Source of the DNA: Frateuria aurantia DSM 6220
GTDB taxonomy: Bacteria; Pseudomonadota; Gammaproteobacteria; Xanthomonadales; Rhodanobacteraceae
NCBI RefSeq assembly: GCF_000242255.2
Contig: NC_017033.1
Location: 2,863,110-2,927,109 of the forward strand
Reading direction: 5' to 3'
DNA length: 64,000 bases
Every line of letters begins with the position of its first letter. Within the stretch, counting starts at the first letter, position 1. The notes beneath the pieces were generated by a model that was given only the letters and a program-made list of their open reading frames with translations, had not been told where the DNA came from and ran no database searches. A program made the translations under genes and the position numbers. Shown piece after piece: positions 1-64,000 of this stretch.

Positions 1-1
1 C

Positions 2-94
2 ATCGCCGGCATCGAAACAATCCGCGCCTCGGGCAGCAGCTGGACAGTGCCGGATCGGATCGGCTACCGTGATGCCATGCCCTTGAGGGCCTGA
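2..94 (+). CDS. 3' end of an unidentified gene (partial)
   Basis: An open frame enters from the left edge and stops at TGA 92-94. The 30 visible codons are mostly G/C at the third position, as in the real genes nearby, and the other two plus frames stop early. The visible tail (IAGIETIRASGSSW, then VPDRIGYRDAMPLRA) matches no family I can name. It is probably the C-terminus of a gene whose body lies outside the window. The 138 bases that follow, up to the HAD gene, show nothing recognisable apart from a ribosome binding site. Confidence 0.35.
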   Translation: MAGIETIRASGSSWTVPDRIGYRDAMPLRA

Positions 95-232
95 TGCAGC
101 ACGATCTGCAGCTGACCGGAGACCCCCGACGCAACGCCGCGCCGTGTCGCCACGCCGCTCTCCGGCCTGGATTCGATCCACTCAAGGTTCTGCATCTTCC
201 ATGGCGCGGCCCATCATGATTGAAGGATTCGC

Positions 233-928
233 ATGACTGCCACCCACCTATCCCCCCATGTCGAAGCACCTGTACGTGCCGTGATCTTCGATATGGATGG
301 CCTGTTGCTCGACTCCGAGACCCTGGCCATGGACTCGCTGGTCTCCGCCGGCCAGGCCCTGGGCTACGACATCCCCTACAGTTTCTGCCGTCGCATGATC
401 GGCATTCCGGCTGACGTCTGCCGGGAAATGGTGTTTTCCACCTATGGCCGGGACTTTCCACTGCAGCAGTTTTTCGAAGTGCACGAAGTGCATCTGCGGG
501 AACTGGTGGACAGCGGCAAACTCGGACTGAAGGCCGGCGTGATCGAACTGCTGGATTATCTGGACAGGCACCGGATTCCACGCGCGATCGCCACCTCGTC
601 CAGCCGGGTGCGGACCGACCACCATCTGGCCCTGGTCGGCTTGCTGCAGCGTTTCGACCATATCGTCACTCGTGACGACGTGAGCCGAGGCAAGCCCGAC
701 CCCGAGCCCTATCTGACCGCGGCCGCCAAGCTTGGCGTGACACCCGCCGATTGCCTGGCGCTGGAAGACTCCTACAATGGCGTACGCGCCGCGCATGCGG
801 CGGCGATCCGGGTGATCATGGTGCCTGATCTGCTGGAGCCCATCGAGGAAATGCATGAGAAGGCCTTGCACATCGTCGACGACCTGCATCGAGTGATCGC
901 CTTTCTGGACGAGCACATCGAGGCCTGA
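233..928 (+). CDS. HAD superfamily hydrolase (beta-phosphoglucomutase-like phosphatase)
   Basis: 231-residue HAD subfamily IA protein. Motif I is FDMDGLLLDSE, with nucleophile D20 and acid/base D22. Motif II is the T121 region (ATSSSR), motif III is K154 in GKPDPEPY, and motif IV is ALEDSYNG with E178/D179. A helical cap between motifs I and II (about residues 30-100) is typical of sugar-phosphate phosphatases and phosphoglucomutases of the YniC/PGMB type. The start is supported by AAGGA at 223-227, five bases before ATG. The gene converges on a polyol dehydrogenase gene, so a sugar- or polyol-phosphate substrate is plausible, but HAD specificity cannot be read from sequence. Expected to be cytosolic and Mg2+-dependent. 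Confidence 0.85.
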   Translation: MTATHLSPHVEAPVRAVIFDMDGLLLDSETLAMDSLVSAGQALGYDIPYSFCRRMIGIPADVCREMVFSTYGRDFPLQQFFEVHEVHLRELVDSGKLGLKAGVIELLDYLDRHRIPRAIATSSSRVRTDHHLALVGLLQRFDHIVTRDDVSRGKPDPEPYLTAAAKLGVTPADCLALEDSYNGVRAAHAAAIRVIMVPDLLEPIEEMHEKALHIVDDLHRVIAFLDEHIEA

Positions 929-938
929 GCCGGATGAT

Positions 939-973
939 CAGGTTCCGGCAAGCCATCGGCCTGCCGGAACCTG
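939..973. terminator. hairpin between convergent genes (probable bidirectional terminator)
   Basis: A perfect 12-bp inverted repeat, CAGGTTCCGGCA at 939-950 and its complement at 962-973. The 11-base loop can itself form GCC/GGC pairs. It fills most of the 58-bp gap between the stops of the HAD gene and the dehydrogenase gene. There is no clear T-run, so termination is inferred from position and stem strength. Confidence 0.6.
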
Positions 974-986
974 CCGGCGGCCGGGC

Positions 987-2507
987 TCAATCGGCCAGCA
1001 TGTCGGCCATCAGTTCGTGGATGGCGCCGGCCTGCAGCCGGCCCAGCATCAAGGCCAGCCGATCGAGCTGCAAAGGTTCAAGCGGCGGGCCGAAAATGTC
1101 TTCCTGGGCGGTGAAACGACGGGCCAGTACCTCGGGCCGGCCCTGGCATGCCACATGCAATGCCTGCAACCTGGACAGATGGGGATCCTGCGGCTTGATG
1201 CCGTAGCGCACCTCCGCATCCGGTGCCTGCCAGCTGATCCAGCAGGCAATGGCAAGCAGGGCGATATCCACCGTGCGTCCCGCCTGCACATTCTCCCGCA
1301 GCGGCGTCATGATCCGGGTCGCCAGCTTGATCGATCCATTGCGACCGATGCGGCTGACCTCGTGGCGAATCGCCGGATTGCGCAAGCGAGCCATCAACCG
1401 ATCGACGTCACTGACCAGCTCCGCCGAAGACAGTTCCAGACCGATGCTCTGTTCATCAAGCATGAAGCGGCGGGCCAGCGCTCCCAGACGCTCGTCGCGC
1501 GAGGCCGCCGCGATGGTTCCATATCCGGCCACGGCGCCGGCATAGGCCAGCAGCATATGCGTACCGTTCAGCAGCCTCAGCTTGGCCAGCTCGAAAGGCT
1601 CCACCTTGCTGACGAAACGCGCGCCGGCATGATCCCAGCGCGGCCGTTCACCCTCGAAGTTCTCGATGACCCAGGCCAGAAAGGGTTCGGCCGAAATCGG
1701 TGCCAGATCACTGAGACCCAGCAGTCCGGCCGCCTCGGCGATATCGGCCGGGCGCGTGGCGGGCACGATGCGGTCAACCATGGTCGAAGGAAACTGCACA
1801 TGCTCGCCGATCCATGCGGCCAGCTTGTCGTCGCGCAAGGCCGCAAAGTCGATGACGGCCTGGCGCAGGGTCTGGCCATTGCTCGAAACATTGTCGCAGC
1901 TGATGATGACCGGCGGAACACCGCCTCGACGCCGGATCAGATCAAGCCCTCTTGCCAGATTACCCACGGCACTTTTTGGACGTCTGGAAGACTCAAGATC
2001 ATGGACCACATGCGGGTGATCGACATTCAGCCGATCGCTGGACGGTTCCAGCGTGTAGCCGTTGGCGGTGACCGTCAAAGTCACCAGTCGAATGGCTGGG
2101 TTGGCCATCCGTTCGGGAAGTCCCAATGGATCACCGGGAGCATGGATGATTTCGCCAAGCGAGCCGATGACCTCGCTGCGGGTACCATCCGCATCGCGCT
2201 CCATGACCGTGTAGAGCCCCCCTTGAGGGCGCAGCAGTTCGGGCGTGGTCGGTCTGTGCATGCTGGCCGATGCGATGCCCCAGCGCAGTCCCTGTGCCCC
2301 TTCCAGCTCGATGGCCCGCTGCGTCACCACGGCCTGATGGCCGCGATGGAAAGCACCGCAACCGAAATGCAATATCCCGCAAGTCAGCTCGGCGGGGTTG
2401 AACCCGGGGCGTTTGACCGTCGCGGGGATCAAGTCCAGACGGCGACGGTTCAATCGTTCAAGTGCCCCGGCAGACTTCGCTGCCATCGGGGTTCGGATGT
2501 CCTTCAT
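987..2507 (-). CDS. mannitol dehydrogenase family protein (mannitol 2-dehydrogenase / fructuronate reductase type)
   Basis: 506-residue long-chain polyol dehydrogenase, predicted to oxidise mannitol (or a related polyol or hexuronate) with NAD+ to the ketose. The N-terminal nucleotide-binding motif is FGCGAFHRGH (48-57). The family catalytic signature KLRLLNGTH supplies K309, N314 and H317, matching the Lys/Asn/His set of mannitol 2-dehydrogenases. The start at 2507 is chosen because AGGAGG lies 10 bases upstream; an in-frame start 54 bases earlier lacks this. Mannitol dehydrogenase, fructuronate reductase, tagaturonate-type and arabinitol dehydrogenases share this fold, so the substrate is open. 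It converges on the HAD phosphatase gene and has no transporter beside it in the window. Confidence 0.88.
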   Translation of the reverse strand: MKDIRTPMAAKSAGALERLNRRRLDLIPATVKRPGFNPAELTCGILHFGCGAFHRGHQAVVTQRAIELEGAQGLRWGIASASMHRPTTPELLRPQGGLYTVMERDADGTRSEVIGSLGEIIHAPGDPLGLPERMANPAIRLVTLTVTANGYTLEPSSDRLNVDHPHVVHDLESSRRPKSAVGNLARGLDLIRRRGGVPPVIISCDNVSSNGQTLRQAVIDFAALRDDKLAAWIGEHVQFPSTMVDRIVPATRPADIAEAAGLLGLSDLAPISAEPFLAWVIENFEGERPRWDHAGARFVSKVEPFELAKLRLLNGTHMLLAYAGAVAGYGTIAAASRDERLGALARRFMLDEQSIGLELSSAELVSDVDRLMARLRNPAIRHEVSRIGRNGSIKLATRIMTPLRENVQAGRTVDIALLAIACWISWQAPDAEVRYGIKPQDPHLSRLQALHVACQGRPEVLARRFTAQEDIFGPPLEPLQLDRLALMLGRLQAGAIHELMADMLAD

Positions 2508-3021
2508 CAGATAGACGCCTCCTGTAGGTAAACCATGCCGGCGCAATGAAACGGATCGCAAGACTCGGATCGCGTGCCATCCCTGTGCAGCCGGACATTG
2601 AAGTTGCCCACCGCCTCAGGTCGTGACCGGCCGACAACACACATGGAAACCTTGAAAACGCGCGTGTTGCGGGCCAGCCTCCAATCATGCGGCAGACCTC
2701 ACTCAAGGACGGCAAACAATGCCGTCCTGCGATCAAGCATACCCTATGGCGCAAAATTCCGTCGGTTCCTCCCGAAGCCGCATCACCGAACGCAGCGGAC
2801 ACCGCCCCCCTCTGCCGCAGCACACGCGTGACTGTCGCCCGGGCCGTGGTGCGTGCCCGGTAACCGGACAGGCTAGCTGCAAGCAGTCATCCGCCATCAG
2901 CCTGAGCTCTCTTTCGAGGGCGTTCCGTCCTCGAAAGAGCCGCCCTGCCATCCCCTGGGTCGGTGCTCGTACTACACTGTCCGTCACCGCCTCAATCCAC
3001 GTTGCTGTCAACCCAGAAACC
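2508..3021. other. 514-bp intergenic region, no gene
   Basis: This is the divergent region between the polyol dehydrogenase and dinB. The dinB frame stays open upstream to 2719, but those codons (low-complexity, Arg/Ser/Pro-rich) do not resemble DinB and are not counted as coding. The only structure I see is the inverted repeat at 2909-2939. No clear sigma-70 promoter or LexA box was recognised. Confidence 0.6.
2909..2939. repeat. perfect 11-bp inverted repeat upstream of dinB
   Basis: CTCTTTCGAGG at 2909-2919 and its exact complement at 2929-2939, separated by 9 bases and about 80 bp before the dinB start. There is no T-run on either strand, so it does not look like an intrinsic terminator. 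It could be an operator or an mRNA leader hairpin. Confidence 0.6.
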
Positions 3022-4134
3022 ATGATGCGCAAGGTGCTACACATCGATATGGACGCTTTTTACGCGTCGGTGGAGCAACGCGACAATCCATCGCTTCGCG
3101 GCAGACCCGTCGTGGTTGCCTGGAAGGGGCCTCGCTCGGTGGTCTGTGCGGCCAGCTATGAGGCGCGGCGCTTCGGTATCCACTCGGCCATGCCCGCGAT
3201 GCGGGCCGAACGACTGTGCCCGACGGCGGTTTTCGTGCCACCGGACTTCGCCCGCTACAAGCGGGTTTCCGGCCAGGTACAGGAAATCTTCAACCGGCAT
3301 ACCGATCTGGTGGAGCCGCTGTCTCTGGATGAGGCCTATCTGGATGTGACAACCAATACGCTGGCCCTGCCCTCGGCCACTCAGGTGGCCCGGATGATCC
3401 GTGCCGCCATCCATGAGGAAACCGGTCTCACCGCCTCTGCCGGGGTGGCACCCAACAAGTTCCTGGCCAAGATCGCTTCCGACTGGAACAAGCCTGATGG
3501 CTTGTATGTGATCCGTCCTTCTCGGGTCTTGGAATTTCTGTCCGGACTGCCGGTAGGCAAGTTGCCGGGCGTGGGCAAGGTAATGGAATCACGACTGCGG
3601 GACCTGGGCATCCAGCGCGTCGATCAGTTGCGGGAACGGACCGTCGATCAGCTCGAGCGAAGCTTCGGCCGCTGGGGGCTGCGCCTGCATCAGCTGTCGA
3701 TGGGCATTGATGAATCGGCCGTCATGCCCCACCGGGTCCGCAAACAGATCTCCACCGAAGACACCTTTCCTGATGACCGGCGGCTGGACCAGCTGGATAC
3801 TCCCGTCCGGCAACTGGCTGAACGGGCCTGGAGCACTGCCGTCAGGCAAGCCATGTCCCACCCGCACACCATCGTGCTGAAACTGAAGACCCATGACTTC
3901 ATCAATCTGAGCCGCAGCCAGACCCTGCCTTCGCCACCACGCTCGGCAGCCGACATCATCGAAGTGGCGAAGATGCTGATGAACCGTGTCACTCTGCCCG
4001 CCGACACACGATATCGGCTGGTAGGCATCGGGCTGACAGGCTTCAAATCGCCACACCCCGATATGCGGCAAGGCGATCTGTTCGCGACAGTATCTAGCGC
4101 AGAGCTCATAACGGCAGGGGTTCCGCCTACCTGA
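3022..4134 (+). CDS. dinB: DNA polymerase IV (Y-family translesion polymerase)
   Basis: 370 residues, close to E. coli DinB. It carries out error-prone bypass synthesis across damaged or misaligned templates. The catalytic carboxylates are visible: D9 and D11 in HIDMDAFYASVEQ, and D103/E104 in SLDEAYLDV. A helix-hairpin-helix region (LPGVGKVMESRLRDLGI) follows the palm, and the little-finger domain makes up the C-terminal third. The start is set at the ATG beginning MMRKVLHID because homology begins there; a second ATG follows at once, and the ribosome binding site is weak. The protein ends without an obvious beta-clamp-binding peptide, though GDLF near the end is a possible remnant. SOS control is usual for the family, but I could not find a LexA site. 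Confidence 0.95.
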   Translation: MMRKVLHIDMDAFYASVEQRDNPSLRGRPVVVAWKGPRSVVCAASYEARRFGIHSAMPAMRAERLCPTAVFVPPDFARYKRVSGQVQEIFNRHTDLVEPLSLDEAYLDVTTNTLALPSATQVARMIRAAIHEETGLTASAGVAPNKFLAKIASDWNKPDGLYVIRPSRVLEFLSGLPVGKLPGVGKVMESRLRDLGIQRVDQLRERTVDQLERSFGRWGLRLHQLSMGIDESAVMPHRVRKQISTEDTFPDDRRLDQLDTPVRQLAERAWSTAVRQAMSHPHTIVLKLKTHDFINLSRSQTLPSPPRSAADIIEVAKMLMNRVTLPADTRYRLVGIGLTGFKSPHPDMRQGDLFATVSSAELITAGVPPT

Positions 4135-4248
4135 GCCTCGCCCCGCACGCTCCCCGGGCCACCATATCTGCTGGCCGGTATCCGCGGACTTCAGGTACCA
4201 TGAGATTTTAGCCTGTGCCACGATCGTTCCTCGTGGCTACCTGGAGCA

Positions 4249-4896
4249 ATGGTAAACGACACATCCTTGCTGACGCCTGTCATGGGCGACCCGGCGACCA
4301 TCGCCGCTCCCATGTATCGTCTGCTGACAGTACGTGGAGCCGGTCTTGTCGAACATTCCAGACGTACAGGCCGTCTCGCGCGTCTGCTGGGACAGCACCA
4401 CGAGATGACAGCTGACCAGCTTGCCGAACTGCAGCTGGCCGGCGAAATGCATGACGTGGGCAAGATCGACATCCCCGATTCCATCCTGCTGAAACCGGCT
4501 CGTCTGGATGCCGATGAATGGCAGCAGATGCAAGCCCACTCCGCCATGGGTGAGCATCGTCTGGTCGCCATGGGCATGGATCCCGCCAGCCCGATCGTCC
4601 ACGCTGTCAGGCATCACCATGAAGCCTATGACGGCAGTGGCTATCCCGACGGACTGGCCGGCGAAAACATCCCTCTCTATGCCCGCATCATCAGCATCGC
4701 CGACAGCTATGACGCCATCGCCAGCGCACGCTCGTATCATCGGGCGCGCAGCCATGCTGAAATCCTCGACATCATGAGACGCCAGCAGCACCACTATGAT
4801 CCGGTATTGCTGAAAAAATTCTTCGGCCTGATGCACTTCAGGACTCCGGACAACATCGCCGCCAGCGCTGCCGACACCTCGGATCAGCCAAACTGA
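4249..4896 (+). CDS. stand-alone HD-GYP domain protein (probable c-di-GMP phosphodiesterase)
   Basis: 215 residues made up almost entirely of one HD-GYP domain. Family metal and substrate ligands are present: H36 in VEHSRRTG, H68-D69 in MHDVGK, H97 in AHSAMGEH, the histidine run at 122-124, the GYP signature DGSGYPDG (GYP 131-133) and D152 in IADSYDAI. Known members hydrolyse cyclic di-GMP to pGpG or GMP using a two- or three-iron centre. No receiver, PAS or transmembrane segment is attached, so input must come from partners or metabolites. An expression change would lower c-di-GMP, which in this group governs motility, biofilm and virulence traits. The conserved residues argue for activity, but this is inferred. 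Confidence 0.85.
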   Translation: MVNDTSLLTPVMGDPATIAAPMYRLLTVRGAGLVEHSRRTGRLARLLGQHHEMTADQLAELQLAGEMHDVGKIDIPDSILLKPARLDADEWQQMQAHSAMGEHRLVAMGMDPASPIVHAVRHHHEAYDGSGYPDGLAGENIPLYARIISIADSYDAIASARSYHRARSHAEILDIMRRQQHHYDPVLLKKFFGLMHFRTPDNIAASAADTSDQPN

Positions 4897-4996
4897 CCAG
4901 ACGGGCTCCCATGCCCTTCGATCCACCCTGTCGCAGGCCTTGATGCCTGGTCTGTAGGGTGGCGACTCCAGACAAATCCGGCCATCCCTGAATAGA

Positions 4997-5020
4997 AACG
5001 CCACGGAAGTCCGTGGCGTT
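4997..5020. terminator. hairpin terminator between the HD-GYP gene and lpdA
   Basis: 10-bp perfect stem, AACGCCACGG at 4997-5006 and its complement at 5011-5020, with a 4-base loop. Read on the minus strand it is followed by TTTC, fitting a terminator for the aceF-lpdA transcript. It also lies downstream of the convergent HD-GYP gene. Confidence 0.65.
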
Positions 5021-5061
5021 CATGACAGCGGATCAGACCCGGAAGCCGTCCGGGCCCGTGG

Positions 5062-6819
5062 TCACTTCCGCCTGGGGATATACAGGTCGGTGATGGTACC
5101 CTCATAGACCTCGGCCGCCATGCCCACCGACTCGCCCAGGGTCGGATGCGGATGTACGGTCAAGGCGATATCCGCTGCCTCGGCCCCCATCTCGATCGCC
5201 AGTGCCAGCTCGCTGATCAGATCTCCGGCATGCGGGCCGACAATGCCGGCACCGACGACGCGATGAGTCGTCTCGTCGAACAACAGCTTGGTAAAGCCTT
5301 CGGTACGGTCGATGCCGATGGCACGGCCGCTGGCTGCCCATGGGAACTTGCCGACACCGATTTTCAGCCCCTTTTCGGCCGCTTCCCGTTCGGTGACGCC
5401 GACCCAGGCGATCTCGGGATTGGTAAAGGCCACCGATGGAATCACCCGTGCGTCGAAGTGGCTCTTCTGTCCCGCCGCCACCTGGGCAGCGACATGCGCC
5501 TCGTGGGTCGCCTTGTGGGCCAGCATCGGCTGGCCGACGATATCGCCGATGGCGAAGATATGCGGCACATTGGTGCGCTGCTGGGTATCGACCTCGATGA
5601 AACCGCGATCACTTACGGCTACGCCGGCCTGTTCGGCACCGATCAGCTTGCCGTTGGGACTTCGTCCCACCGCCACCAGCACCCGGTCATAGACCGTCTC
5701 GGCCGGAAGGCTGTCGCCTTCGAAAACCACCTCGATGCCATCCTTGCCGGCCTTGGCCTCGACCACCCTGGTTTTCAGGTGAATGCCCTTCAGTTGCTTC
5801 TTGAGGCGCTGCTGCAAGGGTTTGATCAGATCGGCATCGGCCGCGGGAATCAGCTGCGGGGCAAATTCCACCACGGTCACCTCACTGCCCAGGGCACTGT
5901 AGACCGTCGCCATTTCCAGACCGATGATGCCGCCGCCAACGACCAGCAGCTTGCCCGGAACGTCCTTCAGTTCCAGCGCACCGGTGGAATCGATGATGCG
6001 CGGATCGTCCCAGGGAAAGGCCGGCAGTTTCACCGACTGGCTGCCGGCGGCGATGATGGCCTGCTCGAAACGAATCAGCTTGCGGCCATCCTTGCCCTCG
6101 ACCTCAAGCTCGTGCGGCGAGACGAACTGGCCGACGCCGGTGACCGTCCGCACTTTGCGGGCCTTGGCCATGCCCGCCAGGCCTCCGGTCAGCTTTTTGA
6201 CCACGGCCGACTTGAAGCCGCGCAGCTTGTCCAGATCAATCTGCGGCGCGCCGAAGCTGACCCCATGGGCCGCCATCGCCGCGGCTTCGTCAATGACCTC
6301 GGCCGCATGCAGCAGAGCCTTGGAGGGAATGCAGCCCACATTCAGACAGACCCCGCCCAAGCTGTCATAGCGCTCGACCAGGATGGTGTCCAGGCCCAGG
6401 TCGGCTGCGCGGAAAGCCGCGCTGTAGCCACCCGGTCCGGACCCGAGTACCAGCAGGGCACACTCCAGGTCAGGCTGACGACCGGAGCTCGACCCCGCCG
6501 TCGGGGCAGCCGGCCGGGGCTGAGCCGGGGCAGGCGTCGATGGCGCGGATTTCTCCACAGGCGGAGTCACGGCGGCCTCGACAACCTCCAGCACGGCGAT
6601 CACGCTGCCCGCATTGACGTTGTCACCGACTTTCACGCTCAGCGACTTGATCACTCCGGCAGCGCTGGAAGGGATTTCCATCGTCGCCTTGTCCGACTCC
6701 AGCGTGATCAGGCCCTGGTCCTTGGCCACGGTATCACCTGCAGCGACCAGTACCTCGATGACCGGCACATCATGATTGCCCCCGATATCGGGGACTTTGA
6801 CTTCGATTGACTGACTCAT
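5062..6819 (-). CDS. lpdA: dihydrolipoyl dehydrogenase with N-terminal lipoyl domain (pyruvate dehydrogenase E3)
   Basis: 585 residues: a lipoyl domain (about 1-82, lipoylation site K44 in ESDKATMEIP), a Pro/Ala linker (about 83-115), then a complete FAD- and NAD-dependent disulfide oxidoreductase. The redox-active pair is C158/C163 in GGVCLNVGCIPSK; FAD binding is seen in LGSGPGGYSAAF, NAD binding in VVGGGIIGLE, and the catalytic His-Glu motif in HPHPTLGE near the end. It reoxidises dihydrolipoamide of the E2 subunit. The start at 6819 has AAGGAG upstream; the upstream extension is not domain-like. It lies 13 bp after aceF on the same strand, so the two form one operon. Fused-lipoyl E3 proteins are known from Neisseria and relatives. 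Confidence 0.95.
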   Translation of the reverse strand: MSQSIEVKVPDIGGNHDVPVIEVLVAAGDTVAKDQGLITLESDKATMEIPSSAAGVIKSLSVKVGDNVNAGSVIAVLEVVEAAVTPPVEKSAPSTPAPAQPRPAAPTAGSSSGRQPDLECALLVLGSGPGGYSAAFRAADLGLDTILVERYDSLGGVCLNVGCIPSKALLHAAEVIDEAAAMAAHGVSFGAPQIDLDKLRGFKSAVVKKLTGGLAGMAKARKVRTVTGVGQFVSPHELEVEGKDGRKLIRFEQAIIAAGSQSVKLPAFPWDDPRIIDSTGALELKDVPGKLLVVGGGIIGLEMATVYSALGSEVTVVEFAPQLIPAADADLIKPLQQRLKKQLKGIHLKTRVVEAKAGKDGIEVVFEGDSLPAETVYDRVLVAVGRSPNGKLIGAEQAGVAVSDRGFIEVDTQQRTNVPHIFAIGDIVGQPMLAHKATHEAHVAAQVAAGQKSHFDARVIPSVAFTNPEIAWVGVTEREAAEKGLKIGVGKFPWAASGRAIGIDRTEGFTKLLFDETTHRVVGAGIVGPHAGDLISELALAIEMGAEAADIALTVHPHPTLGESVGMAAEVYEGTITDLYIPRRK

Positions 6820-6832
6820 CCGTCGTTCTCCT

Positions 6833-8479
6833 TTACAGCAGCAAGCGGCGGATGTCGCCCAGCTGGGCCGCCAGGAAGGCAGTGAAACGCGCCGCGGCGG
6901 CACCGTCGACCACTCGATGGTCATAGGACAGCGACAGCGGCAACATCAGTCTCGGCGCGAAATCCTTGCCGTTCCAGACCGGTTTCGTCTGCGCTTTGGA
7001 AACCCCGAGGATCGCCACTTCCGGTGCATTGACGATAGGCGTGAAGCCTGTGCCGCCGATACCGCCCAACGAGCTGATCGAGAAGCAGCCGCCACTCATC
7101 TCGGCTGCGCCCAGCTTCTTGTCGCGAGCTTTGCGGGAAATCTCGCCCAGCTCCGCGGCCAGCGTCAGCAGGCCCTTCTGGTCCGCATCGCGGATCACGG
7201 GCACCACCAGACCATCCGGGGTATCCACGGCAATGCCGATATGGAAGTACTTTTTCAGTATCAGCTTCTCGCCACTGGCATCCAGCGAGGCATTGAAAGT
7301 CGGGAAAGCCTTGAGGGCCGCAACCACGGCCTTGATCTGGAAGACCAGCGGGGTCACCTTCAGATCCTTGTTCTCGGCCCCGAGCTGCTTGCGGAAAGCT
7401 TCCAGCTCGGTGATGTCGGCTTCGTCATGCTGGGTGACATGCGGGATCATTGCCCAGTTGCGAGCCAGATTGGCGCCAGAGATTTTCTTGATCCGCGACA
7501 GCGGCTGTTCCTCGACTTCGCCGAATTTGGCAAAGTCGACCTTGGGCCAAGGCAGCAGGTTCAAACCGTTGCCTTGGCCACCCGCGCCTGCTTCGGTCGG
7601 GCGGGCACCGGCGGCCAAGGCATGCTTGACCCAGGCCGCGACATCTTCTCGCTGGATCCGGCCACCACGACCGCTGCCCTTGACTTGGTGGATCTCGACA
7701 CCCAGTTCGCGGGCGAAGGCGCGCACGGCCGGGCTGGCATAAGGGGCATCACCGGGCATCACGATGCGGGCATCGAAGGGCGGTCGAGGACCGGCCTGAA
7801 CCGGCGCCGCTGCAGCGACGGCCTTGCTGGCGGCTGCTTCGGCCGGTGCAGGCGCGGAGGCGGACACCGCCGCAGGCTCCGCAACGGCAGCGGCAGTGCG
7901 CGCCTGCGGCGCAGCTTCACCGGCCGCCTCCACCAGCGCCAGCAGGCTGCCCGGCGAGACCGTATCACCGATCTTGACCTTGAGCTCCTTGACTACGCCA
8001 TCGAAGGGCGCAGGCACTTCCATGGTGGCCTTGTCCGATTCCAGGGTCACCAGACCCTGGTCCTTGCGGACTGAAGCACCGACCGCCACCAGCAACTCGA
8101 TCACCGGCACGTTGTCGCTGCCGATGTCCGGCACCACCACTTCGCGGGCAGCGGCCGCTGCCGGACTTGAGGTGACCGGCGCAGACGCTTCGGCGTTCTT
8201 GCCGGTCGTCTTGCCATCGTTCTCGGCCTTGCCGGAGTCGGCGGCCGTCTCGATCAGGGCGATCACGCTGCCCTGGGAGACTTCGTCACCGACCTTCAAC
8301 TTGACCTCCTTGACCACGCCGGCGAACGGTGCAGGCAACTCCATGGTGGCCTTGTCCGATTCCAGGGTCACCAGACCCTGATCCACCGCAACGGTATCCC
8401 CCGGCTTGACCAGCACCTCGATCACCGGAACCTGTTCATGACCTATATCGGGAACAAGGGCTTGTTTGACGTCAACCAT
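6833..8479 (-). CDS. aceF: pyruvate dehydrogenase E2, dihydrolipoamide acetyltransferase
   Basis: 548 residues. Two lipoyl domains are visible, with lipoyl-lysines K43 and K150, each in an ESDKATME context. They are joined by Ala/Pro-rich linkers. A peripheral subunit-binding domain follows (about 237-277, YASPAVRAFARELGV). The acetyltransferase core ends in the catalytic DHRVVDG motif. It transfers acetyl groups from AceE to CoA. AGGAG six bases upstream fixes the start. It is the first gene of the aceF-lpdA pair; aceE is not adjacent but lies about 10 kb away on the same strand. The leader contains a strong inverted repeat (8588-8623) that may be regulatory. Confidence 0.96.
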   Translation of the reverse strand: MVDVKQALVPDIGHEQVPVIEVLVKPGDTVAVDQGLVTLESDKATMELPAPFAGVVKEVKLKVGDEVSQGSVIALIETAADSGKAENDGKTTGKNAEASAPVTSSPAAAAAREVVVPDIGSDNVPVIELLVAVGASVRKDQGLVTLESDKATMEVPAPFDGVVKELKVKIGDTVSPGSLLALVEAAGEAAPQARTAAAVAEPAAVSASAPAPAEAAASKAVAAAAPVQAGPRPPFDARIVMPGDAPYASPAVRAFARELGVEIHQVKGSGRGGRIQREDVAAWVKHALAAGARPTEAGAGGQGNGLNLLPWPKVDFAKFGEVEEQPLSRIKKISGANLARNWAMIPHVTQHDEADITELEAFRKQLGAENKDLKVTPLVFQIKAVVAALKAFPTFNASLDASGEKLILKKYFHIGIAVDTPDGLVVPVIRDADQKGLLTLAAELGEISRKARDKKLGAAEMSGGCFSISSLGGIGGTGFTPIVNAPEVAILGVSKAQTKPVWNGKDFAPRLMLPLSLSYDHRVVDGAAAARFTAFLAAQLGDIRRLLL

Positions 8480-8903
8480 GTGAGCTCCTACTTGGGCGCG
8501 GTCAGTGCCGCAATTCTTGTCGTCGCTGTCAGCGGGCTATCATATGCGATCAATGCGGGACCTGCCCGTCCAAAGTCATCACATCACATCACCACTTGCA
8601 TCGCCGGCGGTGCAAGTGGTGATCATGCGACATAACCTTGCCCACCCGCTCCGCAAACGATGTGACAAGCATGGAGCAGGCATGGCTGCACGAACTCGCC
8701 GACGTGTCCCTCCGGCAAAGACGGGGCCACAGCGCCTCCCGCAAGCAAGCTGCAACCGCCGCGCCTCATCGGCCGAGAAACCGCCTGACCGACGACAGGC
8801 CCTGGATGCGCTCAAGCTTCGAAGTGGAGATCGACGCGATACCGACCTCCGGCTCCTCTATCAAGGACGCACTGCGCCAGCTTTCGCCATTTGCCAGTCG
8901 GAC
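8480..8903. other. 424-bp intergenic region upstream of aceF, no gene
   Basis: It separates the start of aceF from the end of the mscS gene; both are on the minus strand, so it must hold the aceF promoter. Short open frames here are Arg/Ser-rich and without ribosome binding sites. The inverted repeat at 8588-8623 is the only clear structure. Confidence 0.55.
8588..8623. promoter_or_regulatory. 13-bp perfect inverted repeat in the aceF leader (candidate operator or hairpin)
   Basis: ATCACCACTTGCA at 8588-8600 and its exact complement at 8611-8623, with a 10-base GC-rich spacer. It begins 109 bp upstream of the aceF start codon. It is preceded by CATCA-type short repeats and not followed by a T-run on either strand. 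It does not match the E. coli PdhR site I know. An operator, a mobile-repeat remnant or a leader hairpin are all possible. Confidence 0.5.
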
Positions 8904-9752
8904 TCAGGGCTTGGCTTCAGGCGCAGGGTTGTTGACTACAGTGATCTGCTGCTGCGGACCCGGCATCGAAATACCGACCTCGTCGAAACGCTCCTTGATC
9001 GCCTTCAGCAAATCGTATTGGGCCACGTAGAAATCGTTGCCGTTGGTAAAGGCGCGGATCTGCAGATTGACAGCGTAATCGCCCAGCTGGTTCACCCAGA
9101 CCACATGGGCCGGGGTCTTCATCAGGCGCTCATCGGCATCCATCAGCGCCTTCACCTCGGCAATGGCCTGATCGATGCTGCACTCGTAACCGATGCCGAC
9201 ATTCAGCTCGAAGCGCAGCCGTCCCAGCTGGCTGAAATTGAGAATGGCGTCGCCGCCGACCTTGGCATTGGGAATCACCACCATGGTTCCGTCGGATTTC
9301 TGGACCTGGGTATGCATCAGATTGATGCCCTGGACCGTGCCGTTGATACCGCCCACCGTGACCGAGTCGCCGATCTTGAACGGCCGGAACACGATCAGCA
9401 GCACGCCCGAAGCCAGGTTGCTCAGAGAGCCCTGCAGCGACAGACCGACGGCCAGACCTGCCGTGCCCAGGGCCGCCACCAGCGGTGCGGAAGGCACACC
9501 CAGCTGTTGCAGCACCATCACCAGCACGAAGGCGATCAGCACACCATAGGTCAGATTGCGCAGAAAGCCGGTCAGGGTGGGATCGACATGCGCACGGCCC
9601 AGAGCACGTTGCAGCACATTGGCCAGCCGGGCCGCCAGCCAGGCTCCGAGCACCAGCAATACCACGGCCCCCAGCACCTTCATGCCAAGACCGATGTAGT
9701 CGACCGAATCCAGCTTGTGCAGTTCGGCCGGGGTAATAAGATTGAGCAGCAT
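8904..9752 (-). CDS. mscS: small-conductance mechanosensitive channel (MscS family)
   Basis: 282 residues, the size of E. coli MscS. Three hydrophobic segments (about 20-40, 60-85 and 90-115) precede the pore helix, which is rich in Gly/Ala as in the family (ALGTAGLAVGLSLQGSLSN). The beta domain follows, with the hallmark FKIGDSVTVGGINGTVQGI and VIPNAKVGGDAILNFS. It opens under membrane tension to release solutes during hypoosmotic shock and sits in the inner membrane. The start at 9752 (MLLNLITPAEL) has AGGAG ten bases upstream; a longer frame to 9800 lacks support. It appears monocistronic. Confidence 0.92.
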   Translation of the reverse strand: MLLNLITPAELHKLDSVDYIGLGMKVLGAVVLLVLGAWLAARLANVLQRALGRAHVDPTLTGFLRNLTYGVLIAFVLVMVLQQLGVPSAPLVAALGTAGLAVGLSLQGSLSNLASGVLLIVFRPFKIGDSVTVGGINGTVQGINLMHTQVQKSDGTMVVIPNAKVGGDAILNFSQLGRLRFELNVGIGYECSIDQAIAEVKALMDADERLMKTPAHVVWVNQLGDYAVNLQIRAFTNGNDFYVAQYDLLKAIKERFDEVGISMPGPQQQITVVNNPAPEAKP

Positions 9753-9834
9753 GCGCTTGCGTCTCCTGACAAATGAACCAGCCGGAAGACTAACAGCCAC
9801 TCCCCCTCCCCGTCCTCACCCCCGCAGCTGACAT

Positions 9835-10380
9835 TCAGTGGCGGGCCCGCTCACCTTGGCTGAGGCTGCACATGTCGGCCTGCAGCTCCCGCAGTCGCGG
9901 TTGCTGACGCTGCAAGACCGGTCGGACCTCCTGCGGCATGTGATCGAGCCCCGATTCGAACATATGTCGATAGCCGGCCTCGCTCTGGGCCAGCAGATCG
10001 ATCCAGACATGATCGCCACCACCACGCCGGGCCAGCCATGCTCCCAGTTGTCGCTGGATCCAGCCCCGCAGCGTGCCGTGGCGGGCAGGGCGGGCACCGC
10101 TGGCCCGTACCAGGTTTTGCAGATCCGTGACGACCGCCGCCAGCGCCAGACAGTTTTCGTGCAGTACCTGACGCAGGCCAGGCTCACGGACCTTGTCGGC
10201 AGCCACGCCGTAAAGATCCCGATCATCAATGCCGTAACGAATCAGATCATTGATCAACTGATTGGGCGCGCGAGCCACGACCGATTCCTCCATCCATGGG
10301 GCGCAAGCATGGCGGGGGCTGGCTGAGTTCGCGTTAAACGTATCGCGTTCAGCCAGATCGGCAGTGGTCGTGCCGTTCAT
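9835..10380 (-). CDS. PA2169-type four-helix-bundle protein (DUF2383-like)
   Basis: 181 residues, helical and without a signal peptide. From about residue 38 it follows the pattern of PA2169/DUF2383 proteins: NQLINDLIRYGIDDRDLYG, LRQVLHENCLALAAVVTDL, a Gly-rich turn before GWIQRQLGAWLARRGG, then an acidic helix pair (LAQSEAGYRHMFESGL). These proteins resemble ferritin-like bundles and are often stress-induced; their function is unknown. The first 37 residues are not conserved in the family as I know it, and there is no clear ribosome binding site, so the start could be internal (a Met lies at codon 29). The downstream neighbour is the MscS gene. Confidence 0.65.
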   Translation of the reverse strand: MNGTTTADLAERDTFNANSASPRHACAPWMEESVVARAPNQLINDLIRYGIDDRDLYGVAADKVREPGLRQVLHENCLALAAVVTDLQNLVRASGARPARHGTLRGWIQRQLGAWLARRGGGDHVWIDLLAQSEAGYRHMFESGLDHMPQEVRPVLQRQQPRLRELQADMCSLSQGERARH

Positions 10381-10404
10381 CTTGTGGCTCTGCGAGCGGC
10401 GGCA

Positions 10405-10905
10405 TCAGCCGCGCGACTTGCGCCGACGATGAAAGAACGGTGCAACATCGGAACGGCCCAAACGCCAGCACAGCCACAGCCAGAACGCCATCAGCGCCAG
10501 TTTAAGGGCCATGTCCATGCCCAGCACCCAATGCAGCTGCTGCTGCATCGAGGCCTGCATCGCCAGCAAGGCACTGGGCTCACCTGCGACAGGCGGCCGC
10601 GCCATCTCCCGCCAGAGACTCAGCTCATGACGCGCCGAAAAGGGAATCCACAACACCGTCGCCGCGGCAGCCAGGCGCAAGGCCGGTCTGGCCCAATGAA
10701 TGCGCAGCAGGGCGGCAAGGCAGATCACGATCAGGATGAAGTTCGCCACCGGAGCCAGCCAGCCAACCGTCCCCATCTGTCGCATCGCGCCCATATGCCG
10801 CAGAAACATGTTCTCGACATAGCACGACCACAGCAGGGCGACCCAGATCGCGATGCTCCACAACTGCAGCTTTGGTGCCTGCGGCGGTTTCGTCGAGCGG
10901 CTCAT
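10405..10905 (-). CDS. small polytopic membrane protein, function unknown
   Basis: 166 residues with about four hydrophobic segments (near 14-30, 48-68, 75-92 and 128-150) and a basic C-terminus (HRRRKSRG), consistent with an inner-membrane protein with the C-terminus inside. I do not recognise a family. Its ATG overlaps the TGA of the preceding micro-ORF by four bases (ATGA), implying translational coupling, and it ends 24 bp before the DUF2383-like gene, so the three may be co-transcribed. Confidence 0.7.
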   Translation of the reverse strand: MSRSTKPPQAPKLQLWSIAIWVALLWSCYVENMFLRHMGAMRQMGTVGWLAPVANFILIVICLAALLRIHWARPALRLAAAATVLWIPFSARHELSLWREMARPPVAGEPSALLAMQASMQQQLHWVLGMDMALKLALMAFWLWLCWRLGRSDVAPFFHRRRKSRG

Positions 10906-11042
10906 GCGCGCTTTCCCCGCGCCGCCAGACCAGAGGTCTCCGCGGCGGAAAGAGCCATCCCGGTGGCGCCGGCCATGCCGGTCGACGCCAGCATGACAAC
11001 GCCCGGGGCCAAGGCAAAATACAGGGATTTACGGCGGATCAT
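10902..11042 (-). CDS. 46-residue putative membrane or exported peptide, coupled to the next gene
   Basis: ATG at 11042 to TGA at 10902-10904. The product begins MIRRKSLYFALAPGVVMLA and continues Ala/Gly-rich, like a short signal or transmembrane segment (about residues 7-30), ending in a basic tail (ARGKRA). Its stop overlaps the start of the 166-residue membrane protein (ATGA), the best evidence that it is translated. No good ribosome binding site precedes it and no family is recognised, so it could also be an unused leader frame. Confidence 0.45.
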   Translation of the reverse strand: MIRRKSLYFALAPGVVMLASTGMAGATGMALSAAETSGLAARGKRA

Positions 11043-11141
11043 GAGGTGGAACTCGACAACGGACAGGACCGGCAGTGTACGCGCCGAAAGCGAAAGGGCG
11101 CCAGCGGCGCCCCTTCATCCAGCCCATCCCTGGCCGGTCGT

Positions 11142-11600
11142 TCAGCGGCGACTGATCGTGAACTTGCCGACAGAGACCCCGAGGTTGATGCCCTGACCGG
11201 TACCGGTCAAAGCCAGCGACGTGGTGCCCTTGGTCAGCACCTGTGCGCCGGCGCTCTTGACCACGCCGGCATCGGCGCCGGCCTGGGCATAACCACCGAA
11301 GACTTCCTTGATCGAGTGCACGTTGCTGATTTCACCTCGACCGTCATCGATATGATATTTGCCCGCCGCAAGCCCGCCGCCGACCACGCTGATCTTGACC
11401 TTGGCGTGCTGGCCATTGTCGCAGCTCACCGTACCGGCACCTGTTGCATGCTTGTAGATCGCGGCCCAGCCGGAAAGAGTGAACTTGAGATGGCATTTGA
11501 CGTTGGCGTCGGCTGCATGGGCCGTCTGTGCCGGCACGTACATCGCGGTGCCGACGAGGGCCAGTCCCATGGCCGCCAAGATGGAATGACGCTTTGACAT
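11142..11600 (-). CDS. exported protein of unknown function
   Basis: 152 residues with a clear Sec signal peptide (basic MSKRH, hydrophobic core to about 22, cleavage likely after AHA near residue 29). The mature part, about 123 residues, is Gly/Ala/Val-rich with alternating hydrophobics suggesting a beta-fold, and holds two cysteines (VKCHL and VSCDN) that could form one periplasmic disulfide. AAGGAG lies six bases before the ATG, so expression is well supported. The C-terminus (GVSVGKFTISRR) looks like a final beta-strand. I do not recognise a family. It appears monocistronic. Confidence 0.75.
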   Translation of the reverse strand: MSKRHSILAAMGLALVGTAMYVPAQTAHAADANVKCHLKFTLSGWAAIYKHATGAGTVSCDNGQHAKVKISVVGGGLAAGKYHIDDGRGEISNVHSIKEVFGGYAQAGADAGVVKSAGAQVLTKGTTSLALTGTGQGINLGVSVGKFTISRR

Positions 11601-12136
11601 GATCCACTCCTTTCAATCATTAGCAGTGAAAACTACGACGATTCCGCTTCGGTGCGCTTGGCTCCAGCCATGGAGTCGTCACTGTTGCGGCGCATCCAGA
11701 CCGGTCTTCCCGTCCGATGGCCCGCCCAGCCTAACCAAGCGTGATCAGGCTGACGAGCCGCAGCGCAGCATCACGAACTGTATGAAGGCCCCATCCTTTA
11801 CCATCGGTTAACGTACAATGCACGGCAGCCGTCACGGCCATGCAGCGCCAGCCCCTCCGGCCTGCCTGGTCCGAGCCAGCCGTGTCGCCCCGGCTCCATG
11901 CGCCATGCCGGGCGACCTGCGGCCCGGGCCTGCGCCTCGCCCGGCTGTTGCGCGACGATCCGCCCTGGCGCGCCGGCAAGGCAGCCGGGACGAGGGCGAT
12001 GGCACCGGACGGGATGGCTGATGACCGGCGGGCTCAATGGTGCGCGGCAACGCCGACCACCACCTTGAGCACGCTTCATCGTATCCTTGTCACATTCCAG
12101 TCACTTTTCACTCGAGACGATGCTAGGAACCCGTAC
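11601..12136. other. 536-bp intergenic region, no gene seen
   Basis: The divergent gap between the exported protein and the ferritin-like protein. Open frames inside it are Arg/Pro/Ala-rich shadows without ribosome binding sites. The frame of the downstream gene stays open back to 11840, but the added residues are not protein-like. I identify no promoter with confidence. Confidence 0.5.
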
Positions 12137-12958
12137 GTGAGCTATGCAACAACGATGCCCTGGACGCTGGAATCGATCGATCTGAGCAAAATCGATGCGA
12201 GTCGCGTACGAGACAACGAAGATCTGTTCCTGCTGCTTTGCAGCTCATCGTTCGTCGAAAGCGGCTCCGATCTGTACACCCACAACCTGGTCGAGCACTT
12301 CGCGGAAGACGAGATCCTGCGAACCTGGCTGGCTGACCACTGGGAGCAGGAAGAGCTGCAGCACGGCCGTACCCTCGCGGCCTACGTGCGCCACGTCTGG
12401 CCGGAGTTCGACTGGGAGAAGGGGTTCAAGGCGTTCTGGAACGAGTACGGCGCGGTCTGCACCGCCGAGGAGCTGGAAACCAGCCGCGGCCTGGAACTGG
12501 CGGCTCGTTGCGTGGTGGAAACCGGCACGGCCAGCCTGTACCGCGCTCTGCATACCATGACCGACGAACCGGTGCTGAAGCAGATCACCAACAATCTGAA
12601 GACCGATGAAGTGCGGCACTACAAGCATTTCTATCAGGCTTTCCGGATCTATCGCGACCGCGAGAGACTCAGCCGCTTCCAGATCTTCAAGGCCTTGCTG
12701 AAGCGCGTTCGCGAGATCAAGAACGAGGACAGCGATATCGCTCTGCGCCACGTCTTCAATCTGCGCTACCCCGAACTCGCGAGCAGCGATGCCGAGTTCC
12801 GTCGCATCGCCGACCGGGCCGAGGGCCAGCTGCGCCGCAATCTGCCGGCCGAAATGACGGTCAAGATGCTGCTGAAGCCGCTGGACCTGCCGGCGCGCCT
12901 GCAGCGTCTGATCGAGGTTCCGCTCTCGGCCATCACCGAGAAGCTGTTCCTGCACTGA
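12137..12958 (+). CDS. ferritin-like di-iron protein (acyl-ACP desaturase-like fold)
   Basis: 273 residues, all helical. Two iron-ligand motifs of the di-iron carboxylate class are visible: EELQH in EQEELQHGRTL and DEVRH in LKTDEVRHYKHF, each an acidic residue followed by E-x-x-H, as in acyl-ACP desaturases and ferritin-like oxidases. Further acidic residues sit on the preceding helices (ESGSDLYTHNLVEHFAED and ETGTASLYRAL). A GTG start at 12137 is preferred because AGGA lies eight bases upstream; the next Met (12155) has no ribosome binding site. No signal peptide, so cytosolic. Substrate unknown; oxygen-dependent oxidation or iron/peroxide handling are possible. Confidence 0.75.
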   Translation: MSYATTMPWTLESIDLSKIDASRVRDNEDLFLLLCSSSFVESGSDLYTHNLVEHFAEDEILRTWLADHWEQEELQHGRTLAAYVRHVWPEFDWEKGFKAFWNEYGAVCTAEELETSRGLELAARCVVETGTASLYRALHTMTDEPVLKQITNNLKTDEVRHYKHFYQAFRIYRDRERLSRFQIFKALLKRVREIKNEDSDIALRHVFNLRYPELASSDAEFRRIADRAEGQLRRNLPAEMTVKMLLKPLDLPARLQRLIEVPLSAITEKLFLH

Positions 12959-13022
12959 AGTCGACCTCGCGCCCCCGACTCAAGGGACGCGAGGCTGATC
13001 GCTTCCAGCCCCTGCTCGAGGT

Positions 13023-13787
13023 TTACGGGTTCTTCTTGGCCTTGGGCCTGGTCACCGGAACCCACTTGGCCGGATCGAAACCACCGACTTCGAACACCAC
13101 TTCGCGCTTGCCGCGATCCTGGAAATCGACCTGCAGGTCGATCTTGCGGCTCTTCGCCAGCCGTTTCAGAAAACCGCGATCATCCTTGATAAACATCGCC
13201 GGTTCGCCGCTGGGCGGCAGAAAACCCTGCAGCTTGTAGGGATGACCGTCGAAGCTCGCGCTGATGGTGCAGACCTGCCGGCAGACGAAACCATGGCCTG
13301 AATCGAACAGAAAGACGCTCTGCCCCCAGTCGGTATGTCGTCGCAAAATCAGTCGCACCGTGCCCGGCGCCGAAGGCAGCAGGCTGTCCAGACTGGCGGT
13401 GGACTGGGTTCCTCCCTCCATCGGCCCTGTCTGGTACAGCCACAGGGCCTGCAACCGCCGCTGCTCGGCCGTGGCCTTGGCGCGCGCCTGCACGTCCTTC
13501 AAGGTCTGTCCGACCTCGGCGGCGGCCGGCGAAGTCGGAAAACGGGTGAGGATATCCTGGCCGATGGTGCTGGCCATCGCGTCGTTGTGGATCTTCAGCA
13601 ACTCGCGATAGATCGCCAGCTGCTTGTCCGCCTCGGCCGGACTGGCTGCCGCGGCAGAAGACTTGCCGGCAGCGGCTTCATCTGCTCCGGACGCGCCCTG
13701 TGAGCAACCTGCAGCCATTACGCTCAGGCCCAGCAGCGAAGCCGCCAGCCCCCATCGCCCTGCCTTGTTCCACCTTGTCACTGTCAC
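13023..13787 (-). CDS. putative lipoprotein, function unknown
   Basis: 254 residues. A lipoprotein signal peptide ends in the lipobox VMAAGC (Cys28), followed by a Ser/Ala/Gly-rich linker, then a helical segment (AIYRELLKIHNDAMAST) and a C-terminal beta-rich half with one cysteine pair (FVCRQVCTIS) suited to a disulfide. It starts at GTG 13787 behind AAGGTGG. The tail is basic (RPKAKKNP). Convergent with the ferritin-like gene. I know no family name; an envelope role is inferred from the lipobox only. Confidence 0.75.
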   Translation of the reverse strand: MTVTRWNKAGRWGLAASLLGLSVMAAGCSQGASGADEAAAGKSSAAAASPAEADKQLAIYRELLKIHNDAMASTIGQDILTRFPTSPAAAEVGQTLKDVQARAKATAEQRRLQALWLYQTGPMEGGTQSTASLDSLLPSAPGTVRLILRRHTDWGQSVFLFDSGHGFVCRQVCTISASFDGHPYKLQGFLPPSGEPAMFIKDDRGFLKRLAKSRKIDLQVDFQDRGKREVVFEVGGFDPAKWVPVTRPKAKKNP

Positions 13788-13980
13788 CGTCGATCCACCT
13801 TGAAGCCTTGCAAGAGGTCTCCATCATCGCGGCCGGTCGCGGCCAGATGCAAGCGGCCCTGGCTCAAGTCGCGCCGGCCGCTCGCCGCCTGCTCTCCCGC
13901 TCACCCGCATCGATAGCCGAAAGTCCGGTCCGGCGACGCAAGTCCTCCCGATAGCGTCGGCTGCAAGGCAGCGGCCGCTG

Positions 13981-14619
13981 TTGTGGCCTTCCCTGCCGCT
14001 GATCGCCTGTGGCTGTTGGCTGGAACCGCGATTCCCGGAGAACCATGGCCTGGTCGATGACTGGTACGCCCATGCGGTCTATCTGACCCTGTTTCTTTAT
14101 GGCTATCTGCTGGGCCGCCCCGGCTCTGGTGCCTGGGCGGTACTGAGCACACGGCGCTGGCAGGCCTCCGCCCTGGCGCTGGGCTGCTTCATGCCCTGGC
14201 TGTTTCTGGACAAGTTCGCCGGCCATATTCATTGGCTTGGCGTATTGCCGTCGGTGCCATGGATTGCCTACTGGATCTGGCTGTGTCTGCATTACCTTTA
14301 CACTTGGGCGGCGATCTGCGCTCTGCTGGGTTGGGCCGGCCACGCCCTGAACCGCCTCTTTCGCTGGCTGCCTTATGCCCGCGAGGCGGTCTATCCTTGG
14401 TATGTACTGCACCAGATCCTGCTGCTGTTGCTGGCGCACTGGCTGCTGCCACTGCGGCTGGGAAGCGTGCTGGAGCCGATCCTGATTCTAGGCGGCACCA
14501 TCGCCGGCTGCACGCTGATCCACGAATACGGAATCCGTCGCTGGTCCATGATCCGGCCACTCTTCGGTCTGCCTGCACTGCGCCAGCACAGGCGCGATCC
14601 CGAGCCAGAACAGGCGTGA
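13981..14619 (+). pseudogene. 5'-truncated acyltransferase-3 / OpgC-like membrane protein
   Basis: The frame encodes the C-terminal half of a polytopic acyltransferase: five or six hydrophobic helices and the motif YPWYVLHQILLLLLAHW, typical of the last helices of acyltransferase-3 family proteins. Full-length members are about 350-400 residues and carry their essential His/Arg in the first helices, which are absent. Upstream the frame stays open to 13804, but the translation is Arg/Ser/Pro-rich and not membrane-like, and the only starts are weak (TTG at 13981). Loss of the 5' half is the simplest reading; a genuinely short protein is less likely. It abuts the lipoprotein gene on the other strand. 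Confidence 0.6.
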
Positions 14620-14717
14620 ATCGTCAAACGATATCCATTGAAGCGGGCAGCGGGATGCGTCGATTTTACGCCGCGCGCCGATCGCCGCATAATTGGGCGA
14701 GCCCCACGGACTTCGCA

Positions 14718-15959
14718 ATGCCTTCCCCGACCCCGGATACATCTTCTTCGCCGCTGTTCCGCCAGCCGGCCTTTGTCGCGTTCTGGTGCTGCAGGATCGC
14801 CTCCAGCTTTGCCTTCCAGATGCTGTCCGTGGCCGCCGGCTGGCAGATCTATGCCCTGACCCATCGTGCCGCCAGCCTGGGCCTGATCGGCCTGATCCAG
14901 TTTCTGCCCTCAGTGCTGCTGGCGCTGCCGGCCGGCCATTTCATCGACCAGTGGGATCGTCGCCGTGTCGTCATCGGTGCCATCGCCATCGAGGCAGTGG
15001 CGGTGATATGCATGGCGATCAGCAGCCATTTGGAGCACATCCACGAGACAGCGATTCTGCTGCTGATCTTCGTGGTCGGCATCGGCAAGTCCTTCGAGTT
15101 CCCGGCGATGCAGGCGCTGCTGCCTGATCTCGTGCCGGGCCCCATGCTGGCCCGTGCCATGGCTGCCAATGGTGCCGCCAGCCAGGCCGCCTCGATCGCG
15201 GGACCGGCACTGGGCGGTTTCCTGTATGTCGCCGGAGCCGACGTGGTCTATGCCCTGGACGCGGGCCTGTATCTGCTAGGTCTGCTGGCCCTGAGCTGCC
15301 TGCTGGCCGTCAAGGTCAACGCCCGTCCCCGCGAGCCGGCGAATCTGGACCGCCTGCTGGCCGGCATACGCTTTATCCGCGCCCGCCCTGATGTGCTTGG
15401 CGTCATCTCGCTGGATCTGTTCGCGGTGCTGCTGGGTGGTGCAACCGCATTGCTGCCGATCTTTGCCCAGGACATTCTTCATACCGGGCCTTGGGGCCTG
15501 GGGCTGCTGCGCGCCGCGCCGGCCGCGGGTGCTCTGCTGATGTCGCTGTGGCTGACCCGCTGGCATTTCCAGCGCCAGGTCGGCATCACCATGTTCGCAG
15601 CCGTAGCCGGTTTCGGTCTGGCCACCGTGGTCTTCGCCCTGTCCAGCTGGATCTGGCTGTCACTGGCAGCCCTGTTCGTCCTCGGCGCCTGCGACATGGT
15701 CAGCATGGTGATCCGCGGCTCGATGGTGCAGCTCGATACCCCGGATGATTTGCGTGGCCGTGTCAGCGCGGTCAACTCGATCTTCGTCAATACCTCCAAC
15801 CAGCTGGGCGAATTCGAATCGGGCATGCTGGCCGCCTGGCTGGGCGCCGTGCCTGCAGCCTTGCTGGGTGGCGTCGGCACCCTGCTGGTGGTGGCGATCT
15901 GGATGCGGTTGTTCCCCGGGCTGCGCCATCGTCAGCAATTGCATCACGCCGACTCCTGA
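14718..15959 (+). CDS. MFS transporter, EntS-like exporter family
   Basis: 413 residues with about twelve transmembrane helices. The family signature between helices 2 and 3 is seen as GHFIDQWDRRRVV, and a shorter counterpart, DLRGRVSAVNSIF, lies late in the protein. The architecture fits the EntS/DHA3 group, which exports siderophores, macrolides or other small molecules by proton antiport at the inner membrane. The chosen ATG begins MPSPTPDTSSSP; the frame extends upstream to 14232, overlapping the truncated acyltransferase, but that part is not transporter-like. The ribosome binding site is weak. Substrate unknown; no siderophore genes are nearby. Confidence 0.85.
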   Translation: MPSPTPDTSSSPLFRQPAFVAFWCCRIASSFAFQMLSVAAGWQIYALTHRAASLGLIGLIQFLPSVLLALPAGHFIDQWDRRRVVIGAIAIEAVAVICMAISSHLEHIHETAILLLIFVVGIGKSFEFPAMQALLPDLVPGPMLARAMAANGAASQAASIAGPALGGFLYVAGADVVYALDAGLYLLGLLALSCLLAVKVNARPREPANLDRLLAGIRFIRARPDVLGVISLDLFAVLLGGATALLPIFAQDILHTGPWGLGLLRAAPAAGALLMSLWLTRWHFQRQVGITMFAAVAGFGLATVVFALSSWIWLSLAALFVLGACDMVSMVIRGSMVQLDTPDDLRGRVSAVNSIFVNTSNQLGEFESGMLAAWLGAVPAALLGGVGTLLVVAIWMRLFPGLRHRQQLHHADS

Positions 15960-16066
15960 GCCGGTGCTCCGAGACTTATAACCCGGCTTATGGCCAACGG
16001 CACTTGGCTCCGCAAGGCATAAATGCCTAATCTGGCGTGTTATCCCGTCTTGCGAGCGCCGAGTTG

Positions 16067-17389
16067 ATGAAACGCATGCTTTCCCCCGTTCTGGCCCTTG
16101 GGGCCGCCCTGCTGCTGGCCCCCATGGCGCAGGCCGCCACGCCCGACAAGGCCGATGCGGCCACCGTCGAGCAGGCCCTGCAGCTGGCGCAGCAGCAGCA
16201 CAAGCCGGTGCTGATCGATTTCCACGCCACCTGGTGCTATTCCTGCTACTACATGGCCAGCCATGTGCTGACCGGCGCCGAATGGGCCGGGCTTCGCCGG
16301 AAAGTGGTCTTTGTCGATGCCGATGCCGACACGCCCAACGGCCATCAGTGGATGGACAAGCTGAAGATCAGCTTCCTGCCCAGCTATGTCGTGCTGAACG
16401 GCCAGGGCCAGGAGCTGGGCCGGATTCTGGCAGAACAGCCGCGCAATGCCTTCTATCCGAAGATAGCCGCCATCCTGCAACATGGCGATACTCTGGACGG
16501 ATTGCGGCAGAAGGCTTCCGCCGGCTCGCTGGCTGCCGTTGCCGAGGTCCTGGAAACCTACCATGAACGCAACCAGGCGGAAGCCGGCTTGCAATGGCTG
16601 GCCAGCCTGCCGGCCACCGTACAGCATGTCGTGGACCAGGATGATCGTGCCGCCCTCGCCCATCGCCGACTGCAGCTGGACCAGGCTGTCGCCGATCATC
16701 GCGGTCCGGCGGTGATTGACATGGCCACCGCCCTGCTGGCCGGTGATGTCGGCTGCGACCGGCCCTATATCGTGGACAATCTGCTGACGGCGACTGAAGC
16801 CCTGCCGGCTGATCGCCGCAAGTCGCTGCTGCAGCCACAGCAGCAGACACTGGCCGACTACGTCCGTGAGCAGGCCCTGCCCCTGCCGCCGGTCTGCGCC
16901 GATCAGCGCAGCGCGGTGCTGGCGCTGGCCGATCTGGATGCCCAGCTGGGTGACGCTGCCGGCGAGCGGAAGATTCTGGATCAGGCCATAGACCTGAGCC
17001 GCCAGCGCATCGGCGGCCATCTGTCGGCTGACCGCAATCTGGCCGACAATCTGCGGGTCTATCTGGCCCGGGCCGGGCGCACTGACGAACTGGATGAACT
17101 GCAACGTCAATTGATCAGCGCCTATCCTGACGACTATGTCTATGCCTATCGTTATGGCCAGTCGCTGCTCAAGGCCGGCCAGCCGGCCAAGGCCCTGCCA
17201 TGGCTGCAGCAGGCCGCAGGCAAGGCTTTCGGCATCAACCGGCTGGCGGTGGCCGCAGCCGAGGTGAAGGCGCTGCAGGCCTTGCACCGCAATGCCGAAG
17301 CGCGCAAGGTCGTCGACAAGGCCCTGGCTGCCAACGGCCCCTGGTTCCCGCAACAGGCGGCGGCCTTGAAAGCCAGCGTAAAAAGCTGA
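16067..17389 (+). CDS. exported thioredoxin-fold protein with C-terminal helical repeats
   Basis: 440 residues. A signal peptide (MKRMLSPVLALGAALLLAP, cleaved near AQA) is followed by a thioredoxin-like domain (about 30-135). Its redox motif is WCYSC, preceded by the canonical strand VLIDFHATW and followed by the cis-Pro strand FLPSYVVLNGQG. The remaining 300 residues are Ala/Leu/Asp-rich helices resembling TPR-type repeats (LLKAGQPAKALPWLQQAAGKA near the end). This suggests a periplasmic disulfide or thiol enzyme with a protein-binding scaffold. The start is the Met beginning the signal peptide; a GTG 30 bases earlier would disrupt it. Client proteins are unknown. Confidence 0.75.
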   Translation: MKRMLSPVLALGAALLLAPMAQAATPDKADAATVEQALQLAQQQHKPVLIDFHATWCYSCYYMASHVLTGAEWAGLRRKVVFVDADADTPNGHQWMDKLKISFLPSYVVLNGQGQELGRILAEQPRNAFYPKIAAILQHGDTLDGLRQKASAGSLAAVAEVLETYHERNQAEAGLQWLASLPATVQHVVDQDDRAALAHRRLQLDQAVADHRGPAVIDMATALLAGDVGCDRPYIVDNLLTATEALPADRRKSLLQPQQQTLADYVREQALPLPPVCADQRSAVLALADLDAQLGDAAGERKILDQAIDLSRQRIGGHLSADRNLADNLRVYLARAGRTDELDELQRQLISAYPDDYVYAYRYGQSLLKAGQPAKALPWLQQAAGKAFGINRLAVAAAEVKALQALHRNAEARKVVDKALAANGPWFPQQAAALKASVKS

Positions 17390-17421
17390 TCGCGGCCCCT
17401 ACGTCGCCAGGAGAGAAGCCC

Positions 17422-18093
17422 GTGCTCATCGTCCATCATCTGGAGAACTCCCGCTCCCAGCGGATCCTGTGGCTGCTGGAGGAGTTGGAGCTGGATTACG
17501 AGATCCGGCACTACTCGCGTGACCCGGTCAGCCTGCTGGCTCCTGAAGCACTGCGCAAGATCCATCCCCTGGGAAAATCCCCGCTGCTGGAAGACGATGG
17601 CCAGGTGCTGGCCGAGTCCGGGGCGATCATCGAGTATCTCGCTGATCGTTACGGACGCGGACGGCTCTGGCCGACGGAGGACGGGGCGCAGCGCCAGCAG
17701 GTCCGCTACTGGCTGCATTATGCAGAGGGGTCGCTGATGCCTCCGCTGCTGCTGCGACTGGTCTTTGACCAGGTCCGCAAGGCGCCGGCCCCCTGGCTGG
17801 TCAGACCGGTGATCCGGGGTGTCGATGCCAGGGTCAGCCAATCCTTCATCAGTCCGCAGCTGGCCTTGCATCTGGATTATCTGGAGTCGCACCTGGCCGG
17901 ATCGGAGTGGTTTGCCGGTGGCAGCATGACTGCCGCCGACATCCAGATGAGTTTTCCGCTGGAGGCCGCGGCCGCGCGGGGCGCACTGGACGGCAAGCGA
18001 CATCCCCGGCTGCAGACATTTCTGGAGCGCATTCACCAGCGCCCGGCCTGGCAGCGTGCCCTGCAGCGCGGTGGCGCCTATGCCTATGCCTGA
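17422..18093 (+). CDS. glutathione S-transferase family protein
   Basis: 223 residues: an N-terminal thioredoxin-like GSH-binding domain (about 1-80) and a helical C-terminal domain. The N-terminus (MLIVHHLENSRSQRILWLLEEL) has the SxxxR arrangement of YfcG/Ure2-type GSTs; LAESGAIIEYLADRY carries the ES dipeptide that contacts the glutathione gamma-glutamyl group; MTAADIQMSFPLEA is the N-capping box. The start is GTG, with AGGAG eight bases upstream and just 32 bp after the thioredoxin-fold gene, so the two may form a thiol-related transcript. Substrates unknown. Cytosolic. Confidence 0.88.
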   Translation: MLIVHHLENSRSQRILWLLEELELDYEIRHYSRDPVSLLAPEALRKIHPLGKSPLLEDDGQVLAESGAIIEYLADRYGRGRLWPTEDGAQRQQVRYWLHYAEGSLMPPLLLRLVFDQVRKAPAPWLVRPVIRGVDARVSQSFISPQLALHLDYLESHLAGSEWFAGGSMTAADIQMSFPLEAAAARGALDGKRHPRLQTFLERIHQRPAWQRALQRGGAYAYA

Positions 18094-18209
18094 GCGGGGA
18101 CAGGGCTATGTTGACTGAATCGCGGTTGACCCGTGATTTCGCAAAATGCCCACAAATCCGCCCAGAGGTGGAAAATCAGGGTTCGGCAAAGAATCCAAGG
18201 GAGTCCCGC

Positions 18210-18548
18210 ATGAGCAAGCAGCGCGAAATCGAACAGTCGGTCCAGGACATCAGCCAGAGCGTGGGTGACAAGGCCCGCCACTATGCCTCGGATGCTGTCG
18301 ATGCGACCCACGAGCTGATCAAGCGTGGTCGTGACAAGACGCGCCAGCTACGCGATCGGCGTCATGACTACGCCACCCGTGCGGCGCATTATCTGGAAGA
18401 CGCCGCCGACGAGGCGAACTACCAGTTCCGTCGCGCCAAGCGTCACGTGAAGCGTCATCCGGTCAGCACGGCGGCCATCGTCGCCGGCACCATCGGTGCC
18501 CTGCTCGCCCTGCGTCATCTGACCCGCAGTCGCGACGAGGAAGATTGA
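18210..18548 (+). CDS. YqjD/ElaB-like (DUF883-type) membrane-anchored protein
   Basis: 112 residues. A long charged amphipathic helix (SVGDKARHYASDAVDATHEL and following, rich in Lys/Arg/Asp) is followed by KRHVKRHPVSTAAIVAGTIG, a single C-terminal transmembrane segment, and a short charged tail (RSRDEED). This is the layout of YqjD/ElaB proteins, which anchor at the inner membrane and have been linked to stationary-phase ribosome binding in E. coli. AAGGGAG precedes the ATG. It ends about 50 bp before a strong terminator. Confidence 0.8.
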   Translation: MSKQREIEQSVQDISQSVGDKARHYASDAVDATHELIKRGRDKTRQLRDRRHDYATRAAHYLEDAADEANYQFRRAKRHVKRHPVSTAAIVAGTIGALLALRHLTRSRDEED

Positions 18549-18600
18549 GTCACTGAGCTGCGGAACGGAAGCGGGCTGGCCGCGGCTTCTGTCCCGACGC

Positions 18601-18639
18601 CATGAAAAGGCCGGCATCGATGATGCCGGCCTTTTCATG
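18601..18639. terminator. bidirectional intrinsic terminator between the YqjD-like gene and aceE
   Basis: Perfect 17-bp stem (18601-18617 with 18623-18639) around a 5-base loop. The GC core (GGCCGGC) is flanked by AAAA on the left and TTTT on the right, so both strands read as stem plus T-tract. It lies between convergent genes. Confidence 0.88.
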
Positions 18640-18649
18640 TTCTGCCGAT

Positions 18650-21346
18650 TCAGACCGACATCGGATTGGGCTTTTCGGGATCCAGCTGATATTCCTTGAT
18701 CGCCCGCGTCACATCCTTGCCATGGACCTTGCCCTCGCGGACCAGGGCCGACAAGGCCGAGACCACGATCCAGTAGCGATCCACCTCGAAGAAACCGCGC
18801 AGATGGGCACGGGTATCGGAACGGCCATAACCATCGGTACCCAGCACCGTGTAACGCATGCCGTCAGGCATGAAGGCACGGATCTGGTCGGCATACTCAC
18901 GAACATAGTCGGTGGCGGCAATCACCGGCCCCACCTGGGTCGAGAGTCGCTCTGTGACATAGGGAACCCGCGGCTCCGATTCCGGATGCAGACGATTCCA
19001 GCGCTCGGCATCGAAGCCGTCGCGACGCAGCTCGACAAAGCTGGGCACCGACCAGATATCGGCACTGACGCCGAAATCCTTCTCCAGCAGTTCGGCGGCG
19101 GCAATCACTTCGCGCAGGATGGTGCCGGCGCCCAGCAATTGCACCCGTGTCTCGTTCTTCTTCGGCTTGCCGGCATCCTTGAACAGATACATGCCCTTGA
19201 TGATGTCCGACTCCACCCCGACCGGCAGATCCGGATGGGTGTAGTTCTCGTTCATCACCGTGAGGTAGTAGTAGACATCCTCCTGATCTTCCAGCATCCG
19301 CTTGATGCCGTCCTGCAGAATCACCGCCACCTCGTAGGAGAAGGTCGGATCATAGGCGCGCACGTTCGGAATCGTGCCGGCCAGCAGATGGGAATGACCG
19401 TCCTCATGCTGCAGGCCCTCGCCGTTCAAGGTGGTCCGCCCTGCCGTGCCACCGACCAGGAAACCGCGCGAACGCGAGTCGCCCGCCGCCCAGGCCAGAT
19501 CACCGATGCGCTGGAAGCCGAACATCGAGTAGTAGATGAAGAACGGCAGCATCGGCTGGTCGCTGATCGAATAGCTGGTGGCTGCAGCCATCCAGGCGGC
19601 CATGCCGCCAGCCTCGGAAATCCCCTGCTGCAGCACCTGTCCCTTCTGGTCCTCGCGGTAATACAGCAACTGGTCGGCATCCTGCGGCCGGTACTTCTGG
19701 CCGAACGGAGCATAGATGCCGATCTGCCGGAACATGCCTTCCATCCCGAAGGTACGTGCTTCGTCGGCCACGATGGGCACGACGCGCTCGCCGATCTGCT
19801 TGTCACGCAACAGCAGATTCATGCCGCGGACCAGGGCCATGGTGGTGGAGATCTCGCGCTCGCCACTGCCCTTGGTGATCTGCTCGAAGGCCGACAGCGG
19901 CGGCGCCTTCAGCTGGATCGAACTGGTGCGGCGACGCTGCGGCAAGGATCCGCCCAGGGCGGCGCGCCGTTCCAGCATGTACTGCACTTCCGGCGAATCC
20001 TTGCCGGGATGGTAGTAAGGCACCTCGCCCAGCTTGTCGTCGCTGACCGGAATATTGAAGCGGTCACGGAAGTGACGAACCGCATCGGCATCCAGCTTCT
20101 TCTGCTGATGGGTCGGATTCTGCGACTCGCCGGCCGCTCCCATGCCGTAGCCCTTGACGGTCTTGGCCAGGATGACGGTCGGCATGCCCTTGGTATTGAC
20201 GGCCGAATGATAGGCGGCATAGACCTTGTGCGGATCATGACCGCCACGGTTCAGACGCCATACGTCATCGTCCGACAGATTGGCGACCAGCTCGCGGGTC
20301 TGCGGATACTTGCCGAAGAAATGCTCGCGGGTATAAGCGCCGCCGAAGGCCTTGCAGGCCTGGTATTCGCCGTCGACGGTCTCCATCATCAGCTTGCGCA
20401 GCTGGCCGGAGGTGTCACGGGCCAGCAGCGGATCCCAGTAGCTGCCCCACAACACCTTGATGGCATTCCAGCCGGCACCGCGGAACACGCCTTCCAGTTC
20501 CTGCACGATCTTGCCGTTGCCACGCACCGGACCGTCCAGGCGCTGCAGATTGCAGTTGATCACGAACACCAGATTGTCCAGGCCCTCGCGTCCGGCCAGG
20601 GCGATGGCCCCCAGGGATTCGGGCTCGTCGGTCTCGCCGTCGCCCATGAAGCACCAGATCTTGCGATCGGTCTTGGGCATCAAGCCGCGATGTTCCAGAT
20701 ATTTCCAGAACTGGGCCTGGTAGATGGCCTGGATCGGTCCCAGCCCCATCGATACCGTCGGCACCTGCCAATAGTCAGGCATCAGCCAGGGATGGGGATA
20801 GGAGGACAGGGCGCCACGGCCGTGGCCAGCGACTTCCATCCGGAACAGATCCAGCTGCTCGGCACTGATCCGCCCTTCCAGAAAGGAGCGGGCATAAATG
20901 CCCGGGCTGGAATGGCCTTGATAGAAGATCAGATCGCCGGGATGCTCGGCACTCGGCGCTCGCCAGAAATGATTGAAGCCCACGTCGTACAAGGTGGCCG
21001 AAGACGCGAAGCTGGCGATATGCCCGCCCAACTCGCCGGGCTTGCGATTGGCGCGCACCACGGTCGCCATCGCGTTCCACCGGATCAGCGAGCGGATCCG
21101 CCATTCCATCGCCGGATCACCCGGGCACTTGGCTTCCTGGGCAGGAGCAATGGTATTGACGTATTCGGTGGTCGGATCAAACGGCAGATAGCCGCCGGCA
21201 CGACGCGTGGATTCCACCATCCGCTCCAGCAGATAATGGGCCCGGTTGGTGCCGTCGTGAGTGATCACCGCATCAAGCGACTCCACCCACTCCCGGGTTT
21301 CAGTCGGATCGAGATCTTGATGCAAGATGTCGTCGAGTTGATCCAT
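18650..21346 (-). CDS. aceE: pyruvate dehydrogenase E1, homodimeric type
   Basis: 898 residues, the size of E. coli AceE. It decarboxylates pyruvate on thiamine diphosphate and acetylates the lipoyl groups of AceF. The ThDP/Mg motif GDGETDEPESLGAI is present with its downstream NLVFVINCNLQ; other family blocks include GHSSPGIYARSFLEGR and the transketolase-like C-terminal half. The start at 21346 (MDQLDDILHQDL) has GGAG six bases upstream; the extra 19 codons of the longer frame are not conserved-looking. It is transcribed alone, about 10 kb from aceF-lpdA and in the same direction, so the three subunits must be balanced in trans. Confidence 0.97.
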   Translation of the reverse strand: MDQLDDILHQDLDPTETREWVESLDAVITHDGTNRAHYLLERMVESTRRAGGYLPFDPTTEYVNTIAPAQEAKCPGDPAMEWRIRSLIRWNAMATVVRANRKPGELGGHIASFASSATLYDVGFNHFWRAPSAEHPGDLIFYQGHSSPGIYARSFLEGRISAEQLDLFRMEVAGHGRGALSSYPHPWLMPDYWQVPTVSMGLGPIQAIYQAQFWKYLEHRGLMPKTDRKIWCFMGDGETDEPESLGAIALAGREGLDNLVFVINCNLQRLDGPVRGNGKIVQELEGVFRGAGWNAIKVLWGSYWDPLLARDTSGQLRKLMMETVDGEYQACKAFGGAYTREHFFGKYPQTRELVANLSDDDVWRLNRGGHDPHKVYAAYHSAVNTKGMPTVILAKTVKGYGMGAAGESQNPTHQQKKLDADAVRHFRDRFNIPVSDDKLGEVPYYHPGKDSPEVQYMLERRAALGGSLPQRRRTSSIQLKAPPLSAFEQITKGSGEREISTTMALVRGMNLLLRDKQIGERVVPIVADEARTFGMEGMFRQIGIYAPFGQKYRPQDADQLLYYREDQKGQVLQQGISEAGGMAAWMAAATSYSISDQPMLPFFIYYSMFGFQRIGDLAWAAGDSRSRGFLVGGTAGRTTLNGEGLQHEDGHSHLLAGTIPNVRAYDPTFSYEVAVILQDGIKRMLEDQEDVYYYLTVMNENYTHPDLPVGVESDIIKGMYLFKDAGKPKKNETRVQLLGAGTILREVIAAAELLEKDFGVSADIWSVPSFVELRRDGFDAERWNRLHPESEPRVPYVTERLSTQVGPVIAATDYVREYADQIRAFMPDGMRYTVLGTDGYGRSDTRAHLRGFFEVDRYWIVVSALSALVREGKVHGKDVTRAIKEYQLDPEKPNPMSV

Positions 21347-21408
21347 GAATATCTCCAGTCTGTGGCCGCCGGCCGGGACCGGGCAGGCCGTGATCTTTAG
21401 CAACAGGC

Positions 21409-21424
21409 GCCTCAGCCCTGAGGC
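21409..21424 (-). terminator. short GC-rich hairpin between maeB and aceE
   Basis: GCCTCAG/CTGAGGC stem with a 2-base loop, flanked by a partly complementary GGCGC pair. It is 70 bp after the maeB stop and about 60 bp before the aceE start. No T-run, and the loop is tight, so it could equally be an aceE leader structure. Confidence 0.3.
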
Positions 21425-21494
21425 TGGCGCCGGAGTGTAGCTGGCTGCCGGTCCGGCAGGTGGATGCGGCGGCAGGCCGTCGCATCCACTGCGC

Positions 21495-23780
<2,286 letters not shown>

Positions 23781-24193
23781 CGGACCATGCTGTCAGTGAC
23801 GGAGGGGAAGATCGGCGCGGACGCCGTTCGCTGGCCCGATAGTAGCACTACATCCCGCCTGCGACAGGATGATGCACCGCAACAGGCAGCGGTCGGACGG
23901 CCATTCGCAACAACTCGCGACACCCTGCCCATACGCTGCTTGCGGCGCAAGCCATGCCGGCACGACCGATGGCCATGACGGATATCACCCCATGGGCGGC
24001 CCTCGGCCGGTCATAAACGCATATCGACCTTGCCTGCCACCGGCCGACCCGCCACAACATGCTGCCCGCCCTTCCGGGCATGCGATTCAAGGCTTGGATC
24101 GGTGACCTCAAAGTCTGGATCGATGGTCGCGTTCCGCCGCTGCCGTCAGATCCGGCCAGGTATCGTACAGCCCGTCCCCGCCGCCGGACGTGC
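23781..24193. other. 413-bp intergenic region upstream of maeB, nothing recognised
   Basis: It lies between the maeB start and the rsgA stop, both minus strand, so a maeB promoter is expected. Frames here lack ribosome binding sites and read as Arg/Pro/His-rich noise. I see no strong hairpin, repeat or RNA gene. Confidence 0.5.
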
Positions 24194-25243
24194 TCAGTCC
24201 TCGTTCCGGCCGCGCGGCTTGTGGCGCGTCCGGGTCGTGCGATGGTCGCGCTGACGTTTCAGTCGCGCTTCCATCACCAAGGCCTGCTGCTCGCGCTCCT
24301 CGTTGAGCTTGAGATAATGCTGCCAGCGCTTGAGACCGAGCTCGCCGCTGGCCAGCGCCGTCTGGATCGCGCAGCCGGGCTCGTTCTGATGACCGCAGTC
24401 GGAGAACCGGCATTGGCTGGCCAGCACCTCGATATCGGCGAACAGTTCCAGGTTTTCTTCACCGGTCAGCTTCAGCTCGCGCATGCCCGGCGTGTCGATC
24501 AGGCAACCGCCGGTGGGCAGCTGCAGCAGTGCCCGCGACGTGGTGGTATGCCGGCCGCGACTGTCGTGCTGACGGACCGCTCCGGTAGCCAGGCGGGCAT
24601 CGCCCAGCAGGGAATTGGTCAGGGTCGATTTGCCCGCCCCGGAGGAGCCGACCAGCACGGCACTGTCGCCTTCCTGCAGATAAGGCGTCAGTGCAGCCAG
24701 ACTCTGGACATCCCGGCCGTTCACGGCATGGATAGGCGTGCCCTCGGGCAGGCGTTCGCGCAGCGTGCGCAGCCGCTCCTCGGGGTCCGGGCAGAGATCC
24801 AGCTTGCTCAGCAAGACCACCGAACAGGCCCCTGAGCCCTCGGTCAGTGAAAGATACCGCTCGATCCGGGCCGGATTGAAGTCACCGTCCAGGCCGGTCA
24901 GGATCAGCACGTAATCGATATTGGTGGCGATCACCTGCCGGTCATAGCGCTCACCGGCCGCCGCTCGAGACAGCACCGTGCGCCGAGGCAGGATCCGCAC
25001 GATATGCGGCGGCCTGCCCGCCTCGATCTCGACGAAATCACCCACGGCCGGACGCTGGGCAGGGTCCAGCGTCCGTTTCAGGAAATGCCCGGCCGGCTGG
25101 GCCCCGAATACCGACTCGCCATCGTGCAATTCATAGCCTGCGCGGTGCTGGGCCACCACCCGCGCAAAGCGGCCGGGTGTCAGCGGCTCATCGCCGCGCC
25201 AGCCAATGCGCCGCATGCGGCCCAGAAATTGAAGGTCGATCAT
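24194..25243 (-). CDS. rsgA: ribosome small-subunit-dependent GTPase A
   Basis: 349 residues. An OB-fold (about 25-95) precedes a circularly permuted GTPase domain: G4 SKLD (146-149) comes before the P-loop GSSGAGKST (199-207) and G3 DTPGM. The zinc-binding knuckle CRFSDCGHQNEPGC follows in the C-terminal third, and a very basic tail (RLKRQRDHRTTRTRHKPRGR) suits rRNA contact. RsgA helps late 30S maturation by testing the decoding centre. Transcribed alone on the minus strand, divergent from the alaA-type gene. Confidence 0.95.
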   Translation of the reverse strand: MIDLQFLGRMRRIGWRGDEPLTPGRFARVVAQHRAGYELHDGESVFGAQPAGHFLKRTLDPAQRPAVGDFVEIEAGRPPHIVRILPRRTVLSRAAAGERYDRQVIATNIDYVLILTGLDGDFNPARIERYLSLTEGSGACSVVLLSKLDLCPDPEERLRTLRERLPEGTPIHAVNGRDVQSLAALTPYLQEGDSAVLVGSSGAGKSTLTNSLLGDARLATGAVRQHDSRGRHTTTSRALLQLPTGGCLIDTPGMRELKLTGEENLELFADIEVLASQCRFSDCGHQNEPGCAIQTALASGELGLKRWQHYLKLNEEREQQALVMEARLKRQRDHRTTRTRHKPRGRNED

Positions 25244-25409
25244 TGTGGATGCCGGAAAGATGAAGCCTGGTGCATGGAATGCCTCAGAGCCGCCCGCGCT
25301 TGTTCATGTTGCGGACAGCCCCATGCCTCGCCGCTGGGGAAGGGCACTGATAGCATACAGTACCGTCAAACCGGCAAAAGCCACTCCCCCTCTGCAAGGA
25401 CGCTCGACC

Positions 25410-26651
25410 TTGGCCGCGATCACCCCCAGTCCTCACCTCAAGGACGTGCGCTACGATATTCGAGGCCATCTGGCCAGACGTGCCCGCGAACTGGAACAGG
25501 CCGGCACCGATATCCTGAAACTCAATATCGGCAATCCCGCCCACTACGGCTTCGCCACACCCGAGCCCCTGCGTCTGGCCGTGGCCGGCCATCTGCAGGA
25601 CAGCGAGGGCTATGGCCATGAGCAGGGCATGACCGAAGCACGGGCGGCCATCGCCGAGGTGCACCGGGCGCGGGGCAGTCACGGCGTGGATGCCGAGCAT
25701 GTGTTTATCGGCAATGGCGTCAGCGAGCTGATCGACATCAGTCTGCGGGCCCTGCTGCGGCCGGGTGACGAGGTGCTGCTGCCCAGCCCGGATTATCCCT
25801 TGTGGACCGCTTCGACCCATCTCAACGGCGGCAAGCCACGCTATTACAGCTGCCCGGCCGAGCGCGGCCATCTGCCTGATCCCGACGAAATCGAGGCCCT
25901 GATCGGTCCGGCCACCCGCGCCATCGTGCTGATCAACCCCAACAATCCCACCGGTGCCGTCTACCCGCGCGCCTTGCTGCAGCAGATCGTCGAGGTTGCC
26001 GCGCGCCATCGGCTGCTGCTGCTGAGCGATGAGATCTACGACGACATCCGCTTCGACGACACGCCGATGCAGCCGCTGGCCGAGCTGTGCGGCGAACTGC
26101 CCTGCATCAGCTTCGGCGGCTTGTCCAAGGTCCACCGGGCCTGCGGCTACCGGGTCGGCTGGATGGTGCTGTCCGGTGCCCATGCCCGCACGGCGGCCTA
26201 TCGCGATGCCCTGCAGTTGCTGTCGGCGCTGCGGGTGTGTCCGAACATTCTGGCGCAATGGGCCATCATCCCGGCGCTGCAAGGCGCACCCACCATCCAG
26301 GCGCTGACCGGCCCCGGCGGGCGGCTGGAAGCCACCCGTCAGGCCATCATCGAGGAGGTCCGGCGCAGCGACTATCTGCAGATGGTCTCGCCGCTGGGCG
26401 CGCTGTATGCCTTCCCGTCGATCAGCAGCCAGCGTCTGCCCGGCTTCGACGACATGGCCTTTGCCGTGTCGCTGCTGGAGCACGAGCATGTCCTGCTGAC
26501 CCCGGGCAGCAGTTTCAATCTGGCGGGCAGCCGGCATCTGCGGCTGACCTTGCTGCCGCCCGCCGGACTGGTGGCCACCGTGTTCGAGCGGATCGAGCGG
26601 GCGCTGCAGCGTTGCGAAGCCGAAGCCTCGCTCCGGCAGGCCGTCGCATGA
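25410..26651 (+). CDS. alaA: alanine-type aminotransferase, AlaA-like
   Basis: 413-residue fold-type I PLP aminotransferase closely resembling E. coli AlaA. The N-terminus (LKDVRYDIRGHLARRARELE) matches. Also visible are LNIGNPAHYGF, GNGVSELI, the NPNNPTGA block (176-183), D207 and the PLP lysine K240 in FGGLSKVHRACGYRVGW. It makes alanine from pyruvate and glutamate. No ATG fits: a TTG at 25410 with AAGGA nine bases upstream gives the right N-terminus, while the frame open to 25245 adds non-conserved sequence. Four-base overlap (ATGA) with the downstream SGNH hydrolase indicates translational coupling. Confidence 0.9.
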   Translation: MAAITPSPHLKDVRYDIRGHLARRARELEQAGTDILKLNIGNPAHYGFATPEPLRLAVAGHLQDSEGYGHEQGMTEARAAIAEVHRARGSHGVDAEHVFIGNGVSELIDISLRALLRPGDEVLLPSPDYPLWTASTHLNGGKPRYYSCPAERGHLPDPDEIEALIGPATRAIVLINPNNPTGAVYPRALLQQIVEVAARHRLLLLSDEIYDDIRFDDTPMQPLAELCGELPCISFGGLSKVHRACGYRVGWMVLSGAHARTAAYRDALQLLSALRVCPNILAQWAIIPALQGAPTIQALTGPGGRLEATRQAIIEEVRRSDYLQMVSPLGALYAFPSISSQRLPGFDDMAFAVSLLEHEHVLLTPGSSFNLAGSRHLRLTLLPPAGLVATVFERIERALQRCEAEASLRQAVA

Positions 26652-27271
26652 GCTCCCGGCCACGTCGCTATCTGGCCCTGGGCGACTCCTATACCATCGG
26701 CGAAGGCGTGACCGAGGCCGAGCGCTGGCCGGCACGGCTCGCCGCGCAGTTGCAGGCGGCCGGTCTGGTGCTGGATCCGGTCCGTTATCTGGCGACCACA
26801 GGCTGGAGCAGCGATGAGCTGGCTCAGGCCATCAGCGCAACCGCGCTGCCCGGCCCCTGGGACCTGGTCAGTCTGCTGATCGGCGTCAACGACCAGTATC
26901 GCGGCCATCCTGCCGCCTCCCGGCGGTCACTGATCGCCGACCTGATCGAACGGTCCGTCATGCTGGCCGGTGACCGGACACGGGTGCTGGCAGTCTCGAT
27001 TCCCGACTGGTCGGTCACGACCTTTGCCCGCGACAGCGGCCGTGACCTCGCCGCCATCGCCGGCCAGATCGATGCCTACAATGCCATGATCGCCGGCCTG
27101 TGCGCCTCGGCGGGCGTAGCCTGGATCGATGTCACCGCCTGTTCCCGCGCCCATCCCGACGAGCTGGCGGCCGACGGCCTGCACCCCGGCGCGGCGCAAT
27201 ACCTGCGCTGGGCCGAAAAGCTGCTGCCCGAAGCGCTGCAGGCACTGCAGCAGCCGTCCGGCTCCCGCTGA
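26648..27271 (+). CDS. SGNH/GDSL-family hydrolase
   Basis: 207 residues, no signal peptide, so probably cytosolic. Block I is LALGDSYTIGEG with the catalytic Ser14, block III is the Asn in LIGVNDQYRG, and block V is DGLHPG with the Asp/His pair near the C-terminus. Gly of block II lies around TTGWSSDEL. Members are esterases, lipases or acylhydrolases; the substrate is not readable. Its ATG overlaps the alaA stop (ATGA), so the two are co-translated, though no metabolic link is obvious. Confidence 0.88.
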   Translation: MSSRPRRYLALGDSYTIGEGVTEAERWPARLAAQLQAAGLVLDPVRYLATTGWSSDELAQAISATALPGPWDLVSLLIGVNDQYRGHPAASRRSLIADLIERSVMLAGDRTRVLAVSIPDWSVTTFARDSGRDLAAIAGQIDAYNAMIAGLCASAGVAWIDVTACSRAHPDELAADGLHPGAAQYLRWAEKLLPEALQALQQPSGSR

Positions 27272-27367
27272 ATCGCTGGCGCCGCAGGATTGCCACGCGA
27301 CTGTCATCGCCTCGCGATCTGAACCGGCCAGTCTGCCCGCGAGTCAGGTCACGACAGGGGCTCCAGC

Positions 27368-27660
27368 ATGGAAGATGTGCATCGCCGCACAGCCTTCCTG
27401 TCCGATGCCCACCTGGGCACGCCGGGCTGCCAGGCCGAACTGCGGCTGGACTTTCTCAGGCACCTGCATTGTCGCCAGCTGTATCTGGTCGGCGACATCA
27501 TCGATCTCGGGGCCTTGCAGCGGCCCTCTGGCGGCAGGCCAGCCACAGCCATGCCGAACTGCAACGGCTGGCCCGGGCTTCAGCCGGACTGAGCGCTGCA
27601 TCGGCTGATCGGCAGGCCAGCAGGCCCGATCCGTCACGGATTTCCTGCCCGCTCCCTTGA
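27368..27660 (+). pseudogene. frameshifted, truncated UDP-2,3-diacylglucosamine-hydrolase-like metallophosphoesterase
   Basis: From ATG 27368 about 50 codons read as the start of a YbbF/LpxH-like calcineurin phosphoesterase: TAFLSDAHLGTPGCQAEL, then LYLVGDIIDLGAL, holding the first two metal motifs (D-x-H and G-D-x-x-D). Near 27515 homology jumps frame: the frame ending at 27660 continues with ALWRQASHSHAELQRLARA, the expected next helix. The GNHD motif and the whole C-terminal two-thirds are missing (family length about 240-280). It is therefore a dead gene with at least one frameshift and a deletion. The rest of the gap 27272-27836 holds nothing else I recognise. Confidence 0.75.
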
Positions 27661-27836
27661 ATCCCGCCGGGCCGGCCTGCATATCAGCCGGAACTGACCG
27701 CTCGATGCGGACTCCGGAACCGGCTGATCCGGTGGCGGCCACGGCTCGCCATCGGGTCAGCCGGCCTGCAGCCCGCGTTGTCCGACCTGCCCTGTTGTGG
27801 CCTAATTGGCCGCCTGTCCTCCCGCTGGAGCATCCC

Positions 27837-28760
27837 ATGTCCCTCGCCACGCCGGTCCGCGACCGTATCGAAAGCCTGCTGAAGGAGCACCGCGTCGTGC
27901 TTTTCATGAAAGGCACCCGCCACGCCCCGCAGTGCGGTTTCTCCGCCGCGGTGGCGAATATCCTCAACGACATCCTGCCTGACTACCACACCGTCAATGT
28001 GCTGGAAGACCCGGAAATCCGTGAAGGGATCAAGGAATACGGCCAGTGGCCGACGATTCCCCAGCTGTATGTGGACGGTGACCTGCTGGGCGGCGCCGAC
28101 ATCGTCCGGCAGATGTTCACCAGCGGTGAGCTGTACACCCTGTTCGGCGTCGCACCGCCGGACCGTACCCCGCCCGAGATCACCATTACCGACAAGGCCG
28201 CCGAGGCGATCCGCCAGGGCACGGCCGATGCGTCCGGCCTGGCCCTGCATCTGGAAATCGGTCCGAACTACCAGGCCGGGTTCCAGCTGGCCCCGGCCGG
28301 TGCCACCGACATCGTCGCCGTGTCCAACGGCATCGAAGTGCATTTCGATCCCTCCAGCGCCACCCGCGCCAAAGGCATCGTGATCGACTGGGTCAGCACC
28401 GTGCAGGGCGAAGGCCTGAGCCTGAAGTTCCCCGGCGCGGTCGAGATCCATGCCCTGACCGTGCACCAGCTGAAGCAGCGTCTGGAAGCCGGTGACATCA
28501 CCTTGATCGATGTCCGCCCGGCCGAGGGCCTGGCCGCCGCCGCGCCCCTGCCCCAGGCCCGCCTGCTGGACAAGGAAGGCTATGAAGCCTTGTCGGCCCT
28601 GCCCAAGGACACCGAGCTGGCCTTTATCTGCCACCACGGCATTTCCAGCCGCAACGTCGCCGAGCGCTTCGTAGCCCATGGTTTCACCAAGGTCTACAAC
28701 GTGGAAGGCGGCATGGATGCCTGGGCCCAGTACATCGACAGCAGCGTGCCGCGCTACTGA
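27837..28760 (+). CDS. monothiol glutaredoxin – IscA-like – rhodanese fusion protein
   Basis: 307 residues in three parts. Residues 1-105 form a Grx4/GrxD-type monothiol glutaredoxin with the CGFS site at 33-36 and IPQLYVDGDLLGGADI. Residues about 112-203 look like an A-type Fe-S scaffold (EITITDKAAEAIRQ, VSNGIEVHFDP, IDWVSTVQGEGLSLKFPGA), but this segment contains no cysteine. Residues about 204-307 are a rhodanese domain with active-site C265 in FICHHGISSRN. This suggests a role in iron-sulfur cluster trafficking or sulfane-sulfur transfer. The start is the ATG beginning MSLATPVRDR; the upstream frame is noise. It is followed by a strong terminator. Confidence 0.9.
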   Translation: MSLATPVRDRIESLLKEHRVVLFMKGTRHAPQCGFSAAVANILNDILPDYHTVNVLEDPEIREGIKEYGQWPTIPQLYVDGDLLGGADIVRQMFTSGELYTLFGVAPPDRTPPEITITDKAAEAIRQGTADASGLALHLEIGPNYQAGFQLAPAGATDIVAVSNGIEVHFDPSSATRAKGIVIDWVSTVQGEGLSLKFPGAVEIHALTVHQLKQRLEAGDITLIDVRPAEGLAAAAPLPQARLLDKEGYEALSALPKDTELAFICHHGISSRNVAERFVAHGFTKVYNVEGGMDAWAQYIDSSVPRY

Positions 28761-28799
28761 TCGATCCGTACCTGCCGTGCGGCACTGCCGGACGGACCC

Positions 28800-28830
28800 C
28801 GACAAGCCCGGGCCCTGCCCGGGCTTGTCG
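28800..28830. terminator. hairpin terminator between the glutaredoxin fusion and the SDR gene
   Basis: Perfect 14-bp stem (CGACAAGCCCGGGC at 28800-28813 with 28817-28830) and a 3-base loop, between convergent genes. Very stable, though without a long T-run. Confidence 0.7.
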
Positions 28831-28887
28831 CATGCGGCGCGGGCAAAAGGCGACCGACTCCGACGGAGCCGGCCGCAGGCATGAACT

Positions 28888-29667
28888 CTAGAATCCCAGG
28901 CTCATGAAACCGCCGTCCACCGCCAGTACCTGGCCGGTGACGTAGCTGGAAGCCGGCAGGCACAGAAAGGCGATCGCGGTGGCGACCTCCTCGGGCTCGG
29001 CCACTCGTCCCAGGGGCGTGCGATCCACCACCTCCTGGTAATACTCCGGCTCATTCAAGGCCGCCTCGGAACGACGGGTGCGGATATACCAGGGTGCAAC
29101 CGCATTGACGCGGATTCCGCTCTCCGCCCATTCCACCGCCAGATTGCGGGTCAGCTGATGCAGCGCCGCCTTGCTCATGCCATAGGCCGAGCCGGTGCGG
29201 ACATGGCTCAGACCGGCGACGGAACCGACATTGACGATGGCGGCATCGTCCTGGGTCACCAGATATTCAAATGCCAGCCGGCTCATCTCGAAGGCCGAAA
29301 ACAGATTCAGCTCGAAAATCGCCCGCACATCGTCGGTGGCGTAATCCAGGGTGGCCTGAGGCTGGTTGCCGCCGACATTGTTGACCAGCAGCGAAATCGG
29401 CGAACCCAGGTCGGCGATCCAGTCGAAGACCGCCAGCCGCTCATCCTGATCCGAGAGATCGGCACTGTAGACCACGACATCGAGATCCTCGAATTCAGCC
29501 TCCAGCTCCTGTTTCAAACGCTCCAGCGCCAGCGGATCACGTGCCACCAGCCGCAGATCGGCGCCCAGTCCGGCGAATTCACGGGCCGTGGCCAGACCGA
29601 TGCCATGACTGGCCCCGGTGATAAGTGCGGTATGCCCCTGCAGGGTCCACGCGGAGGACTCCGCCAT
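28888..29667 (-). CDS. SDR-family oxidoreductase (tropinone reductase-like)
   Basis: 259-residue classical short-chain dehydrogenase. The cofactor motif is TGASHGIG (17-24), with NNVGG, the catalytic Ser in VNVGSVAGL and the YxxxK pair in [10 protein letters not shown], followed by AVAPWYIRT. The C-terminus ([18 protein letters not shown]) is the usual SDR ending. Overall it resembles the plant/bacterial tropinone-reductase-like group, whose bacterial substrates are mostly unknown. The start at 29667 has AAGAGG upstream; a longer frame to 29757 reads into the divergent promoter region of the ABC ATPase gene. Confidence 0.85.
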
Positions 29668-29783
29668 GCTCTGTGCCTCTTGACTGGAATAGACGGCGGC
29701 ATGGTGCCACAAAGCGGGCGCCACGAGCAGCCGGCAGCCGGTCGGGGCTTGCATCACGATCCGGCCTGCGGCACTGTGGCGCG

Positions 29784-30599
29784 ATGACTGATACCGGCAC
29801 GGCGCCTCCTCTCCTGCTGCAATTGGCCCATGCCAGCGTGCAACGCGAGGGTCGTCCTATCCTGGACGATCTCAGCCTGCAGATCGCCCTGGGCGAGCAC
29901 ACCGCCATTCTGGGCGCCAATGGCAGCGGCAAGTCGACCCTGGTCAAGCTGATCACCCGCCAGATCTATCCGCTGGCCCGGCCTGAAGGCGAGCCGGTAC
30001 TGCGGGTCCTTGGCCGCGAACGCTGGAGCGTCGTCGAGCTGCGTTCCCGGCTCGGTATCGTCTCGCCCGCCATGCAGACCGACTTTACCAGCGAGACCCC
30101 GCTGGAAGTCTATGATGCGGTGATTTCAGGCTTTTTCGCCGCCCGCGGACTGGGCCTGGACCACCAGGTCACGCAGGCCATGCATCAGGCCGCGCGCGAA
30201 GCCCTGGATCGGGCCGGTGCCAGCCATCTGGTCGGCCGGATGATGGCCGGGCTGTCGACCGGCGAAGCCCGCCGGGTGCTGATTGCCCGTGCGATGGTGC
30301 ATCGTCCGCTGGCCCTGCTGCTGGACGAGCCCTGCGCCGGCCTGGATCTGGCCAGTCGCCGGGACTTTCTGGAAAGCCTGCGCCAGCTGGCGCGATCGGG
30401 GACCACCTTGCTGCTGGTCACCCACCATATCGAGGAAATCCTGCCGGAAATCGGACGGGTGGTGATGCTGCGTCAGGGCCGGCTGGTCGCCGACACCGAC
30501 AAGGCGCAGGCCCTGACGTCCCGTCAGCTTGGCGAGCTGTTCGATACGCCGGTCACGGTGACGTCGCGAGGTGACTGGTTCTGGGCGGCACTGGACTGA
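29784..30599 (+). CDS. ABC transporter ATP-binding protein
   Basis: 271 residues, a single nucleotide-binding domain: Walker [10 protein letters not shown], a Q-loop region near [10 protein letters not shown], signature LSTGEARR (a degenerate LSGGQ, as in ModF/YlmA-like ATPases), Walker B ALLLDEP and the switch His in LVTHH. No permease or binding protein adjoins it, so it may partner a distant membrane protein or act as a soluble ModF-type ATPase. The ATG at 29784 is 116 bp from the divergent SDR start. It converges on sppA across a short terminator. Confidence 0.85.
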
Positions 30600-30611
30600 A
30601 GCCCCGGTCCG

Positions 30612-30637
30612 GGATGCGCCATCCGGCGCATCCTTTG
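30612..30637. terminator. hairpin terminator between the ABC ATPase and sppA genes
   Basis: 9-bp stem GGATGCGCC (30612-30620) with 30625-30633, a 4-base loop, then TTTGG on the plus strand. It fills the 42-bp gap between two convergent stops. Confidence 0.7.
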
Positions 30638-30641
30638 GTCA

Positions 30642-32522
30642 TCAGTCCGGCTGGCACATGCACCAGGCATAGACGTTTGGACGCCCGGCTCTGGCCTGCT
30701 GCAGCAGGCCCAGTTCCGGCGCGGCATGGCTGAGCCGGCTCAGCTGCAGCAGCCAGCCCGGCAGCTGCCAGCCTGATCCCTGCAGCGACAGCACCATGGC
30801 ATCGTCGCTGAGACTGCCGGCCAGCCGCTGCACCAGACCACCACGAGCCGCGATATAACGCAGCGGTGCCGTTGCCGGCAGATGGGCCTGCTGCCGCGCC
30901 CAGGCAATCGCCTGGGTCTGATCGCCCAAGGCATCCACCAGCCCGTGCTGCAAGGCTTCTCGGCCACTCCAGACCCGCCCTTGGGCGATCGCATCGATCT
31001 GCTGGTAGCTCTGGTGCCGGGCCTGTGCCACCCGGCTGACGAAGTCGAAATAGCCGCGATTGATGACGGACTGGACCATGTTGCCGACCCTGGGATCCAG
31101 CGGCCGGGTCACGTCGAAAGCCCCGGCCAGAGGACCGGTGCTGACCCCGTCACTGCGCAGACCCAGCTTGCCGATGGCCGTCGGCGCCGAATAGTACATG
31201 CCGAAAATGCCGATCGAGCCGGTGATGGTGGTCGGATCGGCAAAGATCCGCTGGGCATTCATCGAGATCCAGTAGCCGCCGCTGGCCGCCACATCGCCCA
31301 TCGACACCGCCACCGGAATCCCGGCCTTGCGGGTCAGCGCGATTTCACGCCGGATCTGCTCGGCGGCAAACACCTCGCCACCGGGCGAGTTGACCCGCAG
31401 CACCAGAGCCTTGGTGGTTTTGGCTTCACGCGCGCGACGGATCAGCGCGGCCGTGGACTCGCCGCCGATCTTGCCGGCCGACTGTTCGCCGCCCACGATA
31501 TCGCCTTCGGCGATGATGACCGCCACCCCGGGGCGCTGATCGGCGGGATTGACCGGCGTGCGGGTCAGGCTGGCATAACGCTCCAGCCGGATCTGGCGAA
31601 AGCCCTTGCCCTGCCGTCCCGCCGGCACACCCTGGACACGCAGCTGGTGGATCAGCTGATCTTCGGTGACCAGCTGATCCACCAGCCGGCTCTTGACCGC
31701 CAGCGTGGCGGTATCGCCACCCGCGGCACTGATCAGCTCGGGCGCCTGCTCGGTGCTCTTGCGCAGCTGATCGGGCGCGATCTTGCGCAGGCCGGCCACC
31801 TGGTCGAGATAGCTGTTCCACAGATCCCCCATCCAGTCGCTGTCGGCCGCCTTCGCCGCGTCGGAAGCATGATCGAGGACAAAAGGCTCGGCCGCGCTCT
31901 TGTACTGGCCGACCCGGAACAGATGGACATCGATGCCCAGCTTGTCCAGCAGGCCTTTGTAGAAGAGCCGGTAATTGGACAGGCCGGTCAGCATCACGCT
32001 GCCCTGCGGATCCAGCAGGATCCGGTCGGCATGCGCGGCCAGCAGATACTGCCGCTGGTCGTAACTGGCGGCCCAGGCCAGCACCGGCTTGCCATGCGCA
32101 CGGAAACGATCCAGCGCGGCACCGACTTCCTGCAGATTGGCAAAACCCGCGGCACTGAGGTCATCCGGCAGCAGCAGCAGACGCGTGATCCGCGCATCGG
32201 TCGCGGCATGGTCGATGGCCGCGATCAGGTCGCGGACCTGGATCTGACCCGAGGGCTGGCCCTGCAGACCGCTGAAGGCCCGCTGCAGGGGATCCAGGCT
32301 GTATTGTTCGACCAGCTCGCCCTCGGGCTTGAGCACCAGCACCGTGCCCGACTGGATCACCCCCGCCTGGTGATGAGCCGCGACGCCGACCAGCAAGGCC
32401 AGCAACAGCACGGCCAGCAAGCCGAAGAACACCAGGTTGATGATGACCAGGCGCGTGGCATTCAGGCCACGCCCCAGCCAGCGGACAAACGGTACAAATC
32501 CACGCTCGCGCGGTTGCATCAT
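30642..32522 (-). CDS. sppA: signal peptide peptidase SppA, 67K type
   Basis: 626 residues, the long two-domain form. One N-terminal transmembrane helix (about 25-48) anchors it facing the periplasm. The Ser/Lys dyad of S49 peptidases is present: K208 in VGQYKSAAEPF and S414 in DVAASGGYWIS; VNSPGGEVFAAEQIRR precedes the serine. It degrades signal peptides left in the membrane. AAGGA precedes the paired ATGs at 32522/32519, while the frame open to 32633 is Cys/Arg-rich noise. It is divergent from the two-component system, sharing a 235-bp intergenic region with it. Confidence 0.93.
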   Translation of the reverse strand: MMQPRERGFVPFVRWLGRGLNATRLVIINLVFFGLLAVLLLALLVGVAAHHQAGVIQSGTVLVLKPEGELVEQYSLDPLQRAFSGLQGQPSGQIQVRDLIAAIDHAATDARITRLLLLPDDLSAAGFANLQEVGAALDRFRAHGKPVLAWAASYDQRQYLLAAHADRILLDPQGSVMLTGLSNYRLFYKGLLDKLGIDVHLFRVGQYKSAAEPFVLDHASDAAKAADSDWMGDLWNSYLDQVAGLRKIAPDQLRKSTEQAPELISAAGGDTATLAVKSRLVDQLVTEDQLIHQLRVQGVPAGRQGKGFRQIRLERYASLTRTPVNPADQRPGVAVIIAEGDIVGGEQSAGKIGGESTAALIRRAREAKTTKALVLRVNSPGGEVFAAEQIRREIALTRKAGIPVAVSMGDVAASGGYWISMNAQRIFADPTTITGSIGIFGMYYSAPTAIGKLGLRSDGVSTGPLAGAFDVTRPLDPRVGNMVQSVINRGYFDFVSRVAQARHQSYQQIDAIAQGRVWSGREALQHGLVDALGDQTQAIAWARQQAHLPATAPLRYIAARGGLVQRLAGSLSDDAMVLSLQGSGWQLPGWLLQLSRLSHAAPELGLLQQARAGRPNVYAWCMCQPD

Positions 32523-32646
32523 GACGGGAAAATCCTTCAAACAGGCAGGCCGGCAACGGAGCGGCATCGCTGGAATTACGTCACAGCCCCGGAGCTTGCG
32601 CAAGCCTGCCCCTTGGCAGGGTGCCGCCCACATCAGCCCACATGGC

Positions 32647-32662
32647 CTAAGCCAAGGCTAAG
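32647..32662 (+). promoter_or_regulatory. 11-bp-spaced direct repeat, candidate OmpR-family response-regulator site
   Basis: CTAAG at 32647-32651 and again at 32658-32662. The spacing of 11 bp start-to-start puts both half-sites on one face of the helix. The flanks also match in part (GGCCTAAGCCA versus AGGCTAAGGCA). It lies about 95 bp before the response-regulator start and between divergent genes, so autoregulation, and perhaps control of sppA, is plausible. Confidence 0.4.
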
Positions 32663-32757
32663 GCAGGTATGCCAAGCTGGAACCTCCGGACTGTGCCGAT
32701 CAGCGACCCGCACGGACGGATGCGCCCCTTGTCCGCCGCTACGGAGCCTTGCCCGCC

Positions 32758-33423
32758 ATGCATATCCTGGTCTTGGAAGATGACATCCCGCTGGGACATG
32801 CCATCGAGCAGGCCCTGAGCCGACAGGCTTATACCGTCACCTGGTTGCGCGAAGGGTCAGCCGGACTGCACGCCATCCGTGACCGCAGCGCCGATCTGGT
32901 CCTGCTTGATCTGGGGCTGCCGGGCAAGGATGGCATGGAGCTCATCAAGAGCGCCCGCCGCGCCGACATCAAGACGCCGATCCTGGTCATGACCGCCCGC
33001 GATGCCGTGGCGGCGCGGATCCAGGGTCTGGACGCCGGCGCCGATGATTATCTGGTCAAACCCTTCCATCTGGACGAGCTGATCGCCCGGATCCGCTCTC
33101 TGGCCCGTCGCGCCCATGGACTGGCCGCCAACCGGATCGAAGTCGGTGCACTGGCCATGGACCTGAGTCACGGCGAGGTCATCCATCGCGGCAAGCCGGT
33201 GGAGCTCAGTCGTCGCGAATTCGCCCTGCTGCAATCATTGATGGAGCAGGCCGGCCGCATCGTGCGCAGGGAAAGCCTGGAACACTCGATCTACGGACTG
33301 GACCCGGTCATCTCCTCCAGCGCGCTGGAAGTGCTGGTCCATCACCTGCGCCGCAAACTGGGCTTTGATGCTATCCGCACCGTCCGCGGCTTCGGTTACA
33401 TGCTGCCCCGCGCGCCCGACTGA
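32758..33423 (+). CDS. two-component response regulator, OmpR/QseB-like
   Basis: 221 residues. Receiver domain: acidic pocket E9-D10-D11 region (LVLEDDIPLG), phosphoacceptor D51 in LLLDLGLPG, Thr in MTARD and K101 in LVKPF. A winged-helix DNA-binding domain follows (about 128-218: LSRREFALLQSLM, then VLVHHLRRKL and IRTVRGFGYML). The start MHILVLEDD has GGAG eleven bases upstream; a TTG nine bases earlier has no spacing for it. The kinase gene begins seven bases after the stop, so they are one operon. The signal is unknown; QseB/PmrA/TctD-like regulators respond to envelope stress, metals or carboxylates. Confidence 0.92.
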   Translation: MHILVLEDDIPLGHAIEQALSRQAYTVTWLREGSAGLHAIRDRSADLVLLDLGLPGKDGMELIKSARRADIKTPILVMTARDAVAARIQGLDAGADDYLVKPFHLDELIARIRSLARRAHGLAANRIEVGALAMDLSHGEVIHRGKPVELSRREFALLQSLMEQAGRIVRRESLEHSIYGLDPVISSSALEVLVHHLRRKLGFDAIRTVRGFGYMLPRAPD

Positions 33424-33430
33424 GGCTCAC

Positions 33431-34840
33431 ATGCGCCGAACCACGTGGAGCCTGCACTCGAGGCTGAGCTGGATGATCGCCGGAATGCTGGCGCTGGTAC
33501 TGATGCCGCTGGGCATCTACAGCTTCAAGCGTACCGTCGGCGAAGTCGCCGAACTCTCGGATGGGCGCCTGGCCCAGGCCGCCCGGACTCAGGACACCTT
33601 GGCCGACTTCAGCCTGCGGCCGGCCGACCACACCGGCGCCCCGATCCTGATTCCCACCCGGGCTGTCGAGCCGACACGGAAGCCCCCTCGCAAGACCTAC
33701 GAAACCGAGGTCGGTTTCCAATGGTTTGATCCGGCCGGCAAGCTGCAGGTAGCCACCGACAATATGGCCGGTCTGGCGCTGCCGGCACCGCAGGTCACCG
33801 GCTACCAGAACATCTGGCTGGACCATTACCGCTGGCGGATCTTCAATCTGCAGCGTTCCGGCCAGCGCGGCTGGATACGCGTCGCCGAACGCTACGACAG
33901 TCGTCACACCATTCTGCGCGCCCTCTGGTTCGACCACAGCATGCCCCTGCTGTTCGGTCTGCCGCTGCTGGCGGTGCTGGTCGGCTGGGCCGTGCGCCGC
34001 GGCTTGCGGCCACTGGACCAGTTGACCCGGTCCCTGCAGCAGCGGACCCCTGGCAGCCGCGAACCGATGCCGCACATGCCCTTGCCGGCAGAGCTGCAGC
34101 CGGTGATCGACGCGCTGGACGATATGCTGGAACGACTCGACGGCGCACTGGAACGCGAACGCCATTTCAGTGCCGATGTCGCCCATGAACTGCGCACACC
34201 GCTGGCCGCTACCACCTTGCATCTGGAAAACGCCATGCAGACCCGCGACCCGGCATGGCTGCGCGGATCGCTGGCCAGCGCCCATCATGCCCTGAATGCC
34301 TTGTCTCGACGGGTCGAACAATTGCTGGCTCTGGCCCGGCTGGAGTCCGGCGTAGCGACGGCCGTCCATGTACCGGTCAATCTCACGGCCGTGACCAAGG
34401 ATGTGCTGGACGAGTTCGGCCCGCTGCTGCTGGAATCCGGCATCGACGTCAGCTTCCACCATCCTGGCCGGGATCTGCTGATCGATGGCTACGAAGCGGC
34501 GATCAACGCCTTGATCCGCAATCTGGTCGAAAACGCGATGCGTCACACACCGGTCGGCGGCGAAGTCCAGCTGCGGCTGGACACACAGGCCGGATCTCCC
34601 CAGCTGGAAGTCATCGACAGCGGACCGGGCATACCCGCGCATCTGCGCGAGCGGATGTTCGAACGCTTCGAGCGGGTGCCCGGCCAGCATCAGGACGGGC
34701 TGGGGCTGGGGCTTTCACTGGTCCGGCGCGCCGCACAGATGCATGGCGCCAGCATCGATCTGCTGGACCGGCCGGAAGGCAGCGGCTTGCGGGTGCGGGT
34801 GCGATTTCCGCCGCCCTCCAGCTGTCAGGCCGGGGACTGA
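33431..34840 (+). CDS. sensor histidine kinase, QseC/TctE-like
   Basis: 469 residues. Two transmembrane helices (about 13-32 and 173-190) enclose a periplasmic sensor of about 140 residues. The H-box is FSADVAHELRTPLAATT with phosphorylated H252. The ATPase domain shows the N-box LIRNLVENAMRHTP, G1 VIDSGPGIP, an F-box (MFERFERV) and G2 GLGLGLSLV. It phosphorylates the upstream response regulator. GAGG five bases before ATG supports the start. The sensor loop contains the Arg/Lys/Pro-rich stretch EPTRKPPRKTYETE, which I cannot match to a known ligand. Confidence 0.92.
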   Translation: MRRTTWSLHSRLSWMIAGMLALVLMPLGIYSFKRTVGEVAELSDGRLAQAARTQDTLADFSLRPADHTGAPILIPTRAVEPTRKPPRKTYETEVGFQWFDPAGKLQVATDNMAGLALPAPQVTGYQNIWLDHYRWRIFNLQRSGQRGWIRVAERYDSRHTILRALWFDHSMPLLFGLPLLAVLVGWAVRRGLRPLDQLTRSLQQRTPGSREPMPHMPLPAELQPVIDALDDMLERLDGALERERHFSADVAHELRTPLAATTLHLENAMQTRDPAWLRGSLASAHHALNALSRRVEQLLALARLESGVATAVHVPVNLTAVTKDVLDEFGPLLLESGIDVSFHHPGRDLLIDGYEAAINALIRNLVENAMRHTPVGGEVQLRLDTQAGSPQLEVIDSGPGIPAHLRERMFERFERVPGQHQDGLGLGLSLVRRAAQMHGASIDLLDRPEGSGLRVRVRFPPPSSCQAGD

Positions 34841-34859
34841 ACCCGACCCGGCGGCGGCA

Positions 34860-35504
34860 TCAATCCTGATCCGGCTCGGCCTCGGGCGCATCCAGCCAGC
34901 CCATCACCACCTCGCGGGCCGTATCCACGCCCGTCATGTCACTGGAGGAAAACACCTGGGCTGAAAAACCTTCCGGACGCAGCGCCTGCAGACTTTTGCG
35001 CATGCTCAGCAAGGCCTGCCCGGCCTGGTTGCGCGACAACTTGTCGGCCTTGGTCAGCAGCACGTGGCAGGCCAGACCGGTGGCCTCGCAGAAATCCAGC
35101 ATCATCCGGTCGAAGTCCTTCAACGGATGGCGGATATCCATGATCAGGATCACGCCACGCAGACTGCGGCGCTGATTCAGATAAGCATCGATCTCCTGGC
35201 GCCAGTGCGCGCGCAGGGCCTCCGGGACCTTGGCATAGCCGTAGCCCGGCAGATCGATCAGTCGCCGCGGACCTGCCGCGGCACGCCCGGCAGGCAGATC
35301 GAAAGCCACCATCTGCTGGGTCCGACCCGGTGTCTTGGAGGTGCGGGCCAACGCTTTCTGGCCGGTGAGCGCATTGAGGGCACTGGATTTGCCCGCATTG
35401 GAGCGCCCCGCAAACGCGACTTCGGCGCCACTGTCTTCGGGAAGCTGGGAAATCTGGTGCGCCGCCAGAATGAACTGGGCGCCTTGCAGGGGATTGGAAG
35501 CCAT
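34860..35504 (-). CDS. engB: ribosome biogenesis GTP-binding protein EngB (YihA/YsxC)
   Basis: 214 residues. GTPase motifs: P-loop GRSNAGKS (33-40), G2 TPGRTQ, G3 DLPGYGYAK and G4 TKADK. EngB is an essential factor for 50S subunit assembly. The start MASNPLQGAQF corresponds to the conserved beginning of the family; the frame stays open to 35549, but that part is not conserved and no ribosome binding site is convincing for any start. Divergent from the cytochrome c4 gene, with about 106 bp between them. Confidence 0.93.
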   Translation of the reverse strand: MASNPLQGAQFILAAHQISQLPEDSGAEVAFAGRSNAGKSSALNALTGQKALARTSKTPGRTQQMVAFDLPAGRAAAGPRRLIDLPGYGYAKVPEALRAHWRQEIDAYLNQRRSLRGVILIMDIRHPLKDFDRMMLDFCEATGLACHVLLTKADKLSRNQAGQALLSMRKSLQALRPEGFSAQVFSSSDMTGVDTAREVVMGWLDAPEAEPDQD

Positions 35505-35610
35505 TCGCCACATTTGACCGGTCAACAAGCCATGATGATAATCGATCACTGCCCAAGCCGCCGTATGCGCTGATCAGCCATACCCATTCATCAGCGCGGA
35601 ACCCTGTGAC

Positions 35611-36258
35611 ATGGCCGTACGCCTTATCGCTTTTTTCTGCCTCTGGGCCTCCGCCGGCCTGGTCTGGGCCGGTGCCGCCAGCCCCTGGGGCGGCCACGCC
35701 GACACCGGCAAGACCCGTATCGCCGTGTGCAGCGCCTGTCACGGCATGGACGGACAGGCATCGGCCCCCATCTATCCTTCACTGGCCGGCCAGCACGAGA
35801 CCTATATCGTCAACCAGTTGAATGACTTCAAGCTCGGTCACCGCCGCAATCCGATCATGCTGGCCATGAGCCAGACGCTGAGCGAGCAGGACATGCATGA
35901 CATCGGCGCCTGGTTCGCCAGCCAGTCCGGCCACCCGGCCGCCGCACCAGCGCCGGCCCCGGATGTCGCCGCCGGTGCCAGACTGTATCGAGGCGGTGAT
36001 GCAGGCCGCCAGCTGCCGGCCTGCATGGCCTGCCATGGCGGTGACGCGCTGGGCAACCCGGGATCCGGCTACCCGAAACTGCGCGGCCAGAGCGCGACCT
36101 ACCTGGTCAGTCGACTGACCGCCTGGCAGCAGGCCCGGTTGCCGGCGGGCCATCCGCATGCCGATATCATGCCCAGCATTGCCCGCCAGCTGAGTCCGGC
36201 CGATATCCAGGCACTGGCCGACTACTTGCAGCAGCTCGATACGGCAGCGGCGCCTTGA
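35611..36258 (+). CDS. diheme cytochrome c4-like protein
   Basis: 215 residues. A signal peptide (to about residue 21) is followed by two class I cytochrome c domains. Haem sites are C40-S-A-C43-H44 and C138-M-A-C141-H142. Axial methionines are expected in PIMLAMSQ and in DIMPSIA, spaced as in c4. An Ala/Pro linker (about 108-121) joins the halves. It carries electrons in the periplasm, typically to terminal oxidases. It is followed by two DsbA-like genes on the same strand, which links haem-protein thiol chemistry and disulfide handling only by position. Confidence 0.9.
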   Translation: MAVRLIAFFCLWASAGLVWAGAASPWGGHADTGKTRIAVCSACHGMDGQASAPIYPSLAGQHETYIVNQLNDFKLGHRRNPIMLAMSQTLSEQDMHDIGAWFASQSGHPAAAPAPAPDVAAGARLYRGGDAGRQLPACMACHGGDALGNPGSGYPKLRGQSATYLVSRLTAWQQARLPAGHPHADIMPSIARQLSPADIQALADYLQQLDTAAAP

Positions 36259-36401
36259 GCCAGCCGACTGGCCATGCCTCGTCATCGATGGTCCCCGCAG
36301 GCCTTGGCCACCGCCCGAATCAGCCGGCCGCGGTCTGCGACACGTCGAGTCAGGGTATGCTTGGAGCCGCCTCTTGCCGTTCCCCATTTACGGAGTCATT
36401 C

Positions 36402-37268
36402 ATGTTGAAACGATTTGCCTTTCTCGGTGTTGCCGCCCTGGGTCTGAGTGCCTGCAGCCACTCCGGTCAGGATGCCTCGGCGCCGGCCAGCCCCCCGGCC
36501 GCGCCGGTGGCGGCCACCACCACGGCTCCCGCTGCGCCCTCGACCACGTCGACCGCGACCGCCGCAGCGGCTCCGGCCGCCACCACCGCGACCGCACCGG
36601 CCAGCCCGGGCAGCACCGCGGCACCGGCGGCCTCGAAAGCCTTCGTGGATGACGGTCGCTGGGTGGAAGGCAAGAACTACTTCACCATCGATCCGGCCCA
36701 GCCCACCACCCACCCGGGCAAGATCGAAGTCACCGAAGTGTTTTCCTATGGCTGCCCGGCCTGCAATGCGTTTCATCCCATCGTCGATACCATCGCCCAC
36801 AATCTTCCCGCCAATGCGGTGATGACCTACCTGCCGGCCGGCTTCCGCCCGGACGAGAACTGGGTGGTCTACCAGCAGGCCTATTTCGCGGCGGCCGCGC
36901 TGGGCATTGCCGAGAAGACCTATGACGCCAGCTTCGACGGCGTCTGGAAGTCGGGCGAAATCAGCTCCTACAATCTCAGCACCGGTCAGCTGGCGCCGAA
37001 GTCGGCCTGGCCCGACATCAACAAGCTGGCCCAGTTCTACGGTCACTATGGGGTGGATCCCAAGGAATTCGTGGCCGTGGCCAACTCCTTTGCGGTCAAG
37101 ACCCAGATCAATCGCGCCAACCAGATGATCGCCGCCTATGGTGTCGAAGGCACCCCGACCATCATCATCAACGGTCATTACCGCTTTGATCCGGGCTCGG
37201 CCGGTGGCTACACCCAGGCCGTCGCGCTGACCAAGTTCCTGGTCGCCAAGGAAGCCGCCGGCAAATAA
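36402..37268 (+). CDS. dsbA: DsbA-family thiol:disulfide interchange lipoprotein (first copy)
   Basis: 288 residues. The signal peptide ends in lipobox LSAC (Cys18), so it is predicted to be lipid-anchored. A long low-complexity Ala/Pro/Thr/Ser spacer (about 22-80) then leads to a DsbA fold. The active site is C118-P-A-C121 in VFSYGCPACNAFHP, with the cis-Pro loop GVEGTPTIIING near the end. CPAC differs from the CPHC of E. coli DsbA. GGAG six bases upstream supports the ATG. It oxidises cysteines of exported proteins; the tether could hold the catalytic domain away from the membrane. Confidence 0.88.
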   Translation: MLKRFAFLGVAALGLSACSHSGQDASAPASPPAAPVAATTTAPAAPSTTSTATAAAAPAATTATAPASPGSTAAPAASKAFVDDGRWVEGKNYFTIDPAQPTTHPGKIEVTEVFSYGCPACNAFHPIVDTIAHNLPANAVMTYLPAGFRPDENWVVYQQAYFAAAALGIAEKTYDASFDGVWKSGEISSYNLSTGQLAPKSAWPDINKLAQFYGHYGVDPKEFVAVANSFAVKTQINRANQMIAAYGVEGTPTIIINGHYRFDPGSAGGYTQAVALTKFLVAKEAAGK

Positions 37269-37300
37269 CCCTCATCCCGGTCCGGCGGGTTTTCATTGGT

Positions 37301-37322
37301 GCGGCCCGTTGCGACGGGCCGC
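37301..37322 (+). terminator. hairpin between the two dsbA genes
   Basis: GCGGCCCGT (37301-37309) pairs with 37314-37322 around a 4-base loop. No T-run follows, so partial attenuation or mRNA processing between the two genes is as likely as full termination. Confidence 0.4.
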
Positions 37323-37358
37323 CTCCGGCGCCGGATCCCGTCGGAACCCAGGAGATTC

Positions 37359-38021
37359 ATGATGCTCAAGCACCTGTCCCGCTGGTGTCAGGCCGGCCTT
37401 TTTGCCAGCATGCTGCTCGGCACCGCGGCCTGCTCCGCCCAGCCCGCGTCCTCGGCACCCAACTACACCGATGGCGACGAATACATCACCCTGCCCCATC
37501 CGCAGCGCTACAGCGCGGACGGCAAGGTCGAAGTCGATGAAGTCTTTTCCTATGGCTGCATCCATTGCGCCGAGTTCGCCCCCCTGGCCGACAAGCTGCG
37601 CCGGTCGCTGCCGCCCGGTGTCGTCTTCAAGCTGATTCCCGCCGCCTTCAACGAGGCCTGGCTGCCGTTTGCCCAGGCCTATTACGCCTCGAAAGATCTG
37701 GGTCTGGTCGACCGTACCCATCTGCAGCTGTTCCAGGCCAAGTTCGGCGAGCACTATCCCATCAACAGCCTGGATGAACTGGCCGACTTCTATGCCCGCA
37801 ACGGGGCCGACCGCGCCCGCTTCCTGCAGATCGCCAACTCGCCGGAGACGATGGCCAGGATCAAGCGCGATACGGCCCTGATCCAGCAATGGCAGGTCGA
37901 CGGCACCCCGACCCTGATCGTGGACGGCAAGTATCGCGTCAACGAGGTCGAGTCCCGGCAGGAGCTGGCCGATGTGGCGTTGTGGCTGGCCAAGCGCGAA
38001 CTGGCTGCCAAGGCCAAGTAG
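37359..38021 (+). CDS. dsbA: DsbA-family thiol:disulfide interchange lipoprotein (second copy)
   Basis: 220 residues. Lipobox GTAAC (Cys25) follows a hydrophobic segment, then a DsbA domain with active site C67-I-H-C70 in VFSYGCIHCAEF and cis-Pro loop QVDGTPTLIVDG. CIHC differs from the CPAC of its neighbour, so the two are expected to differ in redox potential. There are two adjacent ATGs (37359, 37362) behind AGGAG; the first is listed. It lacks the long spacer of the first copy. Tandem duplication followed by divergence is inferred from order and shared motifs. Confidence 0.88.
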   Translation: MMLKHLSRWCQAGLFASMLLGTAACSAQPASSAPNYTDGDEYITLPHPQRYSADGKVEVDEVFSYGCIHCAEFAPLADKLRRSLPPGVVFKLIPAAFNEAWLPFAQAYYASKDLGLVDRTHLQLFQAKFGEHYPINSLDELADFYARNGADRARFLQIANSPETMARIKRDTALIQQWQVDGTPTLIVDGKYRVNEVESRQELADVALWLAKRELAAKAK

Positions 38022-38046
38022 TCACCACCCTCCGGATCCGACCTCG

Positions 38047-38841
38047 ATGACCGTCTCCCCGCTGCCGGCCGCGGAACGTCAACACTGGCACCTGCTCAGC
38101 TGCAATATCCTGGCGGGTGCCAGCATCGGACGTTACCGTGAATACGTGACGCGCAGCTTCAATGCCGTCCTCCCGGGCAAGACCAAGGTCGCGAATCTGG
38201 ACCGGCTGGCCAGCTTGTTGCCCGATTTCGATCTGATCGGGTTGCAGGAGGCCGATGCCGGCAGCCTGCGCTCCGGCTTTCTCAACCAGACCCGTTATCT
38301 GGCCGAAGCCGCCGGCATGCCGTACTGGAGCCACCAGCCCAACCGGCCAGTGGCCGGTCTGGCCCATTCATCGAATGGCCTGATCAGCCGTATCCAGCCC
38401 GGAGCGGTCTTCGACTATCCCCTGCCCAGCCGGATTCCCGGGCGCGGCGCCCTGCTGGCGACCTTCGGCGAAGGCCGCCAGCAGCTGGCGGTGATGATCG
38501 CCCACCTGTCCCTCAGCGCGGCCGCGCGGATGCGCCAGCTGGCGATCATCGCCGAAATCCTGCAGGCCTATCCGCATGCGATCCTGATGGGCGATCTCAA
38601 TGCCGATCTGGACAGTGCCGAACTGCAGCATTTCTTCCGGCGCTCATCGCTGCAGCCGGCCCTCACGCCACCGGCCACCTTTCCGAGCTGGAATCCTCGC
38701 AAGCGTCTCGACCATATCCTGACCTCGGGCGATATCCGGCTGGAGCGGGTCTGGGCGCTGCCGCAGGCTTTTTCCGACCATCTGCCGCTGGCGGCCGAGA
38801 TCTCGCTGCCCAGCCAGGTCGCGGCAGCCGCTGCGCCCTGA
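38047..38841 (+). CDS. endonuclease/exonuclease/phosphatase family protein
   Basis: 264 residues with the EEP fold. Catalytic features: Asn in LLSCNILAG, Glu in LIGLQEADAG, GDLNAD, and the closing His in FSDHLPLAAE. No signal peptide or membrane segment is seen. Such enzymes cut phosphodiester bonds in DNA, RNA, phosphoinositides or nucleotides, so the substrate is open. It starts 25 bp after the second dsbA gene, probably in the same transcript, a linkage I recall from other Xanthomonadales. Confidence 0.85.
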   Translation: MTVSPLPAAERQHWHLLSCNILAGASIGRYREYVTRSFNAVLPGKTKVANLDRLASLLPDFDLIGLQEADAGSLRSGFLNQTRYLAEAAGMPYWSHQPNRPVAGLAHSSNGLISRIQPGAVFDYPLPSRIPGRGALLATFGEGRQQLAVMIAHLSLSAAARMRQLAIIAEILQAYPHAILMGDLNADLDSAELQHFFRRSSLQPALTPPATFPSWNPRKRLDHILTSGDIRLERVWALPQAFSDHLPLAAEISLPSQVAAAAAP

Positions 38842-38979
38842 GTCGAAAGCGATCGCGCCGGCAACGGACCGCCCCCTCGTCCAGGATGCGGAGATCACGC
38901 CTGGCCGCCTCGGTACAGCGGGCGGACTAAGGTACATTAAGCGGATTCTCCGCGTTGATGACCCCGCCAGGATTTCCGC

Positions 38980-41037
38980 ATGCCGTCGTTTCATCACTTT
39001 GCCCGTCGCATCCGCCATCTGCTCTGGATGAGCGGCAGCCTGCTGGGCCTGGCCGGCGCAGTGCATGCCGCCAACCCCGGGGCCGGAACCGCGGCCCAGC
39101 GTCAGCAGTTCAAGACGGCCTGGGCATTGGCCCAGCAAGGCGGTGACGCCTGGCGGGCATCCGCCGCCGGCCTGGAACACTACCTGCTGTTTCCCTATCT
39201 GGAAGGTGCCGCCTTGCAGCATGACATCCGGCAACTGGATGCACGGCAGGTGGACGACTTCCGGCAACGCTATCCGGAGACCTTGCCGGCAGCCGACCTG
39301 CAGCGAGCCTTTCTGCGCGAACTCGCCCGTCGCCAGGACTGGAACGGTTTTCTGGCCCGCTATCAGGGCGGTGGCAACGAGCTCGCCTGTTTTGCCTTGC
39401 AGGCCCGGCTGGCCCATGGCCAGACACTGGACTTCAACCGCGACCTGGCCGGATTGTGGTCACAGGCAGCGCTGCCCAATGCCTGTGACCCCGTGCTGGC
39501 TGCGGCCCGACAGCAAGGACTCCTGACCCCGGAACGGCTGTGGCAGCGCATCGACCTCGCGCTGGAAGCCGGGGCCACCGGCACCGTCGCCAGTCTGGGC
39601 CAATGGCTGCCGACCGATCAGCAGACCACGGCCGCACATCTGGCCCAGGCCCTGCGTGACCCGGCCGGTGCCATCGCCGCCGCCGCCCAATGGCCGGATG
39701 CGCCGCGCGAACGCGAGGCCGCCCTCTCGGCGCTGACCCGACTGGCACGACGCGACTCGGCGCAGGCCGATCAGGCCTGGCCCGCGTTGCAGAGCCATTT
39801 CTACTGGGCACCCAGCCAGCTCGACCGTGTGCAGTATGCCCTGGCCTTGTATGCCGCCGCCGACTATCAGGACGATGCCCTGCAACGGCTGACCGCGCTG
39901 AAACCCGAGCTGCAGACGACTGCCACCCGGGCCTGGGCCGTCCGTGTAGCCCTCGCCCGCCAGGACTGGCCGCGCGTCCTGCAGGCCATCGCCGCCATGC
40001 CCGCCGAGGAGCAGAACACATCGGAGTGGCGCTACTTCAAGGCCCGTGCCCTGCAGGCCGACGGCCAGTCAGCGGCCGCTGACGCGATCTATGCAGGACT
40101 GGCCGGCCAGACCACGTACTACGGCTTTCTGGCGGCTGACCGGCTGCAGCGGAACTATCAGATCTGCCCGGACCAACCGGTGGTGGACTCCGCCGCCCAG
40201 CAACGCCTGCTGCAGGCTTCCATCGGCCTGCAACGGGCGCTGGAACTGGCGGCGGTGGGGCTGCCCTGGCAGGCCCGGCGGGAATGGAACCAGGCCCTGA
40301 CCGGCCGTACCCCGGCCGAGCGCCGCCAGGCCGCCCTGCTGGCCTGGCAGGCGGGCTGGTATGACCGGGCCATCAGCCAGTTCAGCAGCGGGCCGGGGCT
40401 GCATTACTACGAGCAACGTTTTCCGCTGGACGAGAAGGATGGCGTGGTGGCCAAGGCCGCTCAGGCCGGAGTCGACCCCGCCTGGGCCTATGCGGTGATC
40501 CGCGCCGAAAGCGCCTGGATGCCCGATGCGCGCAGCGGAGCCGATGCCTGGGGCCTGATGCAGCTGGTGCCAGCCACCGGTCGGCAGCTGGCCGGCCAAT
40601 ACGGTCTGCCCTGGAACGGCACGGCCTCCCTGCTGGATCCGGCGACCAATATCAGTCTCGGAACCCGCTATCTGGCCCTGCTGGCCGGTCGCTACCAAGG
40701 CTCACCGTGGTTGACTTCGGTGGCCTACAACGCCGGACCGCAAAATCTGCAGCGCTGGCTGGATGCCAGGCCCGGGCTGGACCCCGATGTCTTTGTCGCC
40801 ACGATTCCGTACCATGAAACCCGCGAGTATGCGACCCGGATACTGACCTTCTCCGTCGTGTACGATTGGCGGCTGCACCATGAGGTTCTCCGTATCAGCC
40901 AGCGCATGCCTCCACCGGGCCAGACCTATGCTCCCCCTGCCGCCGGCGGCCGGGTTCCCGTGCAATGCCCGGCCACGCCGGCACCGGCCCAGCCGGCCTC
41001 CGCCCGCGATCGCGCCGATGCCGAGGAAGCCTCGTGA
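38980..41037 (+). CDS. slt: soluble lytic murein transglycosylase (Slt70 type)
   Basis: 685 residues. A signal peptide (to about residue 30) precedes a long alpha-superhelical U-domain (about 35-470) and a C-terminal lysozyme-like catalytic domain. The catalytic Glu is E510 in VIRAESAWMPDA, followed by the family motif AWGLMQLVPATG and the closing VAYNAGPQNLQRWL. It cleaves peptidoglycan glycan strands to 1,6-anhydro ends in the periplasm. AGGA seven bases upstream supports the start. The stop overlaps the next gene's GTG (GTGA). Confidence 0.94.
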   Translation: MPSFHHFARRIRHLLWMSGSLLGLAGAVHAANPGAGTAAQRQQFKTAWALAQQGGDAWRASAAGLEHYLLFPYLEGAALQHDIRQLDARQVDDFRQRYPETLPAADLQRAFLRELARRQDWNGFLARYQGGGNELACFALQARLAHGQTLDFNRDLAGLWSQAALPNACDPVLAAARQQGLLTPERLWQRIDLALEAGATGTVASLGQWLPTDQQTTAAHLAQALRDPAGAIAAAAQWPDAPREREAALSALTRLARRDSAQADQAWPALQSHFYWAPSQLDRVQYALALYAAADYQDDALQRLTALKPELQTTATRAWAVRVALARQDWPRVLQAIAAMPAEEQNTSEWRYFKARALQADGQSAAADAIYAGLAGQTTYYGFLAADRLQRNYQICPDQPVVDSAAQQRLLQASIGLQRALELAAVGLPWQARREWNQALTGRTPAERRQAALLAWQAGWYDRAISQFSSGPGLHYYEQRFPLDEKDGVVAKAAQAGVDPAWAYAVIRAESAWMPDARSGADAWGLMQLVPATGRQLAGQYGLPWNGTASLLDPATNISLGTRYLALLAGRYQGSPWLTSVAYNAGPQNLQRWLDARPGLDPDVFVATIPYHETREYATRILTFSVVYDWRLHHEVLRISQRMPPPGQTYAPPAAGGRVPVQCPATPAPAQPASARDRADAEEAS

Positions 41038-41963
41038 TACCCAGACGCATCGTGGTGCTGGGCGGCACCGGCTTTGTCGGCCACAGCCTGCTGGGTCAAT
41101 TGTCGACACGCGGACATCGGCTGACCGTGCTGTCACGCCATCCCGAACGCCATCGGGATCTGGGCGTGCTGCCTTCGACGGTATTGCGTGCGGTGGACCT
41201 CGAGGATCCGGCCCAGCTGGCCCGTCATCTGGAGGGCGCCGATACGGTGATCAATCTGGTCGGCATTCTCAACCCCTCCGGCCGCCAGGGGTTCTCCCAG
41301 ATCCATATCGATCTGCCGAAACGGCTGATCGCCGCCTGCAGGCTGGCCGGCGTGGCCGAGCTGCACCAGATGAGTGCGCTCAAGGCCGGTCAGGGCCTGT
41401 CACGCTATCTGAAGTCCCGCGGCGAAACCGAGCAGGTCGTGCGTCAATCCGGCCTGCGCTGGACCTTGTATCGGCCCAGCCTGATTTTCGGCCGGCATGA
41501 CAGTCTGGTCGGGCGTTTTGCCCGGTTGCTGCGGACCTCGCCGGTATTTCCGCTGCCCAGGGCCCAGGTCAGACTGGCACCGACCTGGGTCGGTGATGTC
41601 GCCGAAGCCATCGTCCGCTGCGTCGAGCAGCCACTGCTGAGCCAGCACCAGACCTTCGAGCTGTATGGTCCGGAAACGCTTACCCTGGGCGAACTGGTGC
41701 ATGCCATCCGCGATGCCGCCGGCCTGCGTACCCGCATCGTGGAACTGGGCGATGGCGCGGGCCGGCTGCTGGCCCAGCTCGGTCCCTGGCTGCCCGGGCG
41801 CCCCATGAGTCTGGACAATTTCCAGACCCTGCGGACCGACTCCGTCGGCAAGTCCGACGGCTACGCGACACTGGGCATCACCCCGCAAGGCATCCGCGCC
41901 TGGCTGCCTCTGCTGGTGGACCCGCAGGCCCCGCCCGCCCGCATGATCCAGTTGCCACGCTGA
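41034..41963 (+). CDS. NAD(P)-binding protein, complex I NDUFA9-like (atypical SDR)
   Basis: 309 residues. N-terminal Rossmann motif [14 protein letters not shown], then NLVGIL and MSALKAG, with [17 protein letters not shown] replacing the classical YxxxK context, as in NDUFA9-like atypical SDRs. The family binds NADPH and is often non-catalytic. Its GTG start overlaps the slt stop by four bases and is preceded by GAGGAAG, so it is translationally coupled to slt. The functional connection with the transglycosylase is not obvious; a quinone or membrane-redox role is only a family-based guess. Confidence 0.83.
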
Positions 41964-42135
41964 AGCGCAGGGGCCGGCCTGCAGCGTCCGGGCTGCCGCG
42001 AGCCGACTCATGGCTCGCGGCGATCCCGCGACCGGGTCCGCAGCCTATGGCCCGGTTCGACGATCAGCCGCGGTCCACGCCCCGCGCGGCCATGACTCGT
42101 CCCGTGAGCGGCCCGGTCATGGCAGAATCCACGGC

Positions 42136-43359
42136 ATGGACATGTATCTGGTAGGCGGCGCCGTCCGCGACAAGAGGCTGGGACGCACGGGCGGTGATCG
42201 CGACCATGTGGTGGTCGGCGCGACGCCCGAGGAGATGCAGCGGCTGGGCTATCGGCCCGTGGGCAAGGACTTCCCGGTGTTTCTGCATCCCGAGACCCAC
42301 GAGGAATACGCCCTGGCCCGTACCGAGCGCAAGGCCGGCCATGGCTATCGCGGCTTTGTCGTCCATGCCGCGCCGGACGTGAGTCTGGAGCAGGACCTGG
42401 GCCGCCGCGACCTGACCATCAATGCCATCGCCGAAGCGGCGGATGGCCGTCTGATCGATCCCTATGGCGGACTGGCGGACCTGGAAAACCGCGTGCTTCG
42501 ACATGTTTCCGCCGCCTTTGTCGAGGACCCGGTACGCCTGCTGCGACTGGCCCGCTTCGCCGCCCGCTTCGCGTCCTATGGTTTCAGCATCGCCCCCGAA
42601 ACCATGGCCTTGCTGCAGGACATGGTCCGGGCCGGCGAGATCGACCATCTGGTTCCCGAGCGGGTCTGGACCGAGACCCGCAAGGCCCTGGCCGAACCGG
42701 CCCCGTCGGTGTTCCTGCAAGTGCTGCGCGAAGCCGGGGCGCTGGCCGTGCTGTTTCCCGAAGTGGACGCCTTGTATGGCGTGCCGCAACGCGCCGAGTC
42801 ACATCCCGAGATCGATGCCGGCCGGCATCTGGAACTGGCGCTGGACATGGCCGCACGCTTGCGCCCGGGTGACGATCTGGTCGGCTATGCGGTACTGGGC
42901 CACGATCTGGGCAAGGCGCTGACGCCCCCCGGACTGTGGCCCCGCCATCCCGGCCATGGCGAACAAGGCGTGGCGGCGGTACAGGCCATGTCGAAGCGCC
43001 TGCGGGTGCCGCAGGCGCATGCCAGCCTTGCGGCCATCGTCTGTCGCGACCATTTGCTGGCCCATCAGGCACCGCAACTGCCCGCCTCGACCGTGCTGCA
43101 ACTGCTGACCCGTCTGGATGCGCTCAAGCGCCCCGAGCGTCTGGAAAGTTTCCTGGCCGCCTGCGAAGCCGATTTCCGCGGCCGCCAGGGCTGGCAGGAT
43201 CGCGCCTATCCACAAGCCGGCTGGCTGCGACAGGCCTGCCGTGCCGCGGCCGCCATCTCCGCTCGCGATCTGATCCTGGACGGGCTCAGCGGCACCGCGA
43301 TCGGCACCGCGCTGGCTGAGGCCCGCCAACAGGCGATCGCCGCCCTGGCCATGGATTAA
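42136..43359 (+). CDS. cca: multifunctional CCA tRNA nucleotidyltransferase
   Basis: 407 residues, like E. coli Cca. The nucleotidyltransferase head has YLVGGAVRD and the metal pair in [30 protein letters not shown] and [10 protein letters not shown] are also conserved. The C-terminal part carries an HD phosphohydrolase motif (LGHDLGKAL), as in the multifunctional gammaproteobacterial form. It adds or repairs the 3' CCA of tRNAs without a template. The start at 42136 is six bases before a second in-frame ATG that aligns equally well with the family. The GC-rich 172 bp upstream hold no other gene. Confidence 0.95.
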
Positions 43360-43447
43360 TCCTGGCGAAAGCCGCCGCCACTATAGTCCAGGCCTGATCA
43401 TTGCCGTCAACGGCGTCGCCTCGGAGGGATTCCTCCGGTCGCTGCCG

Positions 43448-43483
43448 CCTTCGCCTGCCAGCCCGTCGGCTCGCTGGCGAAGG
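43448..43483 (+). promoter_or_regulatory. hairpin in the leader of the LtaS-like gene
   Basis: CCTTCGCC (43448-43455) pairs with 43476-43483, extended by AGC/GCT across a 4-base bulge. A smaller hairpin, CGGAGG/CCTCCG, lies at 43422-43437. Both precede the AAGGAG of the downstream gene, so they may shape its mRNA leader or be the 3' structures of cca. No T-run. Confidence 0.35.
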
Positions 43484-43519
43484 GTCACGGTATCTGCAAG
43501 CCATTCAAGGAGTGAACTC

Positions 43520-45697
43520 ATGGGTATCGTGTCCGGCGATACGTCGGTCCGCCGGCGTATCCAGCCCCTGCTGTGGCTGATCGGCATCTATCTCGTCATC
43601 GGCCTGTTGAGCCGCAGCGTGCTGCTGGCCATGGCCGGCCCCGGCGTGCCGCACCACCCGGAACTGCTGGCCAGGATCTATGGCATCGGTCTGGGCTACG
43701 ACCTGATCACCTCGCTGTACCTGGCCTGGCCGCTGCTGCTGTATCTGTGGCTGATGCCGACCGGGCAGCCGCGGGTTGCCACGCTTCGGCAATGGCTGCT
43801 GTGGCTGGCCAGCCTGGCGTTGGCGGCGCTGCTGATCATCGGCCTGGCTCGGCTCGGCCTGCATGCTTCGGCCCATGATGCCTTGCCCTTGCTGGCCCCC
43901 TTGCTGTTCGTGCTGCCGATCCCGGCCCTGGCCTACCGGCGGCGCAGCGGACAGATCGCCATCCACCTGCTGAGCGGACTGCTGCTGGCGACCATTCTGT
44001 TCGTGGCGATCTCCGAGTTCGTGTTCTGGGGGGAATTCAGCACTCGCTTCAACTTCATCGCGGTGGATTATCTGGTCTATACCACCGAGGTGATCGGCAA
44101 TATCCGCGAGTCCTACCCGCTGGGACGCTGGCTGCTGTGCATGGTCGCGGCCACGCTGTGGCTGCTGTGGCTCAGCCGCAAGGCCTTGAGCACGGCGGGC
44201 GATGCCACGCCGTGGCGCTGGCGGATGGCGCTGGTAGCGATCTGGGCCGTGCTCACCGGCCTGTCACTGGCCACGATCAACGCCGGAAACAAGGACCACA
44301 GCGGCAATGCCTACGTCGATGCGCTGGCGGGCAACGGCATCTACCAGTTCTTCGCGGCCTTCCGCAGCAGCCACCTGGACTACGACCGCTTCTATGCGAC
44401 CCTGCCCGGACAGGAGGCCTGGCAGCGGGTCCGCCAGGGCCTGCAGACGCCGGATGCCGAGTATCTCGGCACCGACCCTCATGATCTGACCCGGCTGATC
44501 CGCAACCCGGCTCCCGAGCGCCATCTCAACGTGGTGCTGATCAGCGTGGAAAGCCTCTCCGCGGACTATCTGGGTGCCTTCGGCGCCTCGCACGGAGCGC
44601 TGACCCCGCACCTGGATGCACTGGCCGGACAGAGTCTGTTCTTCACCCGGGTCTATGCCAACGGCACCCGTACCGTGCGCGGACTGGAGGCCTTGTCGCT
44701 GTCGGTGCCGCCGACGCCGGGGGATTCCATCATCAAGGAAGCCCACAACGAGAACCTCTTCAGCCTGGCCGGGATCTTCAACCACCGGGGCTATCGTTCC
44801 GAGTTCGTCTATGGCGGCTACGGTTACTTCGACAACATGAATGATTTCTTCAGCCACAACGGCTATGCCGCCGTGGACCGCACCGCCATCCCTGCCTCGA
44901 TGACGATCCATGGCGAGAATGTCTGGGGCGTGGCCGACGAGGACCTGTACAGCCTGGCCCTGCGGCAGATGGATGGCATTCATGCCCGGGGCCAGCCGTT
45001 TTTTCTGCATATCATGACCACCACCAACCATCGGCCCTTCACCTTCCCGGCCGGCCGGGTGGCCCAGCGCAACGGTACCCGCGAAGGCACCATCGCCTAT
45101 ACCGACTGGTCGATCGATGATTTTCTGCGGCGTGCCCGCCGCAGACCCTGGTTCGATGACACCGTCTTCGTGATTACCGCCGACCACGATGCCTCCAGTG
45201 CCGGCCGGGCCAGCATCCCGCTGAACCGTTATCACATTCCCTTGTGGATCTATGCACCGAAATACATCCGGCCGGCCCGGATCGATCGTCTGATGAGCCA
45301 GATCGACATCCCGCCGACGTTGCTCGGCCTGCTGCATTTCAGCTACCGCAGCCGCTTTTTCGGCCGTGACCTGTTCCAGACCCCGGCCGGACGCGAGCAG
45401 ATCTTTCCGGGAACCTATGAAAAACTGGGCTATTCCCGTGGCCAGGTCCTGAGCATCACCGAGCCCGGCCGGCGCATCGAGCAGTTCAGAGCCGACTTCG
45501 AGCATGGGGAGGCCCTGTCCTTGCATCCACAGGATCAGGAACTGGCCCGCACCACCATGGCCTACTACCAGGTCGCCAGCGAGATGTTCAAGCAGGGCGG
45601 CATGCGCCATATTCCGGCCGATGACTTGCCCGTTCCCCCGAGGGCGGGCGGCAGCGCATCGACACCGGCCGTCGCCGCCAGCACGGCGCGGCCCTGA
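43520..45697 (+). CDS. LtaS-like sulfatase-family phosphoglycerol/phosphoethanolamine transferase
   Basis: 725 residues. Five transmembrane helices fill the first 240 residues, followed by a large periplasmic alkaline-phosphatase-superfamily domain. Metal and nucleophile features: ISVESLSADYLG, ANGTRTVRGLEAL with the likely nucleophilic Thr, and VFVITADHDAS with the Asp-His pair. The family moves phosphoglycerol or phosphoethanolamine head groups onto lipoteichoic acid, osmoregulated glucans (OpgB-type) or lipid A. In a Gram-negative the glucan or lipid A alternatives are likelier. AAGGAG seven bases upstream fixes the start. The Ser/Ala/Pro-rich tail is not conserved-looking. Confidence 0.88.
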   Translation: MGIVSGDTSVRRRIQPLLWLIGIYLVIGLLSRSVLLAMAGPGVPHHPELLARIYGIGLGYDLITSLYLAWPLLLYLWLMPTGQPRVATLRQWLLWLASLALAALLIIGLARLGLHASAHDALPLLAPLLFVLPIPALAYRRRSGQIAIHLLSGLLLATILFVAISEFVFWGEFSTRFNFIAVDYLVYTTEVIGNIRESYPLGRWLLCMVAATLWLLWLSRKALSTAGDATPWRWRMALVAIWAVLTGLSLATINAGNKDHSGNAYVDALAGNGIYQFFAAFRSSHLDYDRFYATLPGQEAWQRVRQGLQTPDAEYLGTDPHDLTRLIRNPAPERHLNVVLISVESLSADYLGAFGASHGALTPHLDALAGQSLFFTRVYANGTRTVRGLEALSLSVPPTPGDSIIKEAHNENLFSLAGIFNHRGYRSEFVYGGYGYFDNMNDFFSHNGYAAVDRTAIPASMTIHGENVWGVADEDLYSLALRQMDGIHARGQPFFLHIMTTTNHRPFTFPAGRVAQRNGTREGTIAYTDWSIDDFLRRARRRPWFDDTVFVITADHDASSAGRASIPLNRYHIPLWIYAPKYIRPARIDRLMSQIDIPPTLLGLLHFSYRSRFFGRDLFQTPAGREQIFPGTYEKLGYSRGQVLSITEPGRRIEQFRADFEHGEALSLHPQDQELARTTMAYYQVASEMFKQGGMRHIPADDLPVPPRAGGSASTPAVAASTARP

Positions 45698-45734
45698 AGC
45701 CTGCGGCGGCGCAGGTGCGCCGCCGTCCCGGCAG

Positions 45735-46931
45735 TCACAGACGGTGGCGTTGATCCACCGAAGCCCAACGCTGCAGACCGAAGGCCGAAGTATCGCCCCG
45801 GCCCAGCAGCATCACCTGGAAACGCTCGCCCATATGTTCGGGCATGGTCAGTTGCCGGACCTGGCCGGCCAGGGCCATCTGCCGCCGCGGATCATCGCTG
45901 GCCTGATACAGGGATTCGAAGCGCGTCTGCAGACCGCTGGCCAACAGCCAGCCCGCCTGACTGGCAAGCAGCTCCACGCTGAATCCGGCAGCAAAAGCGG
46001 CTCGGGCCAGCGCGCTGAAGTCCACCGAGGCCGTGAGATCATCCAGGCCCGGCAGATGAAACGCATCGGCATGCGCCCGATGCCTGAAATAGGCCATCAA
46101 GGTGCCGTCATCCCGCTCCGGCAGATAATACTCGGCGGCCGGATAGCCGTAATCCACCCAGACGGCCAGTCCTGAGCGAAGCGAGCCGCCCACGGCATCC
46201 AGCCAGGCATCCAGCTGCGGCCGCAATTCGGAACGGTAGCCATCCGCGAAAGGCCGCCCCAGCGTCGATTCCAAAGCACGGACCGCCGCGACCAGTTCGC
46301 CATCGGCCGGCAGATCCAGAGTCTGGAACCCGCCTTGCGAGCCCAGATCGACATGTTCCTCGAAAACCTCGCCGGCATGGATCGCGAACCGTGTCGCCGG
46401 CAAGGCATCAATCACCTCGTTGGCCAGCAACACCCCTCGCCAGGCGACCGTCGGCGGGCTGTCCAGCCATTCCACGCGGCGCAGCAGATCCTCGGGCAGG
46501 CAGGCTTGCAGATGCCGGTGCTGGCGCTCGCGCAGGTCGGCACTGGGCTCCAGGATCCGGTAACGGGCCGGCACCACGCCGTTCGCGGCCAGCGCCAGCA
46601 GAAGATCAGCGGCCAGTGCACCGCTGCCGCCGCCCAGTTCCAGAATGTCCGCCGAGTCCTCGGCCAGGGCCCTCAGGCAGGGCGCGATGGCGTCGGCGAG
46701 GCAACCGGCAAACAGACAGCCCAGTTCAGGCGCGGTGACGAAATCACCGGCCGCCCCGAACTTGGTGGCGCCGGCACTGTAATAGCCCAGGCCCGGGCTG
46801 TACAGGCAGGCTTCCATATAGCTTGAAAACGGGATCGGCCCCCGCGCCCGGATCAGGTCGGCAATCTGCCGGCGCAATTGCAGGGAATGAGCCTGTTCAT
46901 CAGGGCCAGGAGCGGGAAGGCGGATCTGCAT
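45735..46931 (-). CDS. SAM-dependent methyltransferase, MidA/NDUFAF7 family (COG1565)
   Basis: 398 residues. The SAM-binding motif is DILELGGGSGALAADLL (around 94-110); the N-terminal MEACLYSPGLGYYS and GDFVTAPELG blocks and LLANEVIDALP are hallmarks of this family. The mitochondrial member NDUFAF7 dimethylates an arginine of complex I subunit NDUFS2; bacterial targets are unproven. An NDUFA9-like gene is found five kb away, another complex I-associated family, but nuo genes are not in the window. It converges on the LtaS-like gene. Confidence 0.9.
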   Translation of the reverse strand: MQIRLPAPGPDEQAHSLQLRRQIADLIRARGPIPFSSYMEACLYSPGLGYYSAGATKFGAAGDFVTAPELGCLFAGCLADAIAPCLRALAEDSADILELGGGSGALAADLLLALAANGVVPARYRILEPSADLRERQHRHLQACLPEDLLRRVEWLDSPPTVAWRGVLLANEVIDALPATRFAIHAGEVFEEHVDLGSQGGFQTLDLPADGELVAAVRALESTLGRPFADGYRSELRPQLDAWLDAVGGSLRSGLAVWVDYGYPAAEYYLPERDDGTLMAYFRHRAHADAFHLPGLDDLTASVDFSALARAAFAAGFSVELLASQAGWLLASGLQTRFESLYQASDDPRRQMALAGQVRQLTMPEHMGERFQVMLLGRGDTSAFGLQRWASVDQRHRL

Positions 46932-47011
46932 GGAGCCTGGATCGAAACCGGAGAGGCCGACAGGATACTCCAGCGGCCGGCACCGTACAGCCCGCCGTTG
47001 TGCAACGCGAA

Positions 47012-47032
47012 GGGGCCGGCATGGCCGGCCCC
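47012..47032 (-). terminator. hairpin downstream of the TonB receptor gene
   Basis: 9-bp stem GGGGCCGGC (47012-47020) with 47024-47032 and a 3-base loop. On the minus strand it is followed by TTCG, just after the receptor stop. Terminator by position; the T-tract is weak. Confidence 0.5.
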
Positions 47033-47041
47033 GGAGGCGGA

Positions 47042-49264
47042 TCAGAAGCTGAAGTCCTTCTGGAAACTGAACATGATCGCTCGCCGCGGTCCGAACTGCG
47101 GAGCACCCACGCCCACGCCCTCGCCGTCACGCAGCTCGTAAGTGCGATCCAGCGCATTGACGAAGGCCAGCTGGGTATGCAGCGGGCCGGTGCCCGACAA
47201 GCTGAAATCGTGGGATACGCTCAGATTCATCTGGAAGTAATACGGCAGGCGCGCGCCGTTGGGCACTTCGTCCGTATCGGTACGCAGGCCGCTGCCGAGC
47301 AGATAGTTCATCCCGAACTTGGTCTTGCCGTCGGGCAAAGTCCAGTTCACGCCACCGGACGAAGTGTAGCGCTGGTCGTGATCCAGAAAAATGTAATTGG
47401 CGGCGATATAAGCCAGCTCGTCGTTGCCGAAATTGTACTGGCTGGTGATGACGTGCTTGCCCTGGGCCTTGCTGTAGGCCACGTTGAAATAGGCGCTGAA
47501 CGGTCCGTTCTGGTAGTTGGCGGTGAACTCGGCACCGCGTACCCGGCCCAGACCGTAATTGAAGGTCGAATAAATGTAGGCGGCGCCGAACTGACCCTCG
47601 TCCTGGATCCGCTTCACGTCACGGTAATAGCCATCCAGCCCCAGGGTCCAGTGCGAACCGATGTTCTGCGAAATGCCGAAATCGTAATAGTTCGAACGTT
47701 CGGCCAGCGGCGTGTTGTTGCCGTAGTTCTGCACCGCATTGGTGGTGCCGGCAAACCGGGAGATATCGGCTCCCGAAATCAGCTCGGTCGCGGGCGGCGT
47801 GAAGTAGCGCGAATAGGCGGCATGGATGGTGGTGCTGTCCGTGGCCTGCCAGATGACGCCGAAGCGCGGGCTGATCTGGCTCTCCACCCGGAAGGCGCTG
47901 TAACGGTCGGCCCGGAAGCCGTAATTGATGGTCCAGTCCTCGCCGATATTCCACTCGTCCTGGACATAGGCGGCCCAGGTCCTGGCATTGAAGCGCTGGT
48001 TCTGGTTGATCTGCAACGGAGTGGTGCTGGCCTGGTTGCCGTCGGCATCCGCCGGGAAGGTCCAGTTCTGGCTGCCGTCCACGGCTTGTTCGAAGTCGCC
48101 GTACAAGCCGTAGCGCAGGGTATGGGAATCACCCAGCGGAGTCGAGAAATCCGCCTGCAGGGTATCGGCACGGTTGCTGCGGCCGATCTGCGAGGCGACG
48201 CCATTGAACATCAGGTCGCCTATGATGTCCGGGCTGTAGTCGACACTGCTGTAGCGCTGGCCGATAGAGACCTGATAGTCGGTGCTGCCGGCGATCTTGC
48301 CCTGCAGGATCAGATTCACGAAGCGGGTGTTCTCGCTCTGGTTCTCGTTCAGCAAGGATGAGTCGAAGCTGGTGCGATCCTCGTAACCGAAACCGGGCGT
48401 CTGGCCGCTGATATTCGGAATCTGGAAACGGTTGTTGGCATAGCCGGCCATCAGGCTGATGCGGGTATCGTCATTGATCAGATAGGTCAGGTCGCCGAAA
48501 GCCTTGCCCTGATGGGTCTGGTCATGGACGGCCTTGATGCCCTTCTGGGGATTCTCCATGCCCAGACTGTCGCCCAGATAATTGGCCGTCAGAAACCAGC
48601 TCCAGCGCCCCTTGTTGCCATACAGGGACAGATTGGGGTTCAAGGTGTTGTTGGCGCCGATCATCGCCCCCACGCTGCCGCCATTGCCCAGCTGCGAACC
48701 GCTCTTGGTGGTGATGTCGACCACGGCCGCGGTGCGCTCGCCGAACTGGGCCGGCAGCGCGCCATCCAGCAGTTTCACATTGGAAATCAGACGCGGATCA
48801 ATGGTCTGGCCGAAGCCCGAGATCGATTCCGGCAGAATCACGCCGTTGATGCGATACTGCAGATTGGCATGATCACCACGGACGTGGATGCCGCCATACG
48901 AGTCCTGGACCACGCCCGGCGCTTGCAGCAGGACCTGGTTCAAGGGCGTCGATGCGCCCAGCGGCAACTGTTCGATATCCTTGGCGGTGATGACATACTG
49001 ACTGCTGCCGATATCCGGCGACAAGGCATTGCGGGCCGCATCCAGATCGGCTTCCACCGAAACCGCGCCCAGCGTCGAGGCATGCTCGGCGGCGGGCAGC
49101 GTCTGGCGATTGCGTGCCACCGGCCGCACCGCCCGGTTGTGCGACGGACTCGAGTCGGCTGTCGCCGCCTCGCGGCTGCTGTCGTCCACGGACGAGGCGG
49201 CGGCAACCTGCGTCATCGCGCCCAGCGCCATCATCAAGCTCAGGAAGAGCGGCTTTCGAAACAT
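47042..49264 (-). CDS. TonB-dependent outer-membrane receptor
   Basis: 740 residues. Signal peptide to about residue 23, an Arg/Ser-rich segment, then a plug domain (about 75-195: ITAKDIEQLPLGAS, LQAPGVVQDSYGGIHVRGD, RINGVILPES) and a 22-strand-type barrel. It ends in aromatic SFQKDFSF, as outer-membrane barrels do. It would take up a metal complex or small nutrient using TonB energy. Its promoter region holds a near-perfect Zur-type palindrome (49310-49322), so zinc-limited expression and a zincophore-type ligand are suggested; the protein sequence alone does not reveal the ligand. No transporter genes adjoin it. Confidence 0.92.
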   Translation of the reverse strand: MFRKPLFLSLMMALGAMTQVAAASSVDDSSREAATADSSPSHNRAVRPVARNRQTLPAAEHASTLGAVSVEADLDAARNALSPDIGSSQYVITAKDIEQLPLGASTPLNQVLLQAPGVVQDSYGGIHVRGDHANLQYRINGVILPESISGFGQTIDPRLISNVKLLDGALPAQFGERTAAVVDITTKSGSQLGNGGSVGAMIGANNTLNPNLSLYGNKGRWSWFLTANYLGDSLGMENPQKGIKAVHDQTHQGKAFGDLTYLINDDTRISLMAGYANNRFQIPNISGQTPGFGYEDRTSFDSSLLNENQSENTRFVNLILQGKIAGSTDYQVSIGQRYSSVDYSPDIIGDLMFNGVASQIGRSNRADTLQADFSTPLGDSHTLRYGLYGDFEQAVDGSQNWTFPADADGNQASTTPLQINQNQRFNARTWAAYVQDEWNIGEDWTINYGFRADRYSAFRVESQISPRFGVIWQATDSTTIHAAYSRYFTPPATELISGADISRFAGTTNAVQNYGNNTPLAERSNYYDFGISQNIGSHWTLGLDGYYRDVKRIQDEGQFGAAYIYSTFNYGLGRVRGAEFTANYQNGPFSAYFNVAYSKAQGKHVITSQYNFGNDELAYIAANYIFLDHDQRYTSSGGVNWTLPDGKTKFGMNYLLGSGLRTDTDEVPNGARLPYYFQMNLSVSHDFSLSGTGPLHTQLAFVNALDRTYELRDGEGVGVGAPQFGPRRAIMFSFQKDFSF

Positions 49265-49309
49265 GGTGGATACCCCTGAAGAACATTCGGCATTAACTGT
49301 AATGTAACG

Positions 49310-49322
49310 TTATAATATTACA
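49310..49322. promoter_or_regulatory. putative Zur (zinc uptake regulator) operator
   Basis: GTTATAATATTAC matches the core palindrome GTTATAWTATAAC of proteobacterial Zur boxes at 12 of 13 positions. It sits in an AT-rich island (about 49295-49325) unlike the surrounding GC-rich DNA, 46-58 bp upstream of the TonB receptor start, where it would overlap a promoter. The match is from memory of the consensus. Confidence 0.5.
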
Positions 49323-49434
49323 AGTCCCTGCAACTACCCTATCCCATAAGTCATGGGTCGCGCCGCGATGGTGTTGCTGGAGGCTTCAGGTCGCTGCGAT
49401 ACACTGGCCCCATGCCAGATGGAAGCCAGATGCG

Positions 49435-50070
49435 ATGAACAAGCTGCCCGACATCCCTGCAGACGATGGCGCCGGCGCAGGGCTGGCCAAGGCGCTGACC
49501 GATTTTCTCGGCCAGATCCCGGCCAGCGATCTGCCGCACCAGGCCAGCCCGGAAGCCAGTGCCCGCCGTATCGGCGTCAATGCCGCCCGCAAGGCCGCGA
49601 TGACTGCCGGTTCACTGGCCTTGCCGCCCGGCCCCATGGGCTGGCTGACGGTACTGCCTGAACTGGTCGCCATCTGGAAGATCCAGGCCCAGATGGTCAG
49701 CGACATCGCGGCCACCTATGGCCGGCATGCCGTGCTGGGCCGCGAACAGATGCTGTGGTGCCTGTTCCGGCACAGTGCCGCCCAGGCTTTCCGCGGCATC
49801 GTGGTGCACTCCGGCAACCGGCTGCTGTTCCGCAGTCTCACCCATGGCGCCCTGCGACAGCTGATCCGCAAGATCGGCCTGCGTCTGACCCAGCGCAGCA
49901 TCGGCCGCGGTCTGGCCCGCTGGCTGCCCCTGCTGGGTGCGGCCGGCGTCGCCGGCTTCGCGATGCGTGATACCCGCAAGGTCGCCGACAATGCCATCGA
50001 ACTGTTCAGCCATCCGTTGGGTCAGCTGGAGAGCGAGCCCGCCCCCCCCGCCGCCAAGGCGGGTCACTGA
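49435..50070 (+). CDS. EcsC-family protein
   Basis: 211 residues. Moderately hydrophobic helices (GSLALPPGPMGWLTVLPELVAIWKIQ; RWLPLLGAAGVAGFAM) and the pattern KIQAQMVSDIAATYGR fit the EcsC family, whose members accompany membrane or secretion systems but have no defined biochemical role. No signal peptide. The ribosome binding site is weak. It is transcribed away from the TonB receptor gene and towards the pteridine reductase-like gene, from which it is 63 bp distant. Confidence 0.75.
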   Translation: MNKLPDIPADDGAGAGLAKALTDFLGQIPASDLPHQASPEASARRIGVNAARKAAMTAGSLALPPGPMGWLTVLPELVAIWKIQAQMVSDIAATYGRHAVLGREQMLWCLFRHSAAQAFRGIVVHSGNRLLFRSLTHGALRQLIRKIGLRLTQRSIGRGLARWLPLLGAAGVAGFAMRDTRKVADNAIELFSHPLGQLESEPAPPAAKAGH

Positions 50071-50133
50071 GTCCCCTTGCCGGCCGTCCCCTGATCACCG
50101 ACGATGCAGGCCACTCCCCAGGAAGCCCTTGTC

Positions 50134-50877
50134 ATGTCTGCAACCACCGAAGCGCCGGTGGCCCTGGTGACCGGCGCCGGTCAACGCATCGGCACCGCCA
50201 TCGCACGCCACTTGCACCAGGCCGGCTACCGTATCGCCGTGCATTACCGTCGCTCGGCCGCATCGGCCCGCCAGCTGGCCGCCGAACTCGAAGCCGCTCG
50301 CCCCGCCAGCAGCCTGCTGCTGCAGGCTGATCTGGCCGATATCGGAGCCTTGCCGGCACGGGTCAAGGCCGTGATCGATGGCTTCGGCCGACTGGATCTG
50401 CTGGTCAACAATGCTTCGGCCTTCTATCCCACGCCCCTGGGCCAGATCAGCGAAACCGCCTGGGACGACGTGTTCGCCGCCAATGCCAAGGCACCGCTGT
50501 TTCTGGCCCAGGCGGCCGCGCCCTGGCTCAAGGCCAGTCGTGGCAGCATCGTCAACCTGACCGATATCTATGCCGAGCGCGGTCTGGCCGATCACCCTGT
50601 CTACGTGATGGCCAAGGCGGCGCTGGTCGCGATGACCCGGACTCTGGCCATCGACCTCGCTCCGGAAGTGCGGGTCAATGCAGTCGCGCCGGGAGCGATC
50701 CTGTGGCCGCAACAGGATCCCGGCGAGCAGCAGCAGGCGATCATGGCCAGAACCCCGCTGGGCCGTACCGGCGAGCCGGCGGATATCGCCTCGGCCGTGC
50801 TGTGGCTGGCCGCAGGCGCCCCCTATGTCAGCGGCCAGGTACTGGCCATCGATGGCGGCCGCAGCGTGAATATCTGA
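50134..50877 (+). CDS. pteridine reductase-like SDR (FolM/PTR1 type)
   Basis: 247 residues. The cofactor motif TGAGQRIG has the Arg typical of pteridine reductases (TGxxxRIG) in place of the usual TGxxxGIG. NNASAFYPTPLG, the catalytic Asp/Tyr/Lys region with YVMAKAAL, and the ending YVSGQVLAIDGGRS also fit. PTR1/FolM enzymes reduce dihydrobiopterin, dihydromonapterin or dihydrofolate. folK and folB lie 3.4-6 kb away, which fits a pterin theme. The start at 50134 is chosen for AGGAAG eight bases upstream; a start at 50104 would add ten residues. Confidence 0.87.
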   Translation: MSATTEAPVALVTGAGQRIGTAIARHLHQAGYRIAVHYRRSAASARQLAAELEAARPASSLLLQADLADIGALPARVKAVIDGFGRLDLLVNNASAFYPTPLGQISETAWDDVFAANAKAPLFLAQAAAPWLKASRGSIVNLTDIYAERGLADHPVYVMAKAALVAMTRTLAIDLAPEVRVNAVAPGAILWPQQDPGEQQQAIMARTPLGRTGEPADIASAVLWLAAGAPYVSGQVLAIDGGRSVNI

Positions 50878-50963
50878 TTCTTCCCGCCCGCCGGAGAGGC
50901 CCGCCGCTGGCTGCCGGCGGCCACCGGATCTACACTTCGCCAGCCATCCGCGGAGTCGCGCTC

Positions 50964-51743
50964 ATGACCTATTGTGTTGGAATCCAGGTGGACGAAGGCC
51001 TGGTGCTGGCTTCGGATACCCGTACCAGTGCCTCCTTCGACGATGTCCGGACCTATGCCAAGACCCATCGTTTCGTATTTCCGGGCGAACGCTGCCTGGT
51101 CTTGATGTCGGCTGGCAATCTGGGCACCACCCAGGCCGTGCTGTCACGCCTGCAGCGGGATCTGGATGAGGGGGCTGCCATCAACCTGCGTCGTCCGGGA
51201 CGGCTGTTTGAAATCGCCGAATATATCGGCGGCCTGCTGGTGGCAGCCCAGGCCCAAGTCAATCGCGGCGGCCGGCTGCCCGCCGTCAATGTGGAAGCGA
51301 CCATGATCATGGCCGGCCAGATCGCCGGCGAGCCGCCCGGTCTGCTGCTGATCTACCCACTGGGCAATGTGATCGCCGCATCGCCGGAAACGCCGTATCT
51401 GCAGATCGGTGAATCCAAATACGGCAAGCCGATCCTGGATCGCATCATCCGTTCATCGACCTCGCTGGATGATGCCGCCCGTTGCGCACTGGTATCACTG
51501 GACTCGACCATTCGCTCGAATGTGTCGGTGGGCCTTCCGATCGACCTGACCCTGATCCGCCGCGATGCACTGGAACTGGCCGAGAGCTGCCGCCTGGAGG
51601 AACACTCTCCGCTCTACCAGGCCATCCGCGACAGCTGGGCCGAACAGCTGAACACCGCGATGGGGCGGCTGCCGCGCTGGCCCTGGGAGCCGCCCTCGGC
51701 AGACCCGATCCGCCGCCGGCAGGCGGCCCAGCAGCAGCAATAG
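50964..51743 (+). CDS. Anbu, proteasome-type protease
   Basis: 259 residues, a bacterial 20S-proteasome/HslV homologue. After Met removal the N-terminus is Thr (MTYCVGIQ), the expected nucleophile T1. D17 lies in LVLASDTRTSA and the lysine at position 32 (TYAKTH), as in Anbu sequences. The rest follows the Ntn-hydrolase sandwich (LVLMSAGNLGTTQAVL; LLIYPLGNVI). Purified Anbu forms open-ring or helical oligomers; its substrate is uncertain. GGAG precedes the ATG. It converges on genes for alpha-E and ATP-grasp proteins, its usual partners, but the transglutaminase-like gene often found with them is not seen here. Confidence 0.92.
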   Translation: MTYCVGIQVDEGLVLASDTRTSASFDDVRTYAKTHRFVFPGERCLVLMSAGNLGTTQAVLSRLQRDLDEGAAINLRRPGRLFEIAEYIGGLLVAAQAQVNRGGRLPAVNVEATMIMAGQIAGEPPGLLLIYPLGNVIAASPETPYLQIGESKYGKPILDRIIRSSTSLDDAARCALVSLDSTIRSNVSVGLPIDLTLIRRDALELAESCRLEEHSPLYQAIRDSWAEQLNTAMGRLPRWPWEPPSADPIRRRQAAQQQQ

Positions 51744-51750
51744 CCGTCCG

Positions 51751-52695
51751 TCAGCCAGGCCGCAGATAGGACTCCTGGATGCTGTCATGCAGGCCTGCCA
51801 GCCCGATCTGAAGCTCGTCCAGAAAGGCACAAGGCGTCGCTTCAGCCAGAGCCGGCGTATCGGCACCCGTCAAGGTCTCCAGCACCAGCTGCAAGGCCTG
51901 ACCCACGGCGACACGCGGCGGCATCGCCGGCAGCACCGACTCGACCCGCCGCAGACAGAACAGCACGCTGCGGGGAAACTCGCCGTTCTGCAGCAGAAAG
52001 CGCAGCACGGCCTCCACGGTGACCCGCTGGCGCATGTGCCGGCGATACATCTGGTAGCCGGCCAGCGACTGCAGCACACTCATCCATGGCAGCACCTGCA
52101 ACGCCTCGCCCTCGTCAGGGCTGCGGAACTGGATCAGGCCGGAGGCCGCCGCATCGATGCAGCGGGTCGTCATGTCGGCCTGCTCGATGGCCGTGCCCAG
52201 TCGCAGGAACTGATAGCCGATGTCGCGACTGGCGTTGGCACCCAGCAGAGCCGATACCCGCAGGCAGCTGTCCACCACCCGGTCCAGCACATCCTGACGG
52301 TAGCGCCGTATCGTCACCCGTTCCGCATTGGCCTGCATGTACAGATACAGATCATTGATGGCCAGCCAGCAATCCTGCGGCAGCGTCTCGCGAATGGTCC
52401 GCAGGATCTCCCTGGCCTGATGCACCGCCGCCTGCAGCGAAAAGGGGTTGTCCGCCGCCACCAGCAGAAAACGGACGATCCCGGCCTCGCCGGCCTCCGC
52501 CTCCGGACCCGCATGCAGGGCATCGAACACGGCTGCCGCGCCCATGGCATCGACCAGGGGTCGCCACTGGATCCGCCCTGCCCGCGGCAGATCCAGCTGC
52601 AGCTGGCTGCAGACATTCACCAGCCGCGCCATGTTTTCGGCTCGCCGCAGATAGCGGCTGAACCAGTACAGATTGTCCGCCACGCGCGCCAGCAT
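51751..52695 (-). CDS. alpha-E domain protein (DUF403)
   Basis: 314 residues, nearly all helical. It begins MLARVADNLYWFSRYLRRAENMARLVNV, the diagnostic start of alpha-E proteins. These always travel with circularly permuted ATP-grasp proteins and, in many genomes, Anbu; the group is predicted to make or cleave a peptide-like bond in an unknown compound. Its ATG shares one base with the ATP-grasp stop (TGATG), so the two are translationally coupled. Its stop lies only seven bases from the convergent Anbu stop. Confidence 0.9.
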   Translation of the reverse strand: MLARVADNLYWFSRYLRRAENMARLVNVCSQLQLDLPRAGRIQWRPLVDAMGAAAVFDALHAGPEAEAGEAGIVRFLLVAADNPFSLQAAVHQAREILRTIRETLPQDCWLAINDLYLYMQANAERVTIRRYRQDVLDRVVDSCLRVSALLGANASRDIGYQFLRLGTAIEQADMTTRCIDAAASGLIQFRSPDEGEALQVLPWMSVLQSLAGYQMYRRHMRQRVTVEAVLRFLLQNGEFPRSVLFCLRRVESVLPAMPPRVAVGQALQLVLETLTGADTPALAEATPCAFLDELQIGLAGLHDSIQESYLRPG

Positions 52696-54140
52696 CAGGC
52701 CACCTCGTCCGTATCCACCACCCAGGTATCCTTGGCCCCGCCGCCCTGCGAGGAATTGACGACCAGCGAATGCTTCTTCATCGCCACCCGGGTCAGCCCG
52801 CCCGTGGTGACATGGATGTCTTCGCGCGACAGGATGAAGGGACGCAGGTCAAGATGCCTGGGCTCGGGCCCCTGCGGGCCCAGAATCGGCGCCGTCGACA
52901 ACGACAGCGTCGGCTGGGCCATGTAGTTGCGCGGATGCGCCGTAATCAGCTGCTTGAACTGTTCCCGCTGGCGCTTGCTGGAACGCGGCCCGATCAACAT
53001 GCCGTAGCCACCGGATTCGTTGGCCGGCTTGACCACCAGCTCGTCCAGATGGTCCAGCACCCAGGCCCGCTGGACGGGATCATGACAGAGATAACTGGGT
53101 ACATTCGGCAGGATCGGTTCTTCGCCCAAATAATATCTGATCATCTGCGGCACATAGGTGAACACCACCTTGTCATCGGCCACCCCCGCTCCCGGGGCAT
53201 TGGCCAGCGCCACCTTGCCGGCCCGCCAGCTGCGGATCAGGCCGGCCACGCCCAGCACCGAATCGGGCCGGAACACCTCGGGGTCCAGAAAGGCGTCATC
53301 GACCCGTCGGTAGATCACATCGACACGGTGCGGACCATGCACGGTGCGCATGTAGCAGATATCGTCATCGCCGACGAAAAGGTCACTGCCCTCGACCAGC
53401 TCCACGCCCATGCTCTGGGCCAGGAAACAGTGCTCGAAATAGGCGCTGTTGTAGATGCCGGGCGTCAGCAGCGCGATCACCGGAACCTCGCCGGGGCGGG
53501 GCGAAAGCGCGGCCAGCGTGTCATACAGCTGGGCCGCGTAATCATCGACCGGCAAGATGGCGCTGGTCTCGAACAGCTCGGGGAATACCCGCTTGGCCAG
53601 CATCCGGTTTTCAACCATGTAGGAGACCCCGCTGGGAATCCGCAGATTGTCTTCCAGTGCGTACAGACGTCCATCGCCATCGCGAACCAGGTCCGAACCG
53701 CAGATATGCGCCCACACCCCCAGCGGTGGCCGGATGCCGACGCACTGCGGCCGGAAATTCACCGAATCCTGCAGCAGCTCGCGTGGGAATACCCCGGCCT
53801 TGATGATTTTCTGCGGCCCGTAGATATCGCCGATAAACAGATTCAGCGCCCGCATCCGCTGGCGCAGACCGGCGGCCGTGAGGTCCCATTCGCGTCTGGG
53901 AATCACCCGTGGAATCAGGTCGAACGGCAGAGTGCGATCGACATTGCGTCCCTCGCTGTAGACCGTGAAGGTGATGCCCATCGCCTTGGCCGTCAGGTTG
54001 GCCGTAGCCTGCCGTTCGGAGAGTTCCTTGCGACTGAGATGGGTCAGGTAGTCGATCAGGGGCCGGGCGGCCGGGTGAGGCTGCCCGCTGCGGTCCATAA
54101 GCTCATCCCAGCTGGGGGATCGATACCGTGTCCAGTCCAT
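52695..54140 (-). CDS. circularly permuted ATP-grasp type 2 protein (DUF404/DUF407)
   Basis: 481 residues. Family blocks: NLFIGDIYGPQKIIKAGVFP, PPLGVWAHICGSDLVRDGDG, YALEDNLRIPSGVSYMVENR and VVKPANESGGYGMLIGP, the last holding the Gly-rich loop and Lys. ATP-grasp enzymes join a carboxylate to an amine or thiol with ATP; this permuted subfamily has no assigned product. GGAGAAGG precedes the ATG. First gene of the two-gene unit with the alpha-E protein. Cytosolic. Confidence 0.92.
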   Translation of the reverse strand: MDWTRYRSPSWDELMDRSGQPHPAARPLIDYLTHLSRKELSERQATANLTAKAMGITFTVYSEGRNVDRTLPFDLIPRVIPRREWDLTAAGLRQRMRALNLFIGDIYGPQKIIKAGVFPRELLQDSVNFRPQCVGIRPPLGVWAHICGSDLVRDGDGRLYALEDNLRIPSGVSYMVENRMLAKRVFPELFETSAILPVDDYAAQLYDTLAALSPRPGEVPVIALLTPGIYNSAYFEHCFLAQSMGVELVEGSDLFVGDDDICYMRTVHGPHRVDVIYRRVDDAFLDPEVFRPDSVLGVAGLIRSWRAGKVALANAPGAGVADDKVVFTYVPQMIRYYLGEEPILPNVPSYLCHDPVQRAWVLDHLDELVVKPANESGGYGMLIGPRSSKRQREQFKQLITAHPRNYMAQPTLSLSTAPILGPQGPEPRHLDLRPFILSREDIHVTTGGLTRVAMKKHSLVVNSSQGGGAKDTWVVDTDEVA

Positions 54141-54283
54141 GCCTTCTCCGTGTTGTCACCACGGGCCGACGTACCACGTCCATCGATCAGCCCTCCCCTT
54201 GGTTCCAACATGCACCCAAGCATGGGCGTCGTCAAGGCGGCAATGGCAACACAGGTCGCCATGCGTCGCTCCCTTGGACCGGT

Positions 54284-54775
54284 TCAGTCCAGTTGCGACA
54301 AATCCACCAGCTGCAGGGTACCTGCCGGCGGCTGATGCACAGGCCAGAGCCGGGCCAGGGTTTCGCCGCTCAGCGGCTCGCGGAATTCCGGCTCCAGATC
54401 CAGCATCGGCTTCAAAACGAAGGGCTGGCACCATTCCTGACGGGGAATCCGCAGACCGTCGGCATCAATGATCCGCTGATCGACAAACACGATATCGATG
54501 TCCAGGGTACGGTTGGAAAAACGCGGCTGATCACGACGCCGGCCTTCCCTGTCCTCCAGTGCATGCAGCCAGCCCTTGAGATCCAGCGGCTCCATGTCGG
54601 TATCCAGGCTCACGGCCAGGTTGATGAACGGATGACCGTCAAAACCTACCGAGGCACTGCGATAGGCCGGCGAGACTTCGACTCGCCTGAAACGCTCCCG
54701 CAGGGCGGCCACCGCCGCCCGCAGATGTCGCCCCGGTGACTGATTCGAGCCCAGGCTCAGGTAGACCCGGCTCAT
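54284..54775 (-). CDS. folK: 2-amino-4-hydroxy-6-hydroxymethyldihydropteridine pyrophosphokinase
   Basis: 163 residues. HPPK motifs: VYLSLGSNQSPG at the N-terminus, PAYRSASVGFDGHPFINLAV, and RTLDIDIVFVDQ with the Mg-binding Asp pair; PRQEWCQPFVLKPMLDLEP closes the domain. It pyrophosphorylates the pterin alcohol in folate synthesis. The start at 54775 aligns with the family and overlaps the stop of the upstream MscS-type gene (ATGA), so folK is translated from the folB-mscS-folK transcript. The longer frame to 54955 is a shadow. Confidence 0.93.
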   Translation of the reverse strand: MSRVYLSLGSNQSPGRHLRAAVAALRERFRRVEVSPAYRSASVGFDGHPFINLAVSLDTDMEPLDLKGWLHALEDREGRRRDQPRFSNRTLDIDIVFVDQRIIDADGLRIPRQEWCQPFVLKPMLDLEPEFREPLSGETLARLWPVHQPPAGTLQLVDLSQLD

Positions 54776-56004
54776 GCGCCCGGCACGGTCGTCGCCGCCT
54801 CCCGCATGCCGGCACCGATCGCCCGCAGATCCGTCCCTGCCGGCTGCTGATACAGGCGCAGACCAAAGCGTGGCAGCTGGATCAGAAGATGCTCGAAAAT
54901 ATCGCTCTGCACGGCCTCGTAGCCGGCCAGCGCGGTTTCCTGGGTAAAGCACCACAGCTCCAGAGGCAGCCCTTCGCCGCTGATCGGCAATTGGCGCACC
55001 ACCACCGCCAGATCCTGACGAATGCGTGGATGCCGTTCCAGATAATCTCTGGCATAGGTACGGAACAGGCCAAGATTGGTCGCCTGCCAGCCAGCACCGG
55101 AACGGCCGTCCGGCAGGCCCGGCAACTGCCCTTGCAGATAGGCGGTCGCGGCCTCGCCCGGCCAGATGCCGGCGGCCGCTTCCGGGGTCAGTTCGGTCAC
55201 GCTGGATGCATCCAGCAGCAGGGCACGTTTGATACGGCGGCCACCGGCCTCGACCATGCCGCGCCAGTTCTGGTAGCTCTCGCTCATCAGCTTCCAGGTC
55301 GGAATGGTGACGATGGTCTGGTCGAAATTGCGCACCTTGACTGCATGCAGACCGATATCCAGCACATGGCCATCCGCGCCCGCCGCCGGCAGGGTGATCC
55401 AGTCACCGACCCGCAGCATGTCATTGGTCGACAGCTGGACGCCGGCCACAAAGCCCAGGATGGTGTCCTTGAACACCAGCAGCAAGACCGCCGACATCGC
55501 TCCCAGTCCGGACAGCAGCAGACCGATCTGGCGGCCGGTGACGACGCCGACGATGACCAGGCCGGTGAAGATCATCACCACCAGCCGGGCCAGCTGCACC
55601 AGACCCTTCAACGACTGGCGCTGAACCGGGCCACCCTGGCGGTACAGCTGATCCAGCCCCGACAGCAGGGAACTGACGGCCATGCCCATGCAGAACACCA
55701 GCCAGGCTTCAGCCAGCCGGGCAATACCTTCGTCATAACGGTCAGGCACGCCAGGAATCAGCACGATGCCGTACTGGATGATCATCGGCGGCACGGCACG
55801 CGCCAGCCAGCGGGCCACGCCATGGTCCAGCAGCACGTCATCCCAGACCCAGCGGGTCCGCAATGCCAGCGTGTGCAGCACGCGCTGCACGATCCATTGC
55901 ACCAGCAGGCCGATCAGCCAGGCCCCCAGAAACAGCCCGGCCACCAGGATGGACGCCCGCAGTCCGCCGTTGACCGGCAGATAATGTTCCAGATTCATCC
56001 ACAT
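54772..56004 (-). CDS. MscS-family mechanosensitive channel, YbdG-like
   Basis: 410 residues, longer than MscS. Four or five hydrophobic segments occur in the first 200 residues. The pore-proximal LLLSGLGAMSAVLLLVFKDT and the beta-domain MLRVGDWITLPAAGADGHVLDIGLH fit YbdG/YnaI-type channels, which respond to milder osmotic shifts. The start is uncertain among close ATGs (56004, 55998). It sits between folB (stop 7 bp before the start) and folK (ATGA overlap), an odd position for an osmotic channel. Confidence 0.88.
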   Translation of the reverse strand: MWMNLEHYLPVNGGLRASILVAGLFLGAWLIGLLVQWIVQRVLHTLALRTRWVWDDVLLDHGVARWLARAVPPMIIQYGIVLIPGVPDRYDEGIARLAEAWLVFCMGMAVSSLLSGLDQLYRQGGPVQRQSLKGLVQLARLVVMIFTGLVIVGVVTGRQIGLLLSGLGAMSAVLLLVFKDTILGFVAGVQLSTNDMLRVGDWITLPAAGADGHVLDIGLHAVKVRNFDQTIVTIPTWKLMSESYQNWRGMVEAGGRRIKRALLLDASSVTELTPEAAAGIWPGEAATAYLQGQLPGLPDGRSGAGWQATNLGLFRTYARDYLERHPRIRQDLAVVVRQLPISGEGLPLELWCFTQETALAGYEAVQSDIFEHLLIQLPRFGLRLYQQPAGTDLRAIGAGMREAATTVPGA

Positions 56005-56011
56005 TCCGAGT

Positions 56012-56371
56012 TCAGTCCGGCCGTTGTCCGCGTTCGATCCGCACACCCACTGCACGCGCTCCGCGCACCGCCCCCGGCTTGGACAGCTTCAAGCGAACCC
56101 AGACCACGCCGAACTCTTCGCGAATGATCGCGGCGCAGCGCTCGGCCAGCGTCTCGACCAGCCCGAACTGCGACTCGCCGACATAGCTGATCAGCCGCTT
56201 GGAGACATCCTTGTAATTCAAGGTCAGGTTGATGTCGTCGGTGGCGGCCGGCGGGCGATTGTCGAACGCCATCTCGATATCCAGGGCCAGCGTCTGACGA
56301 ACCCGCCGCTCCCAGTCATAAATGCCGATCACGGCATCGATCCGCAGATCTTCAATAAAAACGATATCCAT
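56012..56371 (-). CDS. folB: dihydroneopterin aldolase
   Basis: 119 residues, full family length. MDIVFIEDLRIDAVIGIYDWERRVRQ carries the catalytic-site Tyr; ESQFGLVETLAERCAAI holds the Glu/Leu-Ala pocket, and VRLKLSKPGAVRGARAVGVRIER has the catalytic Lys. It cleaves dihydroneopterin to the hydroxymethylpterin used by FolK. First gene of folB-mscS-folK. The ATG begins exactly where the family does; the longer frame to 56446 is not conserved. Confidence 0.94.
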   Translation of the reverse strand: MDIVFIEDLRIDAVIGIYDWERRVRQTLALDIEMAFDNRPPAATDDINLTLNYKDVSKRLISYVGESQFGLVETLAERCAAIIREEFGVVWVRLKLSKPGAVRGARAVGVRIERGQRPD

Positions 56372-56473
56372 GCCGGATAGGATTTGGCAAAGCGCCTTCC
56401 CATGCAAGAGGGACGTGGCCGCAGCGCCGGACGGCAAGCTCGCCACCGGCGCCGGACGACGGCCCGGGCAGCT

Positions 56474-57526
56474 TCAGCCGACAGCCTCCAGACTCTCCAG
56501 ATCCCAGCGCGGCACGACTGTTGCCGCCGTGCTGGCCACCTGCCCCGATGCCAGCCGGATCGCACCGGCCAAGGCAATCATCGCGCCATTGTCGGTACAA
56601 AACTCCAGCCGCGGATAGCGGACCTCGAAGCCATCGACCCGGCCGGCCTCCAGCAAGGCGGACCGCAGCCGCTGGTTGGCGCCGACCCCTCCGGCGATCA
56701 CCAGCTGACGCCGACCGGTCTGTTCCAGCGCCCGCCGGCATTTGATCAGCAAGGTATCGACCATCGCCTGCTCGAAGGCCAGGGCGATATCGGCACGGGT
56801 CTGCTCGCTCTGGTCGGAACGCTGCCAGGCAAGCAACACCTGGGTTTTCAGGCCCGAGAAGCTGAAATCCAGTCCCGGCCGATCAGTCATCGGCCGCGAA
56901 AAGCGGAATACCCCGTCGTGACCGTGTTCCGCCAGGGCCGCCAGCGCCGGCCCCCCGGGATAGGGCAAGCCCATCAGCTTGGCGGTCTTGTCGAACGCTT
57001 CGCCCGCGGCATCGTCCAGGGTATCGCCGACCACGCGGTAGCTGCCCACGGCCGCCACATCGACCAGCATGGAATGACCGCCGGAGACCAGCAGCGCCAG
57101 AAATGGCGGCTCGGGCGCCTGCGGCTCCAGCAAGGGAGCCAGCAGATGCCCTTCCATATGATGCACGCCCAGAGCCGGCACCCCCAGCGACCAGGCCAGA
57201 GCCTGGCCGGTGGCGGCACCGACCAGCAAGGCGCCGACCAGACCCGGACCGCTGGTATAGGCCACCGCCCCGACGTCAGCCACGCCCAGCCCGGCTTCAG
57301 CCAGACAGCCGCGAATCAGCGGCAGCAGCTTGCGCACATGGTCTCGGCTGGCCAGTTCCGGAACCACCCCGCCATATTCGGCATGGAGCCTGATCTGGCT
57401 GAACAGCCGGTGTGCCAGCAAGCCTTCGGAAGGCGCCTTGGGCGTCCAGCGCAGCAAGGCGACGCCGGTTTCATCACAGGAGGTTTCGATTCCCAGCACC
57501 ACGGCGCCGGCGGCAGTTGCATTCAA
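56474..57526 (-). CDS. tsaD: tRNA N6-adenosine threonylcarbamoyltransferase
   Basis: 350 residues. [16 protein letters not shown] opens the ASKHA fold; the Fe-binding H123 and H127 lie in [13 protein letters not shown]; the closing Asp ligand is in [13 protein letters not shown]. With TsaB/E and C it makes the t6A modification of ANN-reading tRNAs. It is divergent from rpsU, the arrangement known from E. coli, and shares its 91-bp intergenic promoter region. Confidence 0.96.
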
Positions 57527-57540
57527 GATGATCAGACCCT

Positions 57541-57569
57541 TTGAGTTTGACGGACGTCCACGCTATACT
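57541..57569 (+). promoter_or_regulatory. sigma-70-type promoter for rpsU
   Basis: TTGAGT at 57541-57546 (four of six to the -35 consensus), a 17-bp spacer, and TATACT at 57564-57569 (five of six to -10). It lies 48 bp upstream of the rpsU start. Confidence 0.65.
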
Positions 57570-57617
57570 TCGCGGCTCGCCCGATTTGTACGGGTCAGTT
57601 TAGCATTCGGAGCCTTC

Positions 57618-57833
57618 ATGCCCAGCGTAAAAGTTCGCGAGAACGAGCCGTTCGAACTCGCCCTGCGTCGTTTCAAGCGCACCTGCGAAAAAGCCGGCGT
57701 TCTGGCCGAAACCCGCAAGCGCGAGTTCTACGAAAAGCCCACCCAGGAGCGCAAGCGCAAGCGTGCCGCCGCAGTGAAGCGTCACCTGCGTCGTCTGTCG
57801 CGCGACACTTCGCGTCGCACGCGCCTGTACTGA
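57618..57833 (+). CDS. rpsU: 30S ribosomal protein S21
   Basis: 71 residues, the full family length. The sequence [19 protein letters not shown] with [13 protein letters not shown] and the Arg/Lys-rich C-terminus ([20 protein letters not shown]) is unmistakable. S21 helps base-pairing of mRNA leaders to the 16S anti-Shine-Dalgarno. GGAG precedes the ATG. It heads the macromolecular-synthesis cluster, followed by a terminator-like hairpin that would let rpsU be made in excess over the downstream genes. Confidence 0.97.
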
Positions 57834-57919
57834 GTTTCGGGTGCCGTCCCCTCAAGGGATGGCCCGCGGATCTGGGCAGTTCGAAAGAGCCTGCCCTGGC
57901 TCGTAGAACCCCAGATCAT

Positions 57920-57952
57920 GCCAGCGCCCACCGATGGGTGGCGCTGGCTTTT
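57920..57952 (+). terminator. intrinsic (partial) terminator after rpsU
   Basis: GCCAGCGCC (57920-57928) pairs with 57940-57948, extended by ACC/GGT across one bulged base, then TTTT at 57949-57952 and a T-rich tail. It lies between rpsU and yqeY, like the T1 terminator after rpsU in E. coli that limits readthrough to dnaG. Confidence 0.8.
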
Positions 57953-57976
57953 CGTGTTTGATCAATGGACAGGACC

Positions 57977-58420
57977 ATGTCACTGAAAGCACAGCTGACC
58001 GAAGACATGAAGAGCGCGATGCGCGCCTCGGACAAGTCCAGACTCGGCGTGATCCGCCTGATTCTGGCCGCCGTCAAGCAGCGCGAAGTCGACACTCGCA
58101 GCGAGATCGGCGAAGCCGAGGTGCTGCAGACCCTGGAAAAAATGCTCAAGCAGCGCCGCGATTCCGTGCAGCAATTCATGGCTGCCGGCCGTGACGATCT
58201 GGCCGCGGTCGAAGAAGCCGAAATCGCCATCATTGCCGACTATCTGCCACGCGCCCTGGATGCCTCGGAGCTGGGCGAACTGATCGACGCGGCCGTTGCT
58301 GCCACCGGTGCCAGCCGGCCGCAGGATCTGGGCAAGATCGTCGCCCATGTGAAGACCCATGCTGTCGGCCGTGCCGATATGGCCTTGGTCGCCAACCTGG
58401 CAAAACAGCGCCTGAAGTAG
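57977..58420 (+). CDS. yqeY: GatB/YqeY domain protein
   Basis: 147 residues. MSLKAQLTEDMKSAMRA, then VIRLILAAVKQREVD and VEEAEIAIIADYLP, are characteristic of YqeY proteins, which resemble the tail domain of the GatB amidotransferase subunit and have been linked to tRNA-related functions without proof. The second of two in-frame ATGs is chosen on homology, although neither has an ideal ribosome binding site. It sits between rpsU and dnaG, as is common in this group. Confidence 0.9.
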   Translation: MSLKAQLTEDMKSAMRASDKSRLGVIRLILAAVKQREVDTRSEIGEAEVLQTLEKMLKQRRDSVQQFMAAGRDDLAAVEEAEIAIIADYLPRALDASELGELIDAAVAATGASRPQDLGKIVAHVKTHAVGRADMALVANLAKQRLK

Positions 58421-58500
58421 CCACCGGCCGATCCATGCTGGCATGCCGTCATGAAATCTGCGTATATAGAAGCTCAGACCAATAACATGGAGTTGACGGC

Positions 58501-58674
58501 ATGTTGAAGTGGGCCATTATTTTCGCGGTCATTTCGCTGGTTTCCGGCTGGCTGGGCTTCGGCGGCGTCTCCGGCGCCGCCGCGACGATCGCCAAGGTGC
58601 TGTTTGCCATCTTCGTGATCGTGTTCCTGTTCTTCCTGCTGGCTGCAGTCGGCCTGTTCCATCTGGCGACCTGA
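58501..58674 (+). CDS. DUF1328-family small membrane protein (YtjA-like)
   Basis: 57 residues: MLKWAIIFAVISLVSGWLGF, a Gly/Ala-rich turn (GGVSGAAATIAKV) and a second hydrophobic helix (LFAIFVIVFLFFLLAAV). Two transmembrane segments and this sequence pattern match the DUF1328/YtjA family of inner-membrane microproteins of unknown function. GGAG eight bases before the ATG supports translation. It lies between yqeY and dnaG on the same strand, so it may be part of that transcript. Confidence 0.88.
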   Translation: MLKWAIIFAVISLVSGWLGFGGVSGAAATIAKVLFAIFVIVFLFFLLAAVGLFHLAT

Positions 58675-58764
58675 GTCAGGCCTGCCGCCGGCCCCTGCCG
58701 GCGGCAGGATCGGTATCCGCGACGATACCCCCGGCCGCGCCGCAGCCATTAAACTAGGCGAGCT

Positions 58765-60492
58765 ATGCGTGGCCTGATTCCCGAGCGTTTCATTGATGAA
58801 CTGCTGACCCGCGTCGATATCGTCGACGTGATACAGCACCGTGTGCCGCTGAAAAAAGCCGGTCGCGAATGGACCGCCTGCTGTCCGTTCCACAACGAAC
58901 GCAGCCCGTCCTTCTATGTCAGCCCCAGCAAGCAGTTCTACCACTGCTTTGGCTGCGGCGCGCATGGCAGCGCCCTGAAGTTCCTGATGGAATACGAACG
59001 CCTGGAATTTCCGGATGCGGTCGAGGAACTGGCCAAGACCGTGGGCCTGACCGTACCGCGCGAAGGCGGCCAGCAGGCCCCGCGCGAGGACCGCAGCGAC
59101 AGCTACAGCCTGCTGGATGAGGCCGCCAGCTGGTACCAGCAGCAACTGGCGCAGGACAGCGAAGCTCAGGCCTATTGCCGGCAGCGCGGACTGGATCCTG
59201 ACATCATCAGCCGCTTCCGTATCGGCTGGGCGCCCGCCGGCTATGACGGCCTCAGCCAGGCCGTCGGCCGGCAGCAGGCACGCAAGCTGGAGCTGCTGAG
59301 CGAGACCGGCATGCTGGCCAGCGGGGACCACGGCCGTCGGTACGACCGCTTCCGGCAGCGCCTGATGTTTCCGATCATGGATCGCCGTGGCCGGGTGATC
59401 GCCTTCGGCGGCCGCCTGACCGGCAGCGAGCAGGGGCCGAAATACCTCAACTCGCCGGAGACGCCCCTGTTTCACAAGGGGCGCGAGCTGTTCGCCCTGT
59501 GGCAGGTCAAACAGGCCAATCCCAAGCTGGAGCGTATCGTGGTGGTCGAAGGCTATATGGATGCCATCGCCATGCACCAGGCTGGCCTGCCCATCGCGGT
59601 GGCCACCCTGGGGACAGCCACTACCCCTGAACACACCGAGCAGCTGTTTCGTGCCACCGCCGATGTCGTGTTCTGCTTCGATGGTGACCGCGCCGGCCGC
59701 GCGGCGGCCTGGAAGGCCCTGGAAGCCACCCTGCCCCGCATGCGCGATGGCCGGCAGGCCGGCTTCCTGTTCCTGCCCGATGGCGAGGATCCCGACAGCC
59801 TGATCCGTCAGGAGGGACAGGCCGGCTTCCAGCAACGGATCAGCCAGGCCATGCCGCTGTCCGACTATTTGTTCAATGAGCTGTCCCGTGATGTCGACAC
59901 CACCCGCCTGGAAGGGCGCGCCCGCCTGGCCGAGCGGGCAAGGCCACTGATCGCCCGCCTGCCGGATGGCGCCTTCCGCGACCTGATGGCCGAGGAACTG
60001 GAACGACGCAGTGGCGCCCGGGCCCAGCTTGGAGTCGCTCCCGCACCGCCCCGGCCGGCCCGGGTGGAAGGTCAGCGTACCCTGGTCCGCAGCGTGATCG
60101 CCCTGCTGCTGGCACAGCCTGAAGTGGCCCGCGAATGGCAGCCGCCTTATCCGTTTGCCCAGCTGGAACTGCGCGGCATCAGCCTTCTGCTGGAACTGAT
60201 CGAACTGATCCAGCGACGCCCCGGCGCCCACGCGGCCTTGCTGATCGAACATTTTGCCGAGCGGCCGGAATATGCCGCTCTGCAGAAGTTGATGACGGCC
60301 ACCCTGGTCGGCGATCCCGAGACCCAGAAGCAGGAACTGCGCGATGCCATCGGCCGCCTGCAGCACCAAGCTCATATCCAGCGCCGACACGCGCTGCAGG
60401 CGCGGCTGGGGCAGCTGAACGACGCCGAAAAAGAGGAGCTGCGCCAGCTGCTGCCTCTGCGCGAGCACCTGCGGGGCTTCGCCGACGCCTGA
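58765..60492 (+). CDS. dnaG: DNA primase
   Basis: 575 residues. The N-terminal zinc ribbon has C40, H43, C61 and C64 (ACCPFHNE and YHCFGCGAHG). The TOPRIM core shows the catalytic Glu in VVVEGYMDAIAMH and the Asp cluster in FDGDRAGRAA. The C-terminal region binds the DnaB helicase. It makes RNA primers for replication. In most gammaproteobacteria rpoD follows dnaG, but here the next gene downstream is on the other strand. The ribosome binding site is modest (AGGCGAG). Confidence 0.96.
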   Translation: MRGLIPERFIDELLTRVDIVDVIQHRVPLKKAGREWTACCPFHNERSPSFYVSPSKQFYHCFGCGAHGSALKFLMEYERLEFPDAVEELAKTVGLTVPREGGQQAPREDRSDSYSLLDEAASWYQQQLAQDSEAQAYCRQRGLDPDIISRFRIGWAPAGYDGLSQAVGRQQARKLELLSETGMLASGDHGRRYDRFRQRLMFPIMDRRGRVIAFGGRLTGSEQGPKYLNSPETPLFHKGRELFALWQVKQANPKLERIVVVEGYMDAIAMHQAGLPIAVATLGTATTPEHTEQLFRATADVVFCFDGDRAGRAAAWKALEATLPRMRDGRQAGFLFLPDGEDPDSLIRQEGQAGFQQRISQAMPLSDYLFNELSRDVDTTRLEGRARLAERARPLIARLPDGAFRDLMAEELERRSGARAQLGVAPAPPRPARVEGQRTLVRSVIALLLAQPEVAREWQPPYPFAQLELRGISLLLELIELIQRRPGAHAALLIEHFAERPEYAALQKLMTATLVGDPETQKQELRDAIGRLQHQAHIQRRHALQARLGQLNDAEKEELRQLLPLREHLRGFADA

Positions 60493-60505
60493 GCATCGAG
60501 AAATC

Positions 60506-60539
60506 GGCGGCCAGGCTTCAGCGCAAGCCTTCAGCCGCC
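60506..60539 (+). terminator. hairpin downstream of dnaG
   Basis: Nested pairing: GGCGGC (60506-60511) with GCCGCC (60534-60539), and AGGCTT (60513-60518) with AAGCCT (60525-60530). It starts 14 bases after the dnaG stop. No T-run, so termination is inferred from position between convergent genes. Confidence 0.5.
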
Positions 60540-60650
60540 ATCATCACGCTTGCAAGGCTCCACCGGCCCGTCCCCGTCACACCGAACGGGCAGCGGCGGA
60601 CCGCACCATGGCCGGCAGCCTCCCCGTGACGCCGTCCGGGGCGCCGTCGG

Positions 60651-62330
60651 TCAGTGCCCGCCCTTGGCCTGCAAGGAGTCCACCGCCGCTTCATCGGTAT
60701 CGATTTCGCGCGCCAGCATCCGCAGCGTGGTGTCATTGATCATATGGGCGCGATTCAGGCGGGCGACCTCCTCACGCTCGGCCCGCAGCGCCGTCATCCG
60801 CAATTCGCGCTCCAGGGCGACCTCGAGCCGGGCCTCGCCGACATCCGAGGCATCGTCATCTTCCTCGGCCATCGCCGCGATACGCTGCTGATAGTCGCTG
60901 ACCACCCGCGAGCCGACCCGCGAGGCCACGGCATCGTAGAGCTCGCCCTGCGACTGCGGACGTTCGGCCAGCCAGCGTTCCACCGCCTTGATCGCCGCCG
61001 CCGAGGCACGGCTGCGTCCGAAATGCTCTTCGCGCGCATGCGGGTCCTCGGGCAGCTCGATATTCTTCAGCAATTTCGGAAGACCGATGCTGCCGATCAG
61101 CAAGGTGCACAGAATCACCCCGGTGGCCAGGAAGATCATCAGGCCACGCGTCGGGAACGGGCTGCCGTCCATCATCACCACCGGCAGCGACAACACGCCG
61201 GCCAGCGAGATGGCCCCTCGCACACCCGCCAGCGCCGTCACCCAGATCATCCGGGTCGAGGCCGGCTCGGTCTTGCGGCCTCGCAAGCGGGCAATCAGAC
61301 GAGCCACCCGCAGCGAGCACCAGATCCAGACGAAACGCATCAGCACCAGCAGCACCGAGATCGCCAGCACATAGCCCAGCAGCATCCACAGCGAGCCGCC
61401 ACCGGCCTCGTTCAGCACCTCCGGCGCCTGCCCCACGATTTCGGGCAGCTGCAGGCCCAGCAGCAGGAAGATGATGCCGTTGAACACGAATTGCAGCATG
61501 TTCCAGACCGTATTGTTCTGGATCCGCAGCGCCGCCTGACCGCCTTTGAGAATATCGGTGTATTTGATCGTCATGCCCGCCGCCACGGCGGCCAGAATGC
61601 CCGAGACATGCAACAGATCTTCGGCCAGCAGATAGGCCGCAAAGGGCAGCAGCAACAGCAGTGCCACCTGGCTGGGCGGGTCGATGTCGCCACTCCATCG
61701 CACCAGTCGGCGTCGCACGCGGCTGAACAGCCAGGTGGTGGCAAAACCCACCGCCAGACCCCCGACCGCGACCAGCACGAATTTGATCGAGGCATCCCGC
61801 AGCGAAAACGCTCCGGTCAGTGCCGCCGCCACCGAGAACTGCAGCGAGACCAGACCCGAGGCATCGTTCATCAGGGCCTCGCCTTCCAGCAGATGCAGCA
61901 GCCGTGAAGGCAACGAGGCCCCGCCGGTGATGGACGATACCGCCACCGCATCGGTCGGCGACAGCACCGAAGCCAGGGCGAAGGCCACCGCCAGCGGCAC
62001 CGTCGGGATCATCCAGTGCACGAAGTAGCCCAGCCCGGCGACCGTGCCGAACACCAGACCCAACGCCAGAGTCAGGATCGGTGTCCGCAGCAGGAAGAAT
62101 TCACGCTTGGGAATACGCCAGCCGTCAGCAAACAGCAACGGCGGAATAAACAGCAGGAAAAACACTTCATGGTCGAACCTGACATGCAGGCTGAGCGGCG
62201 GCATGGCGAGCATCGCCCCGAGGGCGATCTGCACCAGCGGCAAGGGCAGCTTGACCGGCAGCAGTCGCAACACGACACCCGACAGCGCAACGACCAGAAG
62301 GAGTGTCAGTGAGACGAGAACTATCTGCAT
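60651..62330 (-). CDS. Na+/H+ antiporter, CPA1 family (YjcE-like)
   Basis: 559 residues. About twelve transmembrane helices end near residue 410. The transport-site motifs are VLSPTDAVAVSSI and GEALMNDASGLVSLQFS, with the paired acidic residues of CPA1 antiporters; HVSGILAAVAAG also matches. A charged cytosolic tail of about 140 residues follows (EEDDDASDVGEARLE), possibly regulatory. It exchanges Na+ or K+ for H+ at the inner membrane. The start MQIVLVSLTLLLVV matches E. coli YjcE; an in-frame start at 62381 would add a basic 17-residue extension, and neither has a strong ribosome binding site. Confidence 0.9.
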   Translation of the reverse strand: MQIVLVSLTLLLVVALSGVVLRLLPVKLPLPLVQIALGAMLAMPPLSLHVRFDHEVFFLLFIPPLLFADGWRIPKREFFLLRTPILTLALGLVFGTVAGLGYFVHWMIPTVPLAVAFALASVLSPTDAVAVSSITGGASLPSRLLHLLEGEALMNDASGLVSLQFSVAAALTGAFSLRDASIKFVLVAVGGLAVGFATTWLFSRVRRRLVRWSGDIDPPSQVALLLLLPFAAYLLAEDLLHVSGILAAVAAGMTIKYTDILKGGQAALRIQNNTVWNMLQFVFNGIIFLLLGLQLPEIVGQAPEVLNEAGGGSLWMLLGYVLAISVLLVLMRFVWIWCSLRVARLIARLRGRKTEPASTRMIWVTALAGVRGAISLAGVLSLPVVMMDGSPFPTRGLMIFLATGVILCTLLIGSIGLPKLLKNIELPEDPHAREEHFGRSRASAAAIKAVERWLAERPQSQGELYDAVASRVGSRVVSDYQQRIAAMAEEDDDASDVGEARLEVALERELRMTALRAEREEVARLNRAHMINDTTLRMLAREIDTDEAAVDSLQAKGGH

Positions 62331-62411
62331 GCGGGCCTGCTGCCGAAAATATCTGCGAATGAACTTAACAAGCCGCTTCATCGCTGTCGAGAGGCGGCCG
62401 GGAATCCCGAC

Positions 62412-62645
62412 TCAACGAGTCAGTCGCCCCGGATCGGGACTGATCACCGAACCGGAGGCAGGATACCAGTCGGCGATCCGGCCCTTGCGCAAGGTGCTGG
62501 CCGGGCCGCGCAGATCGACGGGGCCCGCGCTGGCCGACAGCGTGCGCGGACGTGGCAAGGTAGCCGGTCGCAGCGATGTCGCGCGACGCGCCGGCCGGAG
62601 CCGGCGCCAGTCCAGCCAGGATGTCAAACGAAAGGAAAGCTTCAT
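62412..62645 (-). CDS. 77-residue Arg/Pro-rich hypothetical protein
   Basis: ATG at 62645 has a very good AGGAG eight bases upstream, which sets it apart from chance frames. The product (MKLSFRLTSWLDWRRLRPARR, then an Arg/Pro/Thr-rich centre and ending SGSVISPDPGRLTR) is basic with no clear helix or signal peptide. No family recognised. It precedes the antiporter on the same strand by 30-80 bp, so it might be a leader or companion gene. The 273 bp further upstream (62646-62918) show lower GC content and no convincing gene. Confidence 0.45.
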   Translation of the reverse strand: MKLSFRLTSWLDWRRLRPARRATSLRPATLPRPRTLSASAGPVDLRGPASTLRKGRIADWYPASGSVISPDPGRLTR

Positions 62646-62918
62646 GGCCTTTCTCCTGATGGTTTCGCCTCACGGCGACCACCCGAAGATCGGCGCAACC
62701 GCTCAGCGGCGGTGCATCACCGATCGGCGGTCATCGCCGAAAGTCGTCTGATTGTGACGCGACGCTGCATTCCGAAGCGGGCGGAACACAGCGCTGCAAC
62801 TGGGAACAACGTCCATAGGCCTTTTGGAAAGACTTGAGGGAAAGGTTCTGTCCGTACTGGCCGGCATCGGCCAAGTAACGGAAGCAGTTGAATATTCTTG
62901 CGCGATCCCCCCTTGCCG

Positions 62919-63824
62919 TCAAGTTGCATCCGGACGGAACAGCAGGGCCGCGTGACTGCCGGGCAAGGTCCAGTGATCGATCAGCAGGAAGGCGAACAAG
63001 GCCATCAGATAGATGATCGAATACTTGAACATCCGCATCGCGAACACTTCGTCCGGCGGATTGAGCAGGCGTACCGCGTAATACAGGAAGCCCAGCCCCA
63101 GAATCAACGCACCGGCGAAGTAGACCAGCCCGCTCATGCCGGTCAGCACCGGCAGCATGGTCACGAAGACCAGCAGCAAGGTATAGATCAGCACCAGCCA
63201 GCGGGTATAGGCCAGGCCATGCGTCACGGGCAGCATGGGAATCCCGGCACGGGCATAGTCGTCACGGCGATAGATGGCCAAGGCCCAGAAGTGCGGCGGC
63301 GTCCACACGAAGATGATCAGGCACAACTGCAGGGCGAACGGGTGCAGGCTGCCGGTCACCGCCGTCCAGCCCAGCACCGGCGGTGCGGCGCCGGCCAGGC
63401 CGCCGATCACGATGTTCTGCGGCGTGGCGCGCTTCAGATAGGCTGTATAGATCACGGCATAGCCGATCAGCGAGCACAGCGTCAACAAGGCGGTCAGCCG
63501 GTTGACCCACAGGCACAGCACCAGCATCGAGGCCAGCCCCAGAATCAGGGCGAAAATCCAGACCTGACGCGGCTGCAGCTGCCCGGTGGCCAGCGGACGA
63601 CGAGCCGTGCGCTGCATGATCCGGTCGATCCGCTGGTCGATCAGATGGTTGAACGCCGCCGCCGAGGCCGAGGCCAGCCAGATGCCGAGACTGCCGAAGA
63701 CCAGCGCCCGCAACGGCGGCAGACCGGGTACCGCCAGAAACATCCCGATCACGGCACAAAACACCAGCAAAGCGACGACTCGCGGCTTGGTCAGCTCCTT
63801 GTACTGGCGCCACTTGCCCATCAT
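62919..63824 (-). CDS. cyoE: protoheme IX farnesyltransferase (heme O synthase)
   Basis: 301 residues with about nine transmembrane helices. The prenyltransferase motif is [21 protein letters not shown], an N-x-x-x-D-x-x-x-D version of the Asp-rich site, and the second conserved loop is [17 protein letters not shown] with the downstream [11 protein letters not shown]. It attaches the farnesyl group to heme B, giving heme O for terminal oxidases. Its ATG overlaps the stop of ctaA/COX15 (ATGA), so heme O and heme A synthesis are translationally coupled. Confidence 0.96.
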
Positions 63825-64000
63825 GGCTGCACCAGGGCGTGACCGTCACGGGCCCAGTTCAGCGGACGCTGCAAGGCGGCCAGTGTGGCGATGAGACTGA
63901 ACAGCAGCAAGGCCGCGCCGCCATTGTGGGCGGTCGCCACCGGCAGGGGCAGACCGAAATGGACATTGCTGACACCCAGCGCGACCTGCAGCAGCAGAAT
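63821..64000 (-). CDS. ctaA: heme A synthase, C-terminal end (partial)
   Basis: The frame enters from the right edge and ends at 63821. The 59 visible residues contain [19 protein letters not shown] and [20 protein letters not shown], the last helices of COX15/CtaA with one of its heme-ligand histidines in AHNGGAA. It converts heme O to heme A. The stop overlaps the cyoE start. The N-terminal part is outside the window. Confidence 0.85.

Follow-up and report, generated by a model that had tools for sequence, protein, structure and literature searches.

A glutaredoxin–rhodanese fusion whose A-type middle domain lacks the cluster-ligating cysteines

Glutaredoxins (Grx) and A-type proteins cooperate in the trafficking of Fe-S clusters; how they meet is less clear. 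In the window, the whole stretch of 64,000 nucleotides of Frateuria aurantia DNA analyzed here, one gene joins a glutaredoxin to an IscA-like domain devoid of cysteines and then to a rhodanese. We asked what this middle domain is, whether its lack of cysteines is a stable property of the family, and what such a domain could do for the glutaredoxin to which it is tied.

The original prediction of a glutaredoxin–IscA-like–rhodanese fusion was borne out by the translation of the open reading frame (307 amino acids and a stop codon) and by Pfam and fold matches for all three domains (Table 1). When the whole protein was searched, the Pfam Glutaredoxin family scored 66.8 bits (cut-off, 22.9) and PF00581 (Rhodanese) 53.7 bits (cut-off, 22.2). 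The N-terminal domain scored 130 bits against the NCBIfam model TIGR00365 (cut-off, 117.1) and has the CGFS motif, which places it in the Grx4 class, and it shares the fold of Grx5 and Grx4; the fusion differs from GrxD/Grx4 proteins by its two extra domains. The C-terminal domain is a rhodanese by its PF00581 match, by the presence of GlpE among its fold matches, and by a catalytic cysteine in a short loop; GlpE (1gmx) was the top-scoring solved rhodanese by sequence (E 2.6e-8), with a Foldseek E of 1.3e-6. In the linker between the first two domains, P108, D109, R110, P112, and P113 were invariant in 28 aligned fusions.

Table 1. Features of the fusion gene, in positions of the window
Feature	Position	Strand	Basis
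Whole gene, Grx4-type glutaredoxin / cysteine-free A-type / rhodanese	27837..28760	+	ORF translation, Pfam, relatives
CGFS monothiol glutaredoxin domain, residues 1-103	27837..28145	+	TIGR00365; Foldseek human Grx5, E. coli Grx4
CGFS active-site motif, C33 (CGFS = 33-36)	27933..27944	+	CGFS in 94/94 fusions
Conserved linker G...PDRTPP, residues 104-113	28146..28175	+	Invariant residues in aligned fusions
Cysteine-free A-type (HesB/IscA fold) domain, residues 114-200	28176..28436	+	Pfam, profile, fold, alignment
Rhodanese domain, residues 204-300	28446..28736	+	PF00581; GlpE by sequence and Foldseek
Rhodanese active-site loop CHHGISS, C265	28629..28649	+	C265 in 94/94 fusions

In the search with the whole protein, PF01521 (Fe-S_biosyn) matched the middle domain over residues 114-195 with 24.9 bits, just below its cut-off of 26.3, while the domain searched alone exceeded that cut-off with 28.4 bits; 24 of 25 middle domains, the one from the window included, matched PF01521 at an E of 10 or less. 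A profile built from the 25 domains and compared with solved structures hit 1nwb (E 2.1e-8), HI1723 (1.6e-5), and IscA (1.7e-5) and, weakly, DsrR (E 0.1), and the alignment of the fusion A-type profile with that of A-type carriers gave an hhalign E of 1.9e-17. The best 50 Foldseek matches of the full-length model (mean pLDDT, 89; pTM, 0.62) were glutaredoxins, both monothiol and of other types, along with rhodaneses (GlpE, for instance) and larger proteins; they included no A-type chain, so the fold of the middle domain was judged from a model of that domain and from the profile. The AlphaFold2 model of the domain alone (mean pLDDT, 82) had IscA, SufA, HI1723, AQ_1857, a Lactobacillus Fe-S biosynthesis protein, and DsrR in its first ten Foldseek matches, at E values of 3.3e-6 to 1.8e-3. 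The first four rows of the VIA comparison ranged in Z from 11.5 to 12.4; E. coli IscA gave a Z of 12.4 (rmsd 1.8, 91 residues aligned), and VIA-align gave 12.2 for DsrR (rmsd 5.9, 102 aligned) and 11.5 for SufA (rmsd 2.9, 99 aligned). The middle domain thus has the A-type (HesB/IscA) fold. This assignment, which had been laid open beforehand to refutation by structure prediction, withstood it in view of the IscA match, the profile, and PF01521; the segment proposed for it (about 112-203) was correct as an A-type segment, with its best bounds shifted to about 114-200.

The assignment bears on an earlier description. A 2009 survey of glutaredoxin fusions (Alves et al., PMC2679010) describes, in its passage on them, CGFS-class bacterial "frataxin-rhodanese-GRX" proteins and suggests a connection with Fe-S metabolism. 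That the middle domain is a frataxin is scarcely credible, since a Pfam search of 28 fusions that admitted E values up to 10 gave no frataxin family and the sequence, profile, and fold matches all favor A-type proteins; no frataxin appeared in the listed Foldseek and VIA matches either, an absence that by itself excludes nothing. We infer that the proteins of the survey probably belong to the family described here, so that the triple architecture was probably noted in 2009 with its middle domain mislabeled, a label that the A-type assignment would correct.

The middle domain shares the fold and profile of IscA, ErpA, SufA, and the nif-type IscA but not their ligands. The claim that all three cluster-ligating cysteines are absent proved right: the window protein has no cysteine in residues 104-204, the position of the first ligand falls opposite a four-residue gap of the fusion in the profile alignment, i.e., the loop is shortened, and the domain stops at the "NPN" position, ahead of the CGCG tail, where a linker into the rhodanese follows instead. 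The set of ligands by which an A-type carrier is recognized, the loop cysteine plus the C-terminal CGCG, is therefore missing from it. Among 94 distinct full-length fusions, the middle domain had no cysteine in 92 and a single one in 2, at residues 147 and 163 in the numbering of the window protein. Both are out of register with the ligands in the alignment, although 147 lies only a few residues past the former ligand loop. At 70% non-redundancy, 19 of 21 fusions had no middle cysteine and 2 had one. These observations support the view, drawn from sequence, that the domain would be unable to bind a cluster as A-type carriers do. It could still hold iron or a cluster through other ligands or together with C33 of the glutaredoxin, and an aspartate at residue 142 in 18 of the 21 non-redundant fusions might be read in this sense. 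The window protein, however, has a glycine there, no histidine or cysteine is conserved in residues 140-151 of the 21, and both the shortened loop and the missing CGCG tail speak against such binding, which we consider very unlikely.

The outer domains, in contrast, keep their cysteines as predicted: CGFS and C265 were each present in all 94 fusions and in all 21 of the non-redundant ones. These counts derive from 154 sampled loci, of which 134 matched the window protein and gave 114 distinct proteins; the 94 are those of at least 290 amino acids that matched at both ends, with truncated and glutaredoxin-only rows left out. The 63 named loci supplied 27 sequences to alignment A1 and 24 to alignment A2, with one (L051) dropped from A1 for a stop near its end.

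Loss of ligands could mean a domain in decay. Over 150 pairs of fusions of 78 to 95% identity, the A-type domain had a median dN/dS of 0.124, compared with 0.161 in the glutaredoxin and 0.239 in the rhodanese; the A-type value is not above that of the glutaredoxin, and the domain is under purifying selection rather than in decay. The conservation across homologues by which the idea was to be checked is thus found, and the data support the cysteine-free middle domain as a widespread, selected trait. Among 26 divergent fusions, the mean identity was 60% for the glutaredoxin, 43% for the A-type domain, and 44% for the rhodanese, so the A-type domain is less conserved than might be expected of a shared docking face, a point against docking. 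The stronger drift of the A-type sequence than of the glutaredoxin across the order, together with a set of most conserved residues that includes positions of the fold (the IDW and GxGL segments, for example), would suit a purely architectural part, either a spacer that holds the glutaredoxin and the rhodanese a given distance apart or a unit that pairs fusions, with no contact with clients. A-type proteins are oligomers, which fits pairing. A plain linker would not need so low a dN/dS, though, and we regard an architectural role as unlikely, all the more so in view of the proteins described next.

Four members of the family (L064, L293, L294, and L295), of about 205 amino acids, consist of the glutaredoxin and the cysteine-free A-type domain and end just past the latter, without a rhodanese. 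A domain retained where the rhodanese has been lost does more than keep the two others apart. No glutaredoxin-rhodanese fusion without an A-type domain occurred among the matches listed, and the glutaredoxin and the A-type domain therefore look like the inseparable core of the fusion, with the rhodanese as an accessory. The passage on these fusions in PMC2679010 reports that a GRX joined to only one of frataxin and rhodanese was not found, whereas here four such proteins with the A-type domain exist. The same four bear on the idea that the fusion is mainly a persulfide or redox enzyme, in which C265 would carry a persulfide that the glutaredoxin and glutathione reduce or pass on, Fe-S clusters being secondary. 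The invariance of C265 and the ranking of GlpE as the top solved rhodanese by sequence agree with it, but the four are otherwise intact without a rhodanese, and the rhodanese evolves the fastest of the three domains. Moreover, CGFS glutaredoxins of the Grx4 class are generally poor reductases. Such an enzyme seems to us more doubtful still than an architectural role.

The fusion is common in the order. Of the 63 named loci, 59 matched over residues 1-300 or more, with Dyella, Luteibacter, Frateuria, Fulvimonas, and Lysobacter among their genera; one lacked the rhodanese, and three matched over the glutaredoxin only. In an order-wide sample, 391 of 398 genomes matched the window protein at an E of 0.001 or less. 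Among the matches listed, the best E was 1e-50 or lower in 375 of the 398, while 16 were weaker and 7 had none; this count is a reading of the match table, and a match of that strength need not mean all three domains: the fusion of G322 is split, and G212 and G216 are near the limit. A stand-alone Grx4 only was found in some genomes of the order (e.g., G002, G005, G015, G019, and G340). In a phylum-wide sample, nearly the whole length was matched in 10 of 398 genomes, all of the order, and 24 more matched at an E of 1e-40 or less through the glutaredoxin end only. Sampling 369 genomes across the class added one family (f104) with two confirmed fusions (G609 and G489; loci L103 and L104), the sole ones confirmed outside the order in these samples; since their domains nest within those of the order in the trees, they reflect either transfer or a taxonomic neighbor. 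A fusion 75% identical to that of the window, within the range of the Dyella type, also occurred in a sequence labeled Candidatus Eremiobacteraeota (L033), probably a mislabeled bin.

We then considered where the A-type domain came from. The fusion domains formed one clade (support, 100/100) in a tree built from 87 A-type domains, and the best tree grouped this clade with ten stand-alone, cysteine-bearing A-type genes (100/87), a grouping that the sampling favors, since the ten had been selected as the top hits to the fusion domain. The A-type domains of NfuA formed a separate clade elsewhere (100/99), and two further A-type-like domains without ligand cysteines (L113 and L115, from G480 and G603; family f95) a third. 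Cysteine loss in the fusion and in NfuA was therefore likely independent, as far as a tree with long branches and few columns can indicate. A single loss shared with NfuA is not favored by the best tree, and the AU test did not reject one clade of fusion and NfuA domains (P = 0.199, or 0.129 with L113 and L115 added).

Eleven neighborhoods of sister A-type genes were fetched, and the A-type gene was called in six; in four of these six (L213, L216, L221, and L222) it adjoins a gene that, from its sequence, we take to be NifU-like. No such gene was recognized in L215 or L223, and L214 and L217 to L220 fall outside this count. According to the part of PMC9866876 on nif clusters, those of A. vinelandii contain iscA-nif, rhdN, and grx5-nif, which together with the nifU-adjacent sister genes led us to test a nif origin for all three domains. 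A nif cassette as the source of the whole fusion was rejected, because its glutaredoxin and its rhodanese each grouped with none of five nif-linked or nif-type counterparts; the nif affinity is kept by the A-type part only, with the biased sampling described above. The fusion glutaredoxin fell apart from most gammaproteobacterial glutaredoxins and, at a fork with a support of 99/93, joined six glutaredoxins that lie outside the class together with a stand-alone one of the order; the six had been chosen for matching the fusion well, and the sampling again favors the grouping. In four loci (L259 to L262), a rhodanese gene and a CGFS glutaredoxin gene lie close together on the same strand and resemble the rhdN-grx5nif pair of A. 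vinelandii as it is given in PMC9866876; three of their four genomes (G636, G658, and G579) also carry an A-type gene belonging to the group next to the fusion domain in the tree.

The host genome (3.6 Mb in one contig) shows what the fusion could work with. PF01521 matched four places in it, namely two cysteine-bearing A-type proteins (L001 and L002), the A-type end of NfuA (L003), and the fusion domain, the names of the first three being assigned from their sequences. There are two SUFBD places and two BolA places. The IscU/NifU_N domain had no match in this genome and was found in 12 of 14 control genomes. With SUFBD present and NifU_N unmatched, Fe-S assembly in the host looks SUF-based, and the two A-type proteins, NfuA, the two BolA proteins, and the products of the two SufB/D places are possible partners of the fusion. 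A second Grx4, stand-alone and of 109 amino acids, is encoded at G000:C1:2365867-2366157 on the minus strand, so the fusion may do a different job from GrxD. The neighbors of the fusion gene encode RsgA, a class I/II aminotransferase, a GDSL lipase, a short-chain dehydrogenase, an ABC ATPase, and an S49 peptidase; ORFs for the first three were matched in 42, 46, and 30, respectively, of the 63 named loci, some of whose flanks were cut. None of these neighbors is an Fe-S gene, and the context thus gives no direct hint; no Dsr protein was among the six neighboring proteins scanned. An alignment of 59 upstream regions, among them that of the window gene, showed no IscR-like operator by eye, only short promoter-like stretches; a consensus search found no promoter-like site for the fusion gene, and Rfam gave no match at gathering score in positions 24000-33000.

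What, then, could an A-type domain without ligands do for a glutaredoxin? Ligand loss in A-type proteins is known as a kind. The closest precedent is NfuA, because its A-type domain, which lacks the ligand cysteines, targets it to apo-proteins (in the portions of PMC8593673 and PMC11327457 that deal with NfuA). Like the fusion, NfuA sets an A-type fold without working ligands beside a cluster-carrying domain, and the host also encodes it; the carrier in the fusion, however, is a CGFS glutaredoxin and not Nfu, of which Pfam detected no domain in 28 fusions, and a rhodanese follows. DsrR is, by the title of Grimm 2010 as cited in PMC11406059, an IscA-like protein without Fe-S binding, and the fusion domain resembles it in fold; DsrR, in contrast, stands alone and is tied to the regulation of sulfur oxidation, whereas the domain described here is part of a fusion. 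The claim that such an arrangement is rarely discussed consequently stands for this fusion alone and not for degenerate A-type domains, which NfuA and DsrR represent in well-described form, while a triple fusion was reported in 2009. The words "fusion" and "rhodanese" do not occur in the main text of the A-type survey PMC7144353, and no experimental study of the fusion was recognized among the papers listed by a literature search conducted mostly at the level of titles and first lines.

For the glutaredoxin side, PMC11327457, in the sections concerned, has E. coli NfuA interacting with client proteins and GrxD replenishing clusters to ErpA, and the interaction data of PMC2447459 include a two-hybrid interaction of yeast Grx5 with Isa1. 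Taken together with the targeting by NfuA, these make it most likely that in the fusion the glutaredoxin holds the cluster and the A-type domain meets the partner or apo-protein. The role we favor, with moderate confidence, is that of a monothiol-glutaredoxin [2Fe-2S] carrier with its own docking module and a sulfur-handling tail. The glutaredoxin would hold a [2Fe-2S] cluster through C33 and glutathione, as E. coli GrxD does; the A-type domain would carry none and could instead bind the partners of A-type proteins, either ErpA/SufA or client apo-proteins; once it is docked, the glutaredoxin would pass the cluster on locally; and C265 of the rhodanese may supply or remove sulfane sulfur nearby. 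Docking by the A-type domain is plausible by analogy with these systems.

The fusion would then be a natural construct that separates the binding of partners from the carrying of clusters, with an A-type domain tied to a glutaredoxin and stripped of its cluster site. Should this domain turn out to dock ErpA or apo-proteins, the fusion would offer a ready-made tool for mapping the recognition surfaces of A-type proteins. More tentatively, A-type carriers may on several independent occasions have become docking domains that hold no cluster, and the order may have fixed one of them in its glutaredoxin, yielding self-targeting [2Fe-2S] delivery in a SUF-only cell; the glutaredoxin and the A-type domain would then form a core that stays together, and the rhodanese a sulfur-handling tail that can be shed.

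The fusion gene is overlapped in its entirety by a 373-amino-acid antisense ORF (27684-28805, minus strand), which we read as the shadow of a coding sequence of high G+C content, and two terminator-like stems lie within the gene on the other strand. In G322, a one-contig genome, the fusion is split (L226, G322:C1:1360000-1376000; minus strand, about 1367437-1368358): an ORF for the glutaredoxin and one for the A-type domain plus rhodanese overlap in different frames, as a result of either a real split or a sequencing error.
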